Origin: an uncultured Pseudomonadota bacterium
GTDB lineage: Bacteria > Myxococcota_A > UBA796 > GCA-2862545
DNA: 64,000 nt
Reading direction: 5' to 3'
Assembly: GCA_903861005.1 (NCBI GenBank)
Contig: CAIOSP010000068.1
Span: 62,001-126,000 of the forward strand
Shown: positions 1 through 64,000 of the stretch, piece by piece
Layout: every line of letters starts with the position of its first letter
Position numbering within the stretch: position 1 is the first letter of the stretch
The notes under the pieces: generated by a model
Told to the model about the DNA's origin: nothing
Databases searched by the model: none
What the model saw: only the letters and a program-made list of their open reading frames with translations
Program-made: the position numbers and the translations under genes

Positions 1-423
1 GGCGCGCCGACGTTCGCCGACGCCAGCATCAAGCAGAAGGGCGAGGAGGCGTTCTCCGCCGCCGGCTGCACCGGCTGCCACTCCATCTCGGGCTTCGCCG
101 GCGCCAAGGGCACGCAGGGCCCGAACCTGACCTTCCTCGGTGACCGTCGCTTCCTCGCGGCCGGCATCAAGGACATGTACCCGAATGGCCGCGCCGATCA
201 GGCGACGGCGCGCGCGGTCCTGACCCAGTGGATCACGAACCCGAACTCCATCAAGCCCGGCACGACGAAGTCGGCGAACGCCTCTCGCGCGCTTGACGGC
301 ATGAACATCCCTGCTGACGCGAACGGCGACGGCATCCTTTCGCCGGAAGAGTTCGCGCCCGAGAAGGTCGACGCCATCGTGTCGTACCTGCTGTCGCAGA
401 CCTCCTCCTTCCCCCTCCAGTAG
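1..423 (+). CDS. ctaC: Cytochrome c oxidase subunit II, C-terminal cytochrome c domain (partial)
   Basis: Open from the first base of the window to a stop at 421-423, so the Cu-A and membrane part of the protein lies outside. The visible 140 residues are the cytochrome c domain that caa3-type oxidases carry on subunit II. It has a CTGCH haem-binding motif near the start, a GPNLTFLGDRR stretch that is typical of this domain, and a Met in MNIP as the likely sixth haem ligand. The next three genes are the other oxidase subunits, 27 bases downstream, which supports the call. Oddly, an EF-hand-like loop (D-A-N-G-D-G-I-L-S-P-E-E, 316-351) sits just after the Met ligand and before the last helix. 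The domain accepts electrons from a c-type carrier and passes them to Cu-A. Confidence 0.85.
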   Translation, partial: GAPTFADASIKQKGEEAFSAAGCTGCHSISGFAGAKGTQGPNLTFLGDRRFLAAGIKDMYPNGRADQATARAVLTQWITNPNSIKPGTTKSANASRALDGMNIPADANGDGILSPEEFAPEKVDAIVSYLLSQTSSFPLQ

Positions 424-450
424 TTCCACACCACTCCCCGAGAGTTCGTC

Positions 451-2334
451 ATGAGCACCGCTGCCACGCACGTCGCGACGCACGCGCACGTCGAGCACGA
501 AGAAGAGACCGGCTTGTGGTCGTGGATCACCACGGTTGACCACAAGCGAATCGGTAAGCTGTACCTGATCTCGTCGCTGCTCTTCTTCGCCCTTGGCGGA
601 CTTGAAGCGCTGATGATCCGCATGCAGCTCTTCCGGCCCGAGAACAACTTCATCTCGGCGCAGTTCTACAACGAGATGTTCACGATGCACGCCACGACGA
701 TGGTGTTCCTCGCGATCATGCCGCTGTCGGCCGCGTTCTTCAACTTCCTGATCCCCCTTCAGATCGGCGCCCGTGACGTCGCGTTCCCTCGCATGAACGC
801 GCTGTCCTTCTGGCTCTTCCTGTTCGGTGGCCTGTTCATCAATTCGTCGTTCCTGTTCCACGCGGCGCCGGACGGCGGCTGGTTTGGCTACGCGAACCTG
901 ACGGGCAGCAAGTACAGCCCGGGCCACTCGATCGACTTCTGGATGTTGGGCCTCGCGATCCTCGGCAACTCGTCGATGATGGCCGGCTTCAACTTCATCA
1001 CGACGATCCTGAACCTGCGCGCGCCTGGCATGACGCTGTTCCGGATGCCCATCTTCACCTGGATGAGCTTCGTCGTTCAGTTCCTGGTGGTGATGAGCTT
1101 CCCGATGATCACCGTCGGCCTCATCCTGCTCATCTTCGATCGGAACTACGGCACCAATTTCTACTTCCCGCCCAACGGCGGCGACCCGCTCCTCTGGCAG
1201 CACCTCTTCTGGCTGTTCGGGCATCCTGAGGTCTACATCCTCATCCTGCCGGCCATGGGAATCGTCTCCGAGGTCCTCCCGGTCTTCGCCCGCAAGCCGC
1301 TGTTCGGCGCGCCGTTCGTCATCTTCTCGGGCATCATGATCGGGTTCGTCGGCTTCGGCGTGTGGTCGCACCACATGTTCACCGTCGGCCTGGGCCCGGT
1401 CGCGGACTCCGCGTTCGCGACCACCACGATGCTCATCGCCGTGCCCACCGCCGTGAAGATCTTCAACTGGATCTTCACGATGTGGGGCGGCAAGATCAGC
1501 TTCAAGACGCCGAACCTGTTCGCCATCACGTTCGTGTTCCTGTTCACGATCGGCGGCCTCTCCGGCGTCATGCACGCCAGCCCGCCCATCGACCTGCAGC
1601 AGCAGGACTCGTACTTCATCGTCGCCCACTTCCACTACGTGCTGGTCGGCGGCGCCCTGATGGGCCTGTTCTCGGGCATCTACTTCTACTGGCCCAAGAT
1701 GTTCGGCCGCATGCTGAACGAGCGCCTCGGCCAGATCTCCTGGGCGCTGTTCTTCATCGGCATCAACGTCACGTTCTTCCCGATGCACTTCCTGGGCGCG
1801 ATGGGCATGATCCGTCGCTCCTGGCAGTACCCGGCTGGTGCGGGCCTCGACATGTACAACCAGATGGCGACGGTCGGCGCGTTCTTCATCTTCTTCGCGG
1901 TGCTGGTGAGCTTCATCAACTTCGCGCGCGGCCTGATGGGCCACGGCGAGTTGGCCGGGGACGACCCCTGGGATGCGGCGACGCTCGAGTGGTCGATCCC
2001 TTCGCCCCCTCCGCACTACAACTTCGCCAAGCTGCCGACCGTCCACTCGGATCGCCCCTTCTGGGACGAGAAGCACGAGGGCGGCCCGGCTGTCAGCCAG
2101 GCCAAGATCGCGGGCCCCGGTCCGCACCACGTGGCGATGCCTCCGTCGTCCTACTGGCCGATCCTCGTCGCCGTGTTCCAGGGCCTCGTGTTCGTGGCCT
2201 TCATACCGGGCAGCGGCAGCGGTGCTTTCAACTACGACGCTTTCCTCAAGCAGGTCATGATTCAGGGCCCCATCGCCCTGGGCATGCTCTTCTGCATCCT
2301 CGCGTGGGTACGCGAGGATGACACCCCTCGCTAG
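451..2334 (+). CDS. ctaD: Cytochrome c oxidase subunit I
   Basis: 627-residue haem-copper oxidase core, a multi-spanning inner-membrane protein that reduces O2 to water and pumps protons. The ligands are all visible: H80 (haem a, TMHATTM), H258 in HPEVY (Cu-B, with Tyr262 for the His-Tyr crosslink), H307-H308 (Cu-B, WSHHMFTVG), and H393 and H395 in VAHFHYVL (haem a3 and haem a). D109 in GARDVAFPRMN is the D-channel entrance, E260 in HPEVY its end, and K336 in AVKIFNW the K-channel Lys, so this is an A1-type oxidase. It follows ctaC by 27 bases and precedes ctaE by 23 bases in one operon. Start chosen at the first in-frame ATG, at 451. Confidence 0.97.
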   Translation: MSTAATHVATHAHVEHEEETGLWSWITTVDHKRIGKLYLISSLLFFALGGLEALMIRMQLFRPENNFISAQFYNEMFTMHATTMVFLAIMPLSAAFFNFLIPLQIGARDVAFPRMNALSFWLFLFGGLFINSSFLFHAAPDGGWFGYANLTGSKYSPGHSIDFWMLGLAILGNSSMMAGFNFITTILNLRAPGMTLFRMPIFTWMSFVVQFLVVMSFPMITVGLILLIFDRNYGTNFYFPPNGGDPLLWQHLFWLFGHPEVYILILPAMGIVSEVLPVFARKPLFGAPFVIFSGIMIGFVGFGVWSHHMFTVGLGPVADSAFATTTMLIAVPTAVKIFNWIFTMWGGKISFKTPNLFAITFVFLFTIGGLSGVMHASPPIDLQQQDSYFIVAHFHYVLVGGALMGLFSGIYFYWPKMFGRMLNERLGQISWALFFIGINVTFFPMHFLGAMGMIRRSWQYPAGAGLDMYNQMATVGAFFIFFAVLVSFINFARGLMGHGELAGDDPWDAATLEWSIPSPPPHYNFAKLPTVHSDRPFWDEKHEGGPAVSQAKIAGPGPHHVAMPPSSYWPILVAVFQGLVFVAFIPGSGSGAFNYDAFLKQVMIQGPIALGMLFCILAWVREDDTPR

Positions 2335-2357
2335 TCGCGCCCGAAAGGAGTCCCTTT

Positions 2358-2996
2358 ATGACCTCACACGCTGTTCCGGCTGGCGCGCACGCGGATGCGG
2401 GCCACGAGGAGTTCGACGAGCACGCGTGGACGAGCCTCGGGCTCGACCACATGAAGCTCGCGTTCTGGACCTTCCTCGGTTCTGACTGCTTCTTCTTCGG
2501 TAGCCTCATTGGCACGTACATGTCGTACCGCGGTCAGAGCCTCGTCGGCCCTTACCCGCGCGACGTGTTCAGCGTGGAGGTCACCTCGATCTCCACGTTC
2601 GTGCTGCTGATGAGCTCGCTGACGATGGCGCTCGCGGTGCTGTTCGCCAAGACGAACCGACGCTCGGGCACCATCGGCATGCTGCTCGCGACCGCGGCGC
2701 TGGGCGCCTCGTTCGTCGGCTTCCAGATGTTCGAGTTCTCGCACTTCTACCACGAGGGCCTGACGCTTCAGGGCAACCTGTTCGGCTCGTCGTTCTACGT
2801 GCTGACCGGCTTCCACGGCACGCACGTGGCGATCGGCGTGCTCTGGCTCCTCATCCAGACGCTCTTCTACGGGAAGCGTTGGATCCGTGGCGACGAGGGC
2901 AATGCCGTTGAAGTGGCCGGTCTGTACTGGCACTTCGTCGACATCGTCTGGATCGTGATCTTCACCTTCGTCTACCTCATGGAGTACGTCGAATGA
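2358..2996 (+). CDS. ctaE: Cytochrome c oxidase subunit III
   Basis: 212-residue subunit III of the caa3 oxidase, an integral membrane protein with about five helices and the family signatures SYRGQSL, FYVLTGFHGTHV and the C-terminal LYWHFVDIVWIVIF segment. It stabilises the core and is thought to help proton uptake. A strong Shine-Dalgarno sequence (AAAGGAGT, about 2344-2351) fixes the ATG at 2358. Its TGA overlaps the ATG of the next gene by four bases (2993-2996), so the two are probably translationally coupled. The length is normal for the short bacterial form. Confidence 0.95.
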   Translation: MTSHAVPAGAHADAGHEEFDEHAWTSLGLDHMKLAFWTFLGSDCFFFGSLIGTYMSYRGQSLVGPYPRDVFSVEVTSISTFVLLMSSLTMALAVLFAKTNRRSGTIGMLLATAALGASFVGFQMFEFSHFYHEGLTLQGNLFGSSFYVLTGFHGTHVAIGVLWLLIQTLFYGKRWIRGDEGNAVEVAGLYWHFVDIVWIVIFTFVYLMEYVE

Positions 2997-3841
2997 GCGC
3001 CCACAACGACGGACATGGCGAGCACGCCCACCGGCCGGTGTGGCACTACCTTCTGATCGCGGCGATCCTGACGCTGATCACCGGCTTTGAGATCGGACCC
3101 CTGTTCAAGCTGTACGCGCTGCCCGGCGAGCTGCTGATCGCACTGTCGATCGTCAAGTTCGCGATCGTCGTGGCGTTGTTCATGCACCTGTACGACGACA
3201 GCCGGATCTTCACGTCGATCTTCGTGCCGGCGCTGATGGGCTCCATCGCGATGGTGATCGTACTGATGGTGCTGTTCTGGGGCTGGATGCCCTCGCCGCA
3301 CAAGGACGCGATCCCCATGCAGGAGCGCTACTGGGTCAACTACAGCGGCCAGTGCAACGCATGGATTCGCAGCGCGACGTCCAACCGTTGGTACTGCTCG
3401 TCGCCTGCGATCGACGCGGACCGCATGCTCGCCTACACGGCGCCTGCGCAGTCCGCGGCGGCGGGCTGCGCCAGCGGCCTGAAGCTCGACCTCACGGGCA
3501 AGGCTGACGACGCGGTCAAGGCCGAGCTCATGACGGCCGGCGAGAAGCTGTACGGCACCAACTGCGCGATGTGCCACCAGGCCACCGGCCTGGGCGTGCC
3601 GGGCGCGTTCCCCCCGCTCGCGGCCTCGGACTACATCACCGACGCGAAGGTCCACGTGGACACGATGCTCAAGGGCCGCACTGGCGCCCTGGTCGTGAAC
3701 GGCGTGACCTACAACGGCGCGATGCCTGCGCAGGTCGCCCTGTGTGACGACGAGCTCGCGGCGATCGCCACCTACGAGCGCAACGCCTGGGGCAACGCCC
3801 TCGGCGTGATTCTGCCCAAGGACTTCGCCTCGGCTCGCTAG
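2993..3841 (+). CDS. ctaF: Cytochrome c oxidase subunit IV fused to a cytochrome c domain
   Basis: 282 residues in two parts. Residues 1-105 carry a His-rich N-terminus and three membrane helices (from HYLLIAAILTLITG to MVLMVLFWGW), matching prokaryotic subunit IV. Residues 180-275 form a soluble c-type cytochrome: C191-A-M-C194-H195 binds haem, M244 in GAMPAQ is the probable sixth ligand, and the ELAAIATYERNAWG helix closes the fold. A linker with three Cys joins the parts. Bacterial subunit IV is normally about 100 residues with no haem domain, so this is an unusual fusion. It would give the oxidase a second exported haem c besides the one on subunit II. The stop at 3839-3841 is followed by a terminator. 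Confidence 0.88.
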   Translation: MSAHNDGHGEHAHRPVWHYLLIAAILTLITGFEIGPLFKLYALPGELLIALSIVKFAIVVALFMHLYDDSRIFTSIFVPALMGSIAMVIVLMVLFWGWMPSPHKDAIPMQERYWVNYSGQCNAWIRSATSNRWYCSSPAIDADRMLAYTAPAQSAAAGCASGLKLDLTGKADDAVKAELMTAGEKLYGTNCAMCHQATGLGVPGAFPPLAASDYITDAKVHVDTMLKGRTGALVVNGVTYNGAMPAQVALCDDELAAIATYERNAWGNALGVILPKDFASAR

Positions 3842-3859
3842 TCGGCGCGGCTTCCACAA

Positions 3860-3895
3860 CCCCCGGTCGTCCGCAAGGATGTCCGGGGGTTTTTT
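3860..3895 (+). terminator. Intrinsic terminator of the cox operon
   Basis: CCCCCGG (3860-3866) pairs with CCGGGGG (3883-3889) and is followed at once by six T residues (3890-3895). It lies 18 bases after the ctaF stop. It also shows that the ATG at 3879, inside the stem-loop, is not a credible start for the next gene. Confidence 0.88.
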
Positions 3896-3980
3896 GTCTT
3901 TCTGTGTGCCGCGCATCGATGCTCGGCCAGCGATCGAGGGCGGCGCCGGGTTAACGGGCCCGGTCCGGAGGGTGCGCGCG

Positions 3981-4910
3981 ATGCTGGCCTTGTGGCTGCT
4001 CAGCGAATTGGCCTATGCCCATGGCGGCGCCGTGCCGATCCGTGGCGTGTACGACTGGAGTCAGCTGCCGAACCTCGCGCCGGGCGCGTGGATCGTGTGG
4101 ACGCTCTTCCCCAGCGTCGTCATCGGCTGTGTCGCGTTCAGCGCGATCTACGAGATGATGGCGGGCCCGTGGCGCGTGAAGTGGGACCTCTCTCCCGTCG
4201 GTCCGACGCGGCGGGATCGCATCCTCTTCCACGGCGCCGTGGCGATCGTCTTCTGCTCGCTGCAGGGCCCGCTGCACGAGCTCGCCGACGCGTACCTGTT
4301 CGCGGGTCACATGATCCAGCACCTGCTGATCACGCTGATCTTCCCGCCGATGGCGCTGCTCGGGATCCCCGGTTGGATGTGGAAGCCCGTCACCGACAAG
4401 CCGTGGGCGCTGGCCATCGGCCGCTTCCTCACGCGCCCGGTGGTGAGCGTGCTGATCCCGCTCTTCGTGCTGTTCGGCTGGCACGTGCCGCGGATGTACC
4501 AGGCGGCGCTCTACGACCACAACGTGCACATCGTCGAGCACCTGAGCTTCATGGCCGCGTACGTGGTCCTCTGGTGGCCCGCGATGAACCGCAGCGAGGC
4601 GCTCCCGGCGCTGACGCCCGGCTGGCGCATGGCCTACCTGTTCGGCCAGACGCTGCCGATGAAGCTGCTCGGCGCGCTGCTCACCATGTCCGACTACGTG
4701 CTCTACCCGTACTACGCGCAGCAGCCGCGGGTGTTCGGGCTCGATCCCATGAGCGACCAGCGCACGGGCGGGCTCATCATGTGGCTGCCCGGCGGTCTCG
4801 TGTTCTGGGTGACCATCGGCTACACCTTCTTCGTCTTCTACCGGCAGGATGAGCCCGCGAATCGGCGCGTCCGGCCGAGCGCTGCGCCGCTTGCGCAGGC
4901 GGGGTCCTGA
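3981..4910 (+). CDS. ctaG: caa3-type oxidase assembly factor CtaG
   Basis: 309-residue polytopic membrane protein of the Caa3_CtaG family, needed for assembly of the caa3 oxidase, probably in metallation of the Cu sites. Family hallmarks are PLHELADAYLFAGHMIQHLL, FPPMALLGIPGWMW, GWHVPRMYQAAL and HIVEHLSFM, with conserved His residues in and near membrane helices. The reading frame is open back to 3879, but that ATG lies in the upstream terminator hairpin. GGAGGG at 3967-3972, eight bases before the ATG at 3981, gives a start (MLALWLLSELAYAHGG) that looks like a cleavable signal. The stop overlaps the next ATG in TGATG. It is the first gene of a three-gene run after the cox operon. Confidence 0.92.
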   Translation: MLALWLLSELAYAHGGAVPIRGVYDWSQLPNLAPGAWIVWTLFPSVVIGCVAFSAIYEMMAGPWRVKWDLSPVGPTRRDRILFHGAVAIVFCSLQGPLHELADAYLFAGHMIQHLLITLIFPPMALLGIPGWMWKPVTDKPWALAIGRFLTRPVVSVLIPLFVLFGWHVPRMYQAALYDHNVHIVEHLSFMAAYVVLWWPAMNRSEALPALTPGWRMAYLFGQTLPMKLLGALLTMSDYVLYPYYAQQPRVFGLDPMSDQRTGGLIMWLPGGLVFWVTIGYTFFVFYRQDEPANRRVRPSAAPLAQAGS

Positions 4911-5419
4911 TGCGCGCGGCTCACGTCCTGGTCCTGTCGCTCGCGTTCGGCGCCTGCGGGTCTGCGCCCACCGCGACGCCGCCTGCCGCGCCTGCCGATC
5001 CGGCCGCGGCGCCCGTGGCGCCCACCGATCCATCTGCGTCGCCCGCGGCGCCGTCGGCCAAGACGCTCACCACGCAGTCCGGCACCTACGAGCTGTCGGT
5101 CGTGTTCGATCCGCCCGCGCCCGAGATGGGCGCGCTGTTCGACGTGGTCGCGACCGTGGTCGACCGCCGCACCAAGCTGCCGCTGGTGAACGGCAAGGTC
5201 ACCCTCAACGCGCGCATGCCGCAGCACGGCCACGGCATGGAGACCGATCCCGCGCAGGACGCCGGCGCCTGCGGCAAGGACCCGACCTGCCCGCACGAGG
5301 GCGGCGTGTACCGCACCAAGGGCTTCAAGTTCCACATGGGCGGCGAGTGGACCGTGACCATCGAGGTGGTCGGCGCGAGCGGGACGGACTCGACTTCCTT
5401 CGTCTACGAGCTGAAGTGA
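4910..5419 (+). CDS. YtkA-like lipoprotein
   Basis: 169 residues. A short lipoprotein signal has its lipobox Cys at residue 16 (AFGAC), followed by a Pro/Ala-rich tether and then a beta-sandwich domain from about residue 50. The stretch RMPQHGHGMETDP resembles the YtkA/FixH-like family (PF13115), whose members often lie next to cytochrome oxidase or copper genes. The His and Met residues there could bind copper, which is an inference. It starts in TGATG overlap with ctaG and ends in the same kind of overlap with the di-haem gene, so the three are coupled. A role in copper delivery to, or maturation of, the oxidase fits the setting but is not shown. Confidence 0.75.
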   Translation: MRAAHVLVLSLAFGACGSAPTATPPAAPADPAAAPVAPTDPSASPAAPSAKTLTTQSGTYELSVVFDPPAPEMGALFDVVATVVDRRTKLPLVNGKVTLNARMPQHGHGMETDPAQDAGACGKDPTCPHEGGVYRTKGFKFHMGGEWTVTIEVVGASGTDSTSFVYELK

Positions 5420-6675
5420 TGCGCCTGGGCTGGATCGCGGCGCTCGGGCTCGTGGCGTGCACCACCGAGGCGCGTCCGCCCGTCGCGCGGCCACCCTCCA
5501 CCGGCTGGACCGCCGACGAGCGCGCGCAGCTCACCAAGCTGCGCATGGTAGACTGGCTCCCCAAGGACCTGACCAACTCGTGGGCGGAGGATCCCAAGGC
5601 CATCATGCTCGGCCGCGCGCTGTTCTACGACAAGTCGCTGTCGCCGTCGGGTTCGTTCGCGTGCTCGTCCTGTCACGACCCGTCCAAGCACTTCACCGAC
5701 GGCCTGCCGGTCGCGCAGGGCGTGGGCACCGCCGGACGCCACACGCCCACCGTCGAGGGCGCCCAGCGCGGCCCGTGGTTCTTCTGGGACGGTCGCGCCG
5801 ACTCCCTGTGGGCGCAGGCCGCGGGCCCGCTGGAGAACCCCGTGGAGATGGGCAGCGACCGCATGCGCGTGGCGCGCGTGCTGTCGAGCACGCGCCGCGA
5901 CGCCTACGCCGCCGTGTACGGCCCGCCGCCGGACCTGTCCGACGCGGCGCGCTTCCCGGCGGACGCCCGCCCCGACGCCGACGCCACCGCGCCGTTCGCC
6001 ATCGCGTGGGCCGCCATGGCCGACGCCGACCGCACCCTGGTCACCGGCGTGTTCGTGAACGGCCTCAAGGCCATCGCCGCGTTCGAGCGCACCGTGCTGC
6101 CGGGCGACGCGCCGTTTGACGCCTACGTGGACGCGCTGAACGGCGGCGATCTCACCGGCGGCGGCAAGCTGGACGACGCGGCCGTGCGCGGCCTGCGCCT
6201 CTTCCTGCGCGACGGCAACTGCATCGCCTGCCACCACGGGCCGCTGTTCACCGACGGCGCCTTCCACAACCTCGGCACGCCCGAGCCCCGTGGCGGCTTT
6301 GATCCGGGCCGCAGCGTCGGCGCGTCCACCGTGAAGACCGCCGAGTTCAACTGCGAGAGCGGCTGGTCCGACGCGCCCGACTGCCCCGAGCTTCGCTACC
6401 TGAACCCGGACTTCCTCGACTTCCCGTCCGCGTTCAAGACGCCCACGCTGCGCAACGTCACGCTCACCGCGCCGTACATGCACCACGGCGGCATGAAGGA
6501 CCTCGACGCCGTGCTCGAGTTCTACTCGACGCTTCCCACGCAGCCGGTGGTCGGGCACCATGAGCTGACGCTCAAGCCGCTGAACCTGACGCCCGCGCAG
6601 CGCGAGGACCTCAAGGCCTTCTTGAAGTCGCTGGAGGCGCCGGTGCGTCCCGAGGCGCTCCCGCCCGCGGGCTGA
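5419..6675 (+). CDS. Di-haem cytochrome c peroxidase / MauG-family lipoprotein
   Basis: 418 residues starting at the ATG that overlaps the previous stop (TGATG). The frame is open far upstream, but only this start gives a signal (MRLGWIAALGLVAC, lipobox Cys14). Two haem c motifs are present, C82-S-S-C-H86 and C268-I-A-C-H272. Family landmarks are LGRALFYDKSLSPSGSFACSSCH, the FWDGRADSLWAQA helix, ENPVEMG, FKTPTLRNVTLTAPYMHHGG and a C-terminal LTPAQREDLKAFLKSL helix. Such proteins reduce peroxide or oxidise partner proteins in the periplasm. Its last 13 bases before and at the stop recur at the end of the convergent SURF1 gene (6703-6715). The exact substrate cannot be read from sequence. Confidence 0.88.
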   Translation: MRLGWIAALGLVACTTEARPPVARPPSTGWTADERAQLTKLRMVDWLPKDLTNSWAEDPKAIMLGRALFYDKSLSPSGSFACSSCHDPSKHFTDGLPVAQGVGTAGRHTPTVEGAQRGPWFFWDGRADSLWAQAAGPLENPVEMGSDRMRVARVLSSTRRDAYAAVYGPPPDLSDAARFPADARPDADATAPFAIAWAAMADADRTLVTGVFVNGLKAIAAFERTVLPGDAPFDAYVDALNGGDLTGGGKLDDAAVRGLRLFLRDGNCIACHHGPLFTDGAFHNLGTPEPRGGFDPGRSVGASTVKTAEFNCESGWSDAPDCPELRYLNPDFLDFPSAFKTPTLRNVTLTAPYMHHGGMKDLDAVLEFYSTLPTQPVVGHHELTLKPLNLTPAQREDLKAFLKSLEAPVRPEALPPAG

Positions 6676-6713
6676 CGCGTGCGTCGGCGCGGAGAGGCCC
6701 TGCCGCCCGCGGG

Positions 6714-7490
6714 CTAGGCCTCGCGGCCGCGGCGGATGCCCGACCACGCCCACGCGCCGACCAGCACGCCGCCGATCGCGAACCACTGGATGGCGTAGGA
6801 CAGGTGGTCGATCGCGTAGGGCTCGGCGACGTAGCCGGAGATCGGCACGCGGTTGTGGGCCTTGCCCTGGTCGTGCTTGAGCTCGGGGCCGACCACCAGG
6901 TACACGCCCGCGGTGACGCCGGCGCGCTTGGCGATCGCGTGCCAGGGCGGTCCGACCACGCGCGTCGCGAAGCCTGCGTAGGCGGTCGTCTCCTGCGGCC
7001 AGCGCTCCGGGCGCACGTCGGTGGCGGGGAGCGGGGACACGTCGGAGGCCGTGTCGATGGTCATCACCAGGCCGTCGACCGTGGTGGGCACGCCGCTCGG
7101 CGCGTCGCGCGCGACCGCCGCGAGCGCGTCCTTCCAGCCCTCGTCCGGGATCCAGCCGCGGTTCACCAGCATGGTGGGCGCGCCGCCAAACGGCTGGAAC
7201 GGGGCGATCACATCGTAGCCGGGCTGGCCGAACTCAAACCGGCCCGACACCAGGTACGGCGCGGTGTCGATGAACTGCCCGGTGAGGGTGGCCTTGCGCC
7301 AGCCCAGCTCGGCGGGCGGCTTGGACAGGTCCTCGTTGGTCGCCAGCGGCGCGTCGAGGTGCTTGTGGATGGTGATCAGGTTGGCCGACGACTCGACGTG
7401 GCGGCCGTACTGCCACAGGCCCAAGTTCACCAGGATCGCGAGGGCGATCCCAGAGGTGATGGTCGCGGGGACGGAGGGACGGAAGGGCAC
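6714..7490 (-). CDS. SURF1-family cytochrome oxidase assembly protein
   Basis: 258 residues with one N-terminal and one C-terminal membrane helix around a periplasmic domain, the SURF1/Shy1 layout. Family motifs are NLGLWQYGRHVE, TLTGQFIDTAPYLV, VNRGWIPDEGW and, before the last helix, HLSYAIQWFAIGGVLVG. SURF1 helps insert haem a into subunit I, which fits its place beside the cox and ctaG genes. It is convergent to the di-haem peroxidase gene with 38 bases between them and ends in a Gly/Arg-rich cytoplasmic tail. It starts at an ATG at 7490; no strong ribosome-binding site is obvious. Confidence 0.9.
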   Translation of the reverse strand: MPFRPSVPATITSGIALAILVNLGLWQYGRHVESSANLITIHKHLDAPLATNEDLSKPPAELGWRKATLTGQFIDTAPYLVSGRFEFGQPGYDVIAPFQPFGGAPTMLVNRGWIPDEGWKDALAAVARDAPSGVPTTVDGLVMTIDTASDVSPLPATDVRPERWPQETTAYAGFATRVVGPPWHAIAKRAGVTAGVYLVVGPELKHDQGKAHNRVPISGYVAEPYAIDHLSYAIQWFAIGGVLVGAWAWSGIRRGREA

Positions 7491-7573
7491 GGGCGCCTCA
7501 CAGTCCGCGCGCGTCGAACGGACGCGCGGGCAGGGTTCCTATCGCCCGCGGGGCAGGGCGGCCCCGCGTCGTT

Positions 7574-8677
7574 TCAGGCGCGACGGCGGCGCAGGACGGC
7601 GAGGGCGCCGACCAGCAGCCCGAGCCGCGCGGGGAGGCCGCCGGTGTCGTCGCAGCCCTTGGGGCCCTTGTCGAACTCGTCCGTGGTCACCGACCCGTCG
7701 CCGTCGCGGTCGAAGCTGGCGAGCTCCTCGGCGCTGACGTCGCCGTCGCCGTTCTCGTCCATCGCGCAGTCTTCGTCCGGCGTGGCGCAGTTCGGGTCGC
7801 AGTGCATGTCCAGGTACATGCCGCGCGCCTCGCAGTAGTCCCAGTCCGCGAACTGCGGGATGTAGTCCTCACCCTCGACCGCGTGGATCTGCTTCCAGAT
7901 GAAGCCGGCGTAGGTGCCGACGTTGGTGCTGCCCGACTGCTGGAAGCAGAGGTCCACGCTCGGGTTGGTGCCGAAGCCGAAGCTGTGCACGCCCCACTGC
8001 TCCAGGTGGCCGTCCACCATGGCGTACTGCGGGCCGCCGGAGTCGCCGCTGCAGATGTTGGTGTTGCCGGGGTTGGTGACCGCGTTCGTGTAGATGAACG
8101 ACGAGTCCGCGCCGGTGAGCACCAGGGTGGCGTCGCGCTTGATGCCGTTGGAGCTCTGCGCGGCCGAGCTGGTGATGCCGTAGCCCACCGAGATGACCTC
8201 ATCGCCCGCGGCGCCGGCCTTCACGGGGTGCTCGCGGAACCACACGGGCTCCACCCAGTCCACCGGCCCCTTGAGGACCAGCACGTTGATGTCGTTGTCG
8301 ACCGAGCCGTTGGAGCCCGACGTGTACCCGGGGTTGACGTGCACCTCGGAGAGGCCGACGGCCTTGATGTTTGCGCCGTTGACGTCGTTGCCGAAGAACA
8401 CCTGCATGTTGGCGGTGATGAGGTCTTCGGAGATGCCGTACTGGGCGGCGAGCTCCTTGGTGCAGTGGCCGGCCGTGAGCACCAGGCTGGGCGAGATCAG
8501 CGAGGCCGAGCACATCTGCATGTTCGAGCGGCCGAACGCGAAGCCGAGCGCGACGGCGGCGGGGAACTTGTCGCCCTTGACCACCTCGCCGTTGACGATG
8601 CGGCCGGTGGCCGGGTCGGCCTGGGGGGCCTCCTGGGCGTGGGCGACGGTGAGCGCGAACAAGACAGGCAGCAGCAT
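7574..8677 (-). CDS. Exported trypsin-like serine protease with EF-hands and MYXO-CTERM tail
   Basis: 367 residues. A signal peptide (to about AHAQE) and short propeptide precede RIVNGEVV, the usual zymogen junction of family S1. The catalytic triad is complete: H71 in TAGHC, D129 in DNDINVLVLK and S213 in CSGDSGGP. After the protease domain (about 27-275) come two EF-hand-like loops, D-E-N-G-D-G-D-V-S-A-E-E and D-R-D-G-D-G-S-V-T-T-D-E. The tail has GCDDTGG, a hydrophobic stretch and RRRRA, as in MYXO-CTERM proteins that are sorted to the cell surface. GGAG lies six bases before the ATG. The enzyme probably acts at or outside the outer membrane; its substrate is unknown and calcium control is an inference. 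Confidence 0.88.
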   Translation of the reverse strand: MLLPVLFALTVAHAQEAPQADPATGRIVNGEVVKGDKFPAAVALGFAFGRSNMQMCSASLISPSLVLTAGHCTKELAAQYGISEDLITANMQVFFGNDVNGANIKAVGLSEVHVNPGYTSGSNGSVDNDINVLVLKGPVDWVEPVWFREHPVKAGAAGDEVISVGYGITSSAAQSSNGIKRDATLVLTGADSSFIYTNAVTNPGNTNICSGDSGGPQYAMVDGHLEQWGVHSFGFGTNPSVDLCFQQSGSTNVGTYAGFIWKQIHAVEGEDYIPQFADWDYCEARGMYLDMHCDPNCATPDEDCAMDENGDGDVSAEELASFDRDGDGSVTTDEFDKGPKGCDDTGGLPARLGLLVGALAVLRRRRA

Positions 8678-8796
8678 GGGGCGTCTCCAGATGCGCGTGG
8701 GCCCCCCACCCGGTCAGGGCAGGGGGCGCGACAGCATCAATTAGCCTAGGAGATTGCCGTTGCCACCGTCGCGTTCGCGAAGACGGTGTCCAGGAA

Positions 8797-9474
8797 TCAG
8801 TTGGGGGCGGCCAGGAAGGGGAACTTGTCGTCCCCCATGGACAGCGACACGCCGTCGCCGACCCCGGACTCCTGCCCGATGATGAGCAGGCTGAGGGTGA
8901 CGTCCGTGGTGTCGTAGGCCGGCGTACGGCCGCCGCAGCTGCCGTCGCTGAACAGGCCAATCGCCCCCAGCTCGACCGACATGTACTGGGTGCAGTCGGT
9001 GCCCGCCGCGTTCACGTACAGCTGGTCGTCGGCGAACAGGGAGCCGGTGATGTTGTAGGTCGCCCCGGACGGCGACCCACCTCCAGCGGCGATGCTGTTG
9101 CCGCAGGAGGTGTCAAAGGAGTCCCAGATCGCGGCCGAAGCGGCGATCTTCGCGGACCAGCTCGAGGCCCACGTCGATGCGCTGGCGTCCTGGTTGTAGT
9201 TGTCATGGGTGATGTCGGCCATGCTGCCCGAGTTGAAGGCGTCGACCAGCAAGGTGGAGACGGCCGGGCGACCGACGCGGTCGATCTGATCGCCGAGCGC
9301 GGGCTTGGCGAGTGGCGCCACGTCGGTGTCGATGGCGACGTCTGTGTCGACCGCGACGTCGGTGTCGGAGGTGGCGTCGGTGTCGGTGTCGTCGCCGGCC
9401 TTGTCGCCGTTGGCGCACGCCGCCAGGGTGGCGCCGAAGAGCAGGGGCAGCAGGAAGATTGTGGAGTTGCGCAT
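8797..9474 (-). CDS. DUF4331 C-terminal-half lipoprotein
   Basis: 225 residues. The lipobox Cys is residue 20 (TLAAC), followed by an acidic Asp-Thr-Asp linker with repeated DTDVA units. The rest matches the second half of DUF4331 proteins: GDQIDRVGRPAVSTLLVDAFN near the start of the domain, GGRTPAYDTTDVTLSLL in the middle, and GDDKFPFLAAPN at the end. The first half is encoded by the gene just upstream (9488-10204). The gap between stop and start is only 13 bases and contains GAGGGG as ribosome-binding site, so the two are co-transcribed and probably coupled. Normal family members carry both halves in one chain. A hairpin (8764-8788, CACCGTC/GACGGTG) follows the gene without a T-run. Confidence 0.72.
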   Translation of the reverse strand: MRNSTIFLLPLLFGATLAACANGDKAGDDTDTDATSDTDVAVDTDVAIDTDVAPLAKPALGDQIDRVGRPAVSTLLVDAFNSGSMADITHDNYNQDASASTWASSWSAKIAASAAIWDSFDTSCGNSIAAGGGSPSGATYNITGSLFADDQLYVNAAGTDCTQYMSVELGAIGLFSDGSCGGRTPAYDTTDVTLSLLIIGQESGVGDGVSLSMGDDKFPFLAAPN

Positions 9475-9487
9475 GGTGTGTGTCCCC

Positions 9488-10204
9488 TCAGAGCTTGTGG
9501 GTGCTGGCCCAGACGCCGAGGATGTCCCCGGTACCGGTCAGCAGCGAGAGGTCCACTTCCATCACGATCGACAGCACGTTCTCGCCGGCGAAGAAGTCCT
9601 TGGCCGCGCCGCCCGGCGGGAACGAGCTCGGGTCCGTCTGGAGCTTGTTCACCAGAACGCTGGACGTGCTCGCGTCCAATGAGGGGCACCCTGCGCCGTT
9701 GAACATCAGCGAGCTGGCCACGGATTCGATCGTGGTGCGCGTGTCCTTCAGTCCGTCGAGGTTGGTCATCTCAGGGTCCGCGCGCAGCCCGGCGAACACC
9801 TTGAACTTGCCGCTCGCGCTGGTCAGGCCGGAGGTGGACGACGCGTCGCCTGCAGTGGTCTCGGCGGCGTCCGTGCCGGGCCAGCAGGTGATGGCCTGCG
9901 CCGCGTCGAACTGACAGACCAACGTCGTCTCAGTGGCGGCGGCGCCGTAGGAAACCGCGCGGTTCACGTGGATCACGTAGAGCGCGTCGGTCGAGAACTT
10001 GGACTGCGCGGTCGCGAAGGGCGACACGTTCAGCGCCACCTCCAACTTCCCACCGCGGGTCCAGGCGTAGAGCCCGGCGATGTCCGTGGACGGGTCGGCC
10101 GAGACAGCGGGGCTGTCGGCGTGGTCGAAGGCGGTCGCGGTGGACGCCAAGCCTCCGACCAACGCGGCCGCGGCGAGCGCCGCGAGCGTGATCTTGTTCC
10201 TCAT
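9488..10204 (-). CDS. DUF4331 N-terminal-half exported protein
   Basis: 238 residues with a cleavable signal peptide (AAALVGGLASTATA). The mature start FDHADSPAVSADPSTDIAGLYAW is the hallmark of DUF4331, followed by DALYVIHVNRAV. The chain ends after ILGVWASTHKL, where a full-length family member would run on into the GRPAV segment found in the next gene. It therefore looks like the N-terminal half of a split DUF4331 protein. Both halves begin with MRN and their own export signal, so the break is not a simple frameshift. GGGGAG precedes the ATG. The family is of unknown function, often exported. Confidence 0.75.
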   Translation of the reverse strand: MRNKITLAALAAAALVGGLASTATAFDHADSPAVSADPSTDIAGLYAWTRGGKLEVALNVSPFATAQSKFSTDALYVIHVNRAVSYGAAATETTLVCQFDAAQAITCWPGTDAAETTAGDASSTSGLTSASGKFKVFAGLRADPEMTNLDGLKDTRTTIESVASSLMFNGAGCPSLDASTSSVLVNKLQTDPSSFPPGGAAKDFFAGENVLSIVMEVDLSLLTGTGDILGVWASTHKL

Positions 10205-10257
10205 GGTTCGTGTCTCCCCAGTGCGCGCGATTTCATGCCGCGCGACGGGGAGATCCT

Positions 10258-10277
10258 AGCACGCGGGTTCGCGTGCT
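10258..10277 (-). terminator. Perfect hairpin after ilvE
   Basis: AGCACGCG (10258-10265) and CGCGTGCT (10270-10277) form a perfect 8-bp stem with a 4-base loop, 9 bases downstream of the ilvE stop and upstream of the DUF4331 pair on the same strand. There is no T-run, so it may be a weak or factor-dependent terminator or an RNA-stability hairpin. Confidence 0.4.
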
Positions 10278-10286
10278 CGGGCTGAA

Positions 10287-11300
10287 TCAGACGACGCGGA
10301 TCCAGCCGTGCGTGTCCTCGACGGCGCCGACGTGCAGGTCGACCAGCGCCTGGCGCAGGCGGAGCGTATTCTTGCCGATGTCGCCCTGGCCGAACCGGAT
10401 CTCGCGATCCTTGTAGGCGAGCGTGCCCACCGGCGCGAGCACTGCGGCCGTGCCAGACAGCGCCGCCTCACCGCCGCGCTCGGCCCAGGAGATCACCTCG
10501 TCGAGGCCGACGTGGCGCTCCTCGACGCGGTAGCCCAGATCCCGCGCCATGGTGAGCAGCGAGTCGCGCGTGACGCCGTGCAGGAAGCTGTCGTCGAGCG
10601 CCTTGGTCACCACGCGGTCGTCGTCGATCAGCATGAAGTTGGACGCGCCCGTTTCGGCGACGTCGCCGTGCGGGGCAAAAAGCACCTGGTCCACGCCGAG
10701 CTCGCGCTTGCGCTGCTGGGTGATGGCGAGCGCGAGCGCGTAGTTGGCCGCGGCCTTCACGCGGCCGAACATCGGCGTGGTGCGCGGCTGCTCGGTCTCG
10801 ACGGCGATCTTGAGCGGACGCAGGCCGCCGGCGAAGTAGTCACCGACCGGGCTGCACAGCACAAAGAGCATGGCCTCCTTGGAGGGAGAGCCGGCCGCGC
10901 CGATGTTCGGCTCGGTGCCGATCATGGTGGGGCGCAGGTAGAGCGAGCCGGGGGCGACGGGCACGTGCGCGGCGTTGGCCTGCACCGCGCGGATCACCAT
11001 GTCGGTGAGGCGCTCGACGCCAGGGTCCGGGAGCATCAGCACTTCCGTAGAGCCGCGGAAGCGCTCCACGTGGCGGTCCAGACGGAAGATGCGCACGGAG
11101 CCGTCCAGGCCGCGGTGGGCCTTGAGGCCCTCGAAGCAGGCGCTGCCGTAGTGGAAGACGTGCGTGGCCGGGTGGAACGGGATGGGCGCCACCGGGACGA
11201 CCTCAGTCTCCGTCCACGCGCCGCCCTTAAACGACGCGGTGGTCATGATCGGGGCGAACTGCGTGCCGAACGGCGTGGTGGGCGGCGGCGGGTAGGCCAT
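10287..11300 (-). CDS. ilvE: Branched-chain amino-acid aminotransferase
   Basis: 337-residue class IV PLP enzyme that makes the last step of Val, Leu and Ile synthesis and the first of their breakdown. K182 in GRVKAAANYA is the PLP lysine. The motifs FHYGSACFEGLKAHRG, YLRPTMIGTEPNIG, ETGASNFMLID and ALSGTAAVLAPVG are those of the long BCAT form (about 340-360 residues). The start at 11300 leaves a short flexible N-terminus; an internal Met at residue 19 is possible. It is divergent from the propeller lipoprotein gene and probably has its own promoter in the 158-base gap. No attenuator-like leader was recognised. Confidence 0.93.
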   Translation of the reverse strand: MAYPPPPTTPFGTQFAPIMTTASFKGGAWTETEVVPVAPIPFHPATHVFHYGSACFEGLKAHRGLDGSVRIFRLDRHVERFRGSTEVLMLPDPGVERLTDMVIRAVQANAAHVPVAPGSLYLRPTMIGTEPNIGAAGSPSKEAMLFVLCSPVGDYFAGGLRPLKIAVETEQPRTTPMFGRVKAAANYALALAITQQRKRELGVDQVLFAPHGDVAETGASNFMLIDDDRVVTKALDDSFLHGVTRDSLLTMARDLGYRVEERHVGLDEVISWAERGGEAALSGTAAVLAPVGTLAYKDREIRFGQGDIGKNTLRLRQALVDLHVGAVEDTHGWIRVV

Positions 11301-11458
11301 CTTCGACTCCAGGTGGCGGGCCCCTTAGCGCGTCGGGGTCGCCTTGTCCGCGAGACACCAAGTGGCGCCTTGGAGGCAAATTCTTGTGGCCGGGCTGGGC
11401 CGGGGCGGGTGACGAAGAGGTTTCGGCGAGGGGACAAACGCCGAGAGGGGAGCGGAAC

Positions 11459-13876
11459 ATGCGCGGTACGATGATCTTGGCGTTGATGGCGTTGGGCGCT
11501 TGTCAGAAGGAGACGCCCGATCCGGACGGATCGTCGGAGCTGCCGCTCGACCCGCACAGCCCCTGGCCCAAGTTCCGCGCCAACGCCCGCCAGGACGCGC
11601 GCGGCACGCCCCGCGCCGAAGATGGCAACGGCCAGCCGTGGATCGTGCCCACGGGCAAGGGCATCTTCGCGTCCCCGGTGGTGGACGGCGACGGCACCGT
11701 CTACGTCGGCTCTGCGGACCGCAATTTCTACGCCATCGGCGATGACGGGACCGTGCGCTGGACGGTCGAGACCGGCGAGATCATCGACTCCGCGGGCCTG
11801 CTCGACGACGCGGGCCACGTGTTCTTCGCGTCCGGTGACGGGCATCTCTACGCCCGCAACCGGGCCGACGGCACGGAGGCGTGGACGTTTCAGGCCGAGG
11901 ACCCGGCGACGATCGGCAGCTTCATCAACTGGTTCGAGGGCAACGTCGGCATGCTGCCCAATGGCGACCTGATCGCCCCCAACGACAACTTCCGGATCTA
12001 TGGCATCAACCGCGAGACCGGCGAGAAGAAGTGGGGCTTTGCCATGGGGGATCAGACCTGGGCCCTGCCCGCGGTCGATCCCGCCACGTCGCGCCTTTAC
12101 GCGAGCAACAACAACCTGATCGACGCGCGCGGCGGCAACCTCTACGGCATCGACGGCGACGGGACGGAGGTCTGGCGCCGCTTCAGCGGCCTGGGCACCA
12201 TCGCCGCCAGCCCGCTGCTCACGCGCGACGGGCACCTGGTCGTGGGCAGCTTCGACGGCTTCGTGCGCGCCTACGACGCGTCCAACGGCGAGGAGCTGTG
12301 GTCGTTCGGCACCCGCGATCACCTCTACTCGTCGCCCGCGGCGTTGGGCGACGGCACGCTGATCCAGCCGAGCGCGGACGGCACGGTGTACGCGATCGAT
12401 CCGGCGGACGGATCGCTGGTGTGGGCCTTCGACACGCAGGCGCCGATCCGCTCGTCCCCCGCGGTGGGCGGGGATGACCTGATCTACATCGGCGGCGGCG
12501 ACGGTCGCCTCTACGTGCTCAACCCGGATGGCACGCTGCGCTGGTCGATGCAGCTGATCGACGGCGATCGCAACGATCTGAACGCGAGCCCTGCGCTCGG
12601 CGTGCACGCGGTGATCCTCGCGGGTGAGTCGGGCGAGATCTTCAGCGTGCCCTACGACTGGTGTATCCAGGGCGGCGGCACGGACGCGCGCTGCTACGTC
12701 GGCGGCGAAGACCTGCCCGCGGACAGCACCGATCTGTACTTCACCACGCGCTGGGGCAACCTGGACGCCACGCCGCCGACGACGATCGGGCCGATGGAGC
12801 CGTTGGCCTTCAGCCTCGTGTCTCGCGTCGGCGGCGACACGCAGCTGGCGCTGCTGGACTCGGACGCGCTCGACGTGACGTTCGACCCGCCCGCCGACGC
12901 CGAGGTGGTGGTCTCGTCCGACCGACGCTTCCTGTCGATCCTGCCGACCGCGTGGACGGGCGACTCACTGATCGTCACCGTCTCGGGCACCGCGCGCATC
13001 AACCCGTCGCGCGCGGGCCTCGCGTTCTCGGGCGGTGATGCAGGCCCCACGTTCTCGCACACGTTCACCTTCGACGTCGATCGCACGGGCCCGAACGCCG
13101 CGTCCAAGGTCACGCAGGGTGCGCGCTGGGCCGTGCGTCGTCTGGCCGCGCCGCTGCCGACGCTGCTCCCCAGCTACAACCAGATCGGGTTCGACTCGCT
13201 GCACTACGAGGTGGGCGCGCTCGCGTCCGATCTGCCCGCGCTCGATCACCTCGCGTGGATGGTCGGCGCGCTCCCGGACGGCCACGTCGATCCGCTCACG
13301 CAGGTCCGCCTGCCGCTCGACGTCACGACGGACGGTCGCGCGATCACGCTGCACAACCGCGGCGGCATGAAGCTCGAAGCGATGAGCCTCACCCTCGCGT
13401 TCGACGACTTCCGGATCGCCGCCAGCCTGGATGACGCGGGCAGCGCGGTCGGCGGCGCGTCGGTGTGGGTGGCGGCCACCTGCGGCGACATCCCGTTCTA
13501 CGGCGTGTTCCTGCGCACGCTCGGCCTGTGCAACCCGCAGACCGACGGCCTGGGCGTGTGGGGCGGTGTGCTGATGGAGTCGGAGTCGCCCTCGCCGGAG
13601 ATCGGCGCGTCGGCGACCGCGTTCGCACTGGACGGTGACACGGCCTCCGCCACGTTCTCGCCGGTCGGGTTCGAGCCAGCCACCCACGTCCTGTCCCTCG
13701 CCGCGCTGGATGGCGACGGCGCGATCGTGAAGGCCGACTACGGCACGACCACGACCGTCACCGACAACCGCGACGGCTCGTGGACCGTGTCGGTGCCGCT
13801 GACCGGCGCGGGCGCGAGCACGCTGGTGTTGATCGTCGACACGCAGCCTGTGGCGCACGGGGGCGTCGGGATCTGA
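11459..13876 (+). CDS. PQQ-type beta-propeller lipoprotein
   Basis: 805 residues from the ATG at 11459. The open frame reaches back to 11384, but only this start gives a lipoprotein signal with lipobox Cys15 (ALGAC). Residues about 30-430 form a PQQ-like eight-bladed propeller with repeats such as SPVVDGDGTVYVGSADRNFY, SPLLTRDGHLVVGSFDGF and SSPAVGGDDLIYIGGGDGRL. Residues about 440-805 are beta-rich and unrecognised, with SRVGG and AFDDFRIAASLDD stretches. Propellers of this kind act as binding scaffolds. No quinoprotein catalytic residues were recognised, so enzyme activity is not claimed. The gene stands alone between divergent ilvE and convergent Uma2. Confidence 0.82.
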   Translation: MRGTMILALMALGACQKETPDPDGSSELPLDPHSPWPKFRANARQDARGTPRAEDGNGQPWIVPTGKGIFASPVVDGDGTVYVGSADRNFYAIGDDGTVRWTVETGEIIDSAGLLDDAGHVFFASGDGHLYARNRADGTEAWTFQAEDPATIGSFINWFEGNVGMLPNGDLIAPNDNFRIYGINRETGEKKWGFAMGDQTWALPAVDPATSRLYASNNNLIDARGGNLYGIDGDGTEVWRRFSGLGTIAASPLLTRDGHLVVGSFDGFVRAYDASNGEELWSFGTRDHLYSSPAALGDGTLIQPSADGTVYAIDPADGSLVWAFDTQAPIRSSPAVGGDDLIYIGGGDGRLYVLNPDGTLRWSMQLIDGDRNDLNASPALGVHAVILAGESGEIFSVPYDWCIQGGGTDARCYVGGEDLPADSTDLYFTTRWGNLDATPPTTIGPMEPLAFSLVSRVGGDTQLALLDSDALDVTFDPPADAEVVVSSDRRFLSILPTAWTGDSLIVTVSGTARINPSRAGLAFSGGDAGPTFSHTFTFDVDRTGPNAASKVTQGARWAVRRLAAPLPTLLPSYNQIGFDSLHYEVGALASDLPALDHLAWMVGALPDGHVDPLTQVRLPLDVTTDGRAITLHNRGGMKLEAMSLTLAFDDFRIAASLDDAGSAVGGASVWVAATCGDIPFYGVFLRTLGLCNPQTDGLGVWGGVLMESESPSPEIGASATAFALDGDTASATFSPVGFEPATHVLSLAALDGDGAIVKADYGTTTTVTDNRDGSWTVSVPLTGAGASTLVLIVDTQPVAHGGVGI

Positions 13877-13888
13877 TCGCGTTCGTCG

Positions 13889-13905
13889 CGCCGCGTGGCG
13901 CGGCG
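13889..13905. terminator. Bidirectional hairpin between convergent genes
   Basis: CGCCGCG (13889-13895), loop TGG, CGCGGCG (13899-13905). The stem is perfect and lies in the 43-base gap between the propeller lipoprotein and the Uma2 gene. No T-run follows on either strand, so termination is inferred from position only. Confidence 0.4.
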
Positions 13906-13919
13906 TGACGGGAGGCGCG

Positions 13920-14462
13920 CTATCGGCCGCCGCGCATCAGCGCGGTCACGTCCACCGTGAGCTCCGGCAGCACGAGCGACGTGAGCGTGTCCGACACCTG
14001 CACGCGCTCCGCCAGATCGGCGCCCGTGAAGCGCTCGATGGCGCCGCGCGGATCGACCGCCCAGAACTCGCGCACGCCCGCCGCCGCGTACACCAGCCGC
14101 CTGGTTCGGCGGTCGTACTCGCGGTCGCTGGAGAGCACCTCGACGCACAGCGTCGGCACGGTGAGGATCGGCGGACGGACGGCGTCGTCGAGCGTGCCCT
14201 GGAGCACGAACAGGTCGGGCTCCAGGATACGGTCGCGGCCGAAGCGCAGCGCGCACGGTGACAGCCCGACGGTCCACGCGTCCGTGCGACCCTGTGACCA
14301 GGCCGACAGCACCAGGTAGAGCGACCCCACCAGCCGCTGCTGGTGCCAGAGCGGCGGGGGCGTCACGATGATCTCGCCGTCGAGCAGCTCGAAGTGCTCA
14401 TGGGTCTCGGGCCAGGAGAGGAACTCCTGCTCGGTGACGTAGCGGCGGACGGTGGCTTCCAT
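13920..14462 (-). CDS. Uma2-family (DUF820) restriction-endonuclease-fold protein
   Basis: 180 residues from the ATG at 14462; a GTG two codons earlier is also possible. It matches the Uma2 family: EQEFLSWPETHEHFELLDGEIIVTPP at the start, ILEPDLFVLQG with the acidic residue of a PD-(D/E)XK fold, LCVEVLSSDREYDRRTRR carrying the E-V-L-S motif, and YAAAGVREFWAVDP. The fold is that of nucleases, but the cellular role of this family is not established. It is single copy here and not linked to any transposon or defence gene. Convergent with the propeller gene and divergent from the AgmX-like gene. Confidence 0.85.
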   Translation of the reverse strand: MEATVRRYVTEQEFLSWPETHEHFELLDGEIIVTPPPLWHQQRLVGSLYLVLSAWSQGRTDAWTVGLSPCALRFGRDRILEPDLFVLQGTLDDAVRPPILTVPTLCVEVLSSDREYDRRTRRLVYAAAGVREFWAVDPRGAIERFTGADLAERVQVSDTLTSLVLPELTVDVTALMRGGR

Positions 14463-14612
14463 GGGCACATTGTACCTCGACGCGTCGGCGTCTGGCGAGC
14501 CCTATGCGGCCCCTGACTCGACCGTTCGACACCCGCGCCGGACTTCCGCTTGGGCCCGCATGGAACCGCGCCCGCGCGTCGCGGTCAGCCCAGGGACAGC
14601 CCGGAGCGCCCC

Positions 14613-15503
14613 ATGCGAGTCGTCCCCGTCCGCCCCTCGTCGACGTCCTTCCGACCGTCCTGCGTGGACCGTGAGGACGCCACCTTCGTCGGCTTCGCGG
14701 TGCTGCTCTACGCGCTCGGCGCGTCGGTCGGCCTGTGGGCGGCCACGACCACCGTGCCCAAGGCGGACTTCGCCCAGGTGGTCGGCACCATCGCGCTGGT
14801 CCAGCCCGTGCACGTGCCCAGGCCGGTGCCTGCGCCGCCGGTGACCGCGGTGAAGCGCGCCGCGCCCGCTGGCCACGAGCCCGTGCAGGCGGCCGCGCCG
14901 CTCCCCGCGAACGAGTCGCTAGAGCTGGCGTCGCCGCTCCTGCGCGGGCTGCACCTGCTGGCGACGCTCGGCGCGGGCCAGGGTGGTTTGCTCGTGCCGG
15001 TCGATGCGACCCAGGTGTCGGACCTCTCGGCGCGGCTGTCGGCGGTGGGCGAAGACGCGGCCAAGTCGCCTGGGACGCAGCTTCGTATGGGCGAAGGCCA
15101 CCCGGGCGGCGAGCGAGGCATCGGCGTGATCGCCGCGGGGCCAGACGTCGCCGCGCACGTCGACGCGGCGGTCCTCACGCGCCTGCAGTCGGCGACCGTG
15201 ACGCTGGCGCCGCTGGAGGCGGGCGCGCCCTCGGTGCCGATTGGCGCTTTGGTGGGCCGCTACGGCGGGCAGGTCCGCTACTGCTACGAGGCGTCGCTCA
15301 AGCGTCACCCGGACCTGGCCGGGCGGCTCGCGGTGCGCCTGACCGTGTCAGGCGGCGCGGTGTCGGACGTGGAGATCGTCGACGACAGCTTGGACGACGC
15401 GGAGGTCGCGTCGTGCGTGCGGACACGCGCGCTGCGCTGGGCCGCCAAGGGCCTGCCCGATGGCGACGCGACCATCCCGTTCGTGCTGATGGCGGGCGAG
15501 TGA
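14613..15503 (+). CDS. AgmX/PglI-type C-terminal domain protein
   Basis: 296 residues from the ATG at 14613. One membrane helix (about 25-45, FVGFAVLLYALGASVGLWAA) anchors a Pro/Ala-rich spacer. The C-terminal 90 residues (IGALVGRYGGQVRYCYEASL, then LAVRLTVSGGAVSDVEI and VASCVRTRALRW) match the AgmX/PglI C-terminal domain found in myxobacterial motility and envelope proteins. That domain resembles the TonB C-terminus and has a conserved pair of Cys (RYCYE and ASCV). It may link an inner-membrane device to the outer membrane. No exbB/exbD-like partner is nearby. The function is inferred only from the domain. Confidence 0.7.
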   Translation: MRVVPVRPSSTSFRPSCVDREDATFVGFAVLLYALGASVGLWAATTTVPKADFAQVVGTIALVQPVHVPRPVPAPPVTAVKRAAPAGHEPVQAAAPLPANESLELASPLLRGLHLLATLGAGQGGLLVPVDATQVSDLSARLSAVGEDAAKSPGTQLRMGEGHPGGERGIGVIAAGPDVAAHVDAAVLTRLQSATVTLAPLEAGAPSVPIGALVGRYGGQVRYCYEASLKRHPDLAGRLAVRLTVSGGAVSDVEIVDDSLDDAEVASCVRTRALRWAAKGLPDGDATIPFVLMAGE

Positions 15504-15568
15504 GCGGGCGCCTGGCGCGGTGAAGGGCGACGCAGGTCGGCCGAGTCGTCGGCTCAGCCGTCCGTGCT

Positions 15569-16081
15569 CTACGCGTCGCGCCAGGTCAGGCCGCCGATGT
15601 AGTCGGCCTTGCCCAGCGCCACGCCGTTGTGGCGAAGGATCGCGTAGGCCGTGACAATGTGGAAGTAGAAGTTCGCGGTGGCCATCTCGTGGATGTAGTC
15701 GTCGCCCGACATGACCTTGCCGGGGGCGAACCCGAGCGGCACCGCGCGGCCCTCGGCGCCGTCGAAGTCCGACGCCTTGAAGCTGTCGAGGTACGCGGTG
15801 ACCGTGGCGATGCGCGCGTGCAGCTCGGCGAGCGTCGTCTCGGTGTCGGGGTGCTTGGGCGGCTCGGTCCCAGACAGGCGGGCGGCGGCCAGCTTGGCGG
15901 CATCGCACGCGGCCTGGATCTGGCGCGGCAGCGTGTACTGGTCGGGCGCCAGGCGCGCGGTCAGCAGCAGCGCCGGGTCAAAGCCGCGGGTGGCGGCGGA
16001 CTCGGCGCCCTTGGTGAGCCAGGCGTCCAGGTTGCCCAGCATCTTCTTCATCTGCATCAGGTTCGCGTACGAGTTCGACAT
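15569..16081 (-). CDS. DUF1993-family protein
   Basis: 170-residue soluble protein matching DUF1993: an N-terminal MKKMLGNLDAWLTKG segment, LAPDQYTLPRQIQAACDAAK, TLAELHARIATVTAYLDSF, and the closing HIVTAYAILRHNGVALGKADYIG. The fold is a four-helix bundle related to the DinB-like group. The function is unknown. Divergent from the DUF1697 gene with about 100 bases between; no operon partner. Confidence 0.85.
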   Translation of the reverse strand: MSNSYANLMQMKKMLGNLDAWLTKGAESAATRGFDPALLLTARLAPDQYTLPRQIQAACDAAKLAAARLSGTEPPKHPDTETTLAELHARIATVTAYLDSFKASDFDGAEGRAVPLGFAPGKVMSGDDYIHEMATANFYFHIVTAYAILRHNGVALGKADYIGGLTWRDA

Positions 16082-16184
16082 GAGGTGCTCCTTGGTGCGC
16101 GGCAGATCTATCGCGACAGCGCGGGACGCGTGCTAGGCGCCGGACTGGGTGTGACCCCCGCGTCCGCTCGTCCGGGGAGCTATC

Positions 16185-16712
16185 ATGTCGAGCGTCGTGT
16201 TCCTGCGCGCCTCCAACGTCGGCGGGCATCGGACCTTCTCGCCCGCCGCGTTCGTGCGCGAGCTGGCGCACCTCGACGCCGTGAACCTGGGCGCCGCGGG
16301 CACGTTCGTGATCCGCGCGGCGGTCGAAGAGGACACGCTGCGCGCCGAGATCGCGCGGCGCTTGCCGTTCGAGACCGAGATCCTAATCGTCGACGGCGAG
16401 GCATTGATCTTGTTGTTGAACACCGCCGCGTTCGCGAGCGTCGACGCGATCGAGGGCGCCAAGCGTCACCTCAGCGTGATCACGCAGGCGCCGACACGGG
16501 CGGCGTCGTTGCCGATCGATCGCCCGGCGACCGACGCGTGGGAGGTTCGGCTGGTGGCGGTGGTGGGGCGGTGCGCGCTGAGCGTGCAGCGCAAGGTCGG
16601 CCCGGTGACGAAGGTGTACCCGAACGCCGTGGTGGAGAAGGAGCTGGGCGTGGCGGCGACGACGCGGAACTGGAACACGCTGGGGGCGATCGTGAAGGCG
16701 CTGCGGGCGTAG
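16185..16712 (+). CDS. DUF1697-family protein
   Basis: 175-residue soluble protein. SSVVFLRASNVGGHRTFSPA at the start and GVAATTRNWNTLGAIVKAL at the end are the two signatures of DUF1697, usually written as FLRGINVGG and TRNWNT. The middle part aligns less clearly and the protein is of normal length. No function is known for the family. The start is ATG 16185; the gene is convergent with the SRPBCC-like gene at 16768. Confidence 0.85.
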   Translation: MSSVVFLRASNVGGHRTFSPAAFVRELAHLDAVNLGAAGTFVIRAAVEEDTLRAEIARRLPFETEILIVDGEALILLLNTAAFASVDAIEGAKRHLSVITQAPTRAASLPIDRPATDAWEVRLVAVVGRCALSVQRKVGPVTKVYPNAVVEKELGVAATTRNWNTLGAIVKALRA

Positions 16713-16767
16713 GTGAGCGTGTCGCCCGCCGAGCCATGCCGCCTCATCCGCGCGTGATCTCCAAACC

Positions 16768-17271
16768 TTACACGTGTGGGTACGGCTGATTCGCGTAGGC
16801 GATCTTCCGGACGTTCTCCAGCACGCGTCCCATGTAGACCCACCAGAACGTGTGGGCGAACACCCACTGCACGGGCGCCAGCCACGGCGCGCCCGCGAAC
16901 ATGGTGTACGTGTAGACGATCTCGATCTCGTTCGGCGCGCGCTCGTGCGTGTCCCACTCGCCGACGAAGCGGTTGAACCCGAACATCCACTGCTGGAAGT
17001 CGGACACCTGGATCTTCCAGTGGACGTTCTCGACGCGCTCCAAGACCTGGTCGCTCGACGCGTACCCGCCGGCGAACCCGAGCGTGGGACCCATGTGCAC
17101 GCGCTTGGTGCTGCCGACCTTGGCCCAACCGGTGTCGTCCGTGCAGTGCGTGACGCGCGGCATGGGGCCGAAGCCGGTGTGAACCTGGCGGATGTCGCCG
17201 AGCATGGGCGAGAGGAAGGCACGCTCGAGAGAGCAATGGAAGACGGCGGTGCGCTGAACACGGGGTGGCAT
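16768..17271 (-). CDS. SRPBCC/polyketide-cyclase-like protein
   Basis: 167 residues, no signal peptide. The order of segments (RTAVFHCSLERAFLSPML, GSTKRVHMGP, RVENVHWKIQVSDF, NEIEIVYTYTMFAG and a long C-terminal helix) fits the START/SRPBCC helix-grip fold, which binds small hydrophobic ligands. It is divergent from a TetR-type repressor with a 140-base shared control region, so it is a likely target of that repressor. Ligand or enzymatic role cannot be read from the sequence. Confidence 0.65.
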   Translation of the reverse strand: MPPRVQRTAVFHCSLERAFLSPMLGDIRQVHTGFGPMPRVTHCTDDTGWAKVGSTKRVHMGPTLGFAGGYASSDQVLERVENVHWKIQVSDFQQWMFGFNRFVGEWDTHERAPNEIEIVYTYTMFAGAPWLAPVQWVFAHTFWWVYMGRVLENVRKIAYANQPYPHV

Positions 17272-17384
17272 GGAGGCTCCTTCTTGGTGTCCTCATCTCC
17301 CGCTGGGGCGTCGCCGCCCACTCGCGTTCGCTCTGTCGGATGGTGGGCGAACAAAGGACGCGATCGGCAACGGACGCCCGCGCT

Positions 17385-17402
17385 GATTCACATTCATGTT
17401 AC
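17385..17402. promoter_or_regulatory. Possible operator/promoter of the TetR gene
   Basis: An AT-rich island in GC-rich sequence just before the TetR start contains ACAT-TC-ATGT (17390-17399), a short inverted repeat. It ends about 12 bases before the ATG at 17412, which also lacks a clear ribosome-binding site. The setting between a TetR gene and a divergent target suggests a repressor site or a -10 region; the arms are short. Confidence 0.3.
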
Positions 17403-17411
17403 CCGCGGCCC

Positions 17412-18041
17412 ATGCCCCCTCGCACCCGCCGTCCCACACAGCCTCGCGCCAAGGTGACCGTCGACGCGCTCGTCGAGGCCACCGGTCAGGTGTTCGGCGC
17501 GCGAGGCTTCGATCACACCACCACCGCGCGGATCGCTGAGCGCGCGGGCGTGAGCATCGGATCGCTCTACCAGTACTTCCCCGACAAGCAGGCGCTGATC
17601 ACCGCGTTCGTCGCGCGCAGGCTGCAGGAGGACGTCGAGCTGATGGAGCGCGTCAGCTTGCGCGCCGCCGGCCTGCCGCTGCTGGACGCCGCGCGCGTGG
17701 CGATCGAGGAGCTCGTGCTCATCTTCCGTCGCGACCGCGCGATGTACCAAGGCGTGGCCGAGGTGCTTCCGCTTCTCGAGCAGACGGCCGAGGTGCGACA
17801 AGGCCTGGGCTACGCGCACGCCGCCGCGACCGCGATCTTGAGCGCGCACGCGGATCTGTTGGGCGGTCGTGACCCGGAGCTGGTGGCGCTGGTGGCGATG
17901 CACGCGGTGCGCGGGTCGATGTTTCGCATCCTCGAGTTCTCGCCCGACAAGCTCGATGACCCCGCCCTCCCCGAGCTGCTGCTGGGGATGGTCGTGGGCG
18001 TCGTCGTGGCGCCGGAAGGTGGCGCGCCGCGCCAAGGCTGA
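17412..18041 (+). CDS. TetR-family transcriptional regulator
   Basis: 209 residues from ATG 17412. The N-terminal helix-turn-helix is clear (about residues 15-62): ATGQVFGARGFDHTTTARIA, then AGVSIGSLYQYFPDKQALI. The C-terminal ligand-binding helices resemble the AcrR-like group. It probably represses itself and the divergent SRPBCC-like gene. Its stop and that of the convergent barrel-protein gene are only six bases apart. Confidence 0.92.
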   Translation: MPPRTRRPTQPRAKVTVDALVEATGQVFGARGFDHTTTARIAERAGVSIGSLYQYFPDKQALITAFVARRLQEDVELMERVSLRAAGLPLLDAARVAIEELVLIFRRDRAMYQGVAEVLPLLEQTAEVRQGLGYAHAAATAILSAHADLLGGRDPELVALVAMHAVRGSMFRILEFSPDKLDDPALPELLLGMVVGVVVAPEGGAPRQG

Positions 18042-18047
18042 TTGGCG

Positions 18048-18860
18048 CTAGCCGGGCTCGCCGGGGAAGGTGGGTGCGTCCGGCGTGGACGGCGCGCCTG
18101 GCGTTGCCGGCGCATCCGGCGTCGACGGCGTGTCTGGCGTCGCGGGTCCTTCGGGGGGCGCGGGCGCATCGGGGGCGTCAAGCTCCCCCGGCGTCGTCGG
18201 CGCGCCCTGCGTCGGCAGCTCCGGCTCCGACCAGTGCTCGTCCACCGGATCCGTGAACGGCACCACGGCGGCTACCTTGTGCTTCACCGGCGCCTCAAAC
18301 ATCAGGCCGAGCAGCACGCCGCCGACGGGCGCTGCCGGGTAGTCCGTCGCGCCGACGTCGACCCCGACCTCGCCCTTGAGCTGCAGGCCCCACGCGCGGT
18401 GGAAGCGGTAGACCAGGGCCGCGTCGACGAGGACCGTGCCACCGAGCGCCGGTTGCGTGGCGTCACACACGCCGTGGATCCGTTCGCCCGAGCAGACCCA
18501 GTCTGGCAAGCGCAGCACCGCGCCCGCCTGCGCGCCGAACTTGAGCGCGGCCACCAGCAGGTAGATCGTCCGGTGGAATTCCAATGTGACCGCGGTGCGC
18601 GTGTCGAGCTTGTCCGGCTCAAACGCGAAGTCGGTGTGCGCGCGCACGCCGAACGACCACGTCCGCCCGATCGAGAACGCATCGTCGACCTTGCCGGTCC
18701 AGCCGCCGACGCCGACCTCGGCGCCCACGCCGACCGGCATCTCGTACGCGCCGCCCAATCCGCCCGCGGCGTCGAGGTACACGCCCGACCTGCGATCGCC
18801 CAAGCCTGCGTGCGCGGCGGTGGGCAGCGCAAGGAGCGCGGCGGCGAGGGCGCGCTTCAT
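18048..18860 (-). CDS. Exported barrel-like protein with Pro-rich tail
   Basis: 270 residues. The signal peptide (to AHAGLG) is followed by about 190 residues of amphipathic beta structure (GVYLDAAGGLGG, VGVGAEVGVGG, TAVTLEFHRTIYLLV, VLVDAALVYRFHR, GLQLKGEVGVDVG), which reads like a small outer-membrane barrel. The last 50 residues are low-complexity Pro/Ala/Thr with repeated TPDAP and TPGAP units. The ATG overlaps the stop of the upstream gene (ATGA, 18857-18860), so it is the third gene of an operon with 18857-21058 and 21003-21752. No specific family was recognised. Confidence 0.65.
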   Translation of the reverse strand: MKRALAAALLALPTAAHAGLGDRRSGVYLDAAGGLGGAYEMPVGVGAEVGVGGWTGKVDDAFSIGRTWSFGVRAHTDFAFEPDKLDTRTAVTLEFHRTIYLLVAALKFGAQAGAVLRLPDWVCSGERIHGVCDATQPALGGTVLVDAALVYRFHRAWGLQLKGEVGVDVGATDYPAAPVGGVLLGLMFEAPVKHKVAAVVPFTDPVDEHWSEPELPTQGAPTTPGELDAPDAPAPPEGPATPDTPSTPDAPATPGAPSTPDAPTFPGEPG

Positions 18861-21058
18861 GGTGTGTCCTGGGTGGCGTCGGTGTCTTGCGCAGGCAGCG
18901 CGGCGGGCGAGCGCGTCCAAACCGGCGTCACCGTCGCCCAGTCGTTCGACGTGGTCGACCACGCGATCGCGGTGGTCCAGTCGCCCAGCTCCAGATCGGC
19001 GGTCCAGCGGTAGTCCGCCTGGCCGGGCGTGAACGTGCCGAGCACGCCCTTGCCCTGGGTGACGATCGACACCCGGTTGATCGACGACTCGCCCGCGTGC
19101 AGGTCGATGACGAGCGTGTGCGTCACAGGGCCGGTGGGTGCTGAGTCGGTGTCGCCGTCCGTGTCCGGCTTGGGCTTGGGCACCAGGCTGCCGGGGACCA
19201 CGCCGTCCACGCGCAGGTTGAGCCACGCGCCGTTGCCGCAGCCGAGCTCACCGACGTTGATCGCGCGCGTGATCTCCACGACGCCGTAGCGCTTGGGCGT
19301 GCCGACATCGAGCCACAGGTCGGGGCCGCTCGGGCGCACGAAGCGGCCTGCGTCGAGCCAGCGGAACCACGGCGCCCATGCGTCGAACGGCGGGCCGCCG
19401 GGCGCGTCGAGCGCGACGAAGGACGGCGTGGCCTCGATCGACCAGGGCGCCGCGTCGAGCGCGCCGAGCACGTTCAGATCGACGATTGTGTAGCGGTCGA
19501 TCGACGGGCCGCCCCACGCCAGGTTGAACGCGGCGCCGGGGCTGAGGTCCCGCACGCGCGGCGCCGCGTGACCGGAGCGGCCAGAGTCCTCGCCCCATGG
19601 CCACGCGCCGATCTTCCATCCGTCGGGCGACGTGAGCGTGGCGCCTGGCGTGGTGCGGATCCACGGCGCGTCGTTGAGGTAAGCGCCGGTGGTCGCGACG
19701 TCGTCGAGCGCGGTGATCACCGCGAACTCGTAGCCGGCGACGACCGCCGCGCGGGAGCGATCGGACTCCGACACGCCCTGCGTGCGCGCGCGCCCGCCCT
19801 CCCAGCCGAGCGACGTGAGCACGCGCGTGCCGGTGGTCGCCATGGCGGGGATCATCGCCACCTGCAGCGTCTGCTCGTCGCCGGCGAACAGGTCCGCTCG
19901 CAGCGTCTTCGTCGTCCACGCGGGGCCGGCGGAGAGCGTCAGGTCGATCACGCCTGCGCCCGTCGCGATGCGTGCGCCGTCCGGCTCCATGCGCGTCAGG
20001 CCGCTGCGACCGTCCGCCGCGCGCCACGACACACCGACCGGTCGCACGCGCACATCCGCCGGCCACACCGGCTGCAAGGTGATCGCGGCGACGGCGCCCA
20101 GCGTGAGCTCGACGGCCTCGCCGGGGGCGACGATCGGGGAGGACGCGCGACCGGCGATCACGGCGCGAAGGCCGTCGACGGCGGCGTCGATCGTCGCGTC
20201 GTAGGTGCCGTCCTCAGCCACCGGCACCCGGCCGACGAGCGCGTCGCCCTTGAGCAGATCGACGGCGGCCGCGCCCAGCGCGTTGCCCGAGATGTGCTGG
20301 TGATCGGTGGGGCGCAGCGCCCACGCGCGCGCGGTGTCCGAGAACAGGAGCGACGACGTGCCCTCGACCACGATCGCGCCGCCGAGGTCTTCGACCACGT
20401 GGCCGCCGTGGCCGATCACCGCCGGGTCTGCCATCAGCCAGCCGTCGACGCGCGTGGCGGCGGTGTTGGTGGCGATCCAGAAGCCCTCGGCGCCCTCGAC
20501 ATTAAGCCACGGGTTCCCGGCCTCGGTGCGCCAAGTGACGGTGCGACGATCGCCCGCGGCGGTGGCGTCGTGCGCAGGCAGCGCGCGCACCAGCCCGGAG
20601 ACCTGGATGCCGTCTTCGACGAACTCCAGGTGGTCCACGTCGAGCCAGCCGCCGCCGACCAGCGGGGCGATCTCGTAGACGAAGTCTGCACGACCCCAGG
20701 CCGCGGCGTCGACCAGCGTCACGCCGCCAAGTCCCGCCAGCGACAGCGAGGCCTGGGGGTGGCGCAGCACCGCGCGGTACAGCTCGTTGCCGATGAACAG
20801 GTCGGGGCTGTCGCCATCGCCGTTCGCGAAGAGCATGCTGCTGCAGGCCACCGACGACGCGTAGGTCTCGCCCGGCCCCAGCGGCGTGGTGGGGCAGGTG
20901 CTCTCCACAGCGGCCGGGATGTCCAGGGTGCACGCGGCCAAGCCGACGAGCGTGAGCGCGCGGACCCGCCAGACCAGCTTGTCGCGCGCTCGGACGATGA
21001 CTCTAGCCTCCCTCGGCGAACCGGATGCGCATCGGCACCAGACGCGCCTTCTCTCCAT
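18857..21058 (-). CDS. CehA/McbA-like lipoprotein with eroded PHP metal site
   Basis: 733 residues, lipobox Cys43 (VGLAAC) after a long N-terminal region. The ATG at 21058 overlaps the upstream gene by 56 bases and no better ATG, GTG or TTG is available before the signal, so the true start is uncertain. The layout follows CehA/McbA proteins such as the one at 51860-54439: an N-terminal beta domain (LFIGNELYRAVLRHP, GLGGVTLVDAAAWGRADFVY), a carboxypeptidase-like beta segment, a PHP-like region, and the C-terminal NGAWLNLRVDGVVPGSLV typical of the family. The metal motifs are lost: where DxHxH and TDHD are expected it reads TSLGWEGG and TALDD. It is probably a binding protein rather than an enzyme. 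Two Asp-Thr linkers (DTDGDTDS, QDTDATQDTP) are present. Confidence 0.6.
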   Translation of the reverse strand: MERRRVWCRCASGSPREARVIVRARDKLVWRVRALTLVGLAACTLDIPAAVESTCPTTPLGPGETYASSVACSSMLFANGDGDSPDLFIGNELYRAVLRHPQASLSLAGLGGVTLVDAAAWGRADFVYEIAPLVGGGWLDVDHLEFVEDGIQVSGLVRALPAHDATAAGDRRTVTWRTEAGNPWLNVEGAEGFWIATNTAATRVDGWLMADPAVIGHGGHVVEDLGGAIVVEGTSSLLFSDTARAWALRPTDHQHISGNALGAAAVDLLKGDALVGRVPVAEDGTYDATIDAAVDGLRAVIAGRASSPIVAPGEAVELTLGAVAAITLQPVWPADVRVRPVGVSWRAADGRSGLTRMEPDGARIATGAGVIDLTLSAGPAWTTKTLRADLFAGDEQTLQVAMIPAMATTGTRVLTSLGWEGGRARTQGVSESDRSRAAVVAGYEFAVITALDDVATTGAYLNDAPWIRTTPGATLTSPDGWKIGAWPWGEDSGRSGHAAPRVRDLSPGAAFNLAWGGPSIDRYTIVDLNVLGALDAAPWSIEATPSFVALDAPGGPPFDAWAPWFRWLDAGRFVRPSGPDLWLDVGTPKRYGVVEITRAINVGELGCGNGAWLNLRVDGVVPGSLVPKPKPDTDGDTDSAPTGPVTHTLVIDLHAGESSINRVSIVTQGKGVLGTFTPGQADYRWTADLELGDWTTAIAWSTTSNDWATVTPVWTRSPAALPAQDTDATQDTP

Positions 21059-21752
21059 AGCCCTGCGGCAGGTCGCCCGTCGTGTAGTCGAATGTCCGGA
21101 CCTCGCCGGGCTTCATGGGGACCATCCAGCCATCCGGCACGGGCGTCGGCCACTCCTTGGCGGGTGCGACGAGCGGGTAGCTGACCGACCCAACCTTCTT
21201 GCCGGACGCGTCGAGGAAGTCCAAGCGGTAGGTGAGCGACTCGATCGTCTTGTCGCCGGCGTTGGTGATCTGCGCCTTGAAGCCCCAGCCGTTGAGCGGG
21301 CCCTTGGGGTCCTCGGCCAGGTTGACTTGGGCGGTGACCACGTCGGTGGCGGTCAGCGCGTAGGAGGCGGCTGCGATGCCGCGCTCGGCGTCGCCGCGGC
21401 GCTTGGTGGAGGCGTCGGGGCAGAGCTCCAGGAAGCGCTTGTACGCGGGCACGTCGCCGGTGGCGGTGGCGGCCTCGAGCAGCAGCGCCTCGCGGGCGTC
21501 CTTTACCAGCTCGATCGACTTCCCGGCGGGGAGCTTGGCGAGGTAGGCGTCGTAGTCCTCCAGCACATTGGAGGCCTTGGCCTTCTCGAACATGAGCTTG
21601 TCGAGCGCGTCCTTGGCGCGCATGCCGTTCATGCTGTCGGCGTTCTGGGCGAGGTACGCGTCCCACGCCTCGATCGTGTTGGCCTTCTCGGCCTCGGCGA
21701 ATTCGTCGGCGCAGCCAGTGAGCAGCAGGGCGGTGAGCAGGATTGAGCGCAT
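21003..21752 (-). CDS. Lipoprotein of unknown function
   Basis: 249 residues from the ATG at 21752, chosen because GGAGGT lies three bases upstream and it gives a short lipoprotein signal with lipobox Cys14 (LLLTGC). An upstream start at 21800 would put 16 residues in front of the signal. Residues 20-130 are helical with two similar blocks (IEAWDAYLAQNADSMNGMRA and LEDYDAYLAKLPAGKSIEL), like SEL1/TPR-type units. Residues 135-249 are a beta domain with a VNLAEDPKGPLNGWGFKAQI stretch like extracytoplasmic Ig-like domains. It is the first gene of a three-gene envelope operon and is divergent from queE. Confidence 0.7.
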   Translation of the reverse strand: MRSILLTALLLTGCADEFAEAEKANTIEAWDAYLAQNADSMNGMRAKDALDKLMFEKAKASNVLEDYDAYLAKLPAGKSIELVKDAREALLLEAATATGDVPAYKRFLELCPDASTKRRGDAERGIAAASYALTATDVVTAQVNLAEDPKGPLNGWGFKAQITNAGDKTIESLTYRLDFLDASGKKVGSVSYPLVAPAKEWPTPVPDGWMVPMKPGEVRTFDYTTGDLPQGYGEKARLVPMRIRFAEGG

Positions 21753-21834
21753 GGGACCTCCGGTCGGGCGCATCGTCATCCCGTTCGCGCCCCAGCGCAA
21801 GGACCAAGGTCACGGCGTGCGTTAATCGCCGCGC

Positions 21835-22521
21835 ATGACCGCCCTGACACCCGAGCCCTCCAAGCCCGTCGATCGCGCCCAGCAGGTGCGGATCACCGAG
21901 GTCTACCTGTCCGTTCAGGGCGAGTCGACGCACGTGGGGAAGCCCTGCGTGTTCGTGCGCCTGACCGGCTGCAACCTGCGCTGCTCGTGGTGCGACTCGG
22001 TGTTCACGTTCACCGGCGGCGCGTGGCGCGACATCGACGCCGTGGTCGCCGAGGCCCACGCGTTCGGCGTGCACACGGTCGAGGTGACCGGCGGCGAGCC
22101 CTTGGTGCAAAAGGCGGCCATCCCGCTGATGGAGCGGCTGCTGGCGCTCGGGCATGAGGTGCTGCTGGAGACGTCCGGCTCGCGGCCGATCGACGACGTG
22201 CCGGACGGCGTGCACGTCATCCTGGACCTCAAGCCGCCCGACAGCGGCGAGGTGGCGTCCAACCTGTGGAGCAACCTCGACCTGCTCGACGCGGGTGACG
22301 AGGTGAAGGCCGTGATCGCGTCTCGCCGCGACTACGAGTGGGCGCGCGACCAGGTGGTGTCGCGCCGGATCGCCGAGCGCTGCACCGTGCTGTTCTCGCC
22401 GGTGTGGGGCGCCGTCGTGCCCAAGGAGCTGGTCGCCTGGATCTTGGAGGACCACCTGAACGTGCGCTTCCAGCTTCAGATGCACAAGGTCGTGTGGCCC
22501 AAGGACGAGCGGGGCGTCTGA
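21835..22521 (+). CDS. queE: 7-carboxy-7-deazaguanine synthase
   Basis: 228-residue radical SAM enzyme that contracts the ring of carboxytetrahydropterin to 7-carboxy-7-deazaguanine in queuosine synthesis. C46, C50 and C53 (CNLRCSWCD) hold the 4Fe-4S cluster. VRITEVYLSVQGEST is the QueE N-terminal signature, EVTGGEPLVQ is the radical SAM GGE motif, and LDLKPPDSGE and FSPVWGAV are further family blocks. The N-terminus has about 18 residues of low conservation. It stands alone; queC, queD and queF are not in this window. Confidence 0.93.
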   Translation: MTALTPEPSKPVDRAQQVRITEVYLSVQGESTHVGKPCVFVRLTGCNLRCSWCDSVFTFTGGAWRDIDAVVAEAHAFGVHTVEVTGGEPLVQKAAIPLMERLLALGHEVLLETSGSRPIDDVPDGVHVILDLKPPDSGEVASNLWSNLDLLDAGDEVKAVIASRRDYEWARDQVVSRRIAERCTVLFSPVWGAVVPKELVAWILEDHLNVRFQLQMHKVVWPKDERGV

Positions 22522-22545
22522 CCGCGCCCCGCGCGCCGTCCGGGC

Positions 22546-23919
22546 CTACTTGGCCGTGAAGATGCAGCGCGAGATCGGGTAGACCACGTCTGCGGTGACG
22601 TACAGGTAGTACTTCTGGCCCTTCACCAGCGGGGCGGGCGCGCCCGACGCGGGGAAGCGCTGAACCATGGTGTCGGGGACGGCGCCGTAGGTGACCGTGT
22701 CGTTCTTCTGGGGGGCCTCACCCTCGGCCAGGTCCAGGCGCCAGATCACGCCGTCGGGCAGGTCCAGGTTGGGCGGGACGGTCGGGGAGATCGTGCCCTC
22801 CTCAAGGACGTAGACGTAGCGGGCGCGGCCGGGGGCCCAGGTGATCTTGCCCTTGCTGTCGATGCCCTCCTCGGACGAGCAGGCCTCGGGCTGGTAGTTG
22901 CGCAGCACGTCGAGGGGGCCGGCGCCGTAGGTGTCGTCGGCGAAGTCGGCCGCCTTCAGGCCGCGGTGCGTCGCCTCATCCTCAAAGATGCGGATCATGC
23001 GGGCCATGTCCGTCGTGGGGAAGATCGAGTCGTTCGGGTGGGTCAGGTCCGCGCGCGCGAAGCCGTTGTTCTCCTCGGGCGGGTAGGCGCCGAAGCCCAC
23101 GGTGGAGATCCAGCCCGCGCCCATGGCGATGCCGCGGTCGTTGAACATGTTGAGCACGTTACCGGTGGCGTCGATGTCCCACACGGACGGGCCGTTCGGC
23201 GCCTTGGCGTCATGGCAGCACACGCACGCCGACGCGCGCGTCTGGGCGCGGAACCAGTCGACGTCCTCGACGTAGGCCGGGTCGGTCATGCGCGAGTCAG
23301 ACTGGTTGTAGCGGTCGTTCGGCGGGACGGGCGAGTAGGGGCGCTGACGACGGACCGGCTCGCACGACGCGTAGTCGGAGAAGGTGCGGCCCTCCTCAGT
23401 CGCGCCCGAGATCATCTGCCAGGTGCAGACCTGGCCGCCCTCGGACTGGCCGACGGGCTCGCCGGGGAGCGGGTCGACGCAGATGTGCTCGGGCATGGGG
23501 AACGGGTTGTCGTTCACCACGATCTCGTCGGCGTTCGGGCCACCGCAGATCGGAGCCGGGTCCCAGTAGCCGCCGCCGAAGAACTGGCAGCCGGTCTTGC
23601 TGCTCCCGCACTTGGTCGAGTCGGTGCCGAGGATGTGGATGTTGAGCTGCTCACCCTTGTCGTCGGTCAGGCAGTCGCCGAGCTTGGGCTCGTCAGGACA
23701 GGGCTCGCCCACCTTGAGCGTGGACTTGAGCTTGACGCAGCCGGCCTGCGCGTCCTCGACGCTCCAGTCACCCAGGTAGTCGCGGCACTCTGGGTCGTTG
23801 GTGAACGGGCTGATGTAGTCGCAGGAGCCGATCAGCTTCTTGGAGAGGACGGGCTTCTCCGGATCGCCGCAGGCGGAGAGGAGGACAGCGGTCGCGAGCA
23901 CGGTGACGAGACGGATCAA
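22546..23919 (-). CDS. Mono-haem c lipoprotein of unknown function
   Basis: 457 residues from a TTG start at 23919. AGGAG lies five bases upstream and the product begins with a lipoprotein signal (lipobox Cys17, LLSAC). A GTG at 23943 is also in frame but sits in a hairpin upstream of the ribosome-binding site. The mature protein is Cys-rich (CDYISPF, PECRDYLG, TKCGSSKTGCQFFGGG) and has one haem c motif, C232-V-C-C235-H236, followed by DAKAPNGPSVWDID. No second haem motif and no known enzyme domain was recognised. It may be an envelope electron carrier or a member of an uncharacterised myxobacterial family. It is convergent with queE. Confidence 0.65.
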   Translation of the reverse strand: MIRLVTVLATAVLLSACGDPEKPVLSKKLIGSCDYISPFTNDPECRDYLGDWSVEDAQAGCVKLKSTLKVGEPCPDEPKLGDCLTDDKGEQLNIHILGTDSTKCGSSKTGCQFFGGGYWDPAPICGGPNADEIVVNDNPFPMPEHICVDPLPGEPVGQSEGGQVCTWQMISGATEEGRTFSDYASCEPVRRQRPYSPVPPNDRYNQSDSRMTDPAYVEDVDWFRAQTRASACVCCHDAKAPNGPSVWDIDATGNVLNMFNDRGIAMGAGWISTVGFGAYPPEENNGFARADLTHPNDSIFPTTDMARMIRIFEDEATHRGLKAADFADDTYGAGPLDVLRNYQPEACSSEEGIDSKGKITWAPGRARYVYVLEEGTISPTVPPNLDLPDGVIWRLDLAEGEAPQKNDTVTYGAVPDTMVQRFPASGAPAPLVKGQKYYLYVTADVVYPISRCIFTAK

Positions 23920-23924
23920 GAGGG

Positions 23925-23945
23925 CTCCTCTGTGCCGATGCACAG
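23925..23945 (-). promoter_or_regulatory. Leader hairpin and ribosome-binding site deciding a TTG start
   Basis: On the minus strand CTGTGC-ATCG-GCACAG (23945 to 23930) forms a perfect 6-bp hairpin that contains the alternative GTG, and AGGAG (23929 to 23925) follows directly. The TTG at 23919 is five bases beyond. This favours TTG as the start; the hairpin may also tune translation. Confidence 0.5.
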
Positions 23946-24053
23946 GCTTTGGATAGACTTTAACCGCTAGTACGGAAGCCCACTACGCGGGTCACGTCGG
24001 ATTTTGTCGGCCCGCATTGCGAGCTGTTTGCACAGGCGTGGCAAAGGGTCGAT

Positions 24054-25427
24054 CTATGCGTCGGGGTCGGGCCTGTCGGGGTGGAGGCTGACGCGACCGT
24101 GTGCGTCGGGTTCGGCGATCGACACGTGGCCGGACCGGTCGTCCCCGGTGCGAGCCTGGATGGCGTTGGCGGCCGCCTCCAGACGCCCGCGCACCCGGCG
24201 CGACACCTTGGGGACCGCGGCGCGGAGGGGCGCGAGGCTGCGCCACGAGCCGTGCTCACCCAACATCTGCGCGGCGGACCGCGCGAGGACGTCGTCCGGG
24301 TGGGCGACGAAGGCGAGCATCGCCAGGTCGAAGGCGGCGTCCTCCAGAGGCTCGGCGTCCGACCCCGGGAAGGTGGACGCGAGCAGGTCCCCGGTCGCCT
24401 TGGTCACCCCGTCCTCGGCGGTCGCGTCACGCGTGTGGGTGCCCAGGTTGGCGAGGACTTGGAGCCGCGCCGCCACGGGCAGGCGGCGCGCACCCACCGC
24501 GACGGCCTCCAGCAGCCGGAGGTCGGTGCGCTTGGACGCCTCCAGCAGGATCGGCAGCAGCTGCTCGTCGCTCGCGGTGTCCACGACGAGCTCCACCAGG
24601 GCGGGCACGTCGCAGGCGCGGACCAGCGCGACCGCCGCTTCGGGCGCCTCTGAGTGGAGCAGCCCCACCATCCGTCGCAGGGGCTCGTGGTCCTGTCGCG
24701 CGGCCGCGAGCCCGGCGAGGACGCGCTCCGCGTGCGGCCAGGTGCGGGCGGCCACGCTGAGCGCGCGCGCGCGCACGCCCGGCGCGGTGTCGGCGTCCAC
24801 CACCGCCAGCAGCCGCTCCAGGCGGTCGGTCGGCGCGTGGTCGGTCAGGGTGGCGGCGTCGACCACGCACTGCAGGGCGTCCGCGGCGTCGCCGGGGGTG
24901 GCAATCGGCACGGGCAACGTCAGGCTCGCGACGCCGCGCTTGAACTCGCCGCCTCGGGCGATCAGGTCGGCGATGCGCGCGCGGGCGGGCGCGGTGAGGC
25001 TCGAGGTGATGACGTTGGGATCGCCGTAGCAGGCGCACAGGCCGTCAAAGGCCGGGTCGCCGGTGCGGCGGCGACCCTTGGGCGCGCCGTCTGCGGCGAT
25101 CACGTTGAACTCGACGGATCGACCGGCCGCGGCGAACCGCATCGGGCCTGTGTCGCGGCCGCGGCGCGTGTCGGCACCGCCGGAGAAGCGAACGCCTTGT
25201 CGGCCCCACGACAGCAGGACCCGGCCGCGGCTGTCCAGGTCGGCCTGCATCCCGAACTCGTCTGCGAAGGCGATCCAGAAGTCGCGGTCGTCTGCGGCGC
25301 CGGCGGCCTGCGCTCGACGAGACCCGTCGGGAGCGCCCCAGATGCGGCGGAACAGGCCGTCGATGAGGTCCACCAGCGCATTCTCCCACACCTCGGGGAG
25401 CTTCGGGGGGCCTGCTCCAAAGCGCAC
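24054..25427 (-). CDS. Helical repeat (HEAT-like) cytoplasmic protein
   Basis: 457 residues, GTG start at 25427 with GGAGG five bases upstream. There is no signal peptide or membrane segment. Residues about 150-430 are rich in Ala/Leu helices of HEAT-repeat type (ALVRACDVPALVELVV, QLLPILLEASKRTDLRLLEA, DVLARSAAQMLGEHGSWRSL). The first 130 residues form a separate mixed domain (DFWIAFADEFGMQADLDSRG). The C-terminus is charged and probably disordered. Similar HEAT-like proteins act as scaffolds, but no partner is evident. It is divergent from the Gly-rich lipoprotein gene. Confidence 0.55.
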   Translation of the reverse strand: MRFGAGPPKLPEVWENALVDLIDGLFRRIWGAPDGSRRAQAAGAADDRDFWIAFADEFGMQADLDSRGRVLLSWGRQGVRFSGGADTRRGRDTGPMRFAAAGRSVEFNVIAADGAPKGRRRTGDPAFDGLCACYGDPNVITSSLTAPARARIADLIARGGEFKRGVASLTLPVPIATPGDAADALQCVVDAATLTDHAPTDRLERLLAVVDADTAPGVRARALSVAARTWPHAERVLAGLAAARQDHEPLRRMVGLLHSEAPEAAVALVRACDVPALVELVVDTASDEQLLPILLEASKRTDLRLLEAVAVGARRLPVAARLQVLANLGTHTRDATAEDGVTKATGDLLASTFPGSDAEPLEDAAFDLAMLAFVAHPDDVLARSAAQMLGEHGSWRSLAPLRAAVPKVSRRVRGRLEAAANAIQARTGDDRSGHVSIAEPDAHGRVSLHPDRPDPDA

Positions 25428-25547
25428 GCGCGCCTCCGCGGAGCGGGAGTCGGTCTCGCTTCGCCGCTTGCGTGTATCGCACAGCCTCCGGTGGGGCGCG
25501 GCTGGAGCGCCTGGAGTCGACGAATCGCAAGGTTGGAGCGTCCCGAC

Positions 25548-25578
25548 TTGACGGGGGCAGTGGGAACCGTGCTAGAAA
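25548..25578 (+). promoter_or_regulatory. Putative promoter of the Gly-rich lipoprotein gene
   Basis: TTGACG (25548-25553) and TAGAAA (25573-25578) are 19 bases apart. Transcription would begin at or near the A of the ATG at 25585, giving a leaderless or nearly leaderless mRNA. The only GAGG touches the ATG and is too close to act as a ribosome-binding site. The long spacer keeps confidence low. Confidence 0.35.
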
Positions 25579-25584
25579 GCGAGG

Positions 25585-26415
<831 letters not shown>

Positions 26416-26449
26416 GCGGGTCATTCTCCGCGGACCGCCGCGGATCTGC

Positions 26450-27967
26450 ATGACGCCTCCTCCGACCAGCCTGGGTGCCTACGAGCTGCTTGAACGAATC
26501 GGGCAGGGGGGCATGGGCGAGGTGTGGCGCGCCCGGCACCGCACGCTTGGGAAGGCCGTCGCGGTGAAGCTGATCCGCGCGGGCACGCTGGGTGAGTCCG
26601 TCGAGGCGGACCGCGAGGTGCTGCGTCGCTTCGAGCGCGAGGCCCACGTCGCCGCCGCGCTGCGCTCGCCCCACGCCATCCAACTCCAGGACTTTGGCGT
26701 CACGCCGGACGGCGCCTTCTTCCAGGTGATGGAGCTGCTCGACGGCCTGGACCTTCGTCAGCTCGTCGAGCGCTTTGGACCGGTGCCCGCGGGGCGCGCG
26801 GTGGGCCTGCTCCGCCAAGCCGCCGACGCGCTCGCCGAAGCGCACTCGCTCGGCTTTGTGCACCGCGACGTGAAGCCGTCGAACCTGTTCCTGTGTCGGC
26901 TGGGCACGCGCGTGGACTTCGTGAAGGTGCTCGACTTTGGCCTGGCCCGCAGCACGGACGGCGGCGACCCGAGCCTGACCCGCACCGGCGGCATCCCCGG
27001 ATCCCCGGCCACGCTCGCGCCCGAGGTCCTCCGCGGTCAGCCGCCCACCGACAAGGCCGACGTCTACGCGCTCGGCTGCGTCGCCACCTGGCTGCTCACC
27101 GGGCACCTCCCGTTCGAGGGCGCATCCGCGATCGAGGTGATCGTCGGCCACCTGGAGCGCGCCCCGGCCCCGCTCGTCGACGCCTCCGGCGCTCCGATCC
27201 CTGCGTCGCTCGCCGCGTGCGTGGCGTCCGCGCTCGCGAAGGACCCCGCCGCGCGCCCCACCATCCGCGAGCTCTCCCGCGCGCTGGCCGCGACCGGCCT
27301 GGAGTCGACGTGGTCCGAGGAGACCGCCGAGGCCTGGTGGACCCTGAACCAGCCCGCCGCCACCGCCCGCGCGCCTGCCGCGCCTGCCTCCGTCCCGTTC
27401 TCCCGCGAGCAGGCCTACGCGCGGCTGCGCAAGGACTTCGAGGCCAGCCGCATCAACGTCGGCGAGTACGAGCGCCGCATGTCGGTCGCGCGCGTCGCCG
27501 ACAGCCCGGTCCAGGTCCTCGACGCCCTCCGCGGCCTGCCCGAGGAGCCCGCGCCCCTCGTCGTCGTCGCACCTCCGCCCCCCGCGCCCACGACCACCAC
27601 CCTGACCGCCCTGACCGCCCTGACCGCCCCCTCCGCCCCGCGGATCGTCGCGGTCTTGTCGTCGCAGGTGCGTCGCGGCGCGTGGCGACCTGAGTCGAAC
27701 ACCGAGGTCGCCGTCGTCATGGGCAGCGTCGAGCTCGACCTGTCGAGCGCCGTGCTCGAGCCCGGCATGACCGAGCTGCACTGCAGCGCGTTCCTGGGAT
27801 CGATCGAGATCACCGTGCCGCAGGGGCTGTTTGTCCAGATCGCCGGGTCGGGCTTTCTGGGGTCATTTGAGGGATCTTCGGGAGGCCTGAAGAGGGCGGG
27901 GGACCCTTGGATTCGGGTGACGGGGAACGCCGTTTTGGGGAGCGTGGAGGTCAGGGTTCGACGATAA
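26450..27967 (+). CDS. Hanks-type Ser/Thr protein kinase fused to DUF1707 and LiaF-like domains
   Basis: 505 residues from ATG 26450. The kinase domain is complete: GQGGMGEVW loop, catalytic-site K40 in VAVK, H138-R-D140-V-K-P-S-N, D162-F-G-L and the APEVL motif. Residues about 315-365 (SREQAYARLRKDFEASRINV, EYERRMSVARVADS) match DUF1707. Residues about 395-505 (ESNTEVAVVMGSVELDLSSA, FLGSIEITVPQGLFVQI, NAVLGSVEVRV) match the C-terminal domain of LiaF and related cell-envelope-stress proteins. No membrane helix is seen, so the whole chain seems cytoplasmic, whereas LiaF is membrane-bound. A Pro/Ala/Thr hinge (about 365-390) separates the last two domains. It may sense or answer envelope stress. 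Non-coding repeats follow directly. Confidence 0.88.
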   Translation: MTPPPTSLGAYELLERIGQGGMGEVWRARHRTLGKAVAVKLIRAGTLGESVEADREVLRRFEREAHVAAALRSPHAIQLQDFGVTPDGAFFQVMELLDGLDLRQLVERFGPVPAGRAVGLLRQAADALAEAHSLGFVHRDVKPSNLFLCRLGTRVDFVKVLDFGLARSTDGGDPSLTRTGGIPGSPATLAPEVLRGQPPTDKADVYALGCVATWLLTGHLPFEGASAIEVIVGHLERAPAPLVDASGAPIPASLAACVASALAKDPAARPTIRELSRALAATGLESTWSEETAEAWWTLNQPAATARAPAAPASVPFSREQAYARLRKDFEASRINVGEYERRMSVARVADSPVQVLDALRGLPEEPAPLVVVAPPPPAPTTTTLTALTALTAPSAPRIVAVLSSQVRRGAWRPESNTEVAVVMGSVELDLSSAVLEPGMTELHCSAFLGSIEITVPQGLFVQIAGSGFLGSFEGSSGGLKRAGDPWIRVTGNAVLGSVEVRVRR

Positions 27968-28004
27968 GGTCTCACTTCGCGGCCCTACGGGGCGGGGCTT
28001 TACG

Positions 28005-28360
28005 GTGGGGTCGTCCCACTGCGCGCCCCGGCGGGGCGGGGCTTTCTCGCACGCCCGGCCTGCGGCGCGTCGCTCGCCATTCCCGTGCGGGTTCGGTTCG
28101 TTGTGGGTGCGTCCCACTGTGCACCCTTGCAGGGCGGGGCTTCTGGTGGGAGCGTCCCACTTCGCGCCCCTGCGGGGCGGGGCTTCTTGTGGGGGCGTCC
28201 CACCGCGCGCCCCTGCGGGGCGTGGCTTCTTGTGGGCTCGTCCCACTTCGCGCCCTTGCAGGGCGGGGCACTTTCGCACGCCCGGCCTGCGGCACGGCGC
28301 TCGCCATTCCCGTGCGGGTGGGTGCGTCCCACTTCGCGCCCTGCAGGGCCGGGCATTTTC
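28005..28360. repeat. 43-bp-period palindromic repeat array
   Basis: Units begin with GTGGG at 28005, 28103, 28146, 28189, 28232 and 28318; the four central ones are exactly 43 bp apart. Each has two inverted repeats: GTGGG-N4-5-CCCAC, then CGCCCC-TGC-GGGGCG, ending GGGCTTCT. Gaps are filled by a second unit (CCCGGCCTGCGGC, then GCTCGCCATTCCCGTGCGG) that is also 43 bp at 28275-28317. A degenerate copy starts at 27968. The period is not a multiple of three and there are no unique spacers, so it is neither a coding repeat nor CRISPR. It resembles REP/BIME-type intergenic repeats. Confidence 0.85.
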
Positions 28361-28415
28361 GCAGACCCGGCCTGCGGCGCGTCGCTCGCCGCTTCGGCCG
28401 GTCACCCGGGAAAGC

Positions 28416-28577
28416 GGGCCCTTTGGCGCGCCCGTCGGGGAGTTGCGGCGACGTCCGGCTCCGGCAGGCCTGATCGCAGGGATCTGCCTCCGCGGACCTG
28501 GAAACGGTCCGCTGCGACAGATCCCTGCGCGGCCAGCCTGCGCCTGACAGCGCAGCGAAGGGCGCGCCCACGGGCCC
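28416..28577. repeat. Nested inverted repeat 1
   Basis: Outer arms GGGCCC-N3-GGCGCGCC (28416-28432) and GGCGCGCC-N3-GGGCCC (28561-28577). Middle arms GCAGGGATCTG (28476-28486) and CAGATCCCTGC (28518-28528). Inner hairpin GCGGACC (28492-28498) and GGTCCGC (28506-28512) with a 7-base loop. All arms are centred on the same point, so the element could fold into one long hairpin or cruciform. Confidence 0.85.
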
Positions 28578-28660
28578 TCATCGCGGTTCCGTGGGGTTTG
28601 TTTTCGGGCCCACCGTCGGGTGTTGGCTGCGCGGCGACGTCGGGCAGCTCGGGCGGCTCG

Positions 28661-28720
28661 GGCAGCCCGGCAGCCCGGCAGCCCGGCAGCGCAGGCAGCG
28701 CAGGCAGCGCAGGCAGCGCA
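28661..28720. repeat. GGCAG tandem run
   Basis: Three units of GGCAGCCC (28661-28684) followed by four units of GGCAGCGCA (28685-28720). It is non-coding and placed between the two nested inverted repeats. Confidence 0.85.
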
Positions 28721-28870
28721 GGGGCGCAGGGGCGCGAGCGCCCGGTGCGCCCGCGGCGACGCAGGCGCTGCCGGAGCGCGTGGGCCTGCGCCTCCGAGCC
28801 CCGTCCGTTCTCCGCGACGCCGGTCCGGCCGACACCCTCGACACCCCCAAACCCCACGGACCCTCCGAAA

Positions 28871-29029
28871 GGGCCCGCTGGCGCGCCTCCCCTTCGACGA
28901 CGTCAGGCTCACTGGCCGCGACGGGGTGCGCGCGTGCGGACCGTTAAAGGTCCGTGCGCGCGCAGCCCCGGCGATCAGGCCAAGTCGGAGCCGGGCGCCG
29001 CCGACGAGCCAAGGCGCGCCACCGGGCCC
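28871..29029. repeat. Nested inverted repeat 2
   Basis: Outer arms GGGCCC-N3-GGCGCGCC (28871-28887) and GGCGCGCC-N3-GGGCCC (29013-29029), as in element 1. The inner hairpin has loop GTTAAA (28943-28948) closed by CGGACC/GGTCCG, then GCGCGCG arms and a CGGGG/CCCCG base (about 28922-28970). Total length 159 bp against 162 for element 1. The core sequences differ, but the architecture is the same. Confidence 0.85.
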
Positions 29030-29178
29030 GTTCTAGGGGTTGCCCGGCCCGAGCGGCGAGCGGCGCGCCGCAGGCCGGGTCTGCGAATCCTTCCCCCACC
29101 CGGAGGGTGCGCGGCGGGCCGAGCCTGCACACCAACCCACCCGCCGAGGAACGCCAATAGGCCCCAACCCCAGAAAGC

Positions 29179-29206
29179 AAAAAAGGCGATCACCGAAGTG
29201 ACCGCC
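29179..29206 (-). terminator. Intrinsic terminator of the 29244-30014 gene
   Basis: On the minus strand GGCGGTCAC (29206 to 29198), loop TTCG, GTGATCGCC (29193 to 29185), then six T residues (29184 to 29179). One G-U pair. The tight UUCG loop and T-run make this a strong terminator about 38 bases after the stop. Confidence 0.9.
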
Positions 29207-29243
29207 CCTCAGGCCAACAGGCCCGAAACCCGCCGCAGCGAGC

Positions 29244-30014
29244 TTAAGCGAGCGCCTCACGGAAGTGATGCGCGCGATCCTCGACAGCGATCCAGAACTG
29301 CTTCCACGGCCCACGGCCGAGCAGGTCACCCTGGAAGTACATCGGGGGCTTCACCATGGGGAAGCCGGGGGGGACGACGGCGAGCTCCTGGCGGCGGGAC
29401 TCAATGAGGTCCTTGTGCTTCTCGAGCTTGCGGACGGTGCCGTCGATCAGCTCGTAGAAGTTGCCGAGGATGGCCTCGAGGTCTTCGCGGGGGATCTGAC
29501 CAGAGGCCGCGTCGATCCAGGAGCCACCGAACTGGGTCAGGTAGTTCTTGAAGCTGGCGAAGCCGTGGTTCATCAGGTCGCGAGCGGTGGACCACTCGGC
29601 GGGCGTGAGCTGGTCCTTGGACTTGAGCAGCGCGTGCAGCCGGCCCAGGCGAACCTCCGTCAGGATCATGGCCTGACGCATGAGCAGCATCACGTTCTTG
29701 GCGCCTTCCGCGGAGGGGCGCTGCGCGTGCCACTTGAGCTTCTTCAGATGGCGGTCCATGTACTTCTGCATGCCGGCCGCGATGGCGCCTTCGTCTTCGA
29801 AGGTGCTGATCTTGGCGTGGCTGCCGTCGAGCGTCGGGATGGCGCCGAGGAGGGCCTCACCCTCGATCGAGCGCGGGACGTTCAGGCGGTCGAAGAAGTC
29901 GGCGATGCGGTCGGCGGGCTCCTCGGCGAGCACCTGCTCGACGGTGGATGCGAAGTCCGCCTCGGACTTTGCGGCCTGGCGCACGAGGCTGGAGATGGTC
30001 ACGGCCTTGGACAT
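29244..30014 (-). CDS. Helical cytoplasmic protein of unknown function
   Basis: 256 residues, no signal or membrane segment, not recognised. It is mostly helical with charged stretches: a start segment SKAVTISSLVRQAAKSEADF, KYMDRHLKKLKWHAQRPSAE, LLMRQAMILTEVRLGRLHAL, then ILGNFYELIDGTVRKLEKHK, and an aromatic end GRGPWKQFWIAVEDRAHHF. GAGGT lies six bases before the ATG. It is framed by a good promoter candidate (30080-30108), a structured leader (30031-30068) and a strong terminator, which suggests a well-expressed, separately controlled unit. It lies between the repeat island and the FHA-like genes. No function is proposed. Confidence 0.75.
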   Translation of the reverse strand: MSKAVTISSLVRQAAKSEADFASTVEQVLAEEPADRIADFFDRLNVPRSIEGEALLGAIPTLDGSHAKISTFEDEGAIAAGMQKYMDRHLKKLKWHAQRPSAEGAKNVMLLMRQAMILTEVRLGRLHALLKSKDQLTPAEWSTARDLMNHGFASFKNYLTQFGGSWIDAASGQIPREDLEAILGNFYELIDGTVRKLEKHKDLIESRRQELAVVPPGFPMVKPPMYFQGDLLGRGPWKQFWIAVEDRAHHFREALA

Positions 30015-30030
30015 TCAGTCACCTCTGTAC

Positions 30031-30068
30031 GGGGAACACACGCGATCAGCCGTGACGCGGAGTTCCCC
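30031..30068 (-). promoter_or_regulatory. Structured 5' leader
   Basis: GGGGAAC (30031-30037) and GTTCCCC (30062-30068) are perfect 7-base arms. Inside them CGCG (30041-30044) pairs with CGCG (30056-30059). The hairpin falls between the putative start point and the ribosome-binding site of 29244-30014. It could control translation or mRNA stability; no known riboswitch class was recognised. Confidence 0.45.
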
Positions 30069-30079
30069 GGGACCGGCGC

Positions 30080-30108
30080 CTCTTAATGGATCCACGTCGA
30101 ACGTTCAA
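30080..30108 (-). promoter_or_regulatory. Putative sigma-70-like promoter
   Basis: On the minus strand TTGAAC (30108 to 30103), a 17-base spacer, then TAAGAG (30085 to 30080). The start would be near 30073, giving a leader of about 60 bases for the gene at 30014. The -10 match is moderate. Confidence 0.4.
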
Positions 30109-30126
30109 CCCGTGGGGCCAGGACGG

Positions 30127-31791
30127 TCACCAGCGACGGTACGCGGCGCGGGCCGCGAGCAGGGCGCAGGCGTCGAAGTCGGGCGGGGCGCCCAGGTAGT
30201 CGGGGAAAGCGTCACCGCCCTCCAGGACCAGCACGCAGGGGATCGCGATCGCCCGCGCGACGGTCCGTCCGGCCCGATCGGCCACCAGCGCCACGCCCGC
30301 AGGATCGCTCGTCTGGACCGACGCGAAGGCGGGGCCCAGGGTTCGCTGATCCAGATCCAGCGACGCGCTGGCGCCGCCCTTGAGGTGGAGCGCGTAGAGC
30401 TTGGCCACGCGCGCGGAGAGCCAGTTGTCGGCGCCCTCCTCGGGCAGACCGGACCCCTTGGTGCCCAAGCCCGCGCCCAGCTTGCGGATCACCGCGCCCA
30501 TGTCGTCGCGCTCGTCGGTGCCGGCCACGCCAAAGCACAGGTCGGTGTTGTTCACCAGCGCGTGCAGGATCGGCACGTCGTCCGGGGTGAAGCCGCGCGG
30601 CGACTGGCCCGCGCCCGCACGCGTCACGTTGAAGTCCTGGCCGACCTTGTTGAGCACGGCCGTCTGGTCCGACCCGGCGAGCGCGCCGCCCGCGCCGTTG
30701 GCCAGCAGGGCGTCTTCTCGGGTGGTGAGGCCCAAGCCCACCGCCTGACGGTAGGTGAGCCGCATCGCGCCGCGCTGGCAGGCGCTGGTCGTCGGATCCG
30801 GGGCCGCGAGCAGCGACCAGACCGCGCTCGTGGGCACGCCCTCAGGCGGCGCCAGGTACGGGTCCACGGCCGTCCAGGCGATCAGCCGTGCCAGGTTGTC
30901 GGGCATGCCGCCCTGCTTGATCAGGCGCTCGGACACGTCGCGGTAGGGGTTGCGCGCGCCCAGGTACCAGCCGCTGAACAGCTTCTCGGGCGCGCCGAAG
31001 ATGCGCTCCAACTCGGACTTGGTGGCGTCGGACATCTCCGGCCAGCCGAGCGAGCGCGCCCAGGTCGGGTCCTTGGCGGCCTTGGCGACAAGCTCGGGCA
31101 GGTCGACCTTGCCGGTCTCGGGCACGCCGCCGGTGCGACAGATGTCCAGCTCGGTCTTGCAGTCCTGAAGCGAGATCTGCGATGACTCAAGCTGCGCCGT
31201 GGTGGCGACGTTGGACGTGCACTTCCACGCGCCGACCGTCCAGCCGGACATCGCCAGACCAAAGCCCAGGATCCAGACCGGCGACAGGAAGGTGCGGTTC
31301 TTGATGAACTGCTTGGCCGCCGACGCCATGCGACCGGGCACGGTGCGCACGAACGTGGACATCGCGCGGCGCTGCGCCTCCTGCGCGAGCCCGCTCTGGA
31401 GCTGGGCGGCGCGATCTTCGGCGGCGCTGCCCTTGGCGACCGCGGGCTTGGCGGGCTCGCGGATGACCAGGCGGAAGCGGATGCCCTGCGGGGTGCCGAG
31501 CGCGAAGGCGTCGCCGGGGCGCACGACGGCGGGGCCGGTGAGGGCCTCGGGCGCGCCGCGGTCACCGCGGAACAGCCAGACGGTCGCGCCGCGCTCCACG
31601 GGCGACAGGTAGTAGGTGTCGCCGGACTTACGGACGATGCGCGCGTGGTGCGGCTCGACGCCCAGGCCCTCCGTCAGCCGGACCTCGTTGTCCTCGGCGG
31701 TGCCAAGGCGGTACTCGGCCTGATCGATCGGCCCAAAGAACTCGCCGCCGAAGTCTTCGGTGAGCTGCAGGAAGGGCTGGGGCTGCGCCAT
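30127..31791 (-). CDS. FHA-like membrane protein
   Basis: 554 residues from ATG 31791. Residues about 8-105 look like an FHA fold: YRLGTAEDNEVRL, VEPHHARIVR, GDAFALGTPQGIRFRLVI. The Arg and Ser that usually contact phosphothreonine are replaced (LGT for IGR, EPHHARI for SRRHARI), though the His is kept. One membrane helix lies near residues 170-190 (SPVWILGFGLAMSGWTVGAW). The C-terminal 360 residues, presumably periplasmic, are helical with Cys pairs (WKCTSN, DCKTELDICR, TSACQRG, TDLCFG) and were not recognised. It is divergent from another FHA-like membrane protein gene. Confidence 0.68.
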   Translation of the reverse strand: MAQPQPFLQLTEDFGGEFFGPIDQAEYRLGTAEDNEVRLTEGLGVEPHHARIVRKSGDTYYLSPVERGATVWLFRGDRGAPEALTGPAVVRPGDAFALGTPQGIRFRLVIREPAKPAVAKGSAAEDRAAQLQSGLAQEAQRRAMSTFVRTVPGRMASAAKQFIKNRTFLSPVWILGFGLAMSGWTVGAWKCTSNVATTAQLESSQISLQDCKTELDICRTGGVPETGKVDLPELVAKAAKDPTWARSLGWPEMSDATKSELERIFGAPEKLFSGWYLGARNPYRDVSERLIKQGGMPDNLARLIAWTAVDPYLAPPEGVPTSAVWSLLAAPDPTTSACQRGAMRLTYRQAVGLGLTTREDALLANGAGGALAGSDQTAVLNKVGQDFNVTRAGAGQSPRGFTPDDVPILHALVNNTDLCFGVAGTDERDDMGAVIRKLGAGLGTKGSGLPEEGADNWLSARVAKLYALHLKGGASASLDLDQRTLGPAFASVQTSDPAGVALVADRAGRTVARAIAIPCVLVLEGGDAFPDYLGAPPDFDACALLAARAAYRRW

Positions 31792-31932
31792 CGGCGTCCT
31801 CGGCTTGCGCGGGCGACCGTAGCACGGGAGCGGTGCACCGCGCCGCGCGCGCGCTAGGATGCGCGACGTGAGGAAGCCCTGAGCCGTTCCCTGCTCCCGT
31901 CCTCCATCCTCCGGCACGCGGCGCCCGCCTGG

Positions 31933-32934
31933 GTGGCGGGTGTGGGCGCGTGTCTGACCTGGGGGCTTGCTGTACTCGCGCTGGACGCGCTGCGGCAGGC
32001 AAGGTGGAGCGGCGGCGGGTCGCTGATCGACGGCGGCACCGAGGGCGCGCTGCTCCTGTCGGCCATCGCCGCGACGGGGGCTGCGGGCGCGGTGTGGACC
32101 GAGGTCCGCGTGGAGCGCGCGCCGCACCTGGCGGCGGGCCTTGAGGTCGCCCTGGCGGCGCTGGTCGCGCTGTGGGTGTCGGTCCTCGGCGTGGTGCTCG
32201 CCAGCGCGATGGCGCCTTCTGCGTCGGTGCTCGCGCTCCGGGTGCACGTTGGTCCGTTCCTGGCGGCCGGGCTGGGCGCGTCGTTCGGCACGCTGGCGCC
32301 GCGGTTCGCGCGCAGGCTGGTCGAGTGGGCGCAGGTCCGCTGGGAAACGCGCTTCTTCCCGTCGCCGCCTGCGCCGGACGCGGGGATCGTCTCCAGCTTG
32401 GCGCTGCACACGCTGGCTGGCGTCGCGGCGGGCGCGGTGGGCGCGCTGGCCTGGTACCAGGTAGGCATCGCGCTCGGCGATCGGTTCGTCGCCATGGGGC
32501 TCGCCGGCTGGCTGGTCGTCGTGGTGTCGGCGCTGCTGACCACGGGCGTGCCGCTGCGCGCCTTCCAGGGTTGGCTGCGGGTTCGTGTGGGCACCCGCGC
32601 CGGCTGGCGTGTGCCGCTCGACGCCATGAGCGTGGTGCGGTCTGAGCGCTTCGTCGGAAGCTTCCCCGTAGGCATGGACGTGCACCTGCCCGCGTCTGAG
32701 GGCGTGGCGCCGGTGCACGCGTCGGTGCGCGCGACGCCCGATGGGAACTTCGCGGTGCGCGGGCTGTCTCGTGAGCCGGTGCGGCTGCAGCGCTTCCTCG
32801 AGTGGGTCGATCTGGCCGTGGATCCCTCGCTCCCGGCCCCGCTGGAGACGCCGTTGGTCGACGGCGACCGGGTGCGCCTGGGTGACCGGGTGGAGATCGA
32901 GCTGGTGGTCATCCCGCGGGAGGATGGACCATGA
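31933..32934 (+). CDS. Multi-spanning membrane protein with C-terminal FHA-like domain
   Basis: 333 residues if started at the GTG at 31933. The frame is open upstream and a hydrophobic segment may already begin before it (a CTG at 31879 with AGGA in front is possible), so the true start may be earlier. About five membrane helices (VLALDALR, AIAATGAAGAVW, LEVALAALVALWVSVLGVVL, VGALAWYQVGIAL, GLAGWLVVVVSALL) precede a domain from about residue 235: FVGSFPVGMDVHLPA, VAPVHASVRATPDGNFAVRG, LVDGDRVRLGDRVEIELVV. This is an FHA-like fold with the phosphothreonine Arg and Ser missing. The stop overlaps the next ATG (32931-32934), which couples it to the vWA gene. Confidence 0.65.
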   Translation: MAGVGACLTWGLAVLALDALRQARWSGGGSLIDGGTEGALLLSAIAATGAAGAVWTEVRVERAPHLAAGLEVALAALVALWVSVLGVVLASAMAPSASVLALRVHVGPFLAAGLGASFGTLAPRFARRLVEWAQVRWETRFFPSPPAPDAGIVSSLALHTLAGVAAGAVGALAWYQVGIALGDRFVAMGLAGWLVVVVSALLTTGVPLRAFQGWLRVRVGTRAGWRVPLDAMSVVRSERFVGSFPVGMDVHLPASEGVAPVHASVRATPDGNFAVRGLSREPVRLQRFLEWVDLAVDPSLPAPLETPLVDGDRVRLGDRVEIELVVIPREDGP

Positions 32935-34415
32935 TCGCCGCCCTCCTGTTCGCGGCCGCGCTCGCGCAGACCGCGCCCCCCGCCACGCCCGACATCCCGC
33001 TCGAAGACTCGGCGTGGCGCGTGTCGACGCCGTGGTCGCCGAGCAGCTCGGGCTACCGCCTCAACGTGCTCGCCGATCGGACGGCGTGCAGCGCGCGCGG
33101 TCGCACCGACGTGGACGCCTGCCTGCCGTGGGTCGACGCGCCCGCCGGACAGCTGCACGTGTCGCTGGAGGTGACCGACGGCGACGCCCCGGTCGCGTTC
33201 GCGCTGAGCAACGAGCGCTTGGTGGTGGGCATCGGAGGCACTGAGGGCTTCATGCCCGTCCCGCGCGAGGACATCGCGGTCGTCCCGCATGATCCGGCCG
33301 GGTACCGCCAGCTCTACGTGATCCTCATCGACCGGTCCGCGTCGATGTACGATCCGCGCGGGGAGCACCCGCCCGCCATGGCCGACGTGGTCGGCACGCT
33401 GCGCAGCGAGGCGGTCCGCAAGACCTTCTTCCCCGAAGGCGCCGACGTGCGCACCGGCGTGCTGCTGCTCACGTTCAGCGACCACGTCGCGGGCGTCGCC
33501 GGGCAGCCCTGGAAGGACGCGGAGATCCTGGAAGATGACAAGGACTACGACGCCGCCCTCGACCAGCTCCTCTACGTCCCGCCCGCCGCGTACACGGACC
33601 TGTACGGGGCCGTGGAGACCGTGGTGGACGGCGTCCTGCTCGACCCGGACGTGGCCGCGTTCGTCGACCTGACGCACGCGTACCCGGCGGTGGTGGTGCT
33701 GACCGACGGCTTCCACGATCCGCGCGCGGCGCAGACCTGCGGCGACAACGCGGCCCCGCTGACCGCGCTGCTCGACCGCGTCCGTCGCTCGCGGACCGCG
33801 ATCGGCAGGCCCGCCCCGGTGGTCCACGCGGTGGGCTTTGGCCAGCCGTACCGGCCGGAATTCCACGTCCCGGCGCTGGGCACGGAGCGAATCACGCCCG
33901 AGCTCCTGTGCGGCGCGGACGCGGGACAGCGCATCGACGGCTCGCTGGAGAAGCGCGGCATCGACAACGCGTCGCTCTCCATGCTGGCGGACGCGGGCGG
34001 CGGCCGCACCTACGTGGGCGAGGACGTGCGTGACCTGGCGACCTTCCTGGCTGGCTCGGTGACGCGCCTGCACAAGTGGTTCGAGGTCTACATCCGCCTG
34101 GACGCTGAGCGGCACCAGGAGTTCCGCCAGCGCTTCCGCGCGCCCATGCCGCTGCTGCTGCAGGCGAGCGGCCCGCAGCGCGTGGAGTCGCGCCTGACTT
34201 TCTACCCGCACCCGTGGCTCGACGAGCCGCGCGCGGTGTTGGCGCCCGGCGCGCCGTGGTCGTCCCGCGGACGGGTCGGCGCGATCCTGGGCTGGGTGGT
34301 GCTGGCGATTGGCGCGCACCTGTTGGTCGTCGCGCTGGGCGTGGCGTGGCGGCACGGCGCCCGCGCGATCGGTCGACGCGGACTTGAGGCGCCAGAACCC
34401 CCTTCGCCTGGATAG
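32931..34415 (+). CDS. Exported vWA-domain protein with C-terminal membrane anchor
   Basis: 494 residues. A short signal (to LAQTAP) is followed by a beta domain, then a von Willebrand A domain (about 128-370) with a full MIDAS: D134-x-S136-x-S138 (DRSAS), the Thr in TDLYGA near 222, and D259 in LTDGF. A Met/Leu-rich region follows, then one membrane helix (VGAILGWVVLAIGAHLLVVALGV in part) and a short basic cytoplasmic tail. vWA domains bind protein partners through a divalent metal. Translational coupling to the FHA-like membrane protein suggests that both belong to one membrane complex. Confidence 0.85.
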   Translation: MIAALLFAAALAQTAPPATPDIPLEDSAWRVSTPWSPSSSGYRLNVLADRTACSARGRTDVDACLPWVDAPAGQLHVSLEVTDGDAPVAFALSNERLVVGIGGTEGFMPVPREDIAVVPHDPAGYRQLYVILIDRSASMYDPRGEHPPAMADVVGTLRSEAVRKTFFPEGADVRTGVLLLTFSDHVAGVAGQPWKDAEILEDDKDYDAALDQLLYVPPAAYTDLYGAVETVVDGVLLDPDVAAFVDLTHAYPAVVVLTDGFHDPRAAQTCGDNAAPLTALLDRVRRSRTAIGRPAPVVHAVGFGQPYRPEFHVPALGTERITPELLCGADAGQRIDGSLEKRGIDNASLSMLADAGGGRTYVGEDVRDLATFLAGSVTRLHKWFEVYIRLDAERHQEFRQRFRAPMPLLLQASGPQRVESRLTFYPHPWLDEPRAVLAPGAPWSSRGRVGAILGWVVLAIGAHLLVVALGVAWRHGARAIGRRGLEAPEPPSPG

Positions 34416-34437
34416 GCACCCGCCCGGAGTCTCCTGC

Positions 34438-35385
34438 ATGGCTGGCCCGCCCGACGACATCCCGCGCCCCCCTCGTCCGATGCGACCGGTCCGTCCGACG
34501 CGTCCGGTCGAGGAGACCCTGGCGCCGTCGGTGCCGAACGCGCGCCCGGTCGCGCCGATGCCTGGGGCGCCCGCCGCTCCGGAAGGCCACGCCGCCACCC
34601 GACTGGTCGACCTGCGCGACGTGCGGGCAGGGGAGGAGGAGCCGCCGCCCGCGCCCGCGCCGCCGCCGGTCGCGCCGCCGCCGCGCGCCTCACACCCGCT
34701 TCCTCCGCCGACCAAGGTGGTGGTGACGGCGCCCGCCGCCGTGGCCCCGCCTCCGGCCGCGGCGTCGCGCACGGGCTCATGGCGTCAGGTGGCGATCCTC
34801 GGCGGCGGGCTCGCGCTGATCGCCGGGTCGGTCGGCGTGCTGGCGTGGGTGGTCTCGCTCACGTCTGAGCCTGAGGTCGCGCCGACGGTGCCGCCGCCGT
34901 CAGATGTCGCGGTCGAGGTCACGCCCCCCCCAGCCACGCCCACCGTCGCCCCGACGCCCGCGCCCTCGCCGCCTGTGCCCGCCCCCGAGGCCGCGCCCGC
35001 TCCGGCGCCCGCCGCCACGTCGGCCCCGCGCCCCAAGCCGCGCGCCACGGCGCCCACGCCCGCCCGCGCGCCCACCGAGCCCGCTGCCGCGCCGACGCCT
35101 GCGCCAACCCCGCCTCCGGCTCCGCGCTCGTCCGGCGGATCCAGCCTGAACGTGAACGTCTCTTCGGACTGGGGTGGGGGGACGCTCATCGTGATGTGCG
35201 GCGGACCGTCCCGACGCATCGATCTGTCGCCCGGAAGCAAGCGAGTGGACGATCTCAGCAGCAGCTGCAGGCTGTACCTGAAGTGTGCGACCGCGAGCGG
35301 CTCGGTGCCTGTCTCCCGGCCTCCTGGCGGCAACATGTCTGTGTCTGGGTGCAACTCTCGATCACCTCAGCCGGTGGCGAGATGA
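34438..35385 (+). CDS. Pro-rich single-pass membrane protein
   Basis: 315 residues from ATG 34438, with GGAG eight bases upstream and 22 bases after the vWA gene. The N-terminal 115 residues are Pro/Arg/Ala-rich and cytoplasmic (RPPRPMRPVRPTRPVEE). One membrane helix lies near 118-142 (VAILGGGLALIAGSVGVLAW). A second Pro/Ala/Thr-rich stretch spans the periplasm and ends in an 80-residue beta domain (SSLNVNVSSDWGGGTLIVMC) with four Cys. The layout is like that of proteins which bridge the cell wall. No family was recognised for the end domain. Confidence 0.7.
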   Translation: MAGPPDDIPRPPRPMRPVRPTRPVEETLAPSVPNARPVAPMPGAPAAPEGHAATRLVDLRDVRAGEEEPPPAPAPPPVAPPPRASHPLPPPTKVVVTAPAAVAPPPAAASRTGSWRQVAILGGGLALIAGSVGVLAWVVSLTSEPEVAPTVPPPSDVAVEVTPPPATPTVAPTPAPSPPVPAPEAAPAPAPAATSAPRPKPRATAPTPARAPTEPAAAPTPAPTPPPAPRSSGGSSLNVNVSSDWGGGTLIVMCGGPSRRIDLSPGSKRVDDLSSSCRLYLKCATASGSVPVSRPPGGNMSVSGCNSRSPQPVAR

Positions 35386-35426
35386 CCACACAGCGGTAGA
35401 CTCCGCCCACAGGGTGGAGGTCGGTC

Positions 35427-37373
35427 ATGCTCCGGTCGTGGTTGGGTGTCGTCGCGGCGATGTTTGTGTTCCTCCTGTGGTCCGAGCCCGCGCACGCGCA
35501 GGGCTTTGATCCGCTGGGCGCAGCACAGCAGGCCGCTGAGACCAAGCCCTCCGCCGACGAGGCCGCCGCGCAGGAGCGCTTGGCGCGCCTGCAAGCCAAG
35601 ATGGGCAAGGACAAGGCCTCGCGCGTGATCGTGCTGCCGTGGCCCGACACCCGCACCAACTTCAACGACACCGGCCTGCAGACGATCGTGCGCGGTCGCA
35701 TTGGCCGCGCGGGCGCCAAGTTCTACCCGGAGATCGACCTGTACCAGGAGGGCCGCCGTCGCCGGACGGAGAATGGCCGCCCGGTCAACCCGATGGACCA
35801 GCCGGGCTCCGTGCCGGACGCGCTGCTCGACGACGTGCGCGAGAAGATCGCCGACGCGCGCCGCAAGCTCGGCAAGTCCAACGCCAACGCGGCCATCGCC
35901 GGTCAGCTGCTGCCGCTGGTCGACGTGGTCTGGTTCAACGATCGCGTCGAGACCCGTCAGGTGCTCTTCGACCTTTACGTGACGATCGGCCAAGCCACCT
36001 TCAACGCGCGCGATCAGACGCCGCCCTACTTCCAGATGGTGGGCAGCGAGCAGAACAACTACTTCCTGTACGAAGCCGCCGCGATGATCTGGGAAGAGCA
36101 GCAGGCTGGTGTGCAGATCGTCACCAACCGCAAGCCGGGCGGCGACGTCGGCGCCTACATCAACGACATCGTCCAGCTGATCAACGACGGCATCCACGCG
36201 CCCATCCCGCTCGCGTTCAATGACCGCGGCGTGTTCGACGCCAAGAAGTTCACCACCCAGTACAAGGTGATCGTGAACGGCCTGGAGCGCATCGTCGACG
36301 AGGACGGCCTGGTTATGGCGCCCCGCGGCCGCGTCGACCTGTCGCTGGAGCGGTCGGATGGCTTCTCGATGTCTGAGCGCACCGACATCCTGGGCTTGGA
36401 CGAGAAGCTGTACTTCCCGATGGAGGTCGCCCGCAGCAAGCTCGGGTACGACCTGCTCAACCAGCTGATGTCCAACCCCGAGGAGTGCGCGCCCGAGCTT
36501 CGCGACGACACGACCGGCGCCGTGGCGGCCTACGCGGCCCTCCACCCCGGCGACGAGGTCTACTTGGTGATCCCCAAGGGCGGCAGCGCCCGGGACTCCT
36601 ACATCTGGCGCTGGGACGTCGACAGCGGCACGCTCCAGTTCCTGATCGACGCCAACCGCGGCTTCCCCATCCGCTTCTCCGCGCTCGTCACCACGGGCAT
36701 CGAGTTCGGCGGCCTCTCGCTGAACAAGAGCGCGGCCAGCCGCGCCACCAACATCGGCACCACCGGGCCCCGCCTGTCGCTGCGTCCGGAGGACGTGCTG
36801 TCGGCCTCGCCGGTGGGCATCCCCATCGACGTGCAGCTGCGCGGCCAGTTCTCGCGCCTGATGTTCGGGTTCGGCATGACCTTCGCCAAGAACATCGCGA
36901 GCGACTCCGGCGGGCAGTGGACCGACCGCTTCCCGGCCAAGGGCGGCACGGTGATCGTCCCCACGGACACCCTCACGGAGGACACCTTCGCCGACATCGA
37001 CGGCAACGCCTTCAAGGTCTCGCTCAAGCAGCTCGACTTCTCCCGCACCATCTACGGCCTGCTCGGCGTGGTCATCCTCAAGGACGCCACCGCGGGCATC
37101 GGGCCGCGCGCCTACGTGAAGTTCGGCGGGTCCAACGCCCCGCACGCCCTGGAGGCCAGCGGGCACCTGGGCATGACCAGCGACGCCACGTTCGGGAAGA
37201 AGAAGTTCAAGGGCCGCGTCGCGCCGCTGCTAGACCTCGACCTGTTCGCGGGCGCGTTGATCCCCTACGGCGACACCCTGTTCCGCGAGTCGGTGAAGAA
37301 CGACAAGGACAAGTTCCCCGCCATCGTGTCGCCGACCTTCGGCCTGACGCTCGGCGTGGGCACCACCTTCTAG
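35427..37373 (+). CDS. Exported protein of unknown function
   Basis: 648 residues, signal peptide to PAHAQG, ribosome-binding site GGAGGT. A coiled-coil-like Ala/Glu segment (35-60) is followed by a mixed domain (ASRVIVLPWPDTRTNFNDTG) and later long beta-rich stretches, ending in FGLTLGVGTTF. That ending has the alternating pattern and terminal Phe of outer-membrane beta-barrels, so the last 200 residues could be a barrel. Not recognised. A TAGACT box (35397-35402) lies 24 bases before the start and may be a -10 element, so the gene may also have its own promoter. Confidence 0.7.
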   Translation: MLRSWLGVVAAMFVFLLWSEPAHAQGFDPLGAAQQAAETKPSADEAAAQERLARLQAKMGKDKASRVIVLPWPDTRTNFNDTGLQTIVRGRIGRAGAKFYPEIDLYQEGRRRRTENGRPVNPMDQPGSVPDALLDDVREKIADARRKLGKSNANAAIAGQLLPLVDVVWFNDRVETRQVLFDLYVTIGQATFNARDQTPPYFQMVGSEQNNYFLYEAAAMIWEEQQAGVQIVTNRKPGGDVGAYINDIVQLINDGIHAPIPLAFNDRGVFDAKKFTTQYKVIVNGLERIVDEDGLVMAPRGRVDLSLERSDGFSMSERTDILGLDEKLYFPMEVARSKLGYDLLNQLMSNPEECAPELRDDTTGAVAAYAALHPGDEVYLVIPKGGSARDSYIWRWDVDSGTLQFLIDANRGFPIRFSALVTTGIEFGGLSLNKSAASRATNIGTTGPRLSLRPEDVLSASPVGIPIDVQLRGQFSRLMFGFGMTFAKNIASDSGGQWTDRFPAKGGTVIVPTDTLTEDTFADIDGNAFKVSLKQLDFSRTIYGLLGVVILKDATAGIGPRAYVKFGGSNAPHALEASGHLGMTSDATFGKKKFKGRVAPLLDLDLFAGALIPYGDTLFRESVKNDKDKFPAIVSPTFGLTLGVGTTF

Positions 37374-37404
37374 GCGGCGCTGGACACGCCGCCGCGCCGG
37401 TTTT
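37373..37404 (+). terminator. Possible terminator after 35427-37373
   Basis: GGCGGCG (37373-37379) pairs with CGCCGCC (37387-37393); after seven more bases comes TTTT (37401-37404). The short T-run and the gap make termination partial at best. Confidence 0.4.
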
Positions 37405-37431
37405 ACGGATGCAGCCAGCTCCTGGGGTCTG

Positions 37432-38895
37432 ATGATGCGAACCGCGTCAATGCTAGCGTTCCTCCTTCTGCCTTCGCTCGCCTGGGCGGAGCCGATCACG
37501 GTCTGGCTCCAGAACACCGCGCCGGAAGAGAAGCAGGTGACGCGCGCCGACAAGGAGACGGGTGGCACGCTGCACCTGTGGGCCCTGGATCTGGCGTTCC
37601 CGCCTGAGCCCGAGACCGCCGCGGACGGCGCCCAACTCGAGGCCGTCGCCGGCGCGGTCGAGGCCGGCAAGACCCGCTGGGACCAGTTCGAGGTCGAGGT
37701 GCCGATCGCCAAGGTGATCGACGACGAGACCAAGAAGCTGACCCTGCTGCGCTCCAAGCGCGACCGCGAGGACCTCGTCCGCGCGCTGATGTTCGAGGGC
37801 GCGTCCATTGCCCGCGCCACCAGCGCCAGCTCCTTTGGAACGGACGCGAACATCGCGCCGTACCGGGCCACGTACGGCGCCGCCTCCATGCCGCGCGCCT
37901 GGCTCGACGCCTACGCCCTGATGAGCACCACGCCCCAGCGCGGCGACCTGTTCGACGGCACCGCCTGGAACGACTGGCAGCACTTCGCGTCCGCCCTGAG
38001 CGGCCTCGCGGCGGGCTCCATCACCACCGACGCGGATGTCGGTGATGTGTACCTGGACGGCGAGCTGGTCCAGCCGGGCAAGCACGACGTCCGCCCCGGT
38101 CGTCACTACGTGCACGTGGTCCGCGCGGGCGCGGTCGCCGGTCGCGCCGTCGTCGACGTCGAGCCGGGCAAGGCCTACGACATGCCGCGCCGCGTCAGCC
38201 CCGCGGACCTGGCCGCCACCATCACCGCGGTCCAGGCCGGCAAGCGCTCGGACCTTCCCGCCAGCGTGACGGGCGCGCTCGAAGAGCTGATCCGCATCCA
38301 CGACGGCGCCGCCTACCTGGCCGTGTCCGTGGGCAACGACCTGTCGGTGCTGCCGATCGACGCCAAGCTCATCCTCAACGACGACAAGCTGTTCACCGCG
38401 CTCGTCACGGCGGACCTGGGCGGCGGCATCGCCATCAGCAAGGGCTTCGACCAGAACGAGGACGGCTCGGCGCAGATCGCGCCTTCTGCCTCCGGCGGCG
38501 TCGGCGTCGAGCTGGGCATCTCGTACTTCGCCCTGGCCCTGGGCCTGGACGGCGTGATCACGCCCGGCCACACGCTGCCCTTCGCCTCCGACAAGTCGGG
38601 CAACGACAACAGCGTCTCCAGCTACCTGCACCCCTGGCTGGGCGTGGGCGCGTACGCGCTGCGCCCCACCAAGGCCAACCCCACCCTCGCCATCCTGGCC
38701 GGAGTGTCCTACCTGATGCCCGACAACCTCGGCGTCGGCGGGCGCATCGCCGTCGGTGTGCCGATCGACGACGGCCACAACTGGGTCCGCGTGCTGCTCG
38801 GCGGGTCCTACGGCGTCGCGCAGCTGCGTGACGGCGCCCAGCCCATGGTCGACGCGTATCTGCGGGTCGGCTTCGCGGGTCGAATCGATCAGTAG
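37432..38895 (+). CDS. Exported protein with PEGA-like segment
   Basis: 487 residues, signal peptide to LAWAEP. Residues about 200-235 read GDVYLDGELVQPGKHDVRPG then HYVHVVRAG, which is the pattern of a PEGA domain (a surface-associated beta unit). The C-terminal 180 residues are amphipathic beta strands (GGIAISKGFD, GVGVELGISYFALALGLDGV, PWLGVGAYALRP, VRVLLGGSYGVA, VDAYLRVGFAGRI) and look like an outer-membrane barrel. It sits in a run of exported genes 34438-39895 on one strand. Function unknown. Confidence 0.7.
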   Translation: MMRTASMLAFLLLPSLAWAEPITVWLQNTAPEEKQVTRADKETGGTLHLWALDLAFPPEPETAADGAQLEAVAGAVEAGKTRWDQFEVEVPIAKVIDDETKKLTLLRSKRDREDLVRALMFEGASIARATSASSFGTDANIAPYRATYGAASMPRAWLDAYALMSTTPQRGDLFDGTAWNDWQHFASALSGLAAGSITTDADVGDVYLDGELVQPGKHDVRPGRHYVHVVRAGAVAGRAVVDVEPGKAYDMPRRVSPADLAATITAVQAGKRSDLPASVTGALEELIRIHDGAAYLAVSVGNDLSVLPIDAKLILNDDKLFTALVTADLGGGIAISKGFDQNEDGSAQIAPSASGGVGVELGISYFALALGLDGVITPGHTLPFASDKSGNDNSVSSYLHPWLGVGAYALRPTKANPTLAILAGVSYLMPDNLGVGGRIAVGVPIDDGHNWVRVLLGGSYGVAQLRDGAQPMVDAYLRVGFAGRIDQ

Positions 38896-38959
38896 TCGTG
38901 GGAAGGGGCGCCGCGCCCCGCGCGTTCCCTCTCGTCGCGCACCGCCCTGGAGCCAAGCC

Positions 38960-39895
38960 ATGTCCCGCCTCGCCCTGCTGACGACCGCCTTCCTTGGCCT
39001 TCTCCCGCTGGGCGCCGCGCAGGCCTCTGAGGGCATGACTTGGAAGTGGGAGCCGGGCGTCGTCCGTCGGTACATGCTGCGCGCTGAGGTCAAGTCGCCC
39101 TACGTGTTCGACTTCAACCAGGAGCGGAACGTCGACGGCAAGATCTCGTCGTTCACCCTGGCCATGCTGGTCGACTGCACGCTCAACGAGGCGGTGGGCC
39201 GCAATGCCAGCGAGGTCCGCTGCACGGTCGACAAGACCTCGCTCGCCGTGGCGCCGGTGCGCTTCAGCGCGGGGACGCTGAGCCCCGTGATCGACGAGTG
39301 GGTGAAGAAGTTCGACGCGGCGTGGATCGACATGACGCTCGGCGCCTCGGGTCGCATCCGCAACATCGACCTGGAGGGCGTCGACAAGAGCAACGAGCGC
39401 ACCCAGCAGATCTGGATGCTGATGCGCGAGATGACGCTCCGCGCCTTCGCGCCCTTCGACTTTGTGCTGCCCAAGGACGGCGTGGTGGCGGACGGCGCCC
39501 AGTGGGTTCAGCCCGGCGCCAGGGCCTTCGAGCTGCCGGGCATGGGCCAGGGCACGCTGGGCGGCACGTCGGTCACGCACACCTGGCTGGCCGATCAGGG
39601 CGGGCTGGTGACCTGGGGCATCTCAGGCGCGGGCACGGTGGCGCCGCCCACCGCGGCGAACGGGTCGCTCCGCGACACCTTCCAGATCAAGCTCGACGGC
39701 AGCGGGGTGTTCGACACCAAGCAGGGCGCCGTGGTCCAGGCCATGTACGAGGCGGTCGGCACGCCGACGGCGGGGTCGGTCTCGGCCGACGCGGGCCGCG
39801 GGCTCGCCTATGTGCAGTCCGTGATCCTGCAGTACATCGCGCCCGGCACGCAGGACCCGTCGCTGGGCACCAGCCAGGAGCTGTCGGTCCGCTAG
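38960..39895 (+). CDS. Exported protein of unknown function
   Basis: 311 residues from ATG 38960 (GGAG eight bases upstream; the open frame extends further back but without a signal). The signal peptide ends near AAQASEG. The mature protein is a single beta-rich domain: MTWKWEPGVVRRYMLRAEVK, FTLAMLVDCTLNEAV with paired Cys, and FDFVLPKDGVVADGAQWVQP. Nothing in it was recognised. It is the last gene of the 32931-39895 run and is followed by a separate promoter-like region. Confidence 0.7.
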   Translation: MSRLALLTTAFLGLLPLGAAQASEGMTWKWEPGVVRRYMLRAEVKSPYVFDFNQERNVDGKISSFTLAMLVDCTLNEAVGRNASEVRCTVDKTSLAVAPVRFSAGTLSPVIDEWVKKFDAAWIDMTLGASGRIRNIDLEGVDKSNERTQQIWMLMREMTLRAFAPFDFVLPKDGVVADGAQWVQPGARAFELPGMGQGTLGGTSVTHTWLADQGGLVTWGISGAGTVAPPTAANGSLRDTFQIKLDGSGVFDTKQGAVVQAMYEAVGTPTAGSVSADAGRGLAYVQSVILQYIAPGTQDPSLGTSQELSVR

Positions 39896-39950
39896 ACGCC
39901 ACGTCGTGCGGACCTGACGATGTCCCGACGCGATCCGCGGGGGACTGAGC

Positions 39951-39983
39951 TAGACTGTGCGCTCCCGTAGGGGAGCTGGAGGT
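39951..39983 (+). promoter_or_regulatory. -10-like box, leader hairpin and ribosome-binding site
   Basis: TAGACT (39951-39956) is followed by a perfect hairpin GCTCCC-GTAG-GGGAGC (39961-39976) and GGAGG (39979-39983), five bases before the ATG at 39989. No matching -35 was found. The hairpin would lie at the very 5' end of the mRNA. Confidence 0.35.
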
Positions 39984-39988
39984 CGCCG

Positions 39989-41935
39989 ATGCGCGCCGTG
40001 GTCCTTCTCGTGCTGTTGGCGGGTTGCCAGGACTTCTTCGTGTCGAGCAAGCCGCCCGGCGCCACGGACGACGTGGACGACACCGACGTCGCGTTTGGCC
40101 TGTGCAGCTTCGACCTGAAGCCGCACGGCACGGACACCCTGGACTCCTGCGGCAACTACGAGCTCGGAGGCTTCACGCCCTGGGTCGAGTGGAACGGCGC
40201 GCCAGGCAAGTCGGCGCTCTCGCTCCCCGTGGTCGCCGACATCGACCAGGACGGGCTCCCGGAGATCCTCGTCAACGTCCTCCCGACGCCGCTTGGCTTC
40301 CCCGAGGGTGAGCTGTGGGCCTTCCATGGGGACGGCAACGGGATCCTGTGGAAGATCGCCGACGCCAAACTCGCGATGGGCGCGTCGCCTGCCGTCGCGG
40401 ACCTCGACGGAGACGGGCTCCCCGAGGTGCTCGCGGTCCGCAACCGGGGGACCCAGTTCCCGCTCGCGCCCGTGGCCCAGTCCAAGTACACGGTCGTGGC
40501 GTGGGACTGGACCGGCAAGGAGCTGTGGGAGTCCGAAATCTTCCATCGCGACGTGTTCGACTACGCGGGCTCGCCCGCCGTGTCGGACATGGACCATGAC
40601 GGCCGCCCGGAGATCGTGGTCGGTCGGGCGATCCTCAATTGGGACGGCACCACGCGCGGCGTCGGGCAGTTTGGGCGTGGGTCGTGGGGCACCACCGGCT
40701 CCATCGGCGAGGGCTCGCAGTCGGCGGTCGCGGACCTGGATCTCGACGGCATTGAGGAGGTCGTGGTCGGCGACGCGCTCTACACGCCGGACGGCGCCAC
40801 CAAGTGGCACAACGCCAGCCGTGGTGACGGCATGATCGCCATCGCCAACCTCGACGACGATCCGGAAGGGGAGTGGTTGTCGGTGAAGAGCGGATCGCTG
40901 CGCGCGACGGACACCGACGGGTCGATGCTTTGGGGCCCGATGAAGCTGTGGTGCGACGTGTACGGCTGCGCCGAGGACGATCAGGGCTCCCCGATCACGC
41001 CGCCGCCGCACACCGTGGAAGCGAACATCCTGTCGGTGCCCGCGGTCGGCGACATCGACAACGACGGCTACCCGGAGATCATCGTCGCGGGTGGGAGCCA
41101 GATCGTCGCCTTCAACCACGATGGATCGATCCTCTGGCGCAACGAGGACGTCCAGGATCTGAGCGGCGCCACCGGCGCGTCGATCTTCGACTTCGACATG
41201 GATGGCCACAAGGAGGTCGTCTACATCGATGAGACCAGCGTCCACGGCTACGACGGCGCGACGGGCAACGAGGTCTTCCGCTCCGACGAGCACGGCTCGA
41301 ACACGCTCTTCGACTACCCGGTGATCGCCGACGTCGACGGCGACGGCTCCGCGGAGATCGTCGTGACCCACGCGTTCTTCGGCAAGGCGTTCACGGTCTA
41401 CGGCGCGGGCGACGGCAACTGGGCGCCCACCCGCCAGGTGTGGAACCAGCACGCCTACAGCATCAACAACATCAACGACGACATGAGCGTCCCCACCACG
41501 CCGGTCCAGAACTTCACGACCTACAACTCCTGGCACGAGGCCGACGCGCTCGCGCTGGAGACCACCAACAAGGTCGACCTGCAGGTGGAGGCCGCCAGCC
41601 CGTGCGAGGCCGCGTGTGGCGCGGGCTTCCTCTACGTCGCCGCCCAGCCGATCAACCGCTCGATCGACCGCGTCGCGGACGCGGGCTTCAAGCTCACGCT
41701 CTACGCCAAGATCGGCGGCGCCTGGCAGGCGGTGGAGACCAAGGAGACCACGGTCGCCACCGACGCCGGCACCTACGGCGAGCAGGTCGAGTTCGCGGTC
41801 CCCGTGGACATCGCCCAGCAGGCCAGCGCGCTCAAGGTGGTCGCCGACGACGGCGGCACCGGGCACGGCAAGCTGCCGGAGTGCGTCGAGAACGACAACA
41901 GCGTGGAGATCCGCGGGCCGTTCTGCGCGCCGTGA
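39989..41935 (+). CDS. FG-GAP/VCBS-repeat lipoprotein
   Basis: 648 residues. Lipobox Cys13 (LLAGC), then an acidic linker with DDTDV. Seven calcium-loop units mark the blades of an integrin-like propeller: DIDQDGLPEI, DLDGDGLPEV, DMDHDGRPEI, DLDLDGIEEV, DIDNDGYPEI, DFDMDGHKEV and DVDGDGSAEI. A NINDD and TYNSWHEAD region leads to a C-terminal CARDB-like beta domain (VDLQVEAASPCEAACGAGF to the end), with paired Cys. It is probably a calcium-stabilised surface adhesin or scaffold. It has its own promoter-like region. Confidence 0.88.
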   Translation: MRAVVLLVLLAGCQDFFVSSKPPGATDDVDDTDVAFGLCSFDLKPHGTDTLDSCGNYELGGFTPWVEWNGAPGKSALSLPVVADIDQDGLPEILVNVLPTPLGFPEGELWAFHGDGNGILWKIADAKLAMGASPAVADLDGDGLPEVLAVRNRGTQFPLAPVAQSKYTVVAWDWTGKELWESEIFHRDVFDYAGSPAVSDMDHDGRPEIVVGRAILNWDGTTRGVGQFGRGSWGTTGSIGEGSQSAVADLDLDGIEEVVVGDALYTPDGATKWHNASRGDGMIAIANLDDDPEGEWLSVKSGSLRATDTDGSMLWGPMKLWCDVYGCAEDDQGSPITPPPHTVEANILSVPAVGDIDNDGYPEIIVAGGSQIVAFNHDGSILWRNEDVQDLSGATGASIFDFDMDGHKEVVYIDETSVHGYDGATGNEVFRSDEHGSNTLFDYPVIADVDGDGSAEIVVTHAFFGKAFTVYGAGDGNWAPTRQVWNQHAYSINNINDDMSVPTTPVQNFTTYNSWHEADALALETTNKVDLQVEAASPCEAACGAGFLYVAAQPINRSIDRVADAGFKLTLYAKIGGAWQAVETKETTVATDAGTYGEQVEFAVPVDIAQQASALKVVADDGGTGHGKLPECVENDNSVEIRGPFCAP

Positions 41936-42390
41936 CGCCCGCGGTTCGCACCACCAGGTGCGGGTGGGTGAGCCGCGACGACGGGGCGACCACCGCCTCG
42001 TGCTCGTCGACCCGGCCCTTGGCCCGTGCTTCGATCCGCGCGCGCACGGAGGGCGCGGCCGGGTCGAAGGCCCCCATGCGCTGCACGGCGCCGATCTGCA
42101 GCCCTAGCGACGTCTGGTAGGCCTTGTAGACCAGCGCCGAGCGGCAGATCCGGTCGTCGGTCCACTGGAAGAGCGCGTCGTCGCGGCGGCCCAGCCCGCG
42201 GGTCGCCGCCGCCTGGAGCTTGTATGCGCCGCCGTCGGCGAGCGGGACGGTGTCGGCCAGCCGCATCCGCACCACGTCGAACCCGGCGCCGCTCGTGGAC
42301 TGGGCCGGGCGCGGCGCCGGGCGCGGGGGCGGCGGCGCAGCCGGTCAGGGCGAGGAGCAGGGCGGCGCGGACGCGGCGCGTGCGGTCGTC
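41936..42390 (-). pseudogene. Decayed lipoprotein gene
   Basis: Two frames together resemble a lipoprotein. One frame has RVRAALLLALTGC, a signal with a perfect lipobox (Cys codon at 42339-42337) but no ATG, GTG or TTG near it. After a C-rich stretch the next frame continues with MRLADTVPLADGGAYKLQAA, DDALFQWTDDRICRSALVYK and QTSLGLQIGAVQRMGAFD, which reads like real protein. The C-terminus runs antisense into the FG-GAP gene without a natural end. A frameshift and a lost start make it a likely remnant; sequence error is another option. Nothing else is seen in the 609-base gap 41936-42544. Confidence 0.35.
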
Positions 42391-42544
42391 CTCGTGACGA
42401 GGGATCCGTCGCGCGCGTGGGACTCGGGCGGATGTCGCCGGTCGTCCGCAGCGCGTCCGTGCCGGTCCGTCGCCCAAACGAAGAGGGCGCCGAGCTTCCG
42501 CCCGACGCCCCTCCACCCGCTCACGCGGGCACGCTACCGAACGA

Positions 42545-43804
<1,260 letters not shown>

Positions 43805-43806
43805 GG

Positions 43807-45411
<1,605 letters not shown>

Positions 45412-45522
45412 CGCGCCTCCAGCGCCCCGTGGGGCACCCGTAGGGGGCCGCCCGCTTATGAAGCCGGACCCCGATCGGCAAACGAAAAGTGAACGGCGAT
45501 TCAGTGGGCGTTCGCAGCGGAC

Positions 45523-46107
45523 TCAGGACGGGTCGGGGAGGCGGGCCCAACGTACCATTTGGTCAGTCTTCGCCCACGGCCCCACCTCGATGTGATCGAG
45601 GTCCTCGAAGCGCACCATGATCGTCTCGGGGGGCAGGTCCGCGTGCGCGGGATCCACCGTCTTGATCGACAGCAGATCCGCGCCGGTCGGGTCGGTCAGG
45701 GCGGCGTCCAGCGTCCAGTCGCGCTTGAAGGTTCCGTCCACGCCCACCACCGACACGGTGGCCGCGTCGATCACCATGCGCCGTTCGGCGCGCTCCTTGG
45801 AAAACTTCTCCAACGCGACCCGGTCGGGGTCGGAGGCGGGCCGGGCGTGGACCTCGGCTGCCCAGGCAAGCCAGGCCAGGTCGGCCTCGGACCACTGCGC
45901 GTCGGTGGGCACGGGGCCACCGCCCAGCACCTCGTCGAGCGCGTTGAAGCGGACCTCCTCCAGCACCTTGGGGGCCAACTTCCAGGTGCCCAGCAGCAGG
46001 CCGGTCGCGTCCATCATCTCACGCGGCGGGCCGACCGGTTTGGGCGGCTGGTCCCAGTCGCAGCCGACGCCAAAGGCAAGGGTGAGGGCGAAGACGGACA
46101 GCCGCAT
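45523..46107 (-). CDS. Small lipoprotein of unknown function
   Basis: 194 residues, lipobox Cys16 (FGVGC), GGAG before the ATG. The mature part begins with DWDQPPKPVGP, then GLLLGTWKLAPKVLEEVRFN, a helical block (EADLAWLAWAAEVHARPAS), and a strand-rich end (DAATVSVVGVDGTFKRDWTL, ETIMVRFEDLDHIEVG). The GTWKL start and following strands recall lipocalin-like stress lipoproteins, but the match is weak. It lies upstream of aceB on the same strand, with a 111-base gap, and is divergent from the lipoprotein gene at 46243. Confidence 0.68.
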   Translation of the reverse strand: MRLSVFALTLAFGVGCDWDQPPKPVGPPREMMDATGLLLGTWKLAPKVLEEVRFNALDEVLGGGPVPTDAQWSEADLAWLAWAAEVHARPASDPDRVALEKFSKERAERRMVIDAATVSVVGVDGTFKRDWTLDAALTDPTGADLLSIKTVDPAHADLPPETIMVRFEDLDHIEVGPWAKTDQMVRWARLPDPS

Positions 46108-46242
46108 CGGGGCTCCGGGTGGCTGGTGGAGCAGCGCTCTAACGCGCCGGTCGGCGTGGCTCCGGTGGAACGCGCCGAACGGTGGTGGAACATGGCCCTG
46201 TCAATTGGAGGATGCGCTACACTGGACCAAGCTGGAGACCTG

Positions 46243-46776
46243 ATGCGACCGATCCTAACCATCGCGGCCTGCGCCCTGCTCGCCGCCTGTGATGCCCAAG
46301 CACCCGACGCCGCCGATCAGGCCGCCGCCGCCGCCATGGCCGACGCCCTTCGCGCCGCGCCGGGCTGGATCACCGGCGGCTGCGGCGACGTCCTGCTGTT
46401 CGGACGCAACGCCAACGACACCCGCGCGTTCTTCGTGAACCTGCCTGACATGGCCACCGACTCGCACAACCTGGGTCGGATCCGCCACACCTACACGCTG
46501 CCGTCGCCGGACGTCGGCATCAGCGCCGAGGACGGCCTGCGCCTGACGTCGACCACCTGCGTGGGCATGCGCCCGCCGCAGAACCCGCGCGTCACCCGCT
46601 CCTGGGAGGCGGTGTCGGGCACCCTGACGGTGGACGTGGTTCCCACCGGCTCGTCGCCGTCGGCCACGGCCACGGTCACCGCGCGCAACGTGGTGTTCTC
46701 GGACGGCGCAGGCCTGACGTTCACCGCCACGTCGCTGCGCGTGCCGGTCACGTCGGTCGGGTTCTACCCGCCCTAG
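46243..46776 (+). CDS. Small lipoprotein of unknown function
   Basis: 177 residues from ATG 46243 (GGAG seven bases upstream). Lipobox Cys16 (LLAAC), then a short Ala-rich helix and a beta-sandwich of about 140 residues with one Cys pair (GGCGDVLLF and STTCVGM). No family was recognised. A TACACT box (46218-46223) is a possible -10. Upstream open frame to 45559 has no export signal and is antisense to the neighbouring lipoprotein, so it was not used. Confidence 0.65.
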   Translation: MRPILTIAACALLAACDAQAPDAADQAAAAAMADALRAAPGWITGGCGDVLLFGRNANDTRAFFVNLPDMATDSHNLGRIRHTYTLPSPDVGISAEDGLRLTSTTCVGMRPPQNPRVTRSWEAVSGTLTVDVVPTGSSPSATATVTARNVVFSDGAGLTFTATSLRVPVTSVGFYPP

Positions 46777-46827
46777 TGCGCCGCGCTGGCACGCCGTTCG
46801 CTTGACCTGACGCTTGAGAGGTGTGGA

Positions 46828-48510
46828 ATGCGTGCTCGGATCGCCTTGCTCTCCCTGGCCTCGCTGACCGCCTCCGCGGACGCGCTGGCGTGCGGCGGCT
46901 TCTTCTGCGACAACCAGGCGCGCCCGATCGACCAGGCGGGCGAGCGCATCGTGTTCGCGCTCGACCAGGCCAACCACAAGGTCGAGATGCACGCGCAGAT
47001 CACCTACACGGGCACCGCGCAGGAATTCGCGTGGATCCTGCCCGTGCCGCAGCCGCCGGACCTCTTCCTGTCCACCGACGAGCTGTTCACGGTGCTCGGC
47101 CGCAACACGGCGCCCATCTTCCAGCTCCAGCGCGTGTTCGAGGACGGCTGCGACACGCCCAACTCGGGCGGCGGCGGCGGGGTCGACGACTCGTCCGACA
47201 CCGGCACCACCGGCGGTGGTGTGATCGTGTTCTCCGAGTCCACGCTCGGTCCGTACGAGACGGTGGTGCTCCAAGGAGACAGCGTTCAGCGCGTGCTCGA
47301 TTGGCTCAACGAGCACGACTACAACATCCCCGCCAACGTCGGCGACGCCATGGCGCCCTACGTCGCCGCAGACTCTTGGTTCGTCGCGCTGCGCCTGTCC
47401 AAGGACAAGACCACCGGTGATCTGGCGCCGATCGGCCTGACCTACGACGGCGACCAGCCGGTCATCCCGCTGGTCCTGACCAGCATCGCCGCGGCGCCCG
47501 ACATGCCGCTGGTGCCGTACGTGTTCTCAAGCGGCCGCGCCGTGCCGGACAACTACCTGCACGTCGTCATCGATGATCTGGCGATCGACTGGTTCAACAA
47601 CGGCGCCAACTACCCGGCGGTGGTGACGGCGGCGGCCGACGCGGCGGGCGGTCAGGCCTTCGCCACCGACTTCGCGGGCTCGCCCACGGTGATGGATGGC
47701 CAGCTCTACTTCGACGGCCGCTTCGACCTGCCTGCGCTGCGCCAGCTCACGCTGCGCTCGGCGTTCCTCCAGGCCATCCTGGACCAGGGCTTCACGCTCG
47801 ACACCCGCCTGCTTGGCTTGCTCGACAGCTTCATCCCTGGCGCGCGCGACGCGATCACCGCCGGTCAGGACACGGGCGGGTCTGGCTTCATCGACCCGGG
47901 CATCGACATGTGCGGGATCGACCCCTGCCCCGCGCTGGTCCCCGGCCCGATCGTCGACGCGCTCGACGAGCAGATCGTCACGCCGCTGCGCCGCGCGGAG
48001 GAGCTGATGACCTCCTACGACTGGGTCACGCGCCTGACCTCGTCGATGTCCGCCGCCGAGATGACGGTCGACCCTCGCTTCACCATCAACCCGGACATGC
48101 CCGAGGTCGCGCAGACGCGCACCGCGGTGCTGACCATGCCGTGCGAGGGCGGCGACCTGCTCGGCCGCCTCAAGGTGCCCGACGGACGCGAGCTCGACGT
48201 GCCGTCGCAGGCGTGGTTCGACGCGCATGGCATGACGCAGGACGAGTGGTTCGCGCCGTTCCTGGGCTACCCGGCCAGCCGCATCGAGCAGACGAGCGCG
48301 GACGCGCCGCCGGTGACGCTGGTGGACCGCGGCGGGGACATCGACGGCTGGATCCGCTCGCGCAACGCGCTGCTCGGCGCGTCGTCGGGTACGGGCGGCA
48401 AGACGGGCACCTGCGGGTGCGCGACGGGCGGCCTGACCGGCGCGTTCGCGCCCGGGCTCTTGATCGTCGCGGGCATGACACTTCGTCGCCGTCGGCGCGA
48501 ACACGCGTAG
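46828..48510 (+). CDS. DUF2330 protein with MYXO-CTERM tail
   Basis: 560 residues. The signal peptide ends at ADALA; the mature protein begins with CGGFFCDNQARPIDQAGERI, the DUF2330 hallmark, then HAQITYTGTAQEFAWILPVP. A Gly/Asp/Thr insert (NSGGGGGVDDSSDTGTTGGG) interrupts the domain. The C-terminus has CGCATGG, a hydrophobic helix and RRRRREHA-type basic end (LRRRRREHA), the MYXO-CTERM signal for surface sorting. DUF2330 proteins are common in Myxococcota and have no known function. Two CxxxC-type pairs (DMCGIDPCP) suggest disulphides. It stands alone, with 35 bases to the next gene. Confidence 0.85.
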   Translation: MRARIALLSLASLTASADALACGGFFCDNQARPIDQAGERIVFALDQANHKVEMHAQITYTGTAQEFAWILPVPQPPDLFLSTDELFTVLGRNTAPIFQLQRVFEDGCDTPNSGGGGGVDDSSDTGTTGGGVIVFSESTLGPYETVVLQGDSVQRVLDWLNEHDYNIPANVGDAMAPYVAADSWFVALRLSKDKTTGDLAPIGLTYDGDQPVIPLVLTSIAAAPDMPLVPYVFSSGRAVPDNYLHVVIDDLAIDWFNNGANYPAVVTAAADAAGGQAFATDFAGSPTVMDGQLYFDGRFDLPALRQLTLRSAFLQAILDQGFTLDTRLLGLLDSFIPGARDAITAGQDTGGSGFIDPGIDMCGIDPCPALVPGPIVDALDEQIVTPLRRAEELMTSYDWVTRLTSSMSAAEMTVDPRFTINPDMPEVAQTRTAVLTMPCEGGDLLGRLKVPDGRELDVPSQAWFDAHGMTQDEWFAPFLGYPASRIEQTSADAPPVTLVDRGGDIDGWIRSRNALLGASSGTGGKTGTCGCATGGLTGAFAPGLLIVAGMTLRRRRREHA

Positions 48511-48545
48511 GCGGCGTCGCGATAGGGGACTGCTCCGGAGTCCCC

Positions 48546-50168
48546 ATGACCAACGGTGTCTGGCGCGTCCCTACGCCCGTCAATGAGCCCGTGCTCTCCT
48601 ACGCGCCTGGCACGCCCGAGCGCGCGGCGCTGTTGGCGGAGGCCGCGCGGCAGTCGGCGGAGATCGTGCAGATCCCGTGCGTGGTCGGCGGCCGCGAGGT
48701 GTTCACCGGGAACATCTGGGAGCTGCGCAACCCGAGCGCGCACCGCGAGGTCCTGGCCCACGTCCACCTGGCCGGCGACGCCGAGATCGAGGCGGCCATG
48801 CTCGCCGCGAACGACGCGAAGCACGCGTGGTCGTTGATGCCGTTCGAGGAGCGCGCCGCCATCTTCCTGCGCGCCGCCACGCTGCTCGCGGGGCCTTGGC
48901 GCGCGCGTGTGAACGCCGCAACCCTGCTCGGCCAGGGCAAGACCGCCCACCAGGCCGAGATCGACAGCGCCTGCGAGCTGATCGACTTCTGGCGCTTCAA
49001 CGTCCACTACGCCGAGCAGATCCTGCGCGACCAGCCGCCGATCAGCGGCCCCGGCACCTGGAACCGCACCGACCACCGCCCGCTCGACGGGTTCGTGTTC
49101 GCCGTCTCGCCGTTCAACTTCACGGCCATCGCGCTCAACCTGCCCACCGCGCCCGCGCTGGTCGGCAACACCGTGGTCTGGAAGCCCGCCACCACGAGCG
49201 CGCTCGCCTGCCACCACCTGTTCCGCATGCTGCGCGACGCGGGCCTGCCGGACGGCGTGATCAACCTGCTGCACGGCCACGGCCCCGAGGTGGGCGCGCG
49301 CGTGCTGCCCAACCAGGACCTGGGCGGCATCCACTTCACGGGCTCCACGCGCACCTTCCACGCCATGTGGCGCACGGTGGGCGAGCACATCGGCGGCTAC
49401 CGGCAGTACCCGCGGCTGGTCGGCGAGACGGGCGGCAAGGACTTCATCGTCGCGCACCAGAGCGCCGACGCGGCGCAGGTCGCTACGGCCATTGTCCGCG
49501 GCGCGTTCGAGTACCAGGGCCAGAAGTGCTCGGCGGCCAGCCGGATGTACATCCCGTCCAACCTGTGGCCGGAGGTCCGCGACCGCGTCGTGGCGGACAT
49601 GGCGGCCATCCGTCAGGGCGACCCGCGCGACCTGTCGAACTTTGTGGGGCCGGTCATCGACCGCGCCGCCTATGACCGCGTCGGCAGCTACATCGACCTG
49701 GCCCACGCCGAGGCCACCGTGCTGGCGGGCGGCACCTACGACGCGAACGAGGGCTGGTACGTGGCGCCCACGCTGGCGCAGGTCAGCACGCCCAAGCACC
49801 GCCTGATGCGCGAGGAGATCTTCGGCCCGGTGGCGTCCGTCTGGGTCTACGAGCCGGACTCCTGGGACGAGCTGCTCACCATCGTCGACCGCACCAGCCC
49901 CTACGCCCTGACCGGCGCGGTGTTCGCCCGCGATCGGGCCGTGCTTGCGGTTGCGCAGCAGGCGCTGCGTCACGCCGCGGGCAACTTCTACATCAACGAC
50001 AAGCCCTCGGGCGCGGTGGTGGGTCAGCAGCCGTTCGGCGGTGGCCGCGCGTCGGGCACCAACGACAAGGCCGGCAGCCCGCTCAACCTGCTCCGCTGGA
50101 TCTCCCCGCGGACCCTCAAGGAGACCTTCGACCCCCCCACGGACTGGCGCTACCCCTTCTTGGGCTGA
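48546..50168 (+). CDS. pruA: L-glutamate gamma-semialdehyde dehydrogenase (1-pyrroline-5-carboxylate dehydrogenase)
   Basis: 540-residue aldehyde dehydrogenase that oxidises glutamate semialdehyde to glutamate with NAD+, the second step of proline breakdown. Catalytic Cys328 (GQKCSAAS) and Glu294 (LVGETGGKD) are present. SPFNFTAIALNLPTAPALVG, GGIHFTGSTRTFHAMWR, FGPVASVWVYEPDSW and QQPFGGGRASGTNDKAGSP are those of the single-function (human ALDH4-like) form. No proline dehydrogenase gene lies next to it. Start ATG 48546 with GGAGT upstream; the open frame to 47910 is antisense-like extension within the DUF2330 gene. Confidence 0.93.
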   Translation: MTNGVWRVPTPVNEPVLSYAPGTPERAALLAEAARQSAEIVQIPCVVGGREVFTGNIWELRNPSAHREVLAHVHLAGDAEIEAAMLAANDAKHAWSLMPFEERAAIFLRAATLLAGPWRARVNAATLLGQGKTAHQAEIDSACELIDFWRFNVHYAEQILRDQPPISGPGTWNRTDHRPLDGFVFAVSPFNFTAIALNLPTAPALVGNTVVWKPATTSALACHHLFRMLRDAGLPDGVINLLHGHGPEVGARVLPNQDLGGIHFTGSTRTFHAMWRTVGEHIGGYRQYPRLVGETGGKDFIVAHQSADAAQVATAIVRGAFEYQGQKCSAASRMYIPSNLWPEVRDRVVADMAAIRQGDPRDLSNFVGPVIDRAAYDRVGSYIDLAHAEATVLAGGTYDANEGWYVAPTLAQVSTPKHRLMREEIFGPVASVWVYEPDSWDELLTIVDRTSPYALTGAVFARDRAVLAVAQQALRHAAGNFYINDKPSGAVVGQQPFGGGRASGTNDKAGSPLNLLRWISPRTLKETFDPPTDWRYPFLG

Positions 50169-50225
50169 TCCCGGGGATTGCCATCGGCCAGAAACGGGTC
50201 TACACCGGGAGGCGAGAACGGAAGA

Positions 50226-50747
50226 ATGGCGAAGCGTGGCTGGATCATCGGCGGAGTGGTGGGCGCGGGTGCGCTCACGCTGGTCTGCGTCCTGGCCTGG
50301 CGGACCGCCGAGATCTTCGGCGTGGTCGCGGGCGGCGGCGTCGACCTGGGCGTGAAGCTCGACGAGCCGGTGTTGGCACCTCCGGTGCGCCATGAGGCCG
50401 TCCCCCAGCGTGTCACCGGCGGCCTGAAGGAGCTCAAGGACGCCGAAAAGCTCGACCGCGCAGCCCGTGGCGAAGAAGACCCGGCCGACATCCTGAAGAT
50501 GGCGCCGGCGCGTCTGGCCAATCGGCATGACGCCCGAAACGCCTGGCGCCAGACCCTCTCGGAGGAGGAGCTGGCCGCGGTGCGGGAGCGCGTGCGCGAG
50601 AAGCACGACGGCCTGACGCCCGAGGAGCGCGCGGATCGCGAGGCCCGCCGACAGGCTCGCCGCGAGGCGATCGGCCTCCCTCCCGGGCCCCCCGAGGACG
50701 ATCCCGAGGCGCTCCCCGAGGAGGAGCTCCCTCCAGAGCCTGAGTAG
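50226..50747 (+). CDS. Membrane-anchored acidic protein of unknown function
   Basis: 173 residues from ATG 50226, with GGAAG directly upstream and GGGAGG a little further. One membrane helix near residues 5-27 (GWIIGGVVGAGALTLVCVLAW) is followed by a charged, mostly helical exterior domain: LKELKDAEKLDRAARGEE, LSEEELAAVRERVREKHDGL, and a Pro/Glu-rich end (PEEELPPEPE). The helix-rich part resembles the Spy/LTXXQ-type periplasmic helices only loosely. It follows the dehydrogenase by 57 bases. Not recognised. Confidence 0.6.
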   Translation: MAKRGWIIGGVVGAGALTLVCVLAWRTAEIFGVVAGGGVDLGVKLDEPVLAPPVRHEAVPQRVTGGLKELKDAEKLDRAARGEEDPADILKMAPARLANRHDARNAWRQTLSEEELAAVRERVREKHDGLTPEERADREARRQARREAIGLPPGPPEDDPEALPEEELPPEPE

Positions 50748-50842
50748 ATCCCCGTACGAGGCGATTGCTGCCACGTTCTTGTCTACTGTTCCGTTGCGTC
50801 GGCGGGTGAACGCTGCGAAGATGCGCGGGTTTGGAGGTCTAC

Positions 50843-51805
50843 ATGACGCTTCTTCTCGCCCTCAGCCTTCTGTCCACCGCCCACGCCCAGCAGGTGGAGA
50901 CCATCGGCGGCGAATTCGCCGCGAACAACGACGACAACGCGGTCAAGCTGGCCACGATCAAGATCGCGGACGCGGTGGTCATCACCCAGTCCGAGTTCCA
51001 GGTCTCTGGCGACAACGGCGCTGGCGACATCATCCTGGTGCTCTACAAGCGCGATGGCGCCAGCAACACGTGGAACCTCGTCGACTCCGTGCCGACGCCC
51101 ACGCGCCCCACGACCAACGGCAACCCGACCTTCGCCAGCAGCGGCCCGGTCGAGTGGGTGCTGCTCCCCGACGAGACCTACGGCATCGGCGCCTGGATCG
51201 GCGACGGCTGGGACTACTACTACACGCAGTTTCGCCCGGAAGTGCCCTCGTTCGGCCGCCTCACCGGCTCGGCTCGCACGTCCGTCGACGCGCCCCCGCC
51301 CACCTTCGAAGCGGGCCTGGAGAACTTCTTCTACCGGGAGCGCCTGACCTTCGTGTCGGCGGATGAGGACAAGGACGGCCTGGTCGCCCAGCAGTGGGGC
51401 GGCGACGACTGCGACGACACCAACCCCGACGTGGGCGCGGTCGCCGAAGAGATCCCCTACGACGGAATCGACCAGGACTGCAACGGCTCCGACCTGACCG
51501 ACGTGGACGACGACGGCGCCAAGGCCGAGGTCGCGGGCGGCAAGGACTGCGACGACACCAACGCCGGCATCGGCCCCAAGGCCGCCGAGATCTGCGGTGA
51601 CGGCATCGATCAGGACTGCGTCGACGGCGACCTGCCCTGCACCGAGAGCACCGACACCGACGTCGGCGGCGGCGCTGGCGGCGGTCTGGTCGACGGCCCC
51701 GAGAAGATCGTCGCGGCCGGCTGTGCCTGCGACACCAACGGCTCCGCGGGCGGCGCGCTCGTCGCGTTCGCGGCGCTGGCGCTGGCGCGTCGTCGTCGCG
51801 TCTGA
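50843..51805 (+). CDS. MopE-type putative metal-binding protein with MYXO-CTERM tail
   Basis: 320 residues from ATG 50843, chosen because GGAGGT (50833 onward) precedes it; the in-frame TTG at 50831 overlaps that site. Signal peptide to AHAQQ, then a beta domain (to about 175) that was not recognised. Two MopE-like units follow: DDCDDTNPDVGAVAEE with DGIDQDCNG, and DCDDTNAGIGPKAAE with DGIDQDCVDG. These Cys/Asp repeats are described as a putative metal-binding motif in Myxococcota surface proteins. After an acidic STDTDVGGG linker comes CACDTNG, a hydrophobic helix and RRRRV, a MYXO-CTERM sorting tail. Confidence 0.85.
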   Translation: MTLLLALSLLSTAHAQQVETIGGEFAANNDDNAVKLATIKIADAVVITQSEFQVSGDNGAGDIILVLYKRDGASNTWNLVDSVPTPTRPTTNGNPTFASSGPVEWVLLPDETYGIGAWIGDGWDYYYTQFRPEVPSFGRLTGSARTSVDAPPPTFEAGLENFFYRERLTFVSADEDKDGLVAQQWGGDDCDDTNPDVGAVAEEIPYDGIDQDCNGSDLTDVDDDGAKAEVAGGKDCDDTNAGIGPKAAEICGDGIDQDCVDGDLPCTESTDTDVGGGAGGGLVDGPEKIVAAGCACDTNGSAGGALVAFAALALARRRRV

Positions 51806-51817
51806 GGCTCGGCCTGC

Positions 51818-51849
51818 CGCCGGTCGGTCCCATGACGGATCGACCGGCG
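51818..51849. terminator. Bidirectional hairpin between convergent genes
   Basis: CGCCGGTCGGTC (51818-51829) pairs with GATCGACCGGCG (51838-51849) with a single G-T pair and an 8-base loop, in the 54-base gap between the MopE-type and CehA-type genes. A strong stem without a T-run. Confidence 0.45.
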
Positions 51850-51859
51850 CGGCGGGCGC

Positions 51860-54439
51860 CTAGGGCTTGATGTCCATCGGGGGCAGGGGAGGCGTCCAAC
51901 CGGCGCCGTCCAGGTCCATCAGCCAGGGCGAGGTCATCGCCCACGGCGTGCTGTCCTCGACCGGGCGCATCGACGTGTCGCCCTCGGCGACCACCCAGAA
52001 CGCGGCGTCCTGGTCCGCGTGCAGCGTGAAGTGGGCGGTGCTGCCGTCCACGCGCTCGACCTCGACGTTGTTGTCGCGCATGAGCTTGATGCGATCGACC
52101 TTGATCCAGTCGGGGGACAGCGCGGTGACATCCACCTCGGTGTCCTGACCGACGGTCGTGCCGGGCATGACTGAGGTCTGCAGGAACACGCCACGGGTTG
52201 GCATGGTCTGGCGGGCGCGCATCGCGGCGATCAGCCCGGCGTCCGTGACCTCGGACGGCACCGTGGTGCCGACGTGGAGGAAGGTCGCGCTCATGCCGGG
52301 GTGGCCGTTGAAGTGGTCGTGGCTGTCGCTGACGCCGACGGGCGCGGTGATCGTGCCGCGCGCGAGCAGGTCGGACCAGAAGTCGGTGTAGTCGTCGAGG
52401 TGCGACGAGTTGAGGACCTCGACGGCCTGGATGCGATCGGTCCAGCGGTTGGCCTGCTGCACCTGGCCGGGCGCCCAGCCGGCGCTGCTCGCCAGGCCGC
52501 TGCTGGTGGGGTGGTTGGACTGCAGGATGAAGTCCGGGCCGTGGGCCTCGCGCAGGAAGTCGACCATGGCGTCGGTCGACGGCGGGACCTCATTCCACCA
52601 CGCGTAGGCGCCGCCGTTCGGGCGATCCTTCTTGGGCTCCACCGGGTAGATGTTGAAGTGGCCGCGCAGGGGCGGGCTCACCTCGTCGCTGACGATCGAC
52701 GCCAGGTAGGGCGACAGGCCGAGCGCCTCGACAAGCGGGCGGTAGTCGGCGACGCGGTCGTGGTCGGTGCCGAAGTGCAGCTGCACGCCGTCCGCCGCGT
52801 GCACGATCACGCGCTCCTCCATGTTGATCGACGCGTCGCCGCTGGGCGCGCCGTGGCTGTGCGGGTCGCCGAGGATCCAGCCCTCGTGCGTGTAGGCCTC
52901 GGTCAGCGACGTCGCGATGTCGGTGGTCTGGCCCTCGGTGAGGGTCACGGTCTCGGTGTGCAGGCTGAAGCGCATGCCGCGGTGCACGGTGACCGAGTAG
53001 GTCCCCGGCTCGACAGCCAGGTCGATGTCGCCATCGCGCGACCAACCGGCGGCGGCGTGGCCACCCGGGCGGCCCGGCGCCAGGCCGTCGGGGATGGCGG
53101 TGTCAGGCGCGGTGAAGTCGACCAGCACGGCGAACGGCGCGCCGTCGGCGACGGTGACGTGCAGCGTGGCGGGCACATGCAGGGTGAGCGGCCCGTCCGC
53201 CGGGCCGATGCCGCGCCCTTCGGCGAACGCGGGGCCTGCCGAGTCCGCGGTGTAGGTGACCTTGGAGGCCTCGTTCACGCCGTCGGTGGCGAAGGCCGCC
53301 CAGTTGGCGGCGCCGGGCGGCAGGTCGGCGAACTTGCCGGTGCCGCGGCCGATCGCGCGGGCGGTCGCGTGGGAGCCCGCAGGTACGTCCACGCTGAACG
53401 AGCCGTCGTCCTTGGTGGTGGCGACGGTGTACGGCACGTCGTCGATCGACACGACCACGCCCGCGCCCGCCACCACCCCGTCCGGCGAGGACACGACCTC
53501 GGAGATCGTGTCGACCGCGCGACCCTGCCGGGAGAGCGCCTCGTTCGACAGCGTCGCCAGGTCCGGGCCCACGCCGTAGTAGCGCGTGAACTCGATCGGG
53601 CTGCCCTTGGCGACGTGCTGCGACTCGCCGCTGGCCACCGCCAGGTCGGTGATCGAGGCGATGATGTTGAGGTTGCTGGGCACGTAGTGGTTGGTGTCGG
53701 CGCGGAACATGGCGGCGGCGACGCGGCGGTGGCTGTCGACGTAGCCGGTCCAGTCGTAGGACTGCGGCGTAGAGTCAGACAGGCCCACGCCTTGGGTCCA
53801 GCGCGACGCGACCTCGGGCGCGCCGAACAGCACGTCGGCGATCGCGAAGTCCGACTCGCCCTCGTCCAGCTCCGCAGTGGTGTGCACCTTGAGCAGGTAG
53901 CTGTCGGGCTCCAGCGTGAACTCCTGCGTGATGCGCAGGCCGAGGTTGGCGACGAAGCCGGGCGTCTCGATGGCGCCCTCCAGCAGCGCGAGGGGGGCCT
54001 CCACACCCACCGCGCGGATCACGGCCGCCTCGCCGTTGGATCCGTCGTTCACCACCTCGATCGAGGTCGGCTGCATGAGTCGGCCGACGCCGAACATGGG
54101 GCCCCACTTCTCGATCAGGTCGCGGCCGGTCTGGCCCTCGGGCCGCACGATGTCGGCGTCGATCACGCCGCCCCACGAGTTGATGTAGTAGCTGGCCTCG
54201 CGGATGCCTTGGACGACGAATTGCACGCGGTCGTTGTATATCTTGAGGTCGCCGACGCGCGACTCGGCGAGCACGCCGCCGAACATGCCGGCGTCGCTCT
54301 CAAACGCGCCTGCGCGCACCTCTCCTGGCGCCAGCCGGACCGACACGTCCACCCCGGCGGGGGGATCGACGATCTTCTCTCCATCATCACAAGCGCCGAT
54401 GAACGCGGCAGCCATCAAGACCAGGACGAGTCGACCCAC
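51860..54439 (-). CDS. CehA/McbA-family PHP-domain lipoprotein
   Basis: 859 residues, lipobox Cys17 (FIGAC). Residues 35-320 form the N-terminal beta domain (SRVGDLKIYNDRVQFVV, GGVIDADIVRP), 330-520 include carboxypeptidase-regulatory-like beta units, and 520-800 the PHP-type metal site. All metal motifs are present: D-P-H-S-H (about 525-529), T558-D-H-D561, QSNHPTSSG and GVSDSHDH. The family is named after CehA and McbA carbaryl hydrolases, and members act as metal-dependent esterases or phosphoesterases. The substrate here is unknown. It is an intact counterpart of the degenerate protein at 18857-21058. Confidence 0.88.
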   Translation of the reverse strand: MGRLVLVLMAAAFIGACDDGEKIVDPPAGVDVSVRLAPGEVRAGAFESDAGMFGGVLAESRVGDLKIYNDRVQFVVQGIREASYYINSWGGVIDADIVRPEGQTGRDLIEKWGPMFGVGRLMQPTSIEVVNDGSNGEAAVIRAVGVEAPLALLEGAIETPGFVANLGLRITQEFTLEPDSYLLKVHTTAELDEGESDFAIADVLFGAPEVASRWTQGVGLSDSTPQSYDWTGYVDSHRRVAAAMFRADTNHYVPSNLNIIASITDLAVASGESQHVAKGSPIEFTRYYGVGPDLATLSNEALSRQGRAVDTISEVVSSPDGVVAGAGVVVSIDDVPYTVATTKDDGSFSVDVPAGSHATARAIGRGTGKFADLPPGAANWAAFATDGVNEASKVTYTADSAGPAFAEGRGIGPADGPLTLHVPATLHVTVADGAPFAVLVDFTAPDTAIPDGLAPGRPGGHAAAGWSRDGDIDLAVEPGTYSVTVHRGMRFSLHTETVTLTEGQTTDIATSLTEAYTHEGWILGDPHSHGAPSGDASINMEERVIVHAADGVQLHFGTDHDRVADYRPLVEALGLSPYLASIVSDEVSPPLRGHFNIYPVEPKKDRPNGGAYAWWNEVPPSTDAMVDFLREAHGPDFILQSNHPTSSGLASSAGWAPGQVQQANRWTDRIQAVEVLNSSHLDDYTDFWSDLLARGTITAPVGVSDSHDHFNGHPGMSATFLHVGTTVPSEVTDAGLIAAMRARQTMPTRGVFLQTSVMPGTTVGQDTEVDVTALSPDWIKVDRIKLMRDNNVEVERVDGSTAHFTLHADQDAAFWVVAEGDTSMRPVEDSTPWAMTSPWLMDLDGAGWTPPLPPMDIKP

Positions 54440-54557
54440 GGGGCACCTCGGGGCCCGGAGGGTAGCACCTGTGACACCCTCGTGTCACCGTTCCGTTGCT
54501 TCTTGGCGCAACGCTCGGTCCTTGGACGCGCCGGTCATTTCCGGTAAGGGTGGGGGC

Positions 54558-55310
54558 ATGCGACACTCTGCCCAACACCTCACCTTCCTCCTCGTGACCG
54601 CCGGCCTCGGCGGGTGCGCCGCGTCCCACGCGATCGCCCCGCTTGAGAAGGGGCAGTCCGGGATCACCTCGTCGATCGGCGGACCCTTCGTCCAGTACGG
54701 TTCGGCGCCCATCCCACTGCCCATCGTCTCCGTTGGCTACCGCTACGGCATCGACGGTCACACGGACGTGCACGGGTCGGTCTACCTGACGCAGCTCGCG
54801 CTGTTCAAGGTCGGCGGCTTCGACGTGGGCGTCGCGCGGGAGCTCCTGACGGCGGACGGCCCGCGCCCGCGCATCATGGCGGACCTCAACACCCACTGGT
54901 TCTTCGGCGACCGCGCCAAGACCGGCCCCGACGGCGGCTTCCGGTTCTTCCCGGACCTCTCGCTGGTGGCCACCTGGGATCTGGGCCGCGCCAAGCACCA
55001 CCTCTACGTGGGCGTGGACAACTTCTTCGAGGTCGCGCCCAGCTTCCGCTACTACCCGACGCCCATCCTGGGGACGGAGCTCAAGGCCAGCAAGGGCTTG
55101 GGCATCCAGCTTGAGCTCGGCTGGAACGCGTTCTGGAAGGACACCCTGCCGGTGAACCCGGTGTGGTACGGCCCCGGAAACCTGGGCGCTGTCTCGGTGA
55201 AGATCGGCTTCAACGGCTACTTCCCGACCACCAAGAAGCACTCGTCCAAGCAGGCGGCCCCAGACCCGGTCGTCGCAGAGCCCGCCGCGGCTCCGATGGA
55301 GGCGCCATGA
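54558..55310 (+). CDS. Lipoprotein with barrel-like domain
   Basis: 250 residues from ATG 54558. Lipobox Cys20 (TAGLGGC). Strands alternate through the mature part: IVSVGYRYGIDGHTDVHGSV, FDVGVARELLT, RIMADLNTHWFFG, FFPDLSLVATWDLGRAKHHL, GIQLELGWNAFW, AVSVKIGFNGYF. The pattern is that of a small outer-membrane barrel. A charged Pro/Ala tail follows. Its TGA overlaps the ATG of the hydrolase gene (ATGA, 55307-55310), so both are co-translated. Not recognised beyond this. Confidence 0.65.
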   Translation: MRHSAQHLTFLLVTAGLGGCAASHAIAPLEKGQSGITSSIGGPFVQYGSAPIPLPIVSVGYRYGIDGHTDVHGSVYLTQLALFKVGGFDVGVARELLTADGPRPRIMADLNTHWFFGDRAKTGPDGGFRFFPDLSLVATWDLGRAKHHLYVGVDNFFEVAPSFRYYPTPILGTELKASKGLGIQLELGWNAFWKDTLPVNPVWYGPGNLGAVSVKIGFNGYFPTTKKHSSKQAAPDPVVAEPAAAPMEAP

Positions 55311-56140
55311 ACAAGCTGATCTTCGTCGCGGGCGCCCTGTCGCTCGCGTCCGCCTGCATGAGCCTCGACGGCATGGTCGCCCCCGGCGAGCAGCTCGACG
55401 CCTACGACCTCCCCACCGACGTCATCCCGGCGGACCTTCAGGAGATCGTCTCCTTCGAGTCCGGCGACGGCGCCAAGCTCTACGGCATGTGGGCTCACCA
55501 GCCCACGTCCAAGCCGCCGCTGATCTGGATCCACGGCAACGGCGGCTCGTTCCAGGCCGACTTCCAGCGCGTGGAGTTCTACTGGGGCTGGCAGGACTAC
55601 GACGTCTTCGCCCTCGACTACCGCGGCTACGGCATGTCGGACGGCCCCGCCGAGCGCGACGGCATCCTGGAAGAGGACGGCCTGGCGGCGGTCCAGTACG
55701 TGTCGGACACCACCGGCGTGCCCCCCGAGGAGATCCCCTGGGTGGCGCTGTCCCTGGGTGCCGCCGTCGCGGCGCACACCTCCGACGAGATCCCGGCGCG
55801 CGGCATCGTGCTCGAGAGCATGTTCGCGTCGACCGATCGCCTGCTCGACGAAGGCAGCGGCCTGGACCTGCCCACCGGCTGGTTCTTCACGGACGAGTGG
55901 AACAATGTGGAGGCGGTGTCCCACGCCATCTCGCCGGTGTTCGTCATCCACGGCCTCGCCGATGACTTCATCGATCCCAAGTTCGGCCGTGAGGTCTACG
56001 CCGCGGCGCCCGATCCCAAGCAGCTCTGGCAGCCGCCTGGCGTGAACCACTCGGACTCCATCGAGGTGGTGCCGGACGAGTACACGCAGAAGGTGAAGGC
56101 CTTCTTCGCCGACCCCGACGGGGACCCGTCGACGCCTTGA
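55307..56140 (+). CDS. Alpha/beta-hydrolase lipoprotein
   Basis: 277 residues, lipobox Cys17 (LASAC). PPLIWIHGNGGSFQADFQ holds the oxyanion HGNG motif, ALDYRGYGMSDG is the next family block, S149 in ALSLGAA is the probable nucleophile, D219 or D220 in HGLADDFID the acid, and H248 in GVNHSD the base. It is similar to BEM46/YfhR-type serine hydrolases. As a lipoprotein it works in the envelope, on an ester or acyl substrate that is not known. It is coupled to the barrel-like lipoprotein before it, and the phosphohexomutase gene follows after 17 bases. Confidence 0.88.
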   Translation: MNKLIFVAGALSLASACMSLDGMVAPGEQLDAYDLPTDVIPADLQEIVSFESGDGAKLYGMWAHQPTSKPPLIWIHGNGGSFQADFQRVEFYWGWQDYDVFALDYRGYGMSDGPAERDGILEEDGLAAVQYVSDTTGVPPEEIPWVALSLGAAVAAHTSDEIPARGIVLESMFASTDRLLDEGSGLDLPTGWFFTDEWNNVEAVSHAISPVFVIHGLADDFIDPKFGREVYAAAPDPKQLWQPPGVNHSDSIEVVPDEYTQKVKAFFADPDGDPSTP

Positions 56141-56157
56141 GAGTGTAGGGAGAGGGC

Positions 56158-57879
56158 ATGGACATCGACGCGCTGCGGGCTGCCGCGACCGCTTGGGTCG
56201 CGCTCGCGCCTGCTGACGACGAACCCGAGGCGGTGACTGAGATGCTCGCGCGTGGCGACGACGCCGCGCTGCGCGAGCACTTCGGCGCCACGCTCGACTT
56301 TGGCACCGGCGGCATGCGCGGTCGCATGGGGCCGGGCACCAACCGCATGAACCGGCTGATGATCCGGCGCGTGACGTCCGCGCTCGCGCACGTGCTCGCG
56401 CAGACCCGGCCCGGCGCGAGCGACCAGGGCGTCGCGGTCGCCTACGACGCTCGGCGTCGCTCCGCCGCGTTCGCCGAGGAGGCCGCGCTCGTGCTGGCCG
56501 CCGCGGGCTTTGTGGTCCACCTGTCCCCGACGCCCGAGCCCACGCCGGTCTTGGGCTTCGCCACCACGTTCTTGGGCGCGGCGGCCGGCATCATCATCAC
56601 CGCCAGCCACAACCCGGCGGCCGACAACGGCTACAAGGTGTTCGACTGGCGCGGCGCGCAGATCGTCGAGCCCTTCGACACGGACGTGTGCGCCACCATG
56701 CTCGCGTCCAGCGCGTCCATCGCGGTGGCGGACGACGCCACGCGCGCGCGCCGGGTGCGCCTCTGGCCCAGCGATCTGCTCGGCGCCTACCACGCGGGCG
56801 TGCAGGCCGTCCGGATCCGCAAGTCGGCGCCGCTGCGCATCGTCTACACGCCCGTGCATGGCGTGGGCGGCATCCCCGCGCTGCGGGCGCTGCGCGACGC
56901 AGGCTACGCGCACGTGTCCCCCGTGCCAGAGCAGCTTGAGCCGGACGCCCGCTTCCCGACGGTGCCGTTCCCCAACCCTGAGGAGCCCGGCGTCCTGGCG
57001 CTGGCGATGTCGCTGGCCTCGCGCGAGCACGCCAACCTCATCCTCGCGAACGATCCGGACGCGGACCGCCTCGCGGTCGCGGTCCCCGATCGCCGCGGCG
57101 GCTGGCGCCAGCTGTCGGGCAACCAGGTCGGCGTGCTGCTGGCCAACGACCTGCTCTCCCGCGATCGGCGCAGCGAGAAGGACCTCGTCGCCACGACGAT
57201 TGTGTCGACCGCCATGGTCGCGCGCATCGCCGCCCGCTACGGCGCGCGCTGCGTGGAGACGCTGACCGGCTTCAAGTGGATCGCGCAGGCGGCGCTCGCG
57301 CACGAGGCGAACGGCGGTCGCTTCCTGTTCGGGTTCGAGGAGTCGATCGGCTACACGGCCGGCACCCTCGTGCGCGACAAGGACGGCATCTCTACGGCGG
57401 TGCTCGTCGCAGACATGGCGGCGGCCTGGCACGCGCGCGGCCTGTCGCTCGCAGACGCGCTGCAGTCGCTCTACCAGACGCACGGCCTGCACGTGTCGCG
57501 CCCGGTGAGCCTCAAGCGGCCTGGCTTGGACGGTCTCGCGGAGATCCGCGCCGCCATGAAGCGCCTGCGCAGCGCCCCGCCGCTTCACCTGGGCGGACGC
57601 GCGGTCGTCGGCTCGCGCGACGTGCTCCACGGCGTCGGCACACGCGCGGACGCCAGCACGTACGCGCTCGACCTGCCCGCCAGCGACGTGCTCGCGTTCG
57701 AGCTGGAGGACGGCAGCCGCGCGCTCATCCGTCCGTCCGGCACCGAGCCCAAGATCAAGCTGTACCTGGAGGCGCGCGAGGCGCTCGCCGACGCCGAGGC
57801 CTGGGAGGACGCCGAAGAGCGCGTCGCCCCTGCGCTGATCGAGATCGAGAAGGACCTGCGCGCGGCGGCCGGACTCTAG
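56158..57879 (+). CDS. Phosphoglucomutase/phosphomannomutase family protein
   Basis: 573-residue alpha-D-phosphohexomutase. The phospho-Ser is S150 in TASHNP, Mg2+ is bound by D299, D301 and D303 (DPDADR), the sugar loop is GFEESIGY, and RPSGTEPKIK binds the phosphate. FGTGGMRGRMGPGTNRMN at the start and the overall length match the PGM2/PgcA type rather than the shorter GlmM or AlgC type. It interconverts hexose 1- and 6-phosphates for glycogen, cell-wall or exopolysaccharide synthesis. Its stop overlaps that of the convergent hybrid kinase (CTAG, 57876-57879). Confidence 0.93.
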   Translation: MDIDALRAAATAWVALAPADDEPEAVTEMLARGDDAALREHFGATLDFGTGGMRGRMGPGTNRMNRLMIRRVTSALAHVLAQTRPGASDQGVAVAYDARRRSAAFAEEAALVLAAAGFVVHLSPTPEPTPVLGFATTFLGAAAGIIITASHNPAADNGYKVFDWRGAQIVEPFDTDVCATMLASSASIAVADDATRARRVRLWPSDLLGAYHAGVQAVRIRKSAPLRIVYTPVHGVGGIPALRALRDAGYAHVSPVPEQLEPDARFPTVPFPNPEEPGVLALAMSLASREHANLILANDPDADRLAVAVPDRRGGWRQLSGNQVGVLLANDLLSRDRRSEKDLVATTIVSTAMVARIAARYGARCVETLTGFKWIAQAALAHEANGGRFLFGFEESIGYTAGTLVRDKDGISTAVLVADMAAAWHARGLSLADALQSLYQTHGLHVSRPVSLKRPGLDGLAEIRAAMKRLRSAPPLHLGGRAVVGSRDVLHGVGTRADASTYALDLPASDVLAFELEDGSRALIRPSGTEPKIKLYLEAREALADAEAWEDAEERVAPALIEIEKDLRAAAGL

Positions 57880-59603
57880 ACGCTCCGCAGCGCCTTGTGC
57901 AGCGCGTCGCGGACGACGGGCTTCTCCAAGAAGCCAGTGACGCCCGCGTCTTCGCAGGCGTGGCGGTCGTCGTCGAACGCGTTCGCGGTCATCGCGATGA
58001 TCGGCAGGTCGACGAACTGCATGTCGTTGCGGAGCCTGCGGGTGGCCTCGATGCCGCCGACCCGCCGCATGCGCACGTCGACCAGGACGACGTCCGGATG
58101 GAACACGCGCGCCGCCTCGACGATCGTCTCGCCATCGCCGATCAACTCGACCGCGTGACCCAGGCCCTCCAGCATGGAGCGGATCACGAGCTGATTGACC
58201 TCGTCGTCCTCGGCGACCAGCACGCGCAGCGCCGCGATGCTCGGGCCCTTGTTCGACGTGGACTCCGTCGGGTCGTCCTCCACCGTGGCGTTCACGAGCG
58301 GCAAGCGAACCCAGAACGTGGAGCCGGCGCCCACGCGGCTCTCGACCTCGAGCGTGCCGCCCATGGCCTGCACGAGCAGGCGCGAGATCGACAGGCCGAG
58401 GCCCATGCCGCGGTCGACGGGGGGCTCTTCGGGATCCACGAACGGGGAGAAGATGGCGTCGAGGCGCTCGCGGGCGATGCCGACGCCGGTGTCCGACACC
58501 CACAGCACCAGCGTGTCGCCGCGGGCGCGGACGCTTAGGGACACCGTGCCCGACTCGGTGAACTTCACCGCGTTGGCCACCAGGTTGATCAGCACCTGAC
58601 GGATGCGGGCCGGGTCGCCGCGCAGGCGCGCGGGCACGTCGGTGCTCACGTCGACCACCAACTCCAGGCCTTTGCCGCGCGCCTCCGGCTCGAACAGCGC
58701 GACCACCTGCCGCGCGAGCACGTGCGGGCGGAAGGCGCGGTTGCGGAGCTCGATGGTGCCGGCGTCCAGGCGTGCGGAGTCCAGCAGGTCGTCGAGCAAG
58801 GCCAGCAACGCGCCGCCGGTGGTGCGGATGGTCCGGATCCACTCGGTCTGCTTCGGATCGAGCTTGGTGTCGGCGATCGCGTCCGCCAGACCCAGGATGC
58901 CGGTCATGGGCGTGCGCAGCTCTTGGCTCACGCTCGCGAGGATGCTCGACTTGGCGCGGCCCGCGGCCTCGGCGCGCGCCAGGGCCTTCTCGTCGCCGGC
59001 GTGCTGCGCGTGGATGTCGAGCATGGCGCGCTCGCGTGTGTACGCTGTCATCAGGTGCACGAGCGCAGACAACACCACGATCACGGAGACGTCGAGGGGC
59101 ACCTCGTACATCGGGGTGTGGGTCGCGGGGAGCAGGCCTCGCGCACCCGCCCAAAGCTGCACGCCGATGAGCGCGATGAGCGCGATCAGCGACCCCAGCG
59201 CGCCGCTCGGCCCCGTCACCGCCAGGGCGACCGCTGGGTAGAGCGGCAGCCAAACGGTATACACAGAGCCCATCCCGCCGCCTACGGTGAGGGCGATCGC
59301 CATCTCGACCAAGGCCAACAGGTTGAACAGCATCCCGGTCAGGCGCAGGTTCCGGGTCGACCGGTAGATCAACGGGAGCGCGGCGAACCCAAAGAAGCCT
59401 ACCCAGAGGCTCAGATCCATCGCCACGAGCTTGAACGCGTGCGACGCGATGTACGACGTGGCGCAGAGGGCCGACACCGTCGCGGACGACACGACCATTG
59501 CGCGAGCCCGGGTCCGCTCGGTAGACGCTCGAGCCGCCACGTCCTGCGGGAGGAGTCGGTCAACCTTCGGGAGAAGCCAGCGTTGAGGGGCCTTGATGTC
59601 CAC
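57876..59603 (-). CDS. Hybrid histidine-kinase-like protein lacking the phospho-accepting His
   Basis: 575 residues, GTG start directly after the stop of the upstream paralogue (GGAG nine bases before). About six membrane helices (35-185) form the sensor. The dimerisation helix reads ILASVSQELRTPMTGILG: Gln227 (codon CAA, 58925-58923) stands where the phospho-His should be. The ATPase part seems intact (LINLVANAVKFTESG, VSDTGVGIA, GMGLGLSIS), and the receiver domain has its acidic pair (AEDDEVN), phospho-Asp (VLVDVRM) and Lys (LEKP). It may regulate its neighbour in a heterodimer or pass on signals without autophosphorylation. Convergent with the phosphohexomutase. Confidence 0.9.
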   Translation of the reverse strand: MDIKAPQRWLLPKVDRLLPQDVAARASTERTRARAMVVSSATVSALCATSYIASHAFKLVAMDLSLWVGFFGFAALPLIYRSTRNLRLTGMLFNLLALVEMAIALTVGGGMGSVYTVWLPLYPAVALAVTGPSGALGSLIALIALIGVQLWAGARGLLPATHTPMYEVPLDVSVIVVLSALVHLMTAYTRERAMLDIHAQHAGDEKALARAEAAGRAKSSILASVSQELRTPMTGILGLADAIADTKLDPKQTEWIRTIRTTGGALLALLDDLLDSARLDAGTIELRNRAFRPHVLARQVVALFEPEARGKGLELVVDVSTDVPARLRGDPARIRQVLINLVANAVKFTESGTVSLSVRARGDTLVLWVSDTGVGIARERLDAIFSPFVDPEEPPVDRGMGLGLSISRLLVQAMGGTLEVESRVGAGSTFWVRLPLVNATVEDDPTESTSNKGPSIAALRVLVAEDDEVNQLVIRSMLEGLGHAVELIGDGETIVEAARVFHPDVVLVDVRMRRVGGIEATRRLRNDMQFVDLPIIAMTANAFDDDRHACEDAGVTGFLEKPVVRDALHKALRSV

Positions 59604-61352
59604 CTATTCGAGCTCCTGCGTCAGCGCGTCGAGCGAGCGTTGTAGTGAATCTCGGGTCACCGGTTTGGATACCATGCCGTTCATGCCCGCGTGCATGCAT
59701 TGTTCGTGTTCTCCCGGCACAGACCCCGCCGTCAGCGCCAGCACGGGGAGTCGCTTGAAGCGCGGGTCGCGACGCAGGCGGCGCGTGGCCTCCAGGCCGC
59801 CCAGGCCGGGCATCTGCACGTCCATCAGCACGAGATCCGCGTCGAACGTTCGCAAGCGGTCGAGGGCGTCTTGCCCGTTGCCGACCACCACGACCGAGTG
59901 CCCGATCGACTCCAGCATGGTCCGCACGACCATCTGGTTGAGGAGATTGTCGTCGGCGACCAGCACCTTCAGTCGGACCCGGGGCGGCGAGAGCGTGACC
60001 TCGGTGTCCGTGGGGTCGTCGAGCGTCGCCTCGACCAGGGGGAGGGCGACCACGAACGTGGTCCCGACGCCGACGTGGCTCTCCACGGTGACGCGCCCGC
60101 CCATCCGCTCCGCGAGCAGCCGGACGATCGACAGGCCGAGGCCCGCGCCGTGCCCGCCGTCGCGCTTGGGGTCGAGCTGCAGGAAGGGCTTGAAGACGTC
60201 CGGGAGGCGGTCGGCGGGGATCCCGGCGCCGGTGTCCTGGACGCCGATGCACAGCATGCCGTCGTCCATCCACGCGCGGATGGAGACCTCGCCGCGGACC
60301 GTGTACTTCACGGCGTTTCCGAGCAGGTTCACCAAGATCTGTCGGAGCCGCGCCGGGTCGCCTCGCATGCGCTCGGGGACCTCCGCGTGGACCGTCGCGT
60401 GGACCGTGATCGACTTGGCGGCGATCGGCGCAAACAGGGCGGCCACCTGCTCCAAGAGCTTGGCCGGGTAGAAGGGTATGTCGCACAGCGGCATCGCGCC
60501 TGCGTCCAGGCGGGTCGCGTCCAGCAGGTCGTCGACCACCGTGAGCAGCGCCTCGCCTGTGCCGCGGATGGTGCGGACCCACGCGGTCTGACGGGCGTCC
60601 AGCGGGGTCTCCGACAGCAGATCGGCCAAGCCGAGGATCCCGGTCATCGGGGTGCGAACCTCGTGCGAGACGCTGGCCATCAGGTGGGTCTTGGCGCGGC
60701 TCTCCGCCTCAGCGATGGTCCGGGCGTGCGCCTCGGCCGCCCGCTGTTGCGCAAGCTCCGCGCGGCTCTGGCGTCGCGCGGTCGACACCACCAGCAGCGT
60801 CAGCACCGCGAGCGTCGACTGCAGCGCGATGCCCAGCGCGCGCGACCGCGCGTCTTCCGACATGGGCCCGTAAACGTCTTGCTCCATCGCCGCGATCCAC
60901 GCCGCCATCGCGACAACGATCACGGCAAACGCAGACCACGCGGCGCGGTGGTTCTGCGTCACCAACACGCCCAGCGGCATGGCTGAGATCCAGGGCGCCA
61001 GCGGAGAGTCCAGACCGCCGGTCACCGTGATGGCGGTCACGAACCCGGCGATCGCGACCGCGGACAGGACGTGCGCCGCCACCCCGAGCGGAAGCCCACG
61101 GCGAAACGCCACCATCAAGCCGATCAACAGCGCCGCTGTGACCAGGACGATCGTGGCCGTGCCCTCCGTGGGGTGGGTGGCGGCCAGCAGCACACCTGCG
61201 GCCACGTCCGTGCCCAGGAACACCAGCGCCGTGACCACGAAAGCGCGCCCCGCCTGCAGCGTCTTCACGTCGGACCTGTCGATCCAGCCCGGCGGCGCCG
61301 TCATCGCGACGGCACGGTCGACCAAGCCGGAGCTTGTCCTGGCTACGTCCAT
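59604..61352 (-). CDS. Hybrid sensor histidine kinase / response regulator
   Basis: 582 residues with about six membrane helices (32-195), a linker helix, and the complete dimerisation and ATPase domains: H230 in MASVSHEVRTPMTGILG, LVNLLGNAVKYTVRG, VQDTGAGIP, GAGLGLSIV. The C-terminal receiver has DDNLLN, the phospho-Asp in LVLMDVQMPG and Lys in VSKPVT. It is a close paralogue of the following gene, with which it abuts (stop TAG then GTG), so the two likely act together. No separate DNA-binding output is encoded nearby. It is divergent from the ABC transporter. Confidence 0.95.
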   Translation of the reverse strand: MDVARTSSGLVDRAVAMTAPPGWIDRSDVKTLQAGRAFVVTALVFLGTDVAAGVLLAATHPTEGTATIVLVTAALLIGLMVAFRRGLPLGVAAHVLSAVAIAGFVTAITVTGGLDSPLAPWISAMPLGVLVTQNHRAAWSAFAVIVVAMAAWIAAMEQDVYGPMSEDARSRALGIALQSTLAVLTLLVVSTARRQSRAELAQQRAAEAHARTIAEAESRAKTHLMASVSHEVRTPMTGILGLADLLSETPLDARQTAWVRTIRGTGEALLTVVDDLLDATRLDAGAMPLCDIPFYPAKLLEQVAALFAPIAAKSITVHATVHAEVPERMRGDPARLRQILVNLLGNAVKYTVRGEVSIRAWMDDGMLCIGVQDTGAGIPADRLPDVFKPFLQLDPKRDGGHGAGLGLSIVRLLAERMGGRVTVESHVGVGTTFVVALPLVEATLDDPTDTEVTLSPPRVRLKVLVADDNLLNQMVVRTMLESIGHSVVVVGNGQDALDRLRTFDADLVLMDVQMPGLGGLEATRRLRRDPRFKRLPVLALTAGSVPGEHEQCMHAGMNGMVSKPVTRDSLQRSLDALTQELE

Positions 61353-61376
61353 CTGTTCCCCCCCCGGGGACCCGGT

Positions 61377-61410
61377 CGTGCTACCGATCGGTCACGTCCA
61401 GACTAGCACG
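61377..61410. promoter_or_regulatory. Inverted repeat in divergent control region
   Basis: CGTGCTA (61377-61383) and TAGCACG (61404-61410), perfect 7-base arms 20 bases apart, between the hybrid kinase start (61352) and the ABC transporter start (61522). A candidate binding site for a dimeric regulator; no consensus promoter was recognised around it. Confidence 0.3.
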
Positions 61411-61521
61411 GTTGCAAGCGGAGTCCGGCCAATTGTGGCGCAGCAGGGTCGACGGTGTCGTCGCGGTCGGGATCCTGGCCACGGCGGCGACGCGACGATC
61501 CCAACACGTTACCGTCCGAGC

Positions 61522-62241
61522 ATGGTGAACGTCGTCGAAGTCGAGGGTCTGACCAAGGTGTACGACGGCGCACCGGCCGTCGAGGACCTGTCCTTCGCGC
61601 TGCCTGCCGGGCGGGTCTGCGGCATGGTCGGTCCGAACGGGGCCGGCAAGACCACCACGCTCCGCATGCTGTGCGGCATCCTTCGCCCCACGCGAGGCTC
61701 CGTCCGCGTGATGGGACACGACGTGCACCGCGACCCGATCTCGGCCAAGCGCGCGCTCGCCTGGGTGCCCAACGACCCACAGCCGTTCGAGGCGCTGACC
61801 GTCCAGGAGCACCTGGAGTTTGTCGCCAGCACCTGGCAGGTCGCCGACTACCAGACGCTGGCGGAGGCGTTGCTTCGCCGCTTCGAGCTGCTCGACAAGG
61901 CGAACGCGCCCGCCCAGACGCTCTCCACCGGCATGCGGCAGAAGCTGTCGCTGTGCTGTGCGGCGCTGCATCGGCCTGAGCTCTACGTGTTCGACGAGCC
62001 GATGACCGGTCTGGACCCGCTCGCCATCCGTGAGATGCGCGGCTGGGTGCGCGAGGAGGCCGCGCGCGGCGCCACCCTCTTGGTGTCGTCGCACCTGCTC
62101 AGCCTCGTCGAGGACCTCTGCACCGACCTTCTGATCGTGGTGCGCGGCAAGCGCGTGTTCTTCGGGCCCATGGAGGAGGCGCGGAGCCAGTTCTCCGAGC
62201 ACCGGCTTGAGGACCTGTTCTTCCAGGCCACCTCGACGTGA
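61522..62241 (+). CDS. ABC transporter ATP-binding protein
   Basis: 239-residue ATPase of ABC-2 type. Walker A is GPNGAGKTTT, the signature LSTGMRQKLSL, Walker B LYVFDEPMTGLDP, and the switch His is in LVSSHLLS. MVNVVEVEGLTKVYDG is a standard start. It energises export by the membrane protein encoded directly after it, whose GTG overlaps its stop (GTGA, 62238-62241). The substrate cannot be inferred. Upstream frame to 60979 is antisense to the hybrid kinase and was not used. Confidence 0.95.
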   Translation: MVNVVEVEGLTKVYDGAPAVEDLSFALPAGRVCGMVGPNGAGKTTTLRMLCGILRPTRGSVRVMGHDVHRDPISAKRALAWVPNDPQPFEALTVQEHLEFVASTWQVADYQTLAEALLRRFELLDKANAPAQTLSTGMRQKLSLCCAALHRPELYVFDEPMTGLDPLAIREMRGWVREEAARGATLLVSSHLLSLVEDLCTDLLIVVRGKRVFFGPMEEARSQFSEHRLEDLFFQATST

Positions 62242-63857
62242 GCCCCTGGCTCCCTCCGGGGCTGTGGCGGCTGATCCGGGTGCGCATTCGGGCCGCCGGT
62301 CGCGCGCAGCTCAACCGCATGCGGACGCCGTGGGGCGCGCTGTCGGCGCTCGCCACCGTGTTCTTCCTGTTCGCCTGGTTCCTTCCCCGATGGCTGAGCC
62401 CGGACTTCAGCCACCGGATGGACGCCGTGTCGGTGCAGCGCGTGGGGCCGTTTGGCCTGCTGGTCTTGTGGGCCGGTCAGATCACGGTGCGCGGCGGCGG
62501 CGAGGTGCTGGGCTTCGTCCCGGCCGAGGTCGAGCACCTGTTCGCGGCGCCGTACAAGCCGTCCGAGCTGCTGCGCTACAAGGTGACGGTGCTGTTCGTG
62601 ACGTGGTGGCTGGGGGCCTTGCTGCTCACGCCGATCGCGTCGTTCTACGCGCACACGCTGCTGGGCGCGCTCCTGTCGGTGTCGCTGGTGCTGCCGTTCC
62701 TCCAGCTGTCGGCGATGGTGTCGGCGATGGTGCGCGACGGCGGGAAGCGCAGGCCGTGGTTCCGGGTCGCCTTCATCGCGGTCGCCGCCAGCCTGCCACT
62801 GCTCGCGCTGAAGATGGGACCGCACCGGACGCCCGCCATGTGGGCGACGCTGGGCGCCGTGCTCGACGCGCCTATCTCCGGCACGCTGCTGCTCCCGTTC
62901 GCCTCGGCGTCGATCCTGGTGGGGTCGGACAGCCTGGCCGAGGTGCTGCGCGCGGGCGGTGTGCTCGCGGCGGTCGACGTGGCGCTCGTCGTCATCCTGC
63001 TCCTCCTGGGCCGCGGTGAGTGGCTGGAGACGGCGGCCGAGGGCGCGTCGTACATGCAGCAGGTCCGGTCGCGGTACCGCTCTGGCGGCATGTCGACGTT
63101 CGGAACCGTGGGGTCGTGGAGCGTGCCGCGCTTCCCGCGGTGGGGCGGCGCCGGGCCGCTGCTCTGGCGGCGCTTCACCGAGCTGGTGCGCCGTCCGGCC
63201 ACCTTCGCCACGCTGGGCGGCGTGATCCTCCTGGTGGCGGTGCTCGCGGTGGCCTTGCCCGGCGGTCATGGCCAGCGGGAGTCGTCCGCGTACGCGCTCG
63301 CGGTCGCGTCGTTCGTGTGGAGCATGGTGCTTGTCCCTGGCGTGCTGCGCGCGGACTTCCGCGCCGAGCTCGACCAGATGGACCGGCTGCTCGCGCTGCC
63401 CGTGCACCCGGTGGCGGTGGTGGTGGGCGTGACGCTGCCGGTGGCGGTGGCCTCCGCGGCCCTGGAGATGGTGCTGCTGTCGGGCGTTGGGCTCTACATG
63501 CCGAACGTCGGCGCCGAGCTGGCCCCGCTGTTTGTCGTCGTGCCGTCCTTCGCCGCCATGGTGGTGTCGGTCGAGAACATGCTCTTCCTGTTCCTGCCAG
63601 TGCGCGTGGAGTCGGGCGAGGCCGCGCTGCAGTCGGTCGGGCGCAACCTCATCGTGTCGATGCTCGGCTGGGGCATGCAGGGCATCGCATTCGGGCTGGG
63701 CGCGGCCGCCGCGTTTGGCGCCATCTGGGTGACCGGCAACCTGTGGTTCGCGGCCACGGTCGCCTCGGGTGCGCTGCTCGCGTTCACGGCTGGCTGTGTC
63801 CTTGTCGCCGCGTGGCGCCTGCGCCGCTTCGACCCCAGCAAGCACGTCCCGCGCTAG
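62238..63857 (+). CDS. ABC transporter permease (putative ABC exporter)
   Basis: 539 residues, GTG start overlapping the ATPase stop. About ten to twelve membrane helices, among them ALSALATVFFLFAWFLP, LLGALLSVSLVLPFLQLSAM, ILLVAVLAVALPGG and IAFGLGAAAAFGAIWV. The stretch GFVPAEVEHLFAAPYKPSEL, between helices, is typical of the putative ABC exporter permeases in which a cytoplasmic loop contacts the ATPase. It forms the transporter with 61522-62241. Its TAG overlaps the stop of the convergent partial gene in CTAG (63854-63857). Confidence 0.85.
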   Translation: MSPWLPPGLWRLIRVRIRAAGRAQLNRMRTPWGALSALATVFFLFAWFLPRWLSPDFSHRMDAVSVQRVGPFGLLVLWAGQITVRGGGEVLGFVPAEVEHLFAAPYKPSELLRYKVTVLFVTWWLGALLLTPIASFYAHTLLGALLSVSLVLPFLQLSAMVSAMVRDGGKRRPWFRVAFIAVAASLPLLALKMGPHRTPAMWATLGAVLDAPISGTLLLPFASASILVGSDSLAEVLRAGGVLAAVDVALVVILLLLGRGEWLETAAEGASYMQQVRSRYRSGGMSTFGTVGSWSVPRFPRWGGAGPLLWRRFTELVRRPATFATLGGVILLVAVLAVALPGGHGQRESSAYALAVASFVWSMVLVPGVLRADFRAELDQMDRLLALPVHPVAVVVGVTLPVAVASAALEMVLLSGVGLYMPNVGAELAPLFVVVPSFAAMVVSVENMLFLFLPVRVESGEAALQSVGRNLIVSMLGWGMQGIAFGLGAAAAFGAIWVTGNLWFAATVASGALLAFTAGCVLVAAWRLRRFDPSKHVPR

Positions 63858-64000
63858 TCGAGGCCCTTGAACGGCCCGATGGCGCCGACGTAGGCGCGGC
63901 TATCGATCTTGGACGCGTCCTTGTCGGGCAGCGTCAGCCGCGCGATCACGTCGGTCGCCAAGGGCACCTCGGGGGGGCAGGCGAACGCGTTGCGGTAGGT
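63854..64000 (-). CDS. Unknown protein, C-terminal 48 residues (partial)
   Basis: Open from the end of the window to a TAG at 63856-63854. The visible part includes NAFACPPEVPLATDVIARLT, then LPDKDASKIDSRAYVGAIGP and ends FKGLD. One Cys. It is not enough to assign a family. Gene orientation is supported by the clean convergent junction with the ABC permease. Confidence 0.5.
   Translation of the reverse strand, partial: TYRNAFACPPEVPLATDVIARLTLPDKDASKIDSRAYVGAIGPFKGLD

Follow-up and report, generated by a model that had tools for sequence, protein, structure and literature searches.

Can a hybrid histidine kinase that carries glutamine at its phospho-acceptor site still contribute to signaling, and would it do so alone or through the histidine-bearing sister encoded beside it? 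Two abutting genes, here called A and B, raise this question within the window (the whole stretch of 64,000 nt that was analyzed). The features concerned are the following, with positions counted along the window.

59604–61352, minus strand: gene A, a hybrid sensor histidine kinase of 582 aa (from its ORF, Pfam, and hydropathy), with a membrane sensor at approximately residues 34–193, HisKA at 221–285, HATPase_c at 331–439, and a receiver at 463–573
57876–59603, minus strand: gene B, a hybrid kinase of 575 aa and paralogue of A (from its ORF, Pfam, and predicted fold), with HisKA at residues 218–282, HATPase_c at 329–436, and a receiver at 461–573
60663–60665, minus strand: His230 codon of A (CAC), the phospho-acceptor of the partner
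58923–58925, minus strand: Gln227 codon of B (CAA)
59601–59616, minus strand: A/B junction, with GGAG, the TAG stop of A, and the GTG start of B
57876–57879: tail-to-tail overlap of 4 bases (CTAG) between the stop codons of B and of a phosphohexomutase gene

The HisKA, HATPase_c, and Response_reg domains of both proteins scored above the Pfam cut-offs. The sequence around the dimerization helix was SVSHEVRTPMTGILG in A, with His230, and SVSQELRTPMTGILG in B, with Gln227; the H-box read SVSHEVRTPM in A vs. SVSQELRTPM in B. The original prediction of a common domain order and a shared helix sequence was thus borne out (HisKA, HATPase_c, and receiver in both, with dimerization domains 67% identical), and the codon read at 58925–58923 was CAA, as it had said. 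It had also taken the two genes to be translationally linked. The GTG of B begins at the base right after the TAG of A, and GGAG lies nine bases upstream of the GTG, within the 3′ end of A. With this arrangement, coupling is plausible, and A and B are probably translationally coupled. A scan for sigma-70 promoters gave no match.

A tree built from 121 kinase cores placed A and B as sisters (SH-aLRT 97). The end branch of A measured 0.69 and that of B 0.53, so the core of B evolved no faster than that of A. Outside HisKA, A and B were less alike, at 50% identity over the ATPase and 45% over the receiver. A comparison set of 744 homologue pairs about as identical to each other in these two domains (pairs that are not independent of one another) averaged 52% in HisKA, and 1.3% of the set came up to the 67% of A and B. 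The nine residues after the site (PMTGILGLA) were common to A and B and absent from the rest of 133 homologues; from HisKA-receiver complexes, we take this segment to lie on the receiver-docking face. The likeness of the helices would fit the retention of a shared dimer or docking surface, and common descent could partly account for the high identity.

At the H-box, A has the phospho-acceptor histidine of a functional autokinase (His230) and B lacks it (Gln227). The genome is a single binned assembly (5.81 Mb, 223 contigs, 96.7% complete), and all of its 43 HisKA domains were read: 42 had His at the site and B alone had Gln, which argues that Gln227 is not a product of chance. Aligned kinase regions from homologues (n = 157) comprised 132 with His, 24 that did not cover the site, and one with Gln, which was B. 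At the DNA level, the canonical His H-box pattern occurred 2529 times in 379 genomes of the phylum and the Gln version four times, the reversed control of the pattern also yielding stray matches. B was the only kinase among the four; the three other matches were read and are not kinases. As far as these sequences go, H-boxes that are canonical except for a clean His-to-Gln swap are very rare.

The phosphohexomutase adjoining B was 95% identical in the only genome of the same genus (G001), whose contig ends 44 codons and the stop into the orthologue of B, short of residue 227. The last 44 codons of B differed from G001 by six silent changes and one replacement, with no frameshift or stop; the C-terminal end of B is, by this comparison, conserved within the genus. 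At least B was present before the split of this genome (G000) and G001. The stops of the phosphohexomutase gene (plus strand) and of B (minus strand) overlap in the palindrome CTAG, where G001 has TTAA; both stops have therefore changed together, with the overlap kept. The remainder of the A/B pair was not found in the G001 assembly, even at the DNA level. There was no further orthologue of B among the matches listed in a scan of 84,980 species genomes, and no A/B orthologue was found through the sensor regions in 63 genomes of the order. Outside the genome itself, these searches gave only sensor relatives of 31–33% identity for B and none for A.

In a genome of the same family (G006), genes for a hydrolase, a phosphohexomutase, an ABC ATPase, and an ABC permease are contiguous, without the kinase pair. 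The window has the same order at 55307–63857 (hydrolase, phosphohexomutase, ABC ATPase, ABC export permease), with the kinase pair inserted between the second and third gene, in the opposite direction. The pair was gained in this lineage or lost in G006, probably as a unit. It is divergent from the adjoining ABC genes (ABC ATPase start at approximately 61522), and the exporter is for that reason a candidate target.

How far B has kept the equipment of a kinase was read from its conserved residues. With the N, G1, F, and G2 boxes of the ATPase and the Asp, Thr, and Lys of the receiver taken as the mark of an autokinase, all invariant columns were kept in B (ATPase: N344, D371, G373, G375, F385, G399, G401, and G403; receiver: D466, D509, T539, and K561). 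The conserved F-box Gln is absent through a 2-residue deletion, and the Pro of the receiver DxxMP motif is replaced by Arg (P513R; MP to MR). At 52 strongly conserved positions, B departed at five (F221I, H227Q, the F-box Gln deletion, G398R, and P513R) and A at four, the 95th percentile of the homologues being three. Because five of the 52 are broken, the F-box Gln included, the ATPase of B may be weakened. A structure model built from a 21-sequence alignment showed the folds of the DHp hairpin, the ATPase, and the receiver, with high confidence for the latter two, and B is predicted to fold as a kinase. The earlier description of the ATPase and receiver parts as intact therefore applies to the catalytic and invariant residues and gives way at the deleted F-box Gln and at Arg513. 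The accompanying view that B had not simply decayed agrees with the invariant residues, the full frame, and the end branch shorter than that of A; for the core, these last two points and the mostly silent changes led us to reject a decaying pseudogene. Judged from its sequence, B is slightly worn, not decayed.

B is best read as a putative pseudo-histidine kinase, and we see about an even chance that it works through A, in mixed dimers and/or via shared receivers. Duplication of an A-like hybrid kinase would have given rise to B, which would be unable to autophosphorylate at the usual histidine. Because its dimerization and receiver-docking helices still match those of A, B may be able to pair with A in mixed dimers and/or to dock the receivers that A docks. 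Within such a dimer, the intact ATPase of B could phosphorylate His230 of A, and from there the phosphate could pass to either receiver (that of A or that of B) and onward to an HPt protein encoded elsewhere. B would thereby serve as a second membrane input, tuning or draining the output of A. The original prediction had proposed a heterodimer with one phosphorylatable helix or a decoy that controls its partner; its interpretation is partly supported, by the clean H-to-Q change, the tandem and probably coupled sister pair, the retained ATP-binding and receiver residues, and the unusual likeness of the dimerization helices, and heterodimer and decoy are both candidate roles. We infer mixed dimers, trans-phosphorylation, shared receivers, and a glutamine that was selected rather than recent. 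In its strictest form, which we regard as unlikely, the pair would be an obligate, vertically kept heterodimer with a division of labor: the helix of A would be the only phosphorylatable one, B would add a second membrane sensor, an ATPase, and a second receiver, and Gln227, as a neutral mimic of His, would have been selected, keeping the helix geometry without the phosphate.

The genome encodes six HPt domains, one of them in an orphan protein of 144 aa (C204:74097–74345) that gave the best HPt match in the genome. This orphan is a candidate to carry phosphate for those hybrid kinases that lack an output domain.

Known systems together cover the parts of the A/B arrangement, namely DivL, FasB-FasC, RetS-GacS, CCNA_03265, and ChrS-HrrS; the open-access papers that we found did not describe sister hybrid kinases that abut and have Gln in this position. 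DivL of Caulobacter crescentus and other alphaproteobacteria has Tyr550 at the phospho-acceptor site and keeps the H, N, G1, F, and G2 motifs (PMC4211667), and it controls a second hybrid kinase, CckA (PMC12189002). B likewise has a residue other than His at the site with the other histidine kinase motifs kept, and the DivL structure 4q20 was among its PDB matches. DivL differs in having Tyr, PAS sensors, and no receiver of its own, whereas in B the residue is Gln, the sensor is a membrane one, and an intact receiver is present; in addition, DivL is not a tandem sister of CckA. The residue of DivL is conserved across orthologues; for B, the one orthologue found is cut off short of the site. 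No PAS domain was matched in B by Pfam, and with a receiver and no PAS, B was ruled out as an orthologue of DivL.

FasB and FasC of group A Streptococcus are two kinase-like proteins from one operon that heterodimerize; the kinase domain of one is proposed to phosphorylate the His of its partner, and one member is a proposed pseudokinase (PMC12675982). The abutting A and B are, in the same way, two kinase-like genes in one operon, but FasB and FasC are not hybrid kinases, and FasC can do without its ATPase rather than without its His. In Pseudomonas aeruginosa, the hybrid kinases RetS and GacS form mixed dimers in which one partner inhibits the other, siphons phosphate off it, or dephosphorylates it (PMC12189002). 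RetS structures (6dk7 and 6dk8) were among the PDB sequences closest to B. The genes of RetS and GacS are not known to be abutting sisters, and RetS has a different sensor and two receivers. A RetS-like identity was ruled out for B, which has one receiver and a hydrophobic membrane sensor without a Pfam match.

CCNA_03265, described with HmrA in C. crescentus, resembles B in being a hybrid kinase without the conserved His; it keeps the receiver Asp, and a heterodimer with another hybrid kinase has been suggested (PMC11481889). Its replacement residue is not described there as Gln, and it is not part of a tandem sister pair. ChrS and HrrS of Corynebacterium glutamicum are paralogous kinases that heterodimerize. 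A ChrS pseudokinase whose ATPase domain was frameshifted in laboratory evolution stimulates output through HrrS and does not need its own His (PMC9491836). ChrS and HrrS differ from A and B in being neither hybrid nor tandem.

Against an action through A, B might instead function alone or as a homodimer, as a DivL-like reader or a phosphatase of phosphorylated receivers (belonging to A or to a regulator common to both), which it would sense or dephosphorylate via its remaining E-x-x-T. This is conceivable because E228, R230, and T231 remain in its H-box and, over PMTGILGLA, its docking helix beyond the site matches that of A exactly. DivL, which has all histidine kinase motifs but the His, dimerizes and binds phosphorylated DivK, but it has no phosphatase activity itself (PMC4211667). 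In HisKA proteins, the phosphatase residue is held by the E/DxxT/N motif (PMC11502775). The intact receiver and ATPase residues of B would be superfluous in a pure reader, and no output regulator adjoins the pair; we consider a role of this kind doubtful. It is extremely unlikely that B autophosphorylates on another histidine. A displaced His was considered for CCNA_03265 (PMC11481889), and B has H198 and H201 in the linker ahead of the dimerization helix. These are the nearest ones, however: HisKA of B (218–282) contains no His, and H198 and H201 lie 26–29 residues before the site, beside the membrane, presumably too far away for an ATPase in its normal docking position to reach.

The rarity of the Gln H-box also keeps a recent mutation or an error alive as readings. 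Gln227 may be a young transversion (CAC to CAA) confined to one strain or lineage, in which autophosphorylation has just been lost and no new function acquired. Such a change would agree with the count of one Gln H-box to 2529 with His across 379 genomes, with the evolution of B being no faster than that of A, and with breaks at conserved sites slightly above those of most homologues. CAA makes up approximately 10% of the Gln codons in the genes of the window (23 of 230), and its use points slightly toward a recent origin. The ratio of six silent changes to one replacement at the end of B within the genus and the open frame count against a recent loss, although both would also be seen if the change is very recent; on balance, we judge it improbable. 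As for an error, Q227 is known from one assembled genome, a single bin in 223 contigs, and the residue hinges on one base. Per-base assembly errors are rare, however, and the sequence around the site is clean and in frame, which makes it very unlikely that the organism actually has His.

Should the glutamine be fixed, the pair would offer a natural two-gene test of autophosphorylation split between sister hybrid kinase chains, and it would be a genetically linked addition to the few known pseudo-histidine kinases. A clean change of one residue in a kinase that otherwise works would keep the experiment simple.

A HisKA domain with the H-box AHELRTP was observed at C68:144207–144398, approximately 18 kb past the end of the window, at the contig end. 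The membrane sensors of A and B (window 59100–61250) belong to no Pfam family. In the sensor of A, the second or third hydrophobic segment is followed by a TGGLDSPL stretch, which may recall the GGxxNPF motif of RegB-type redox kinases.
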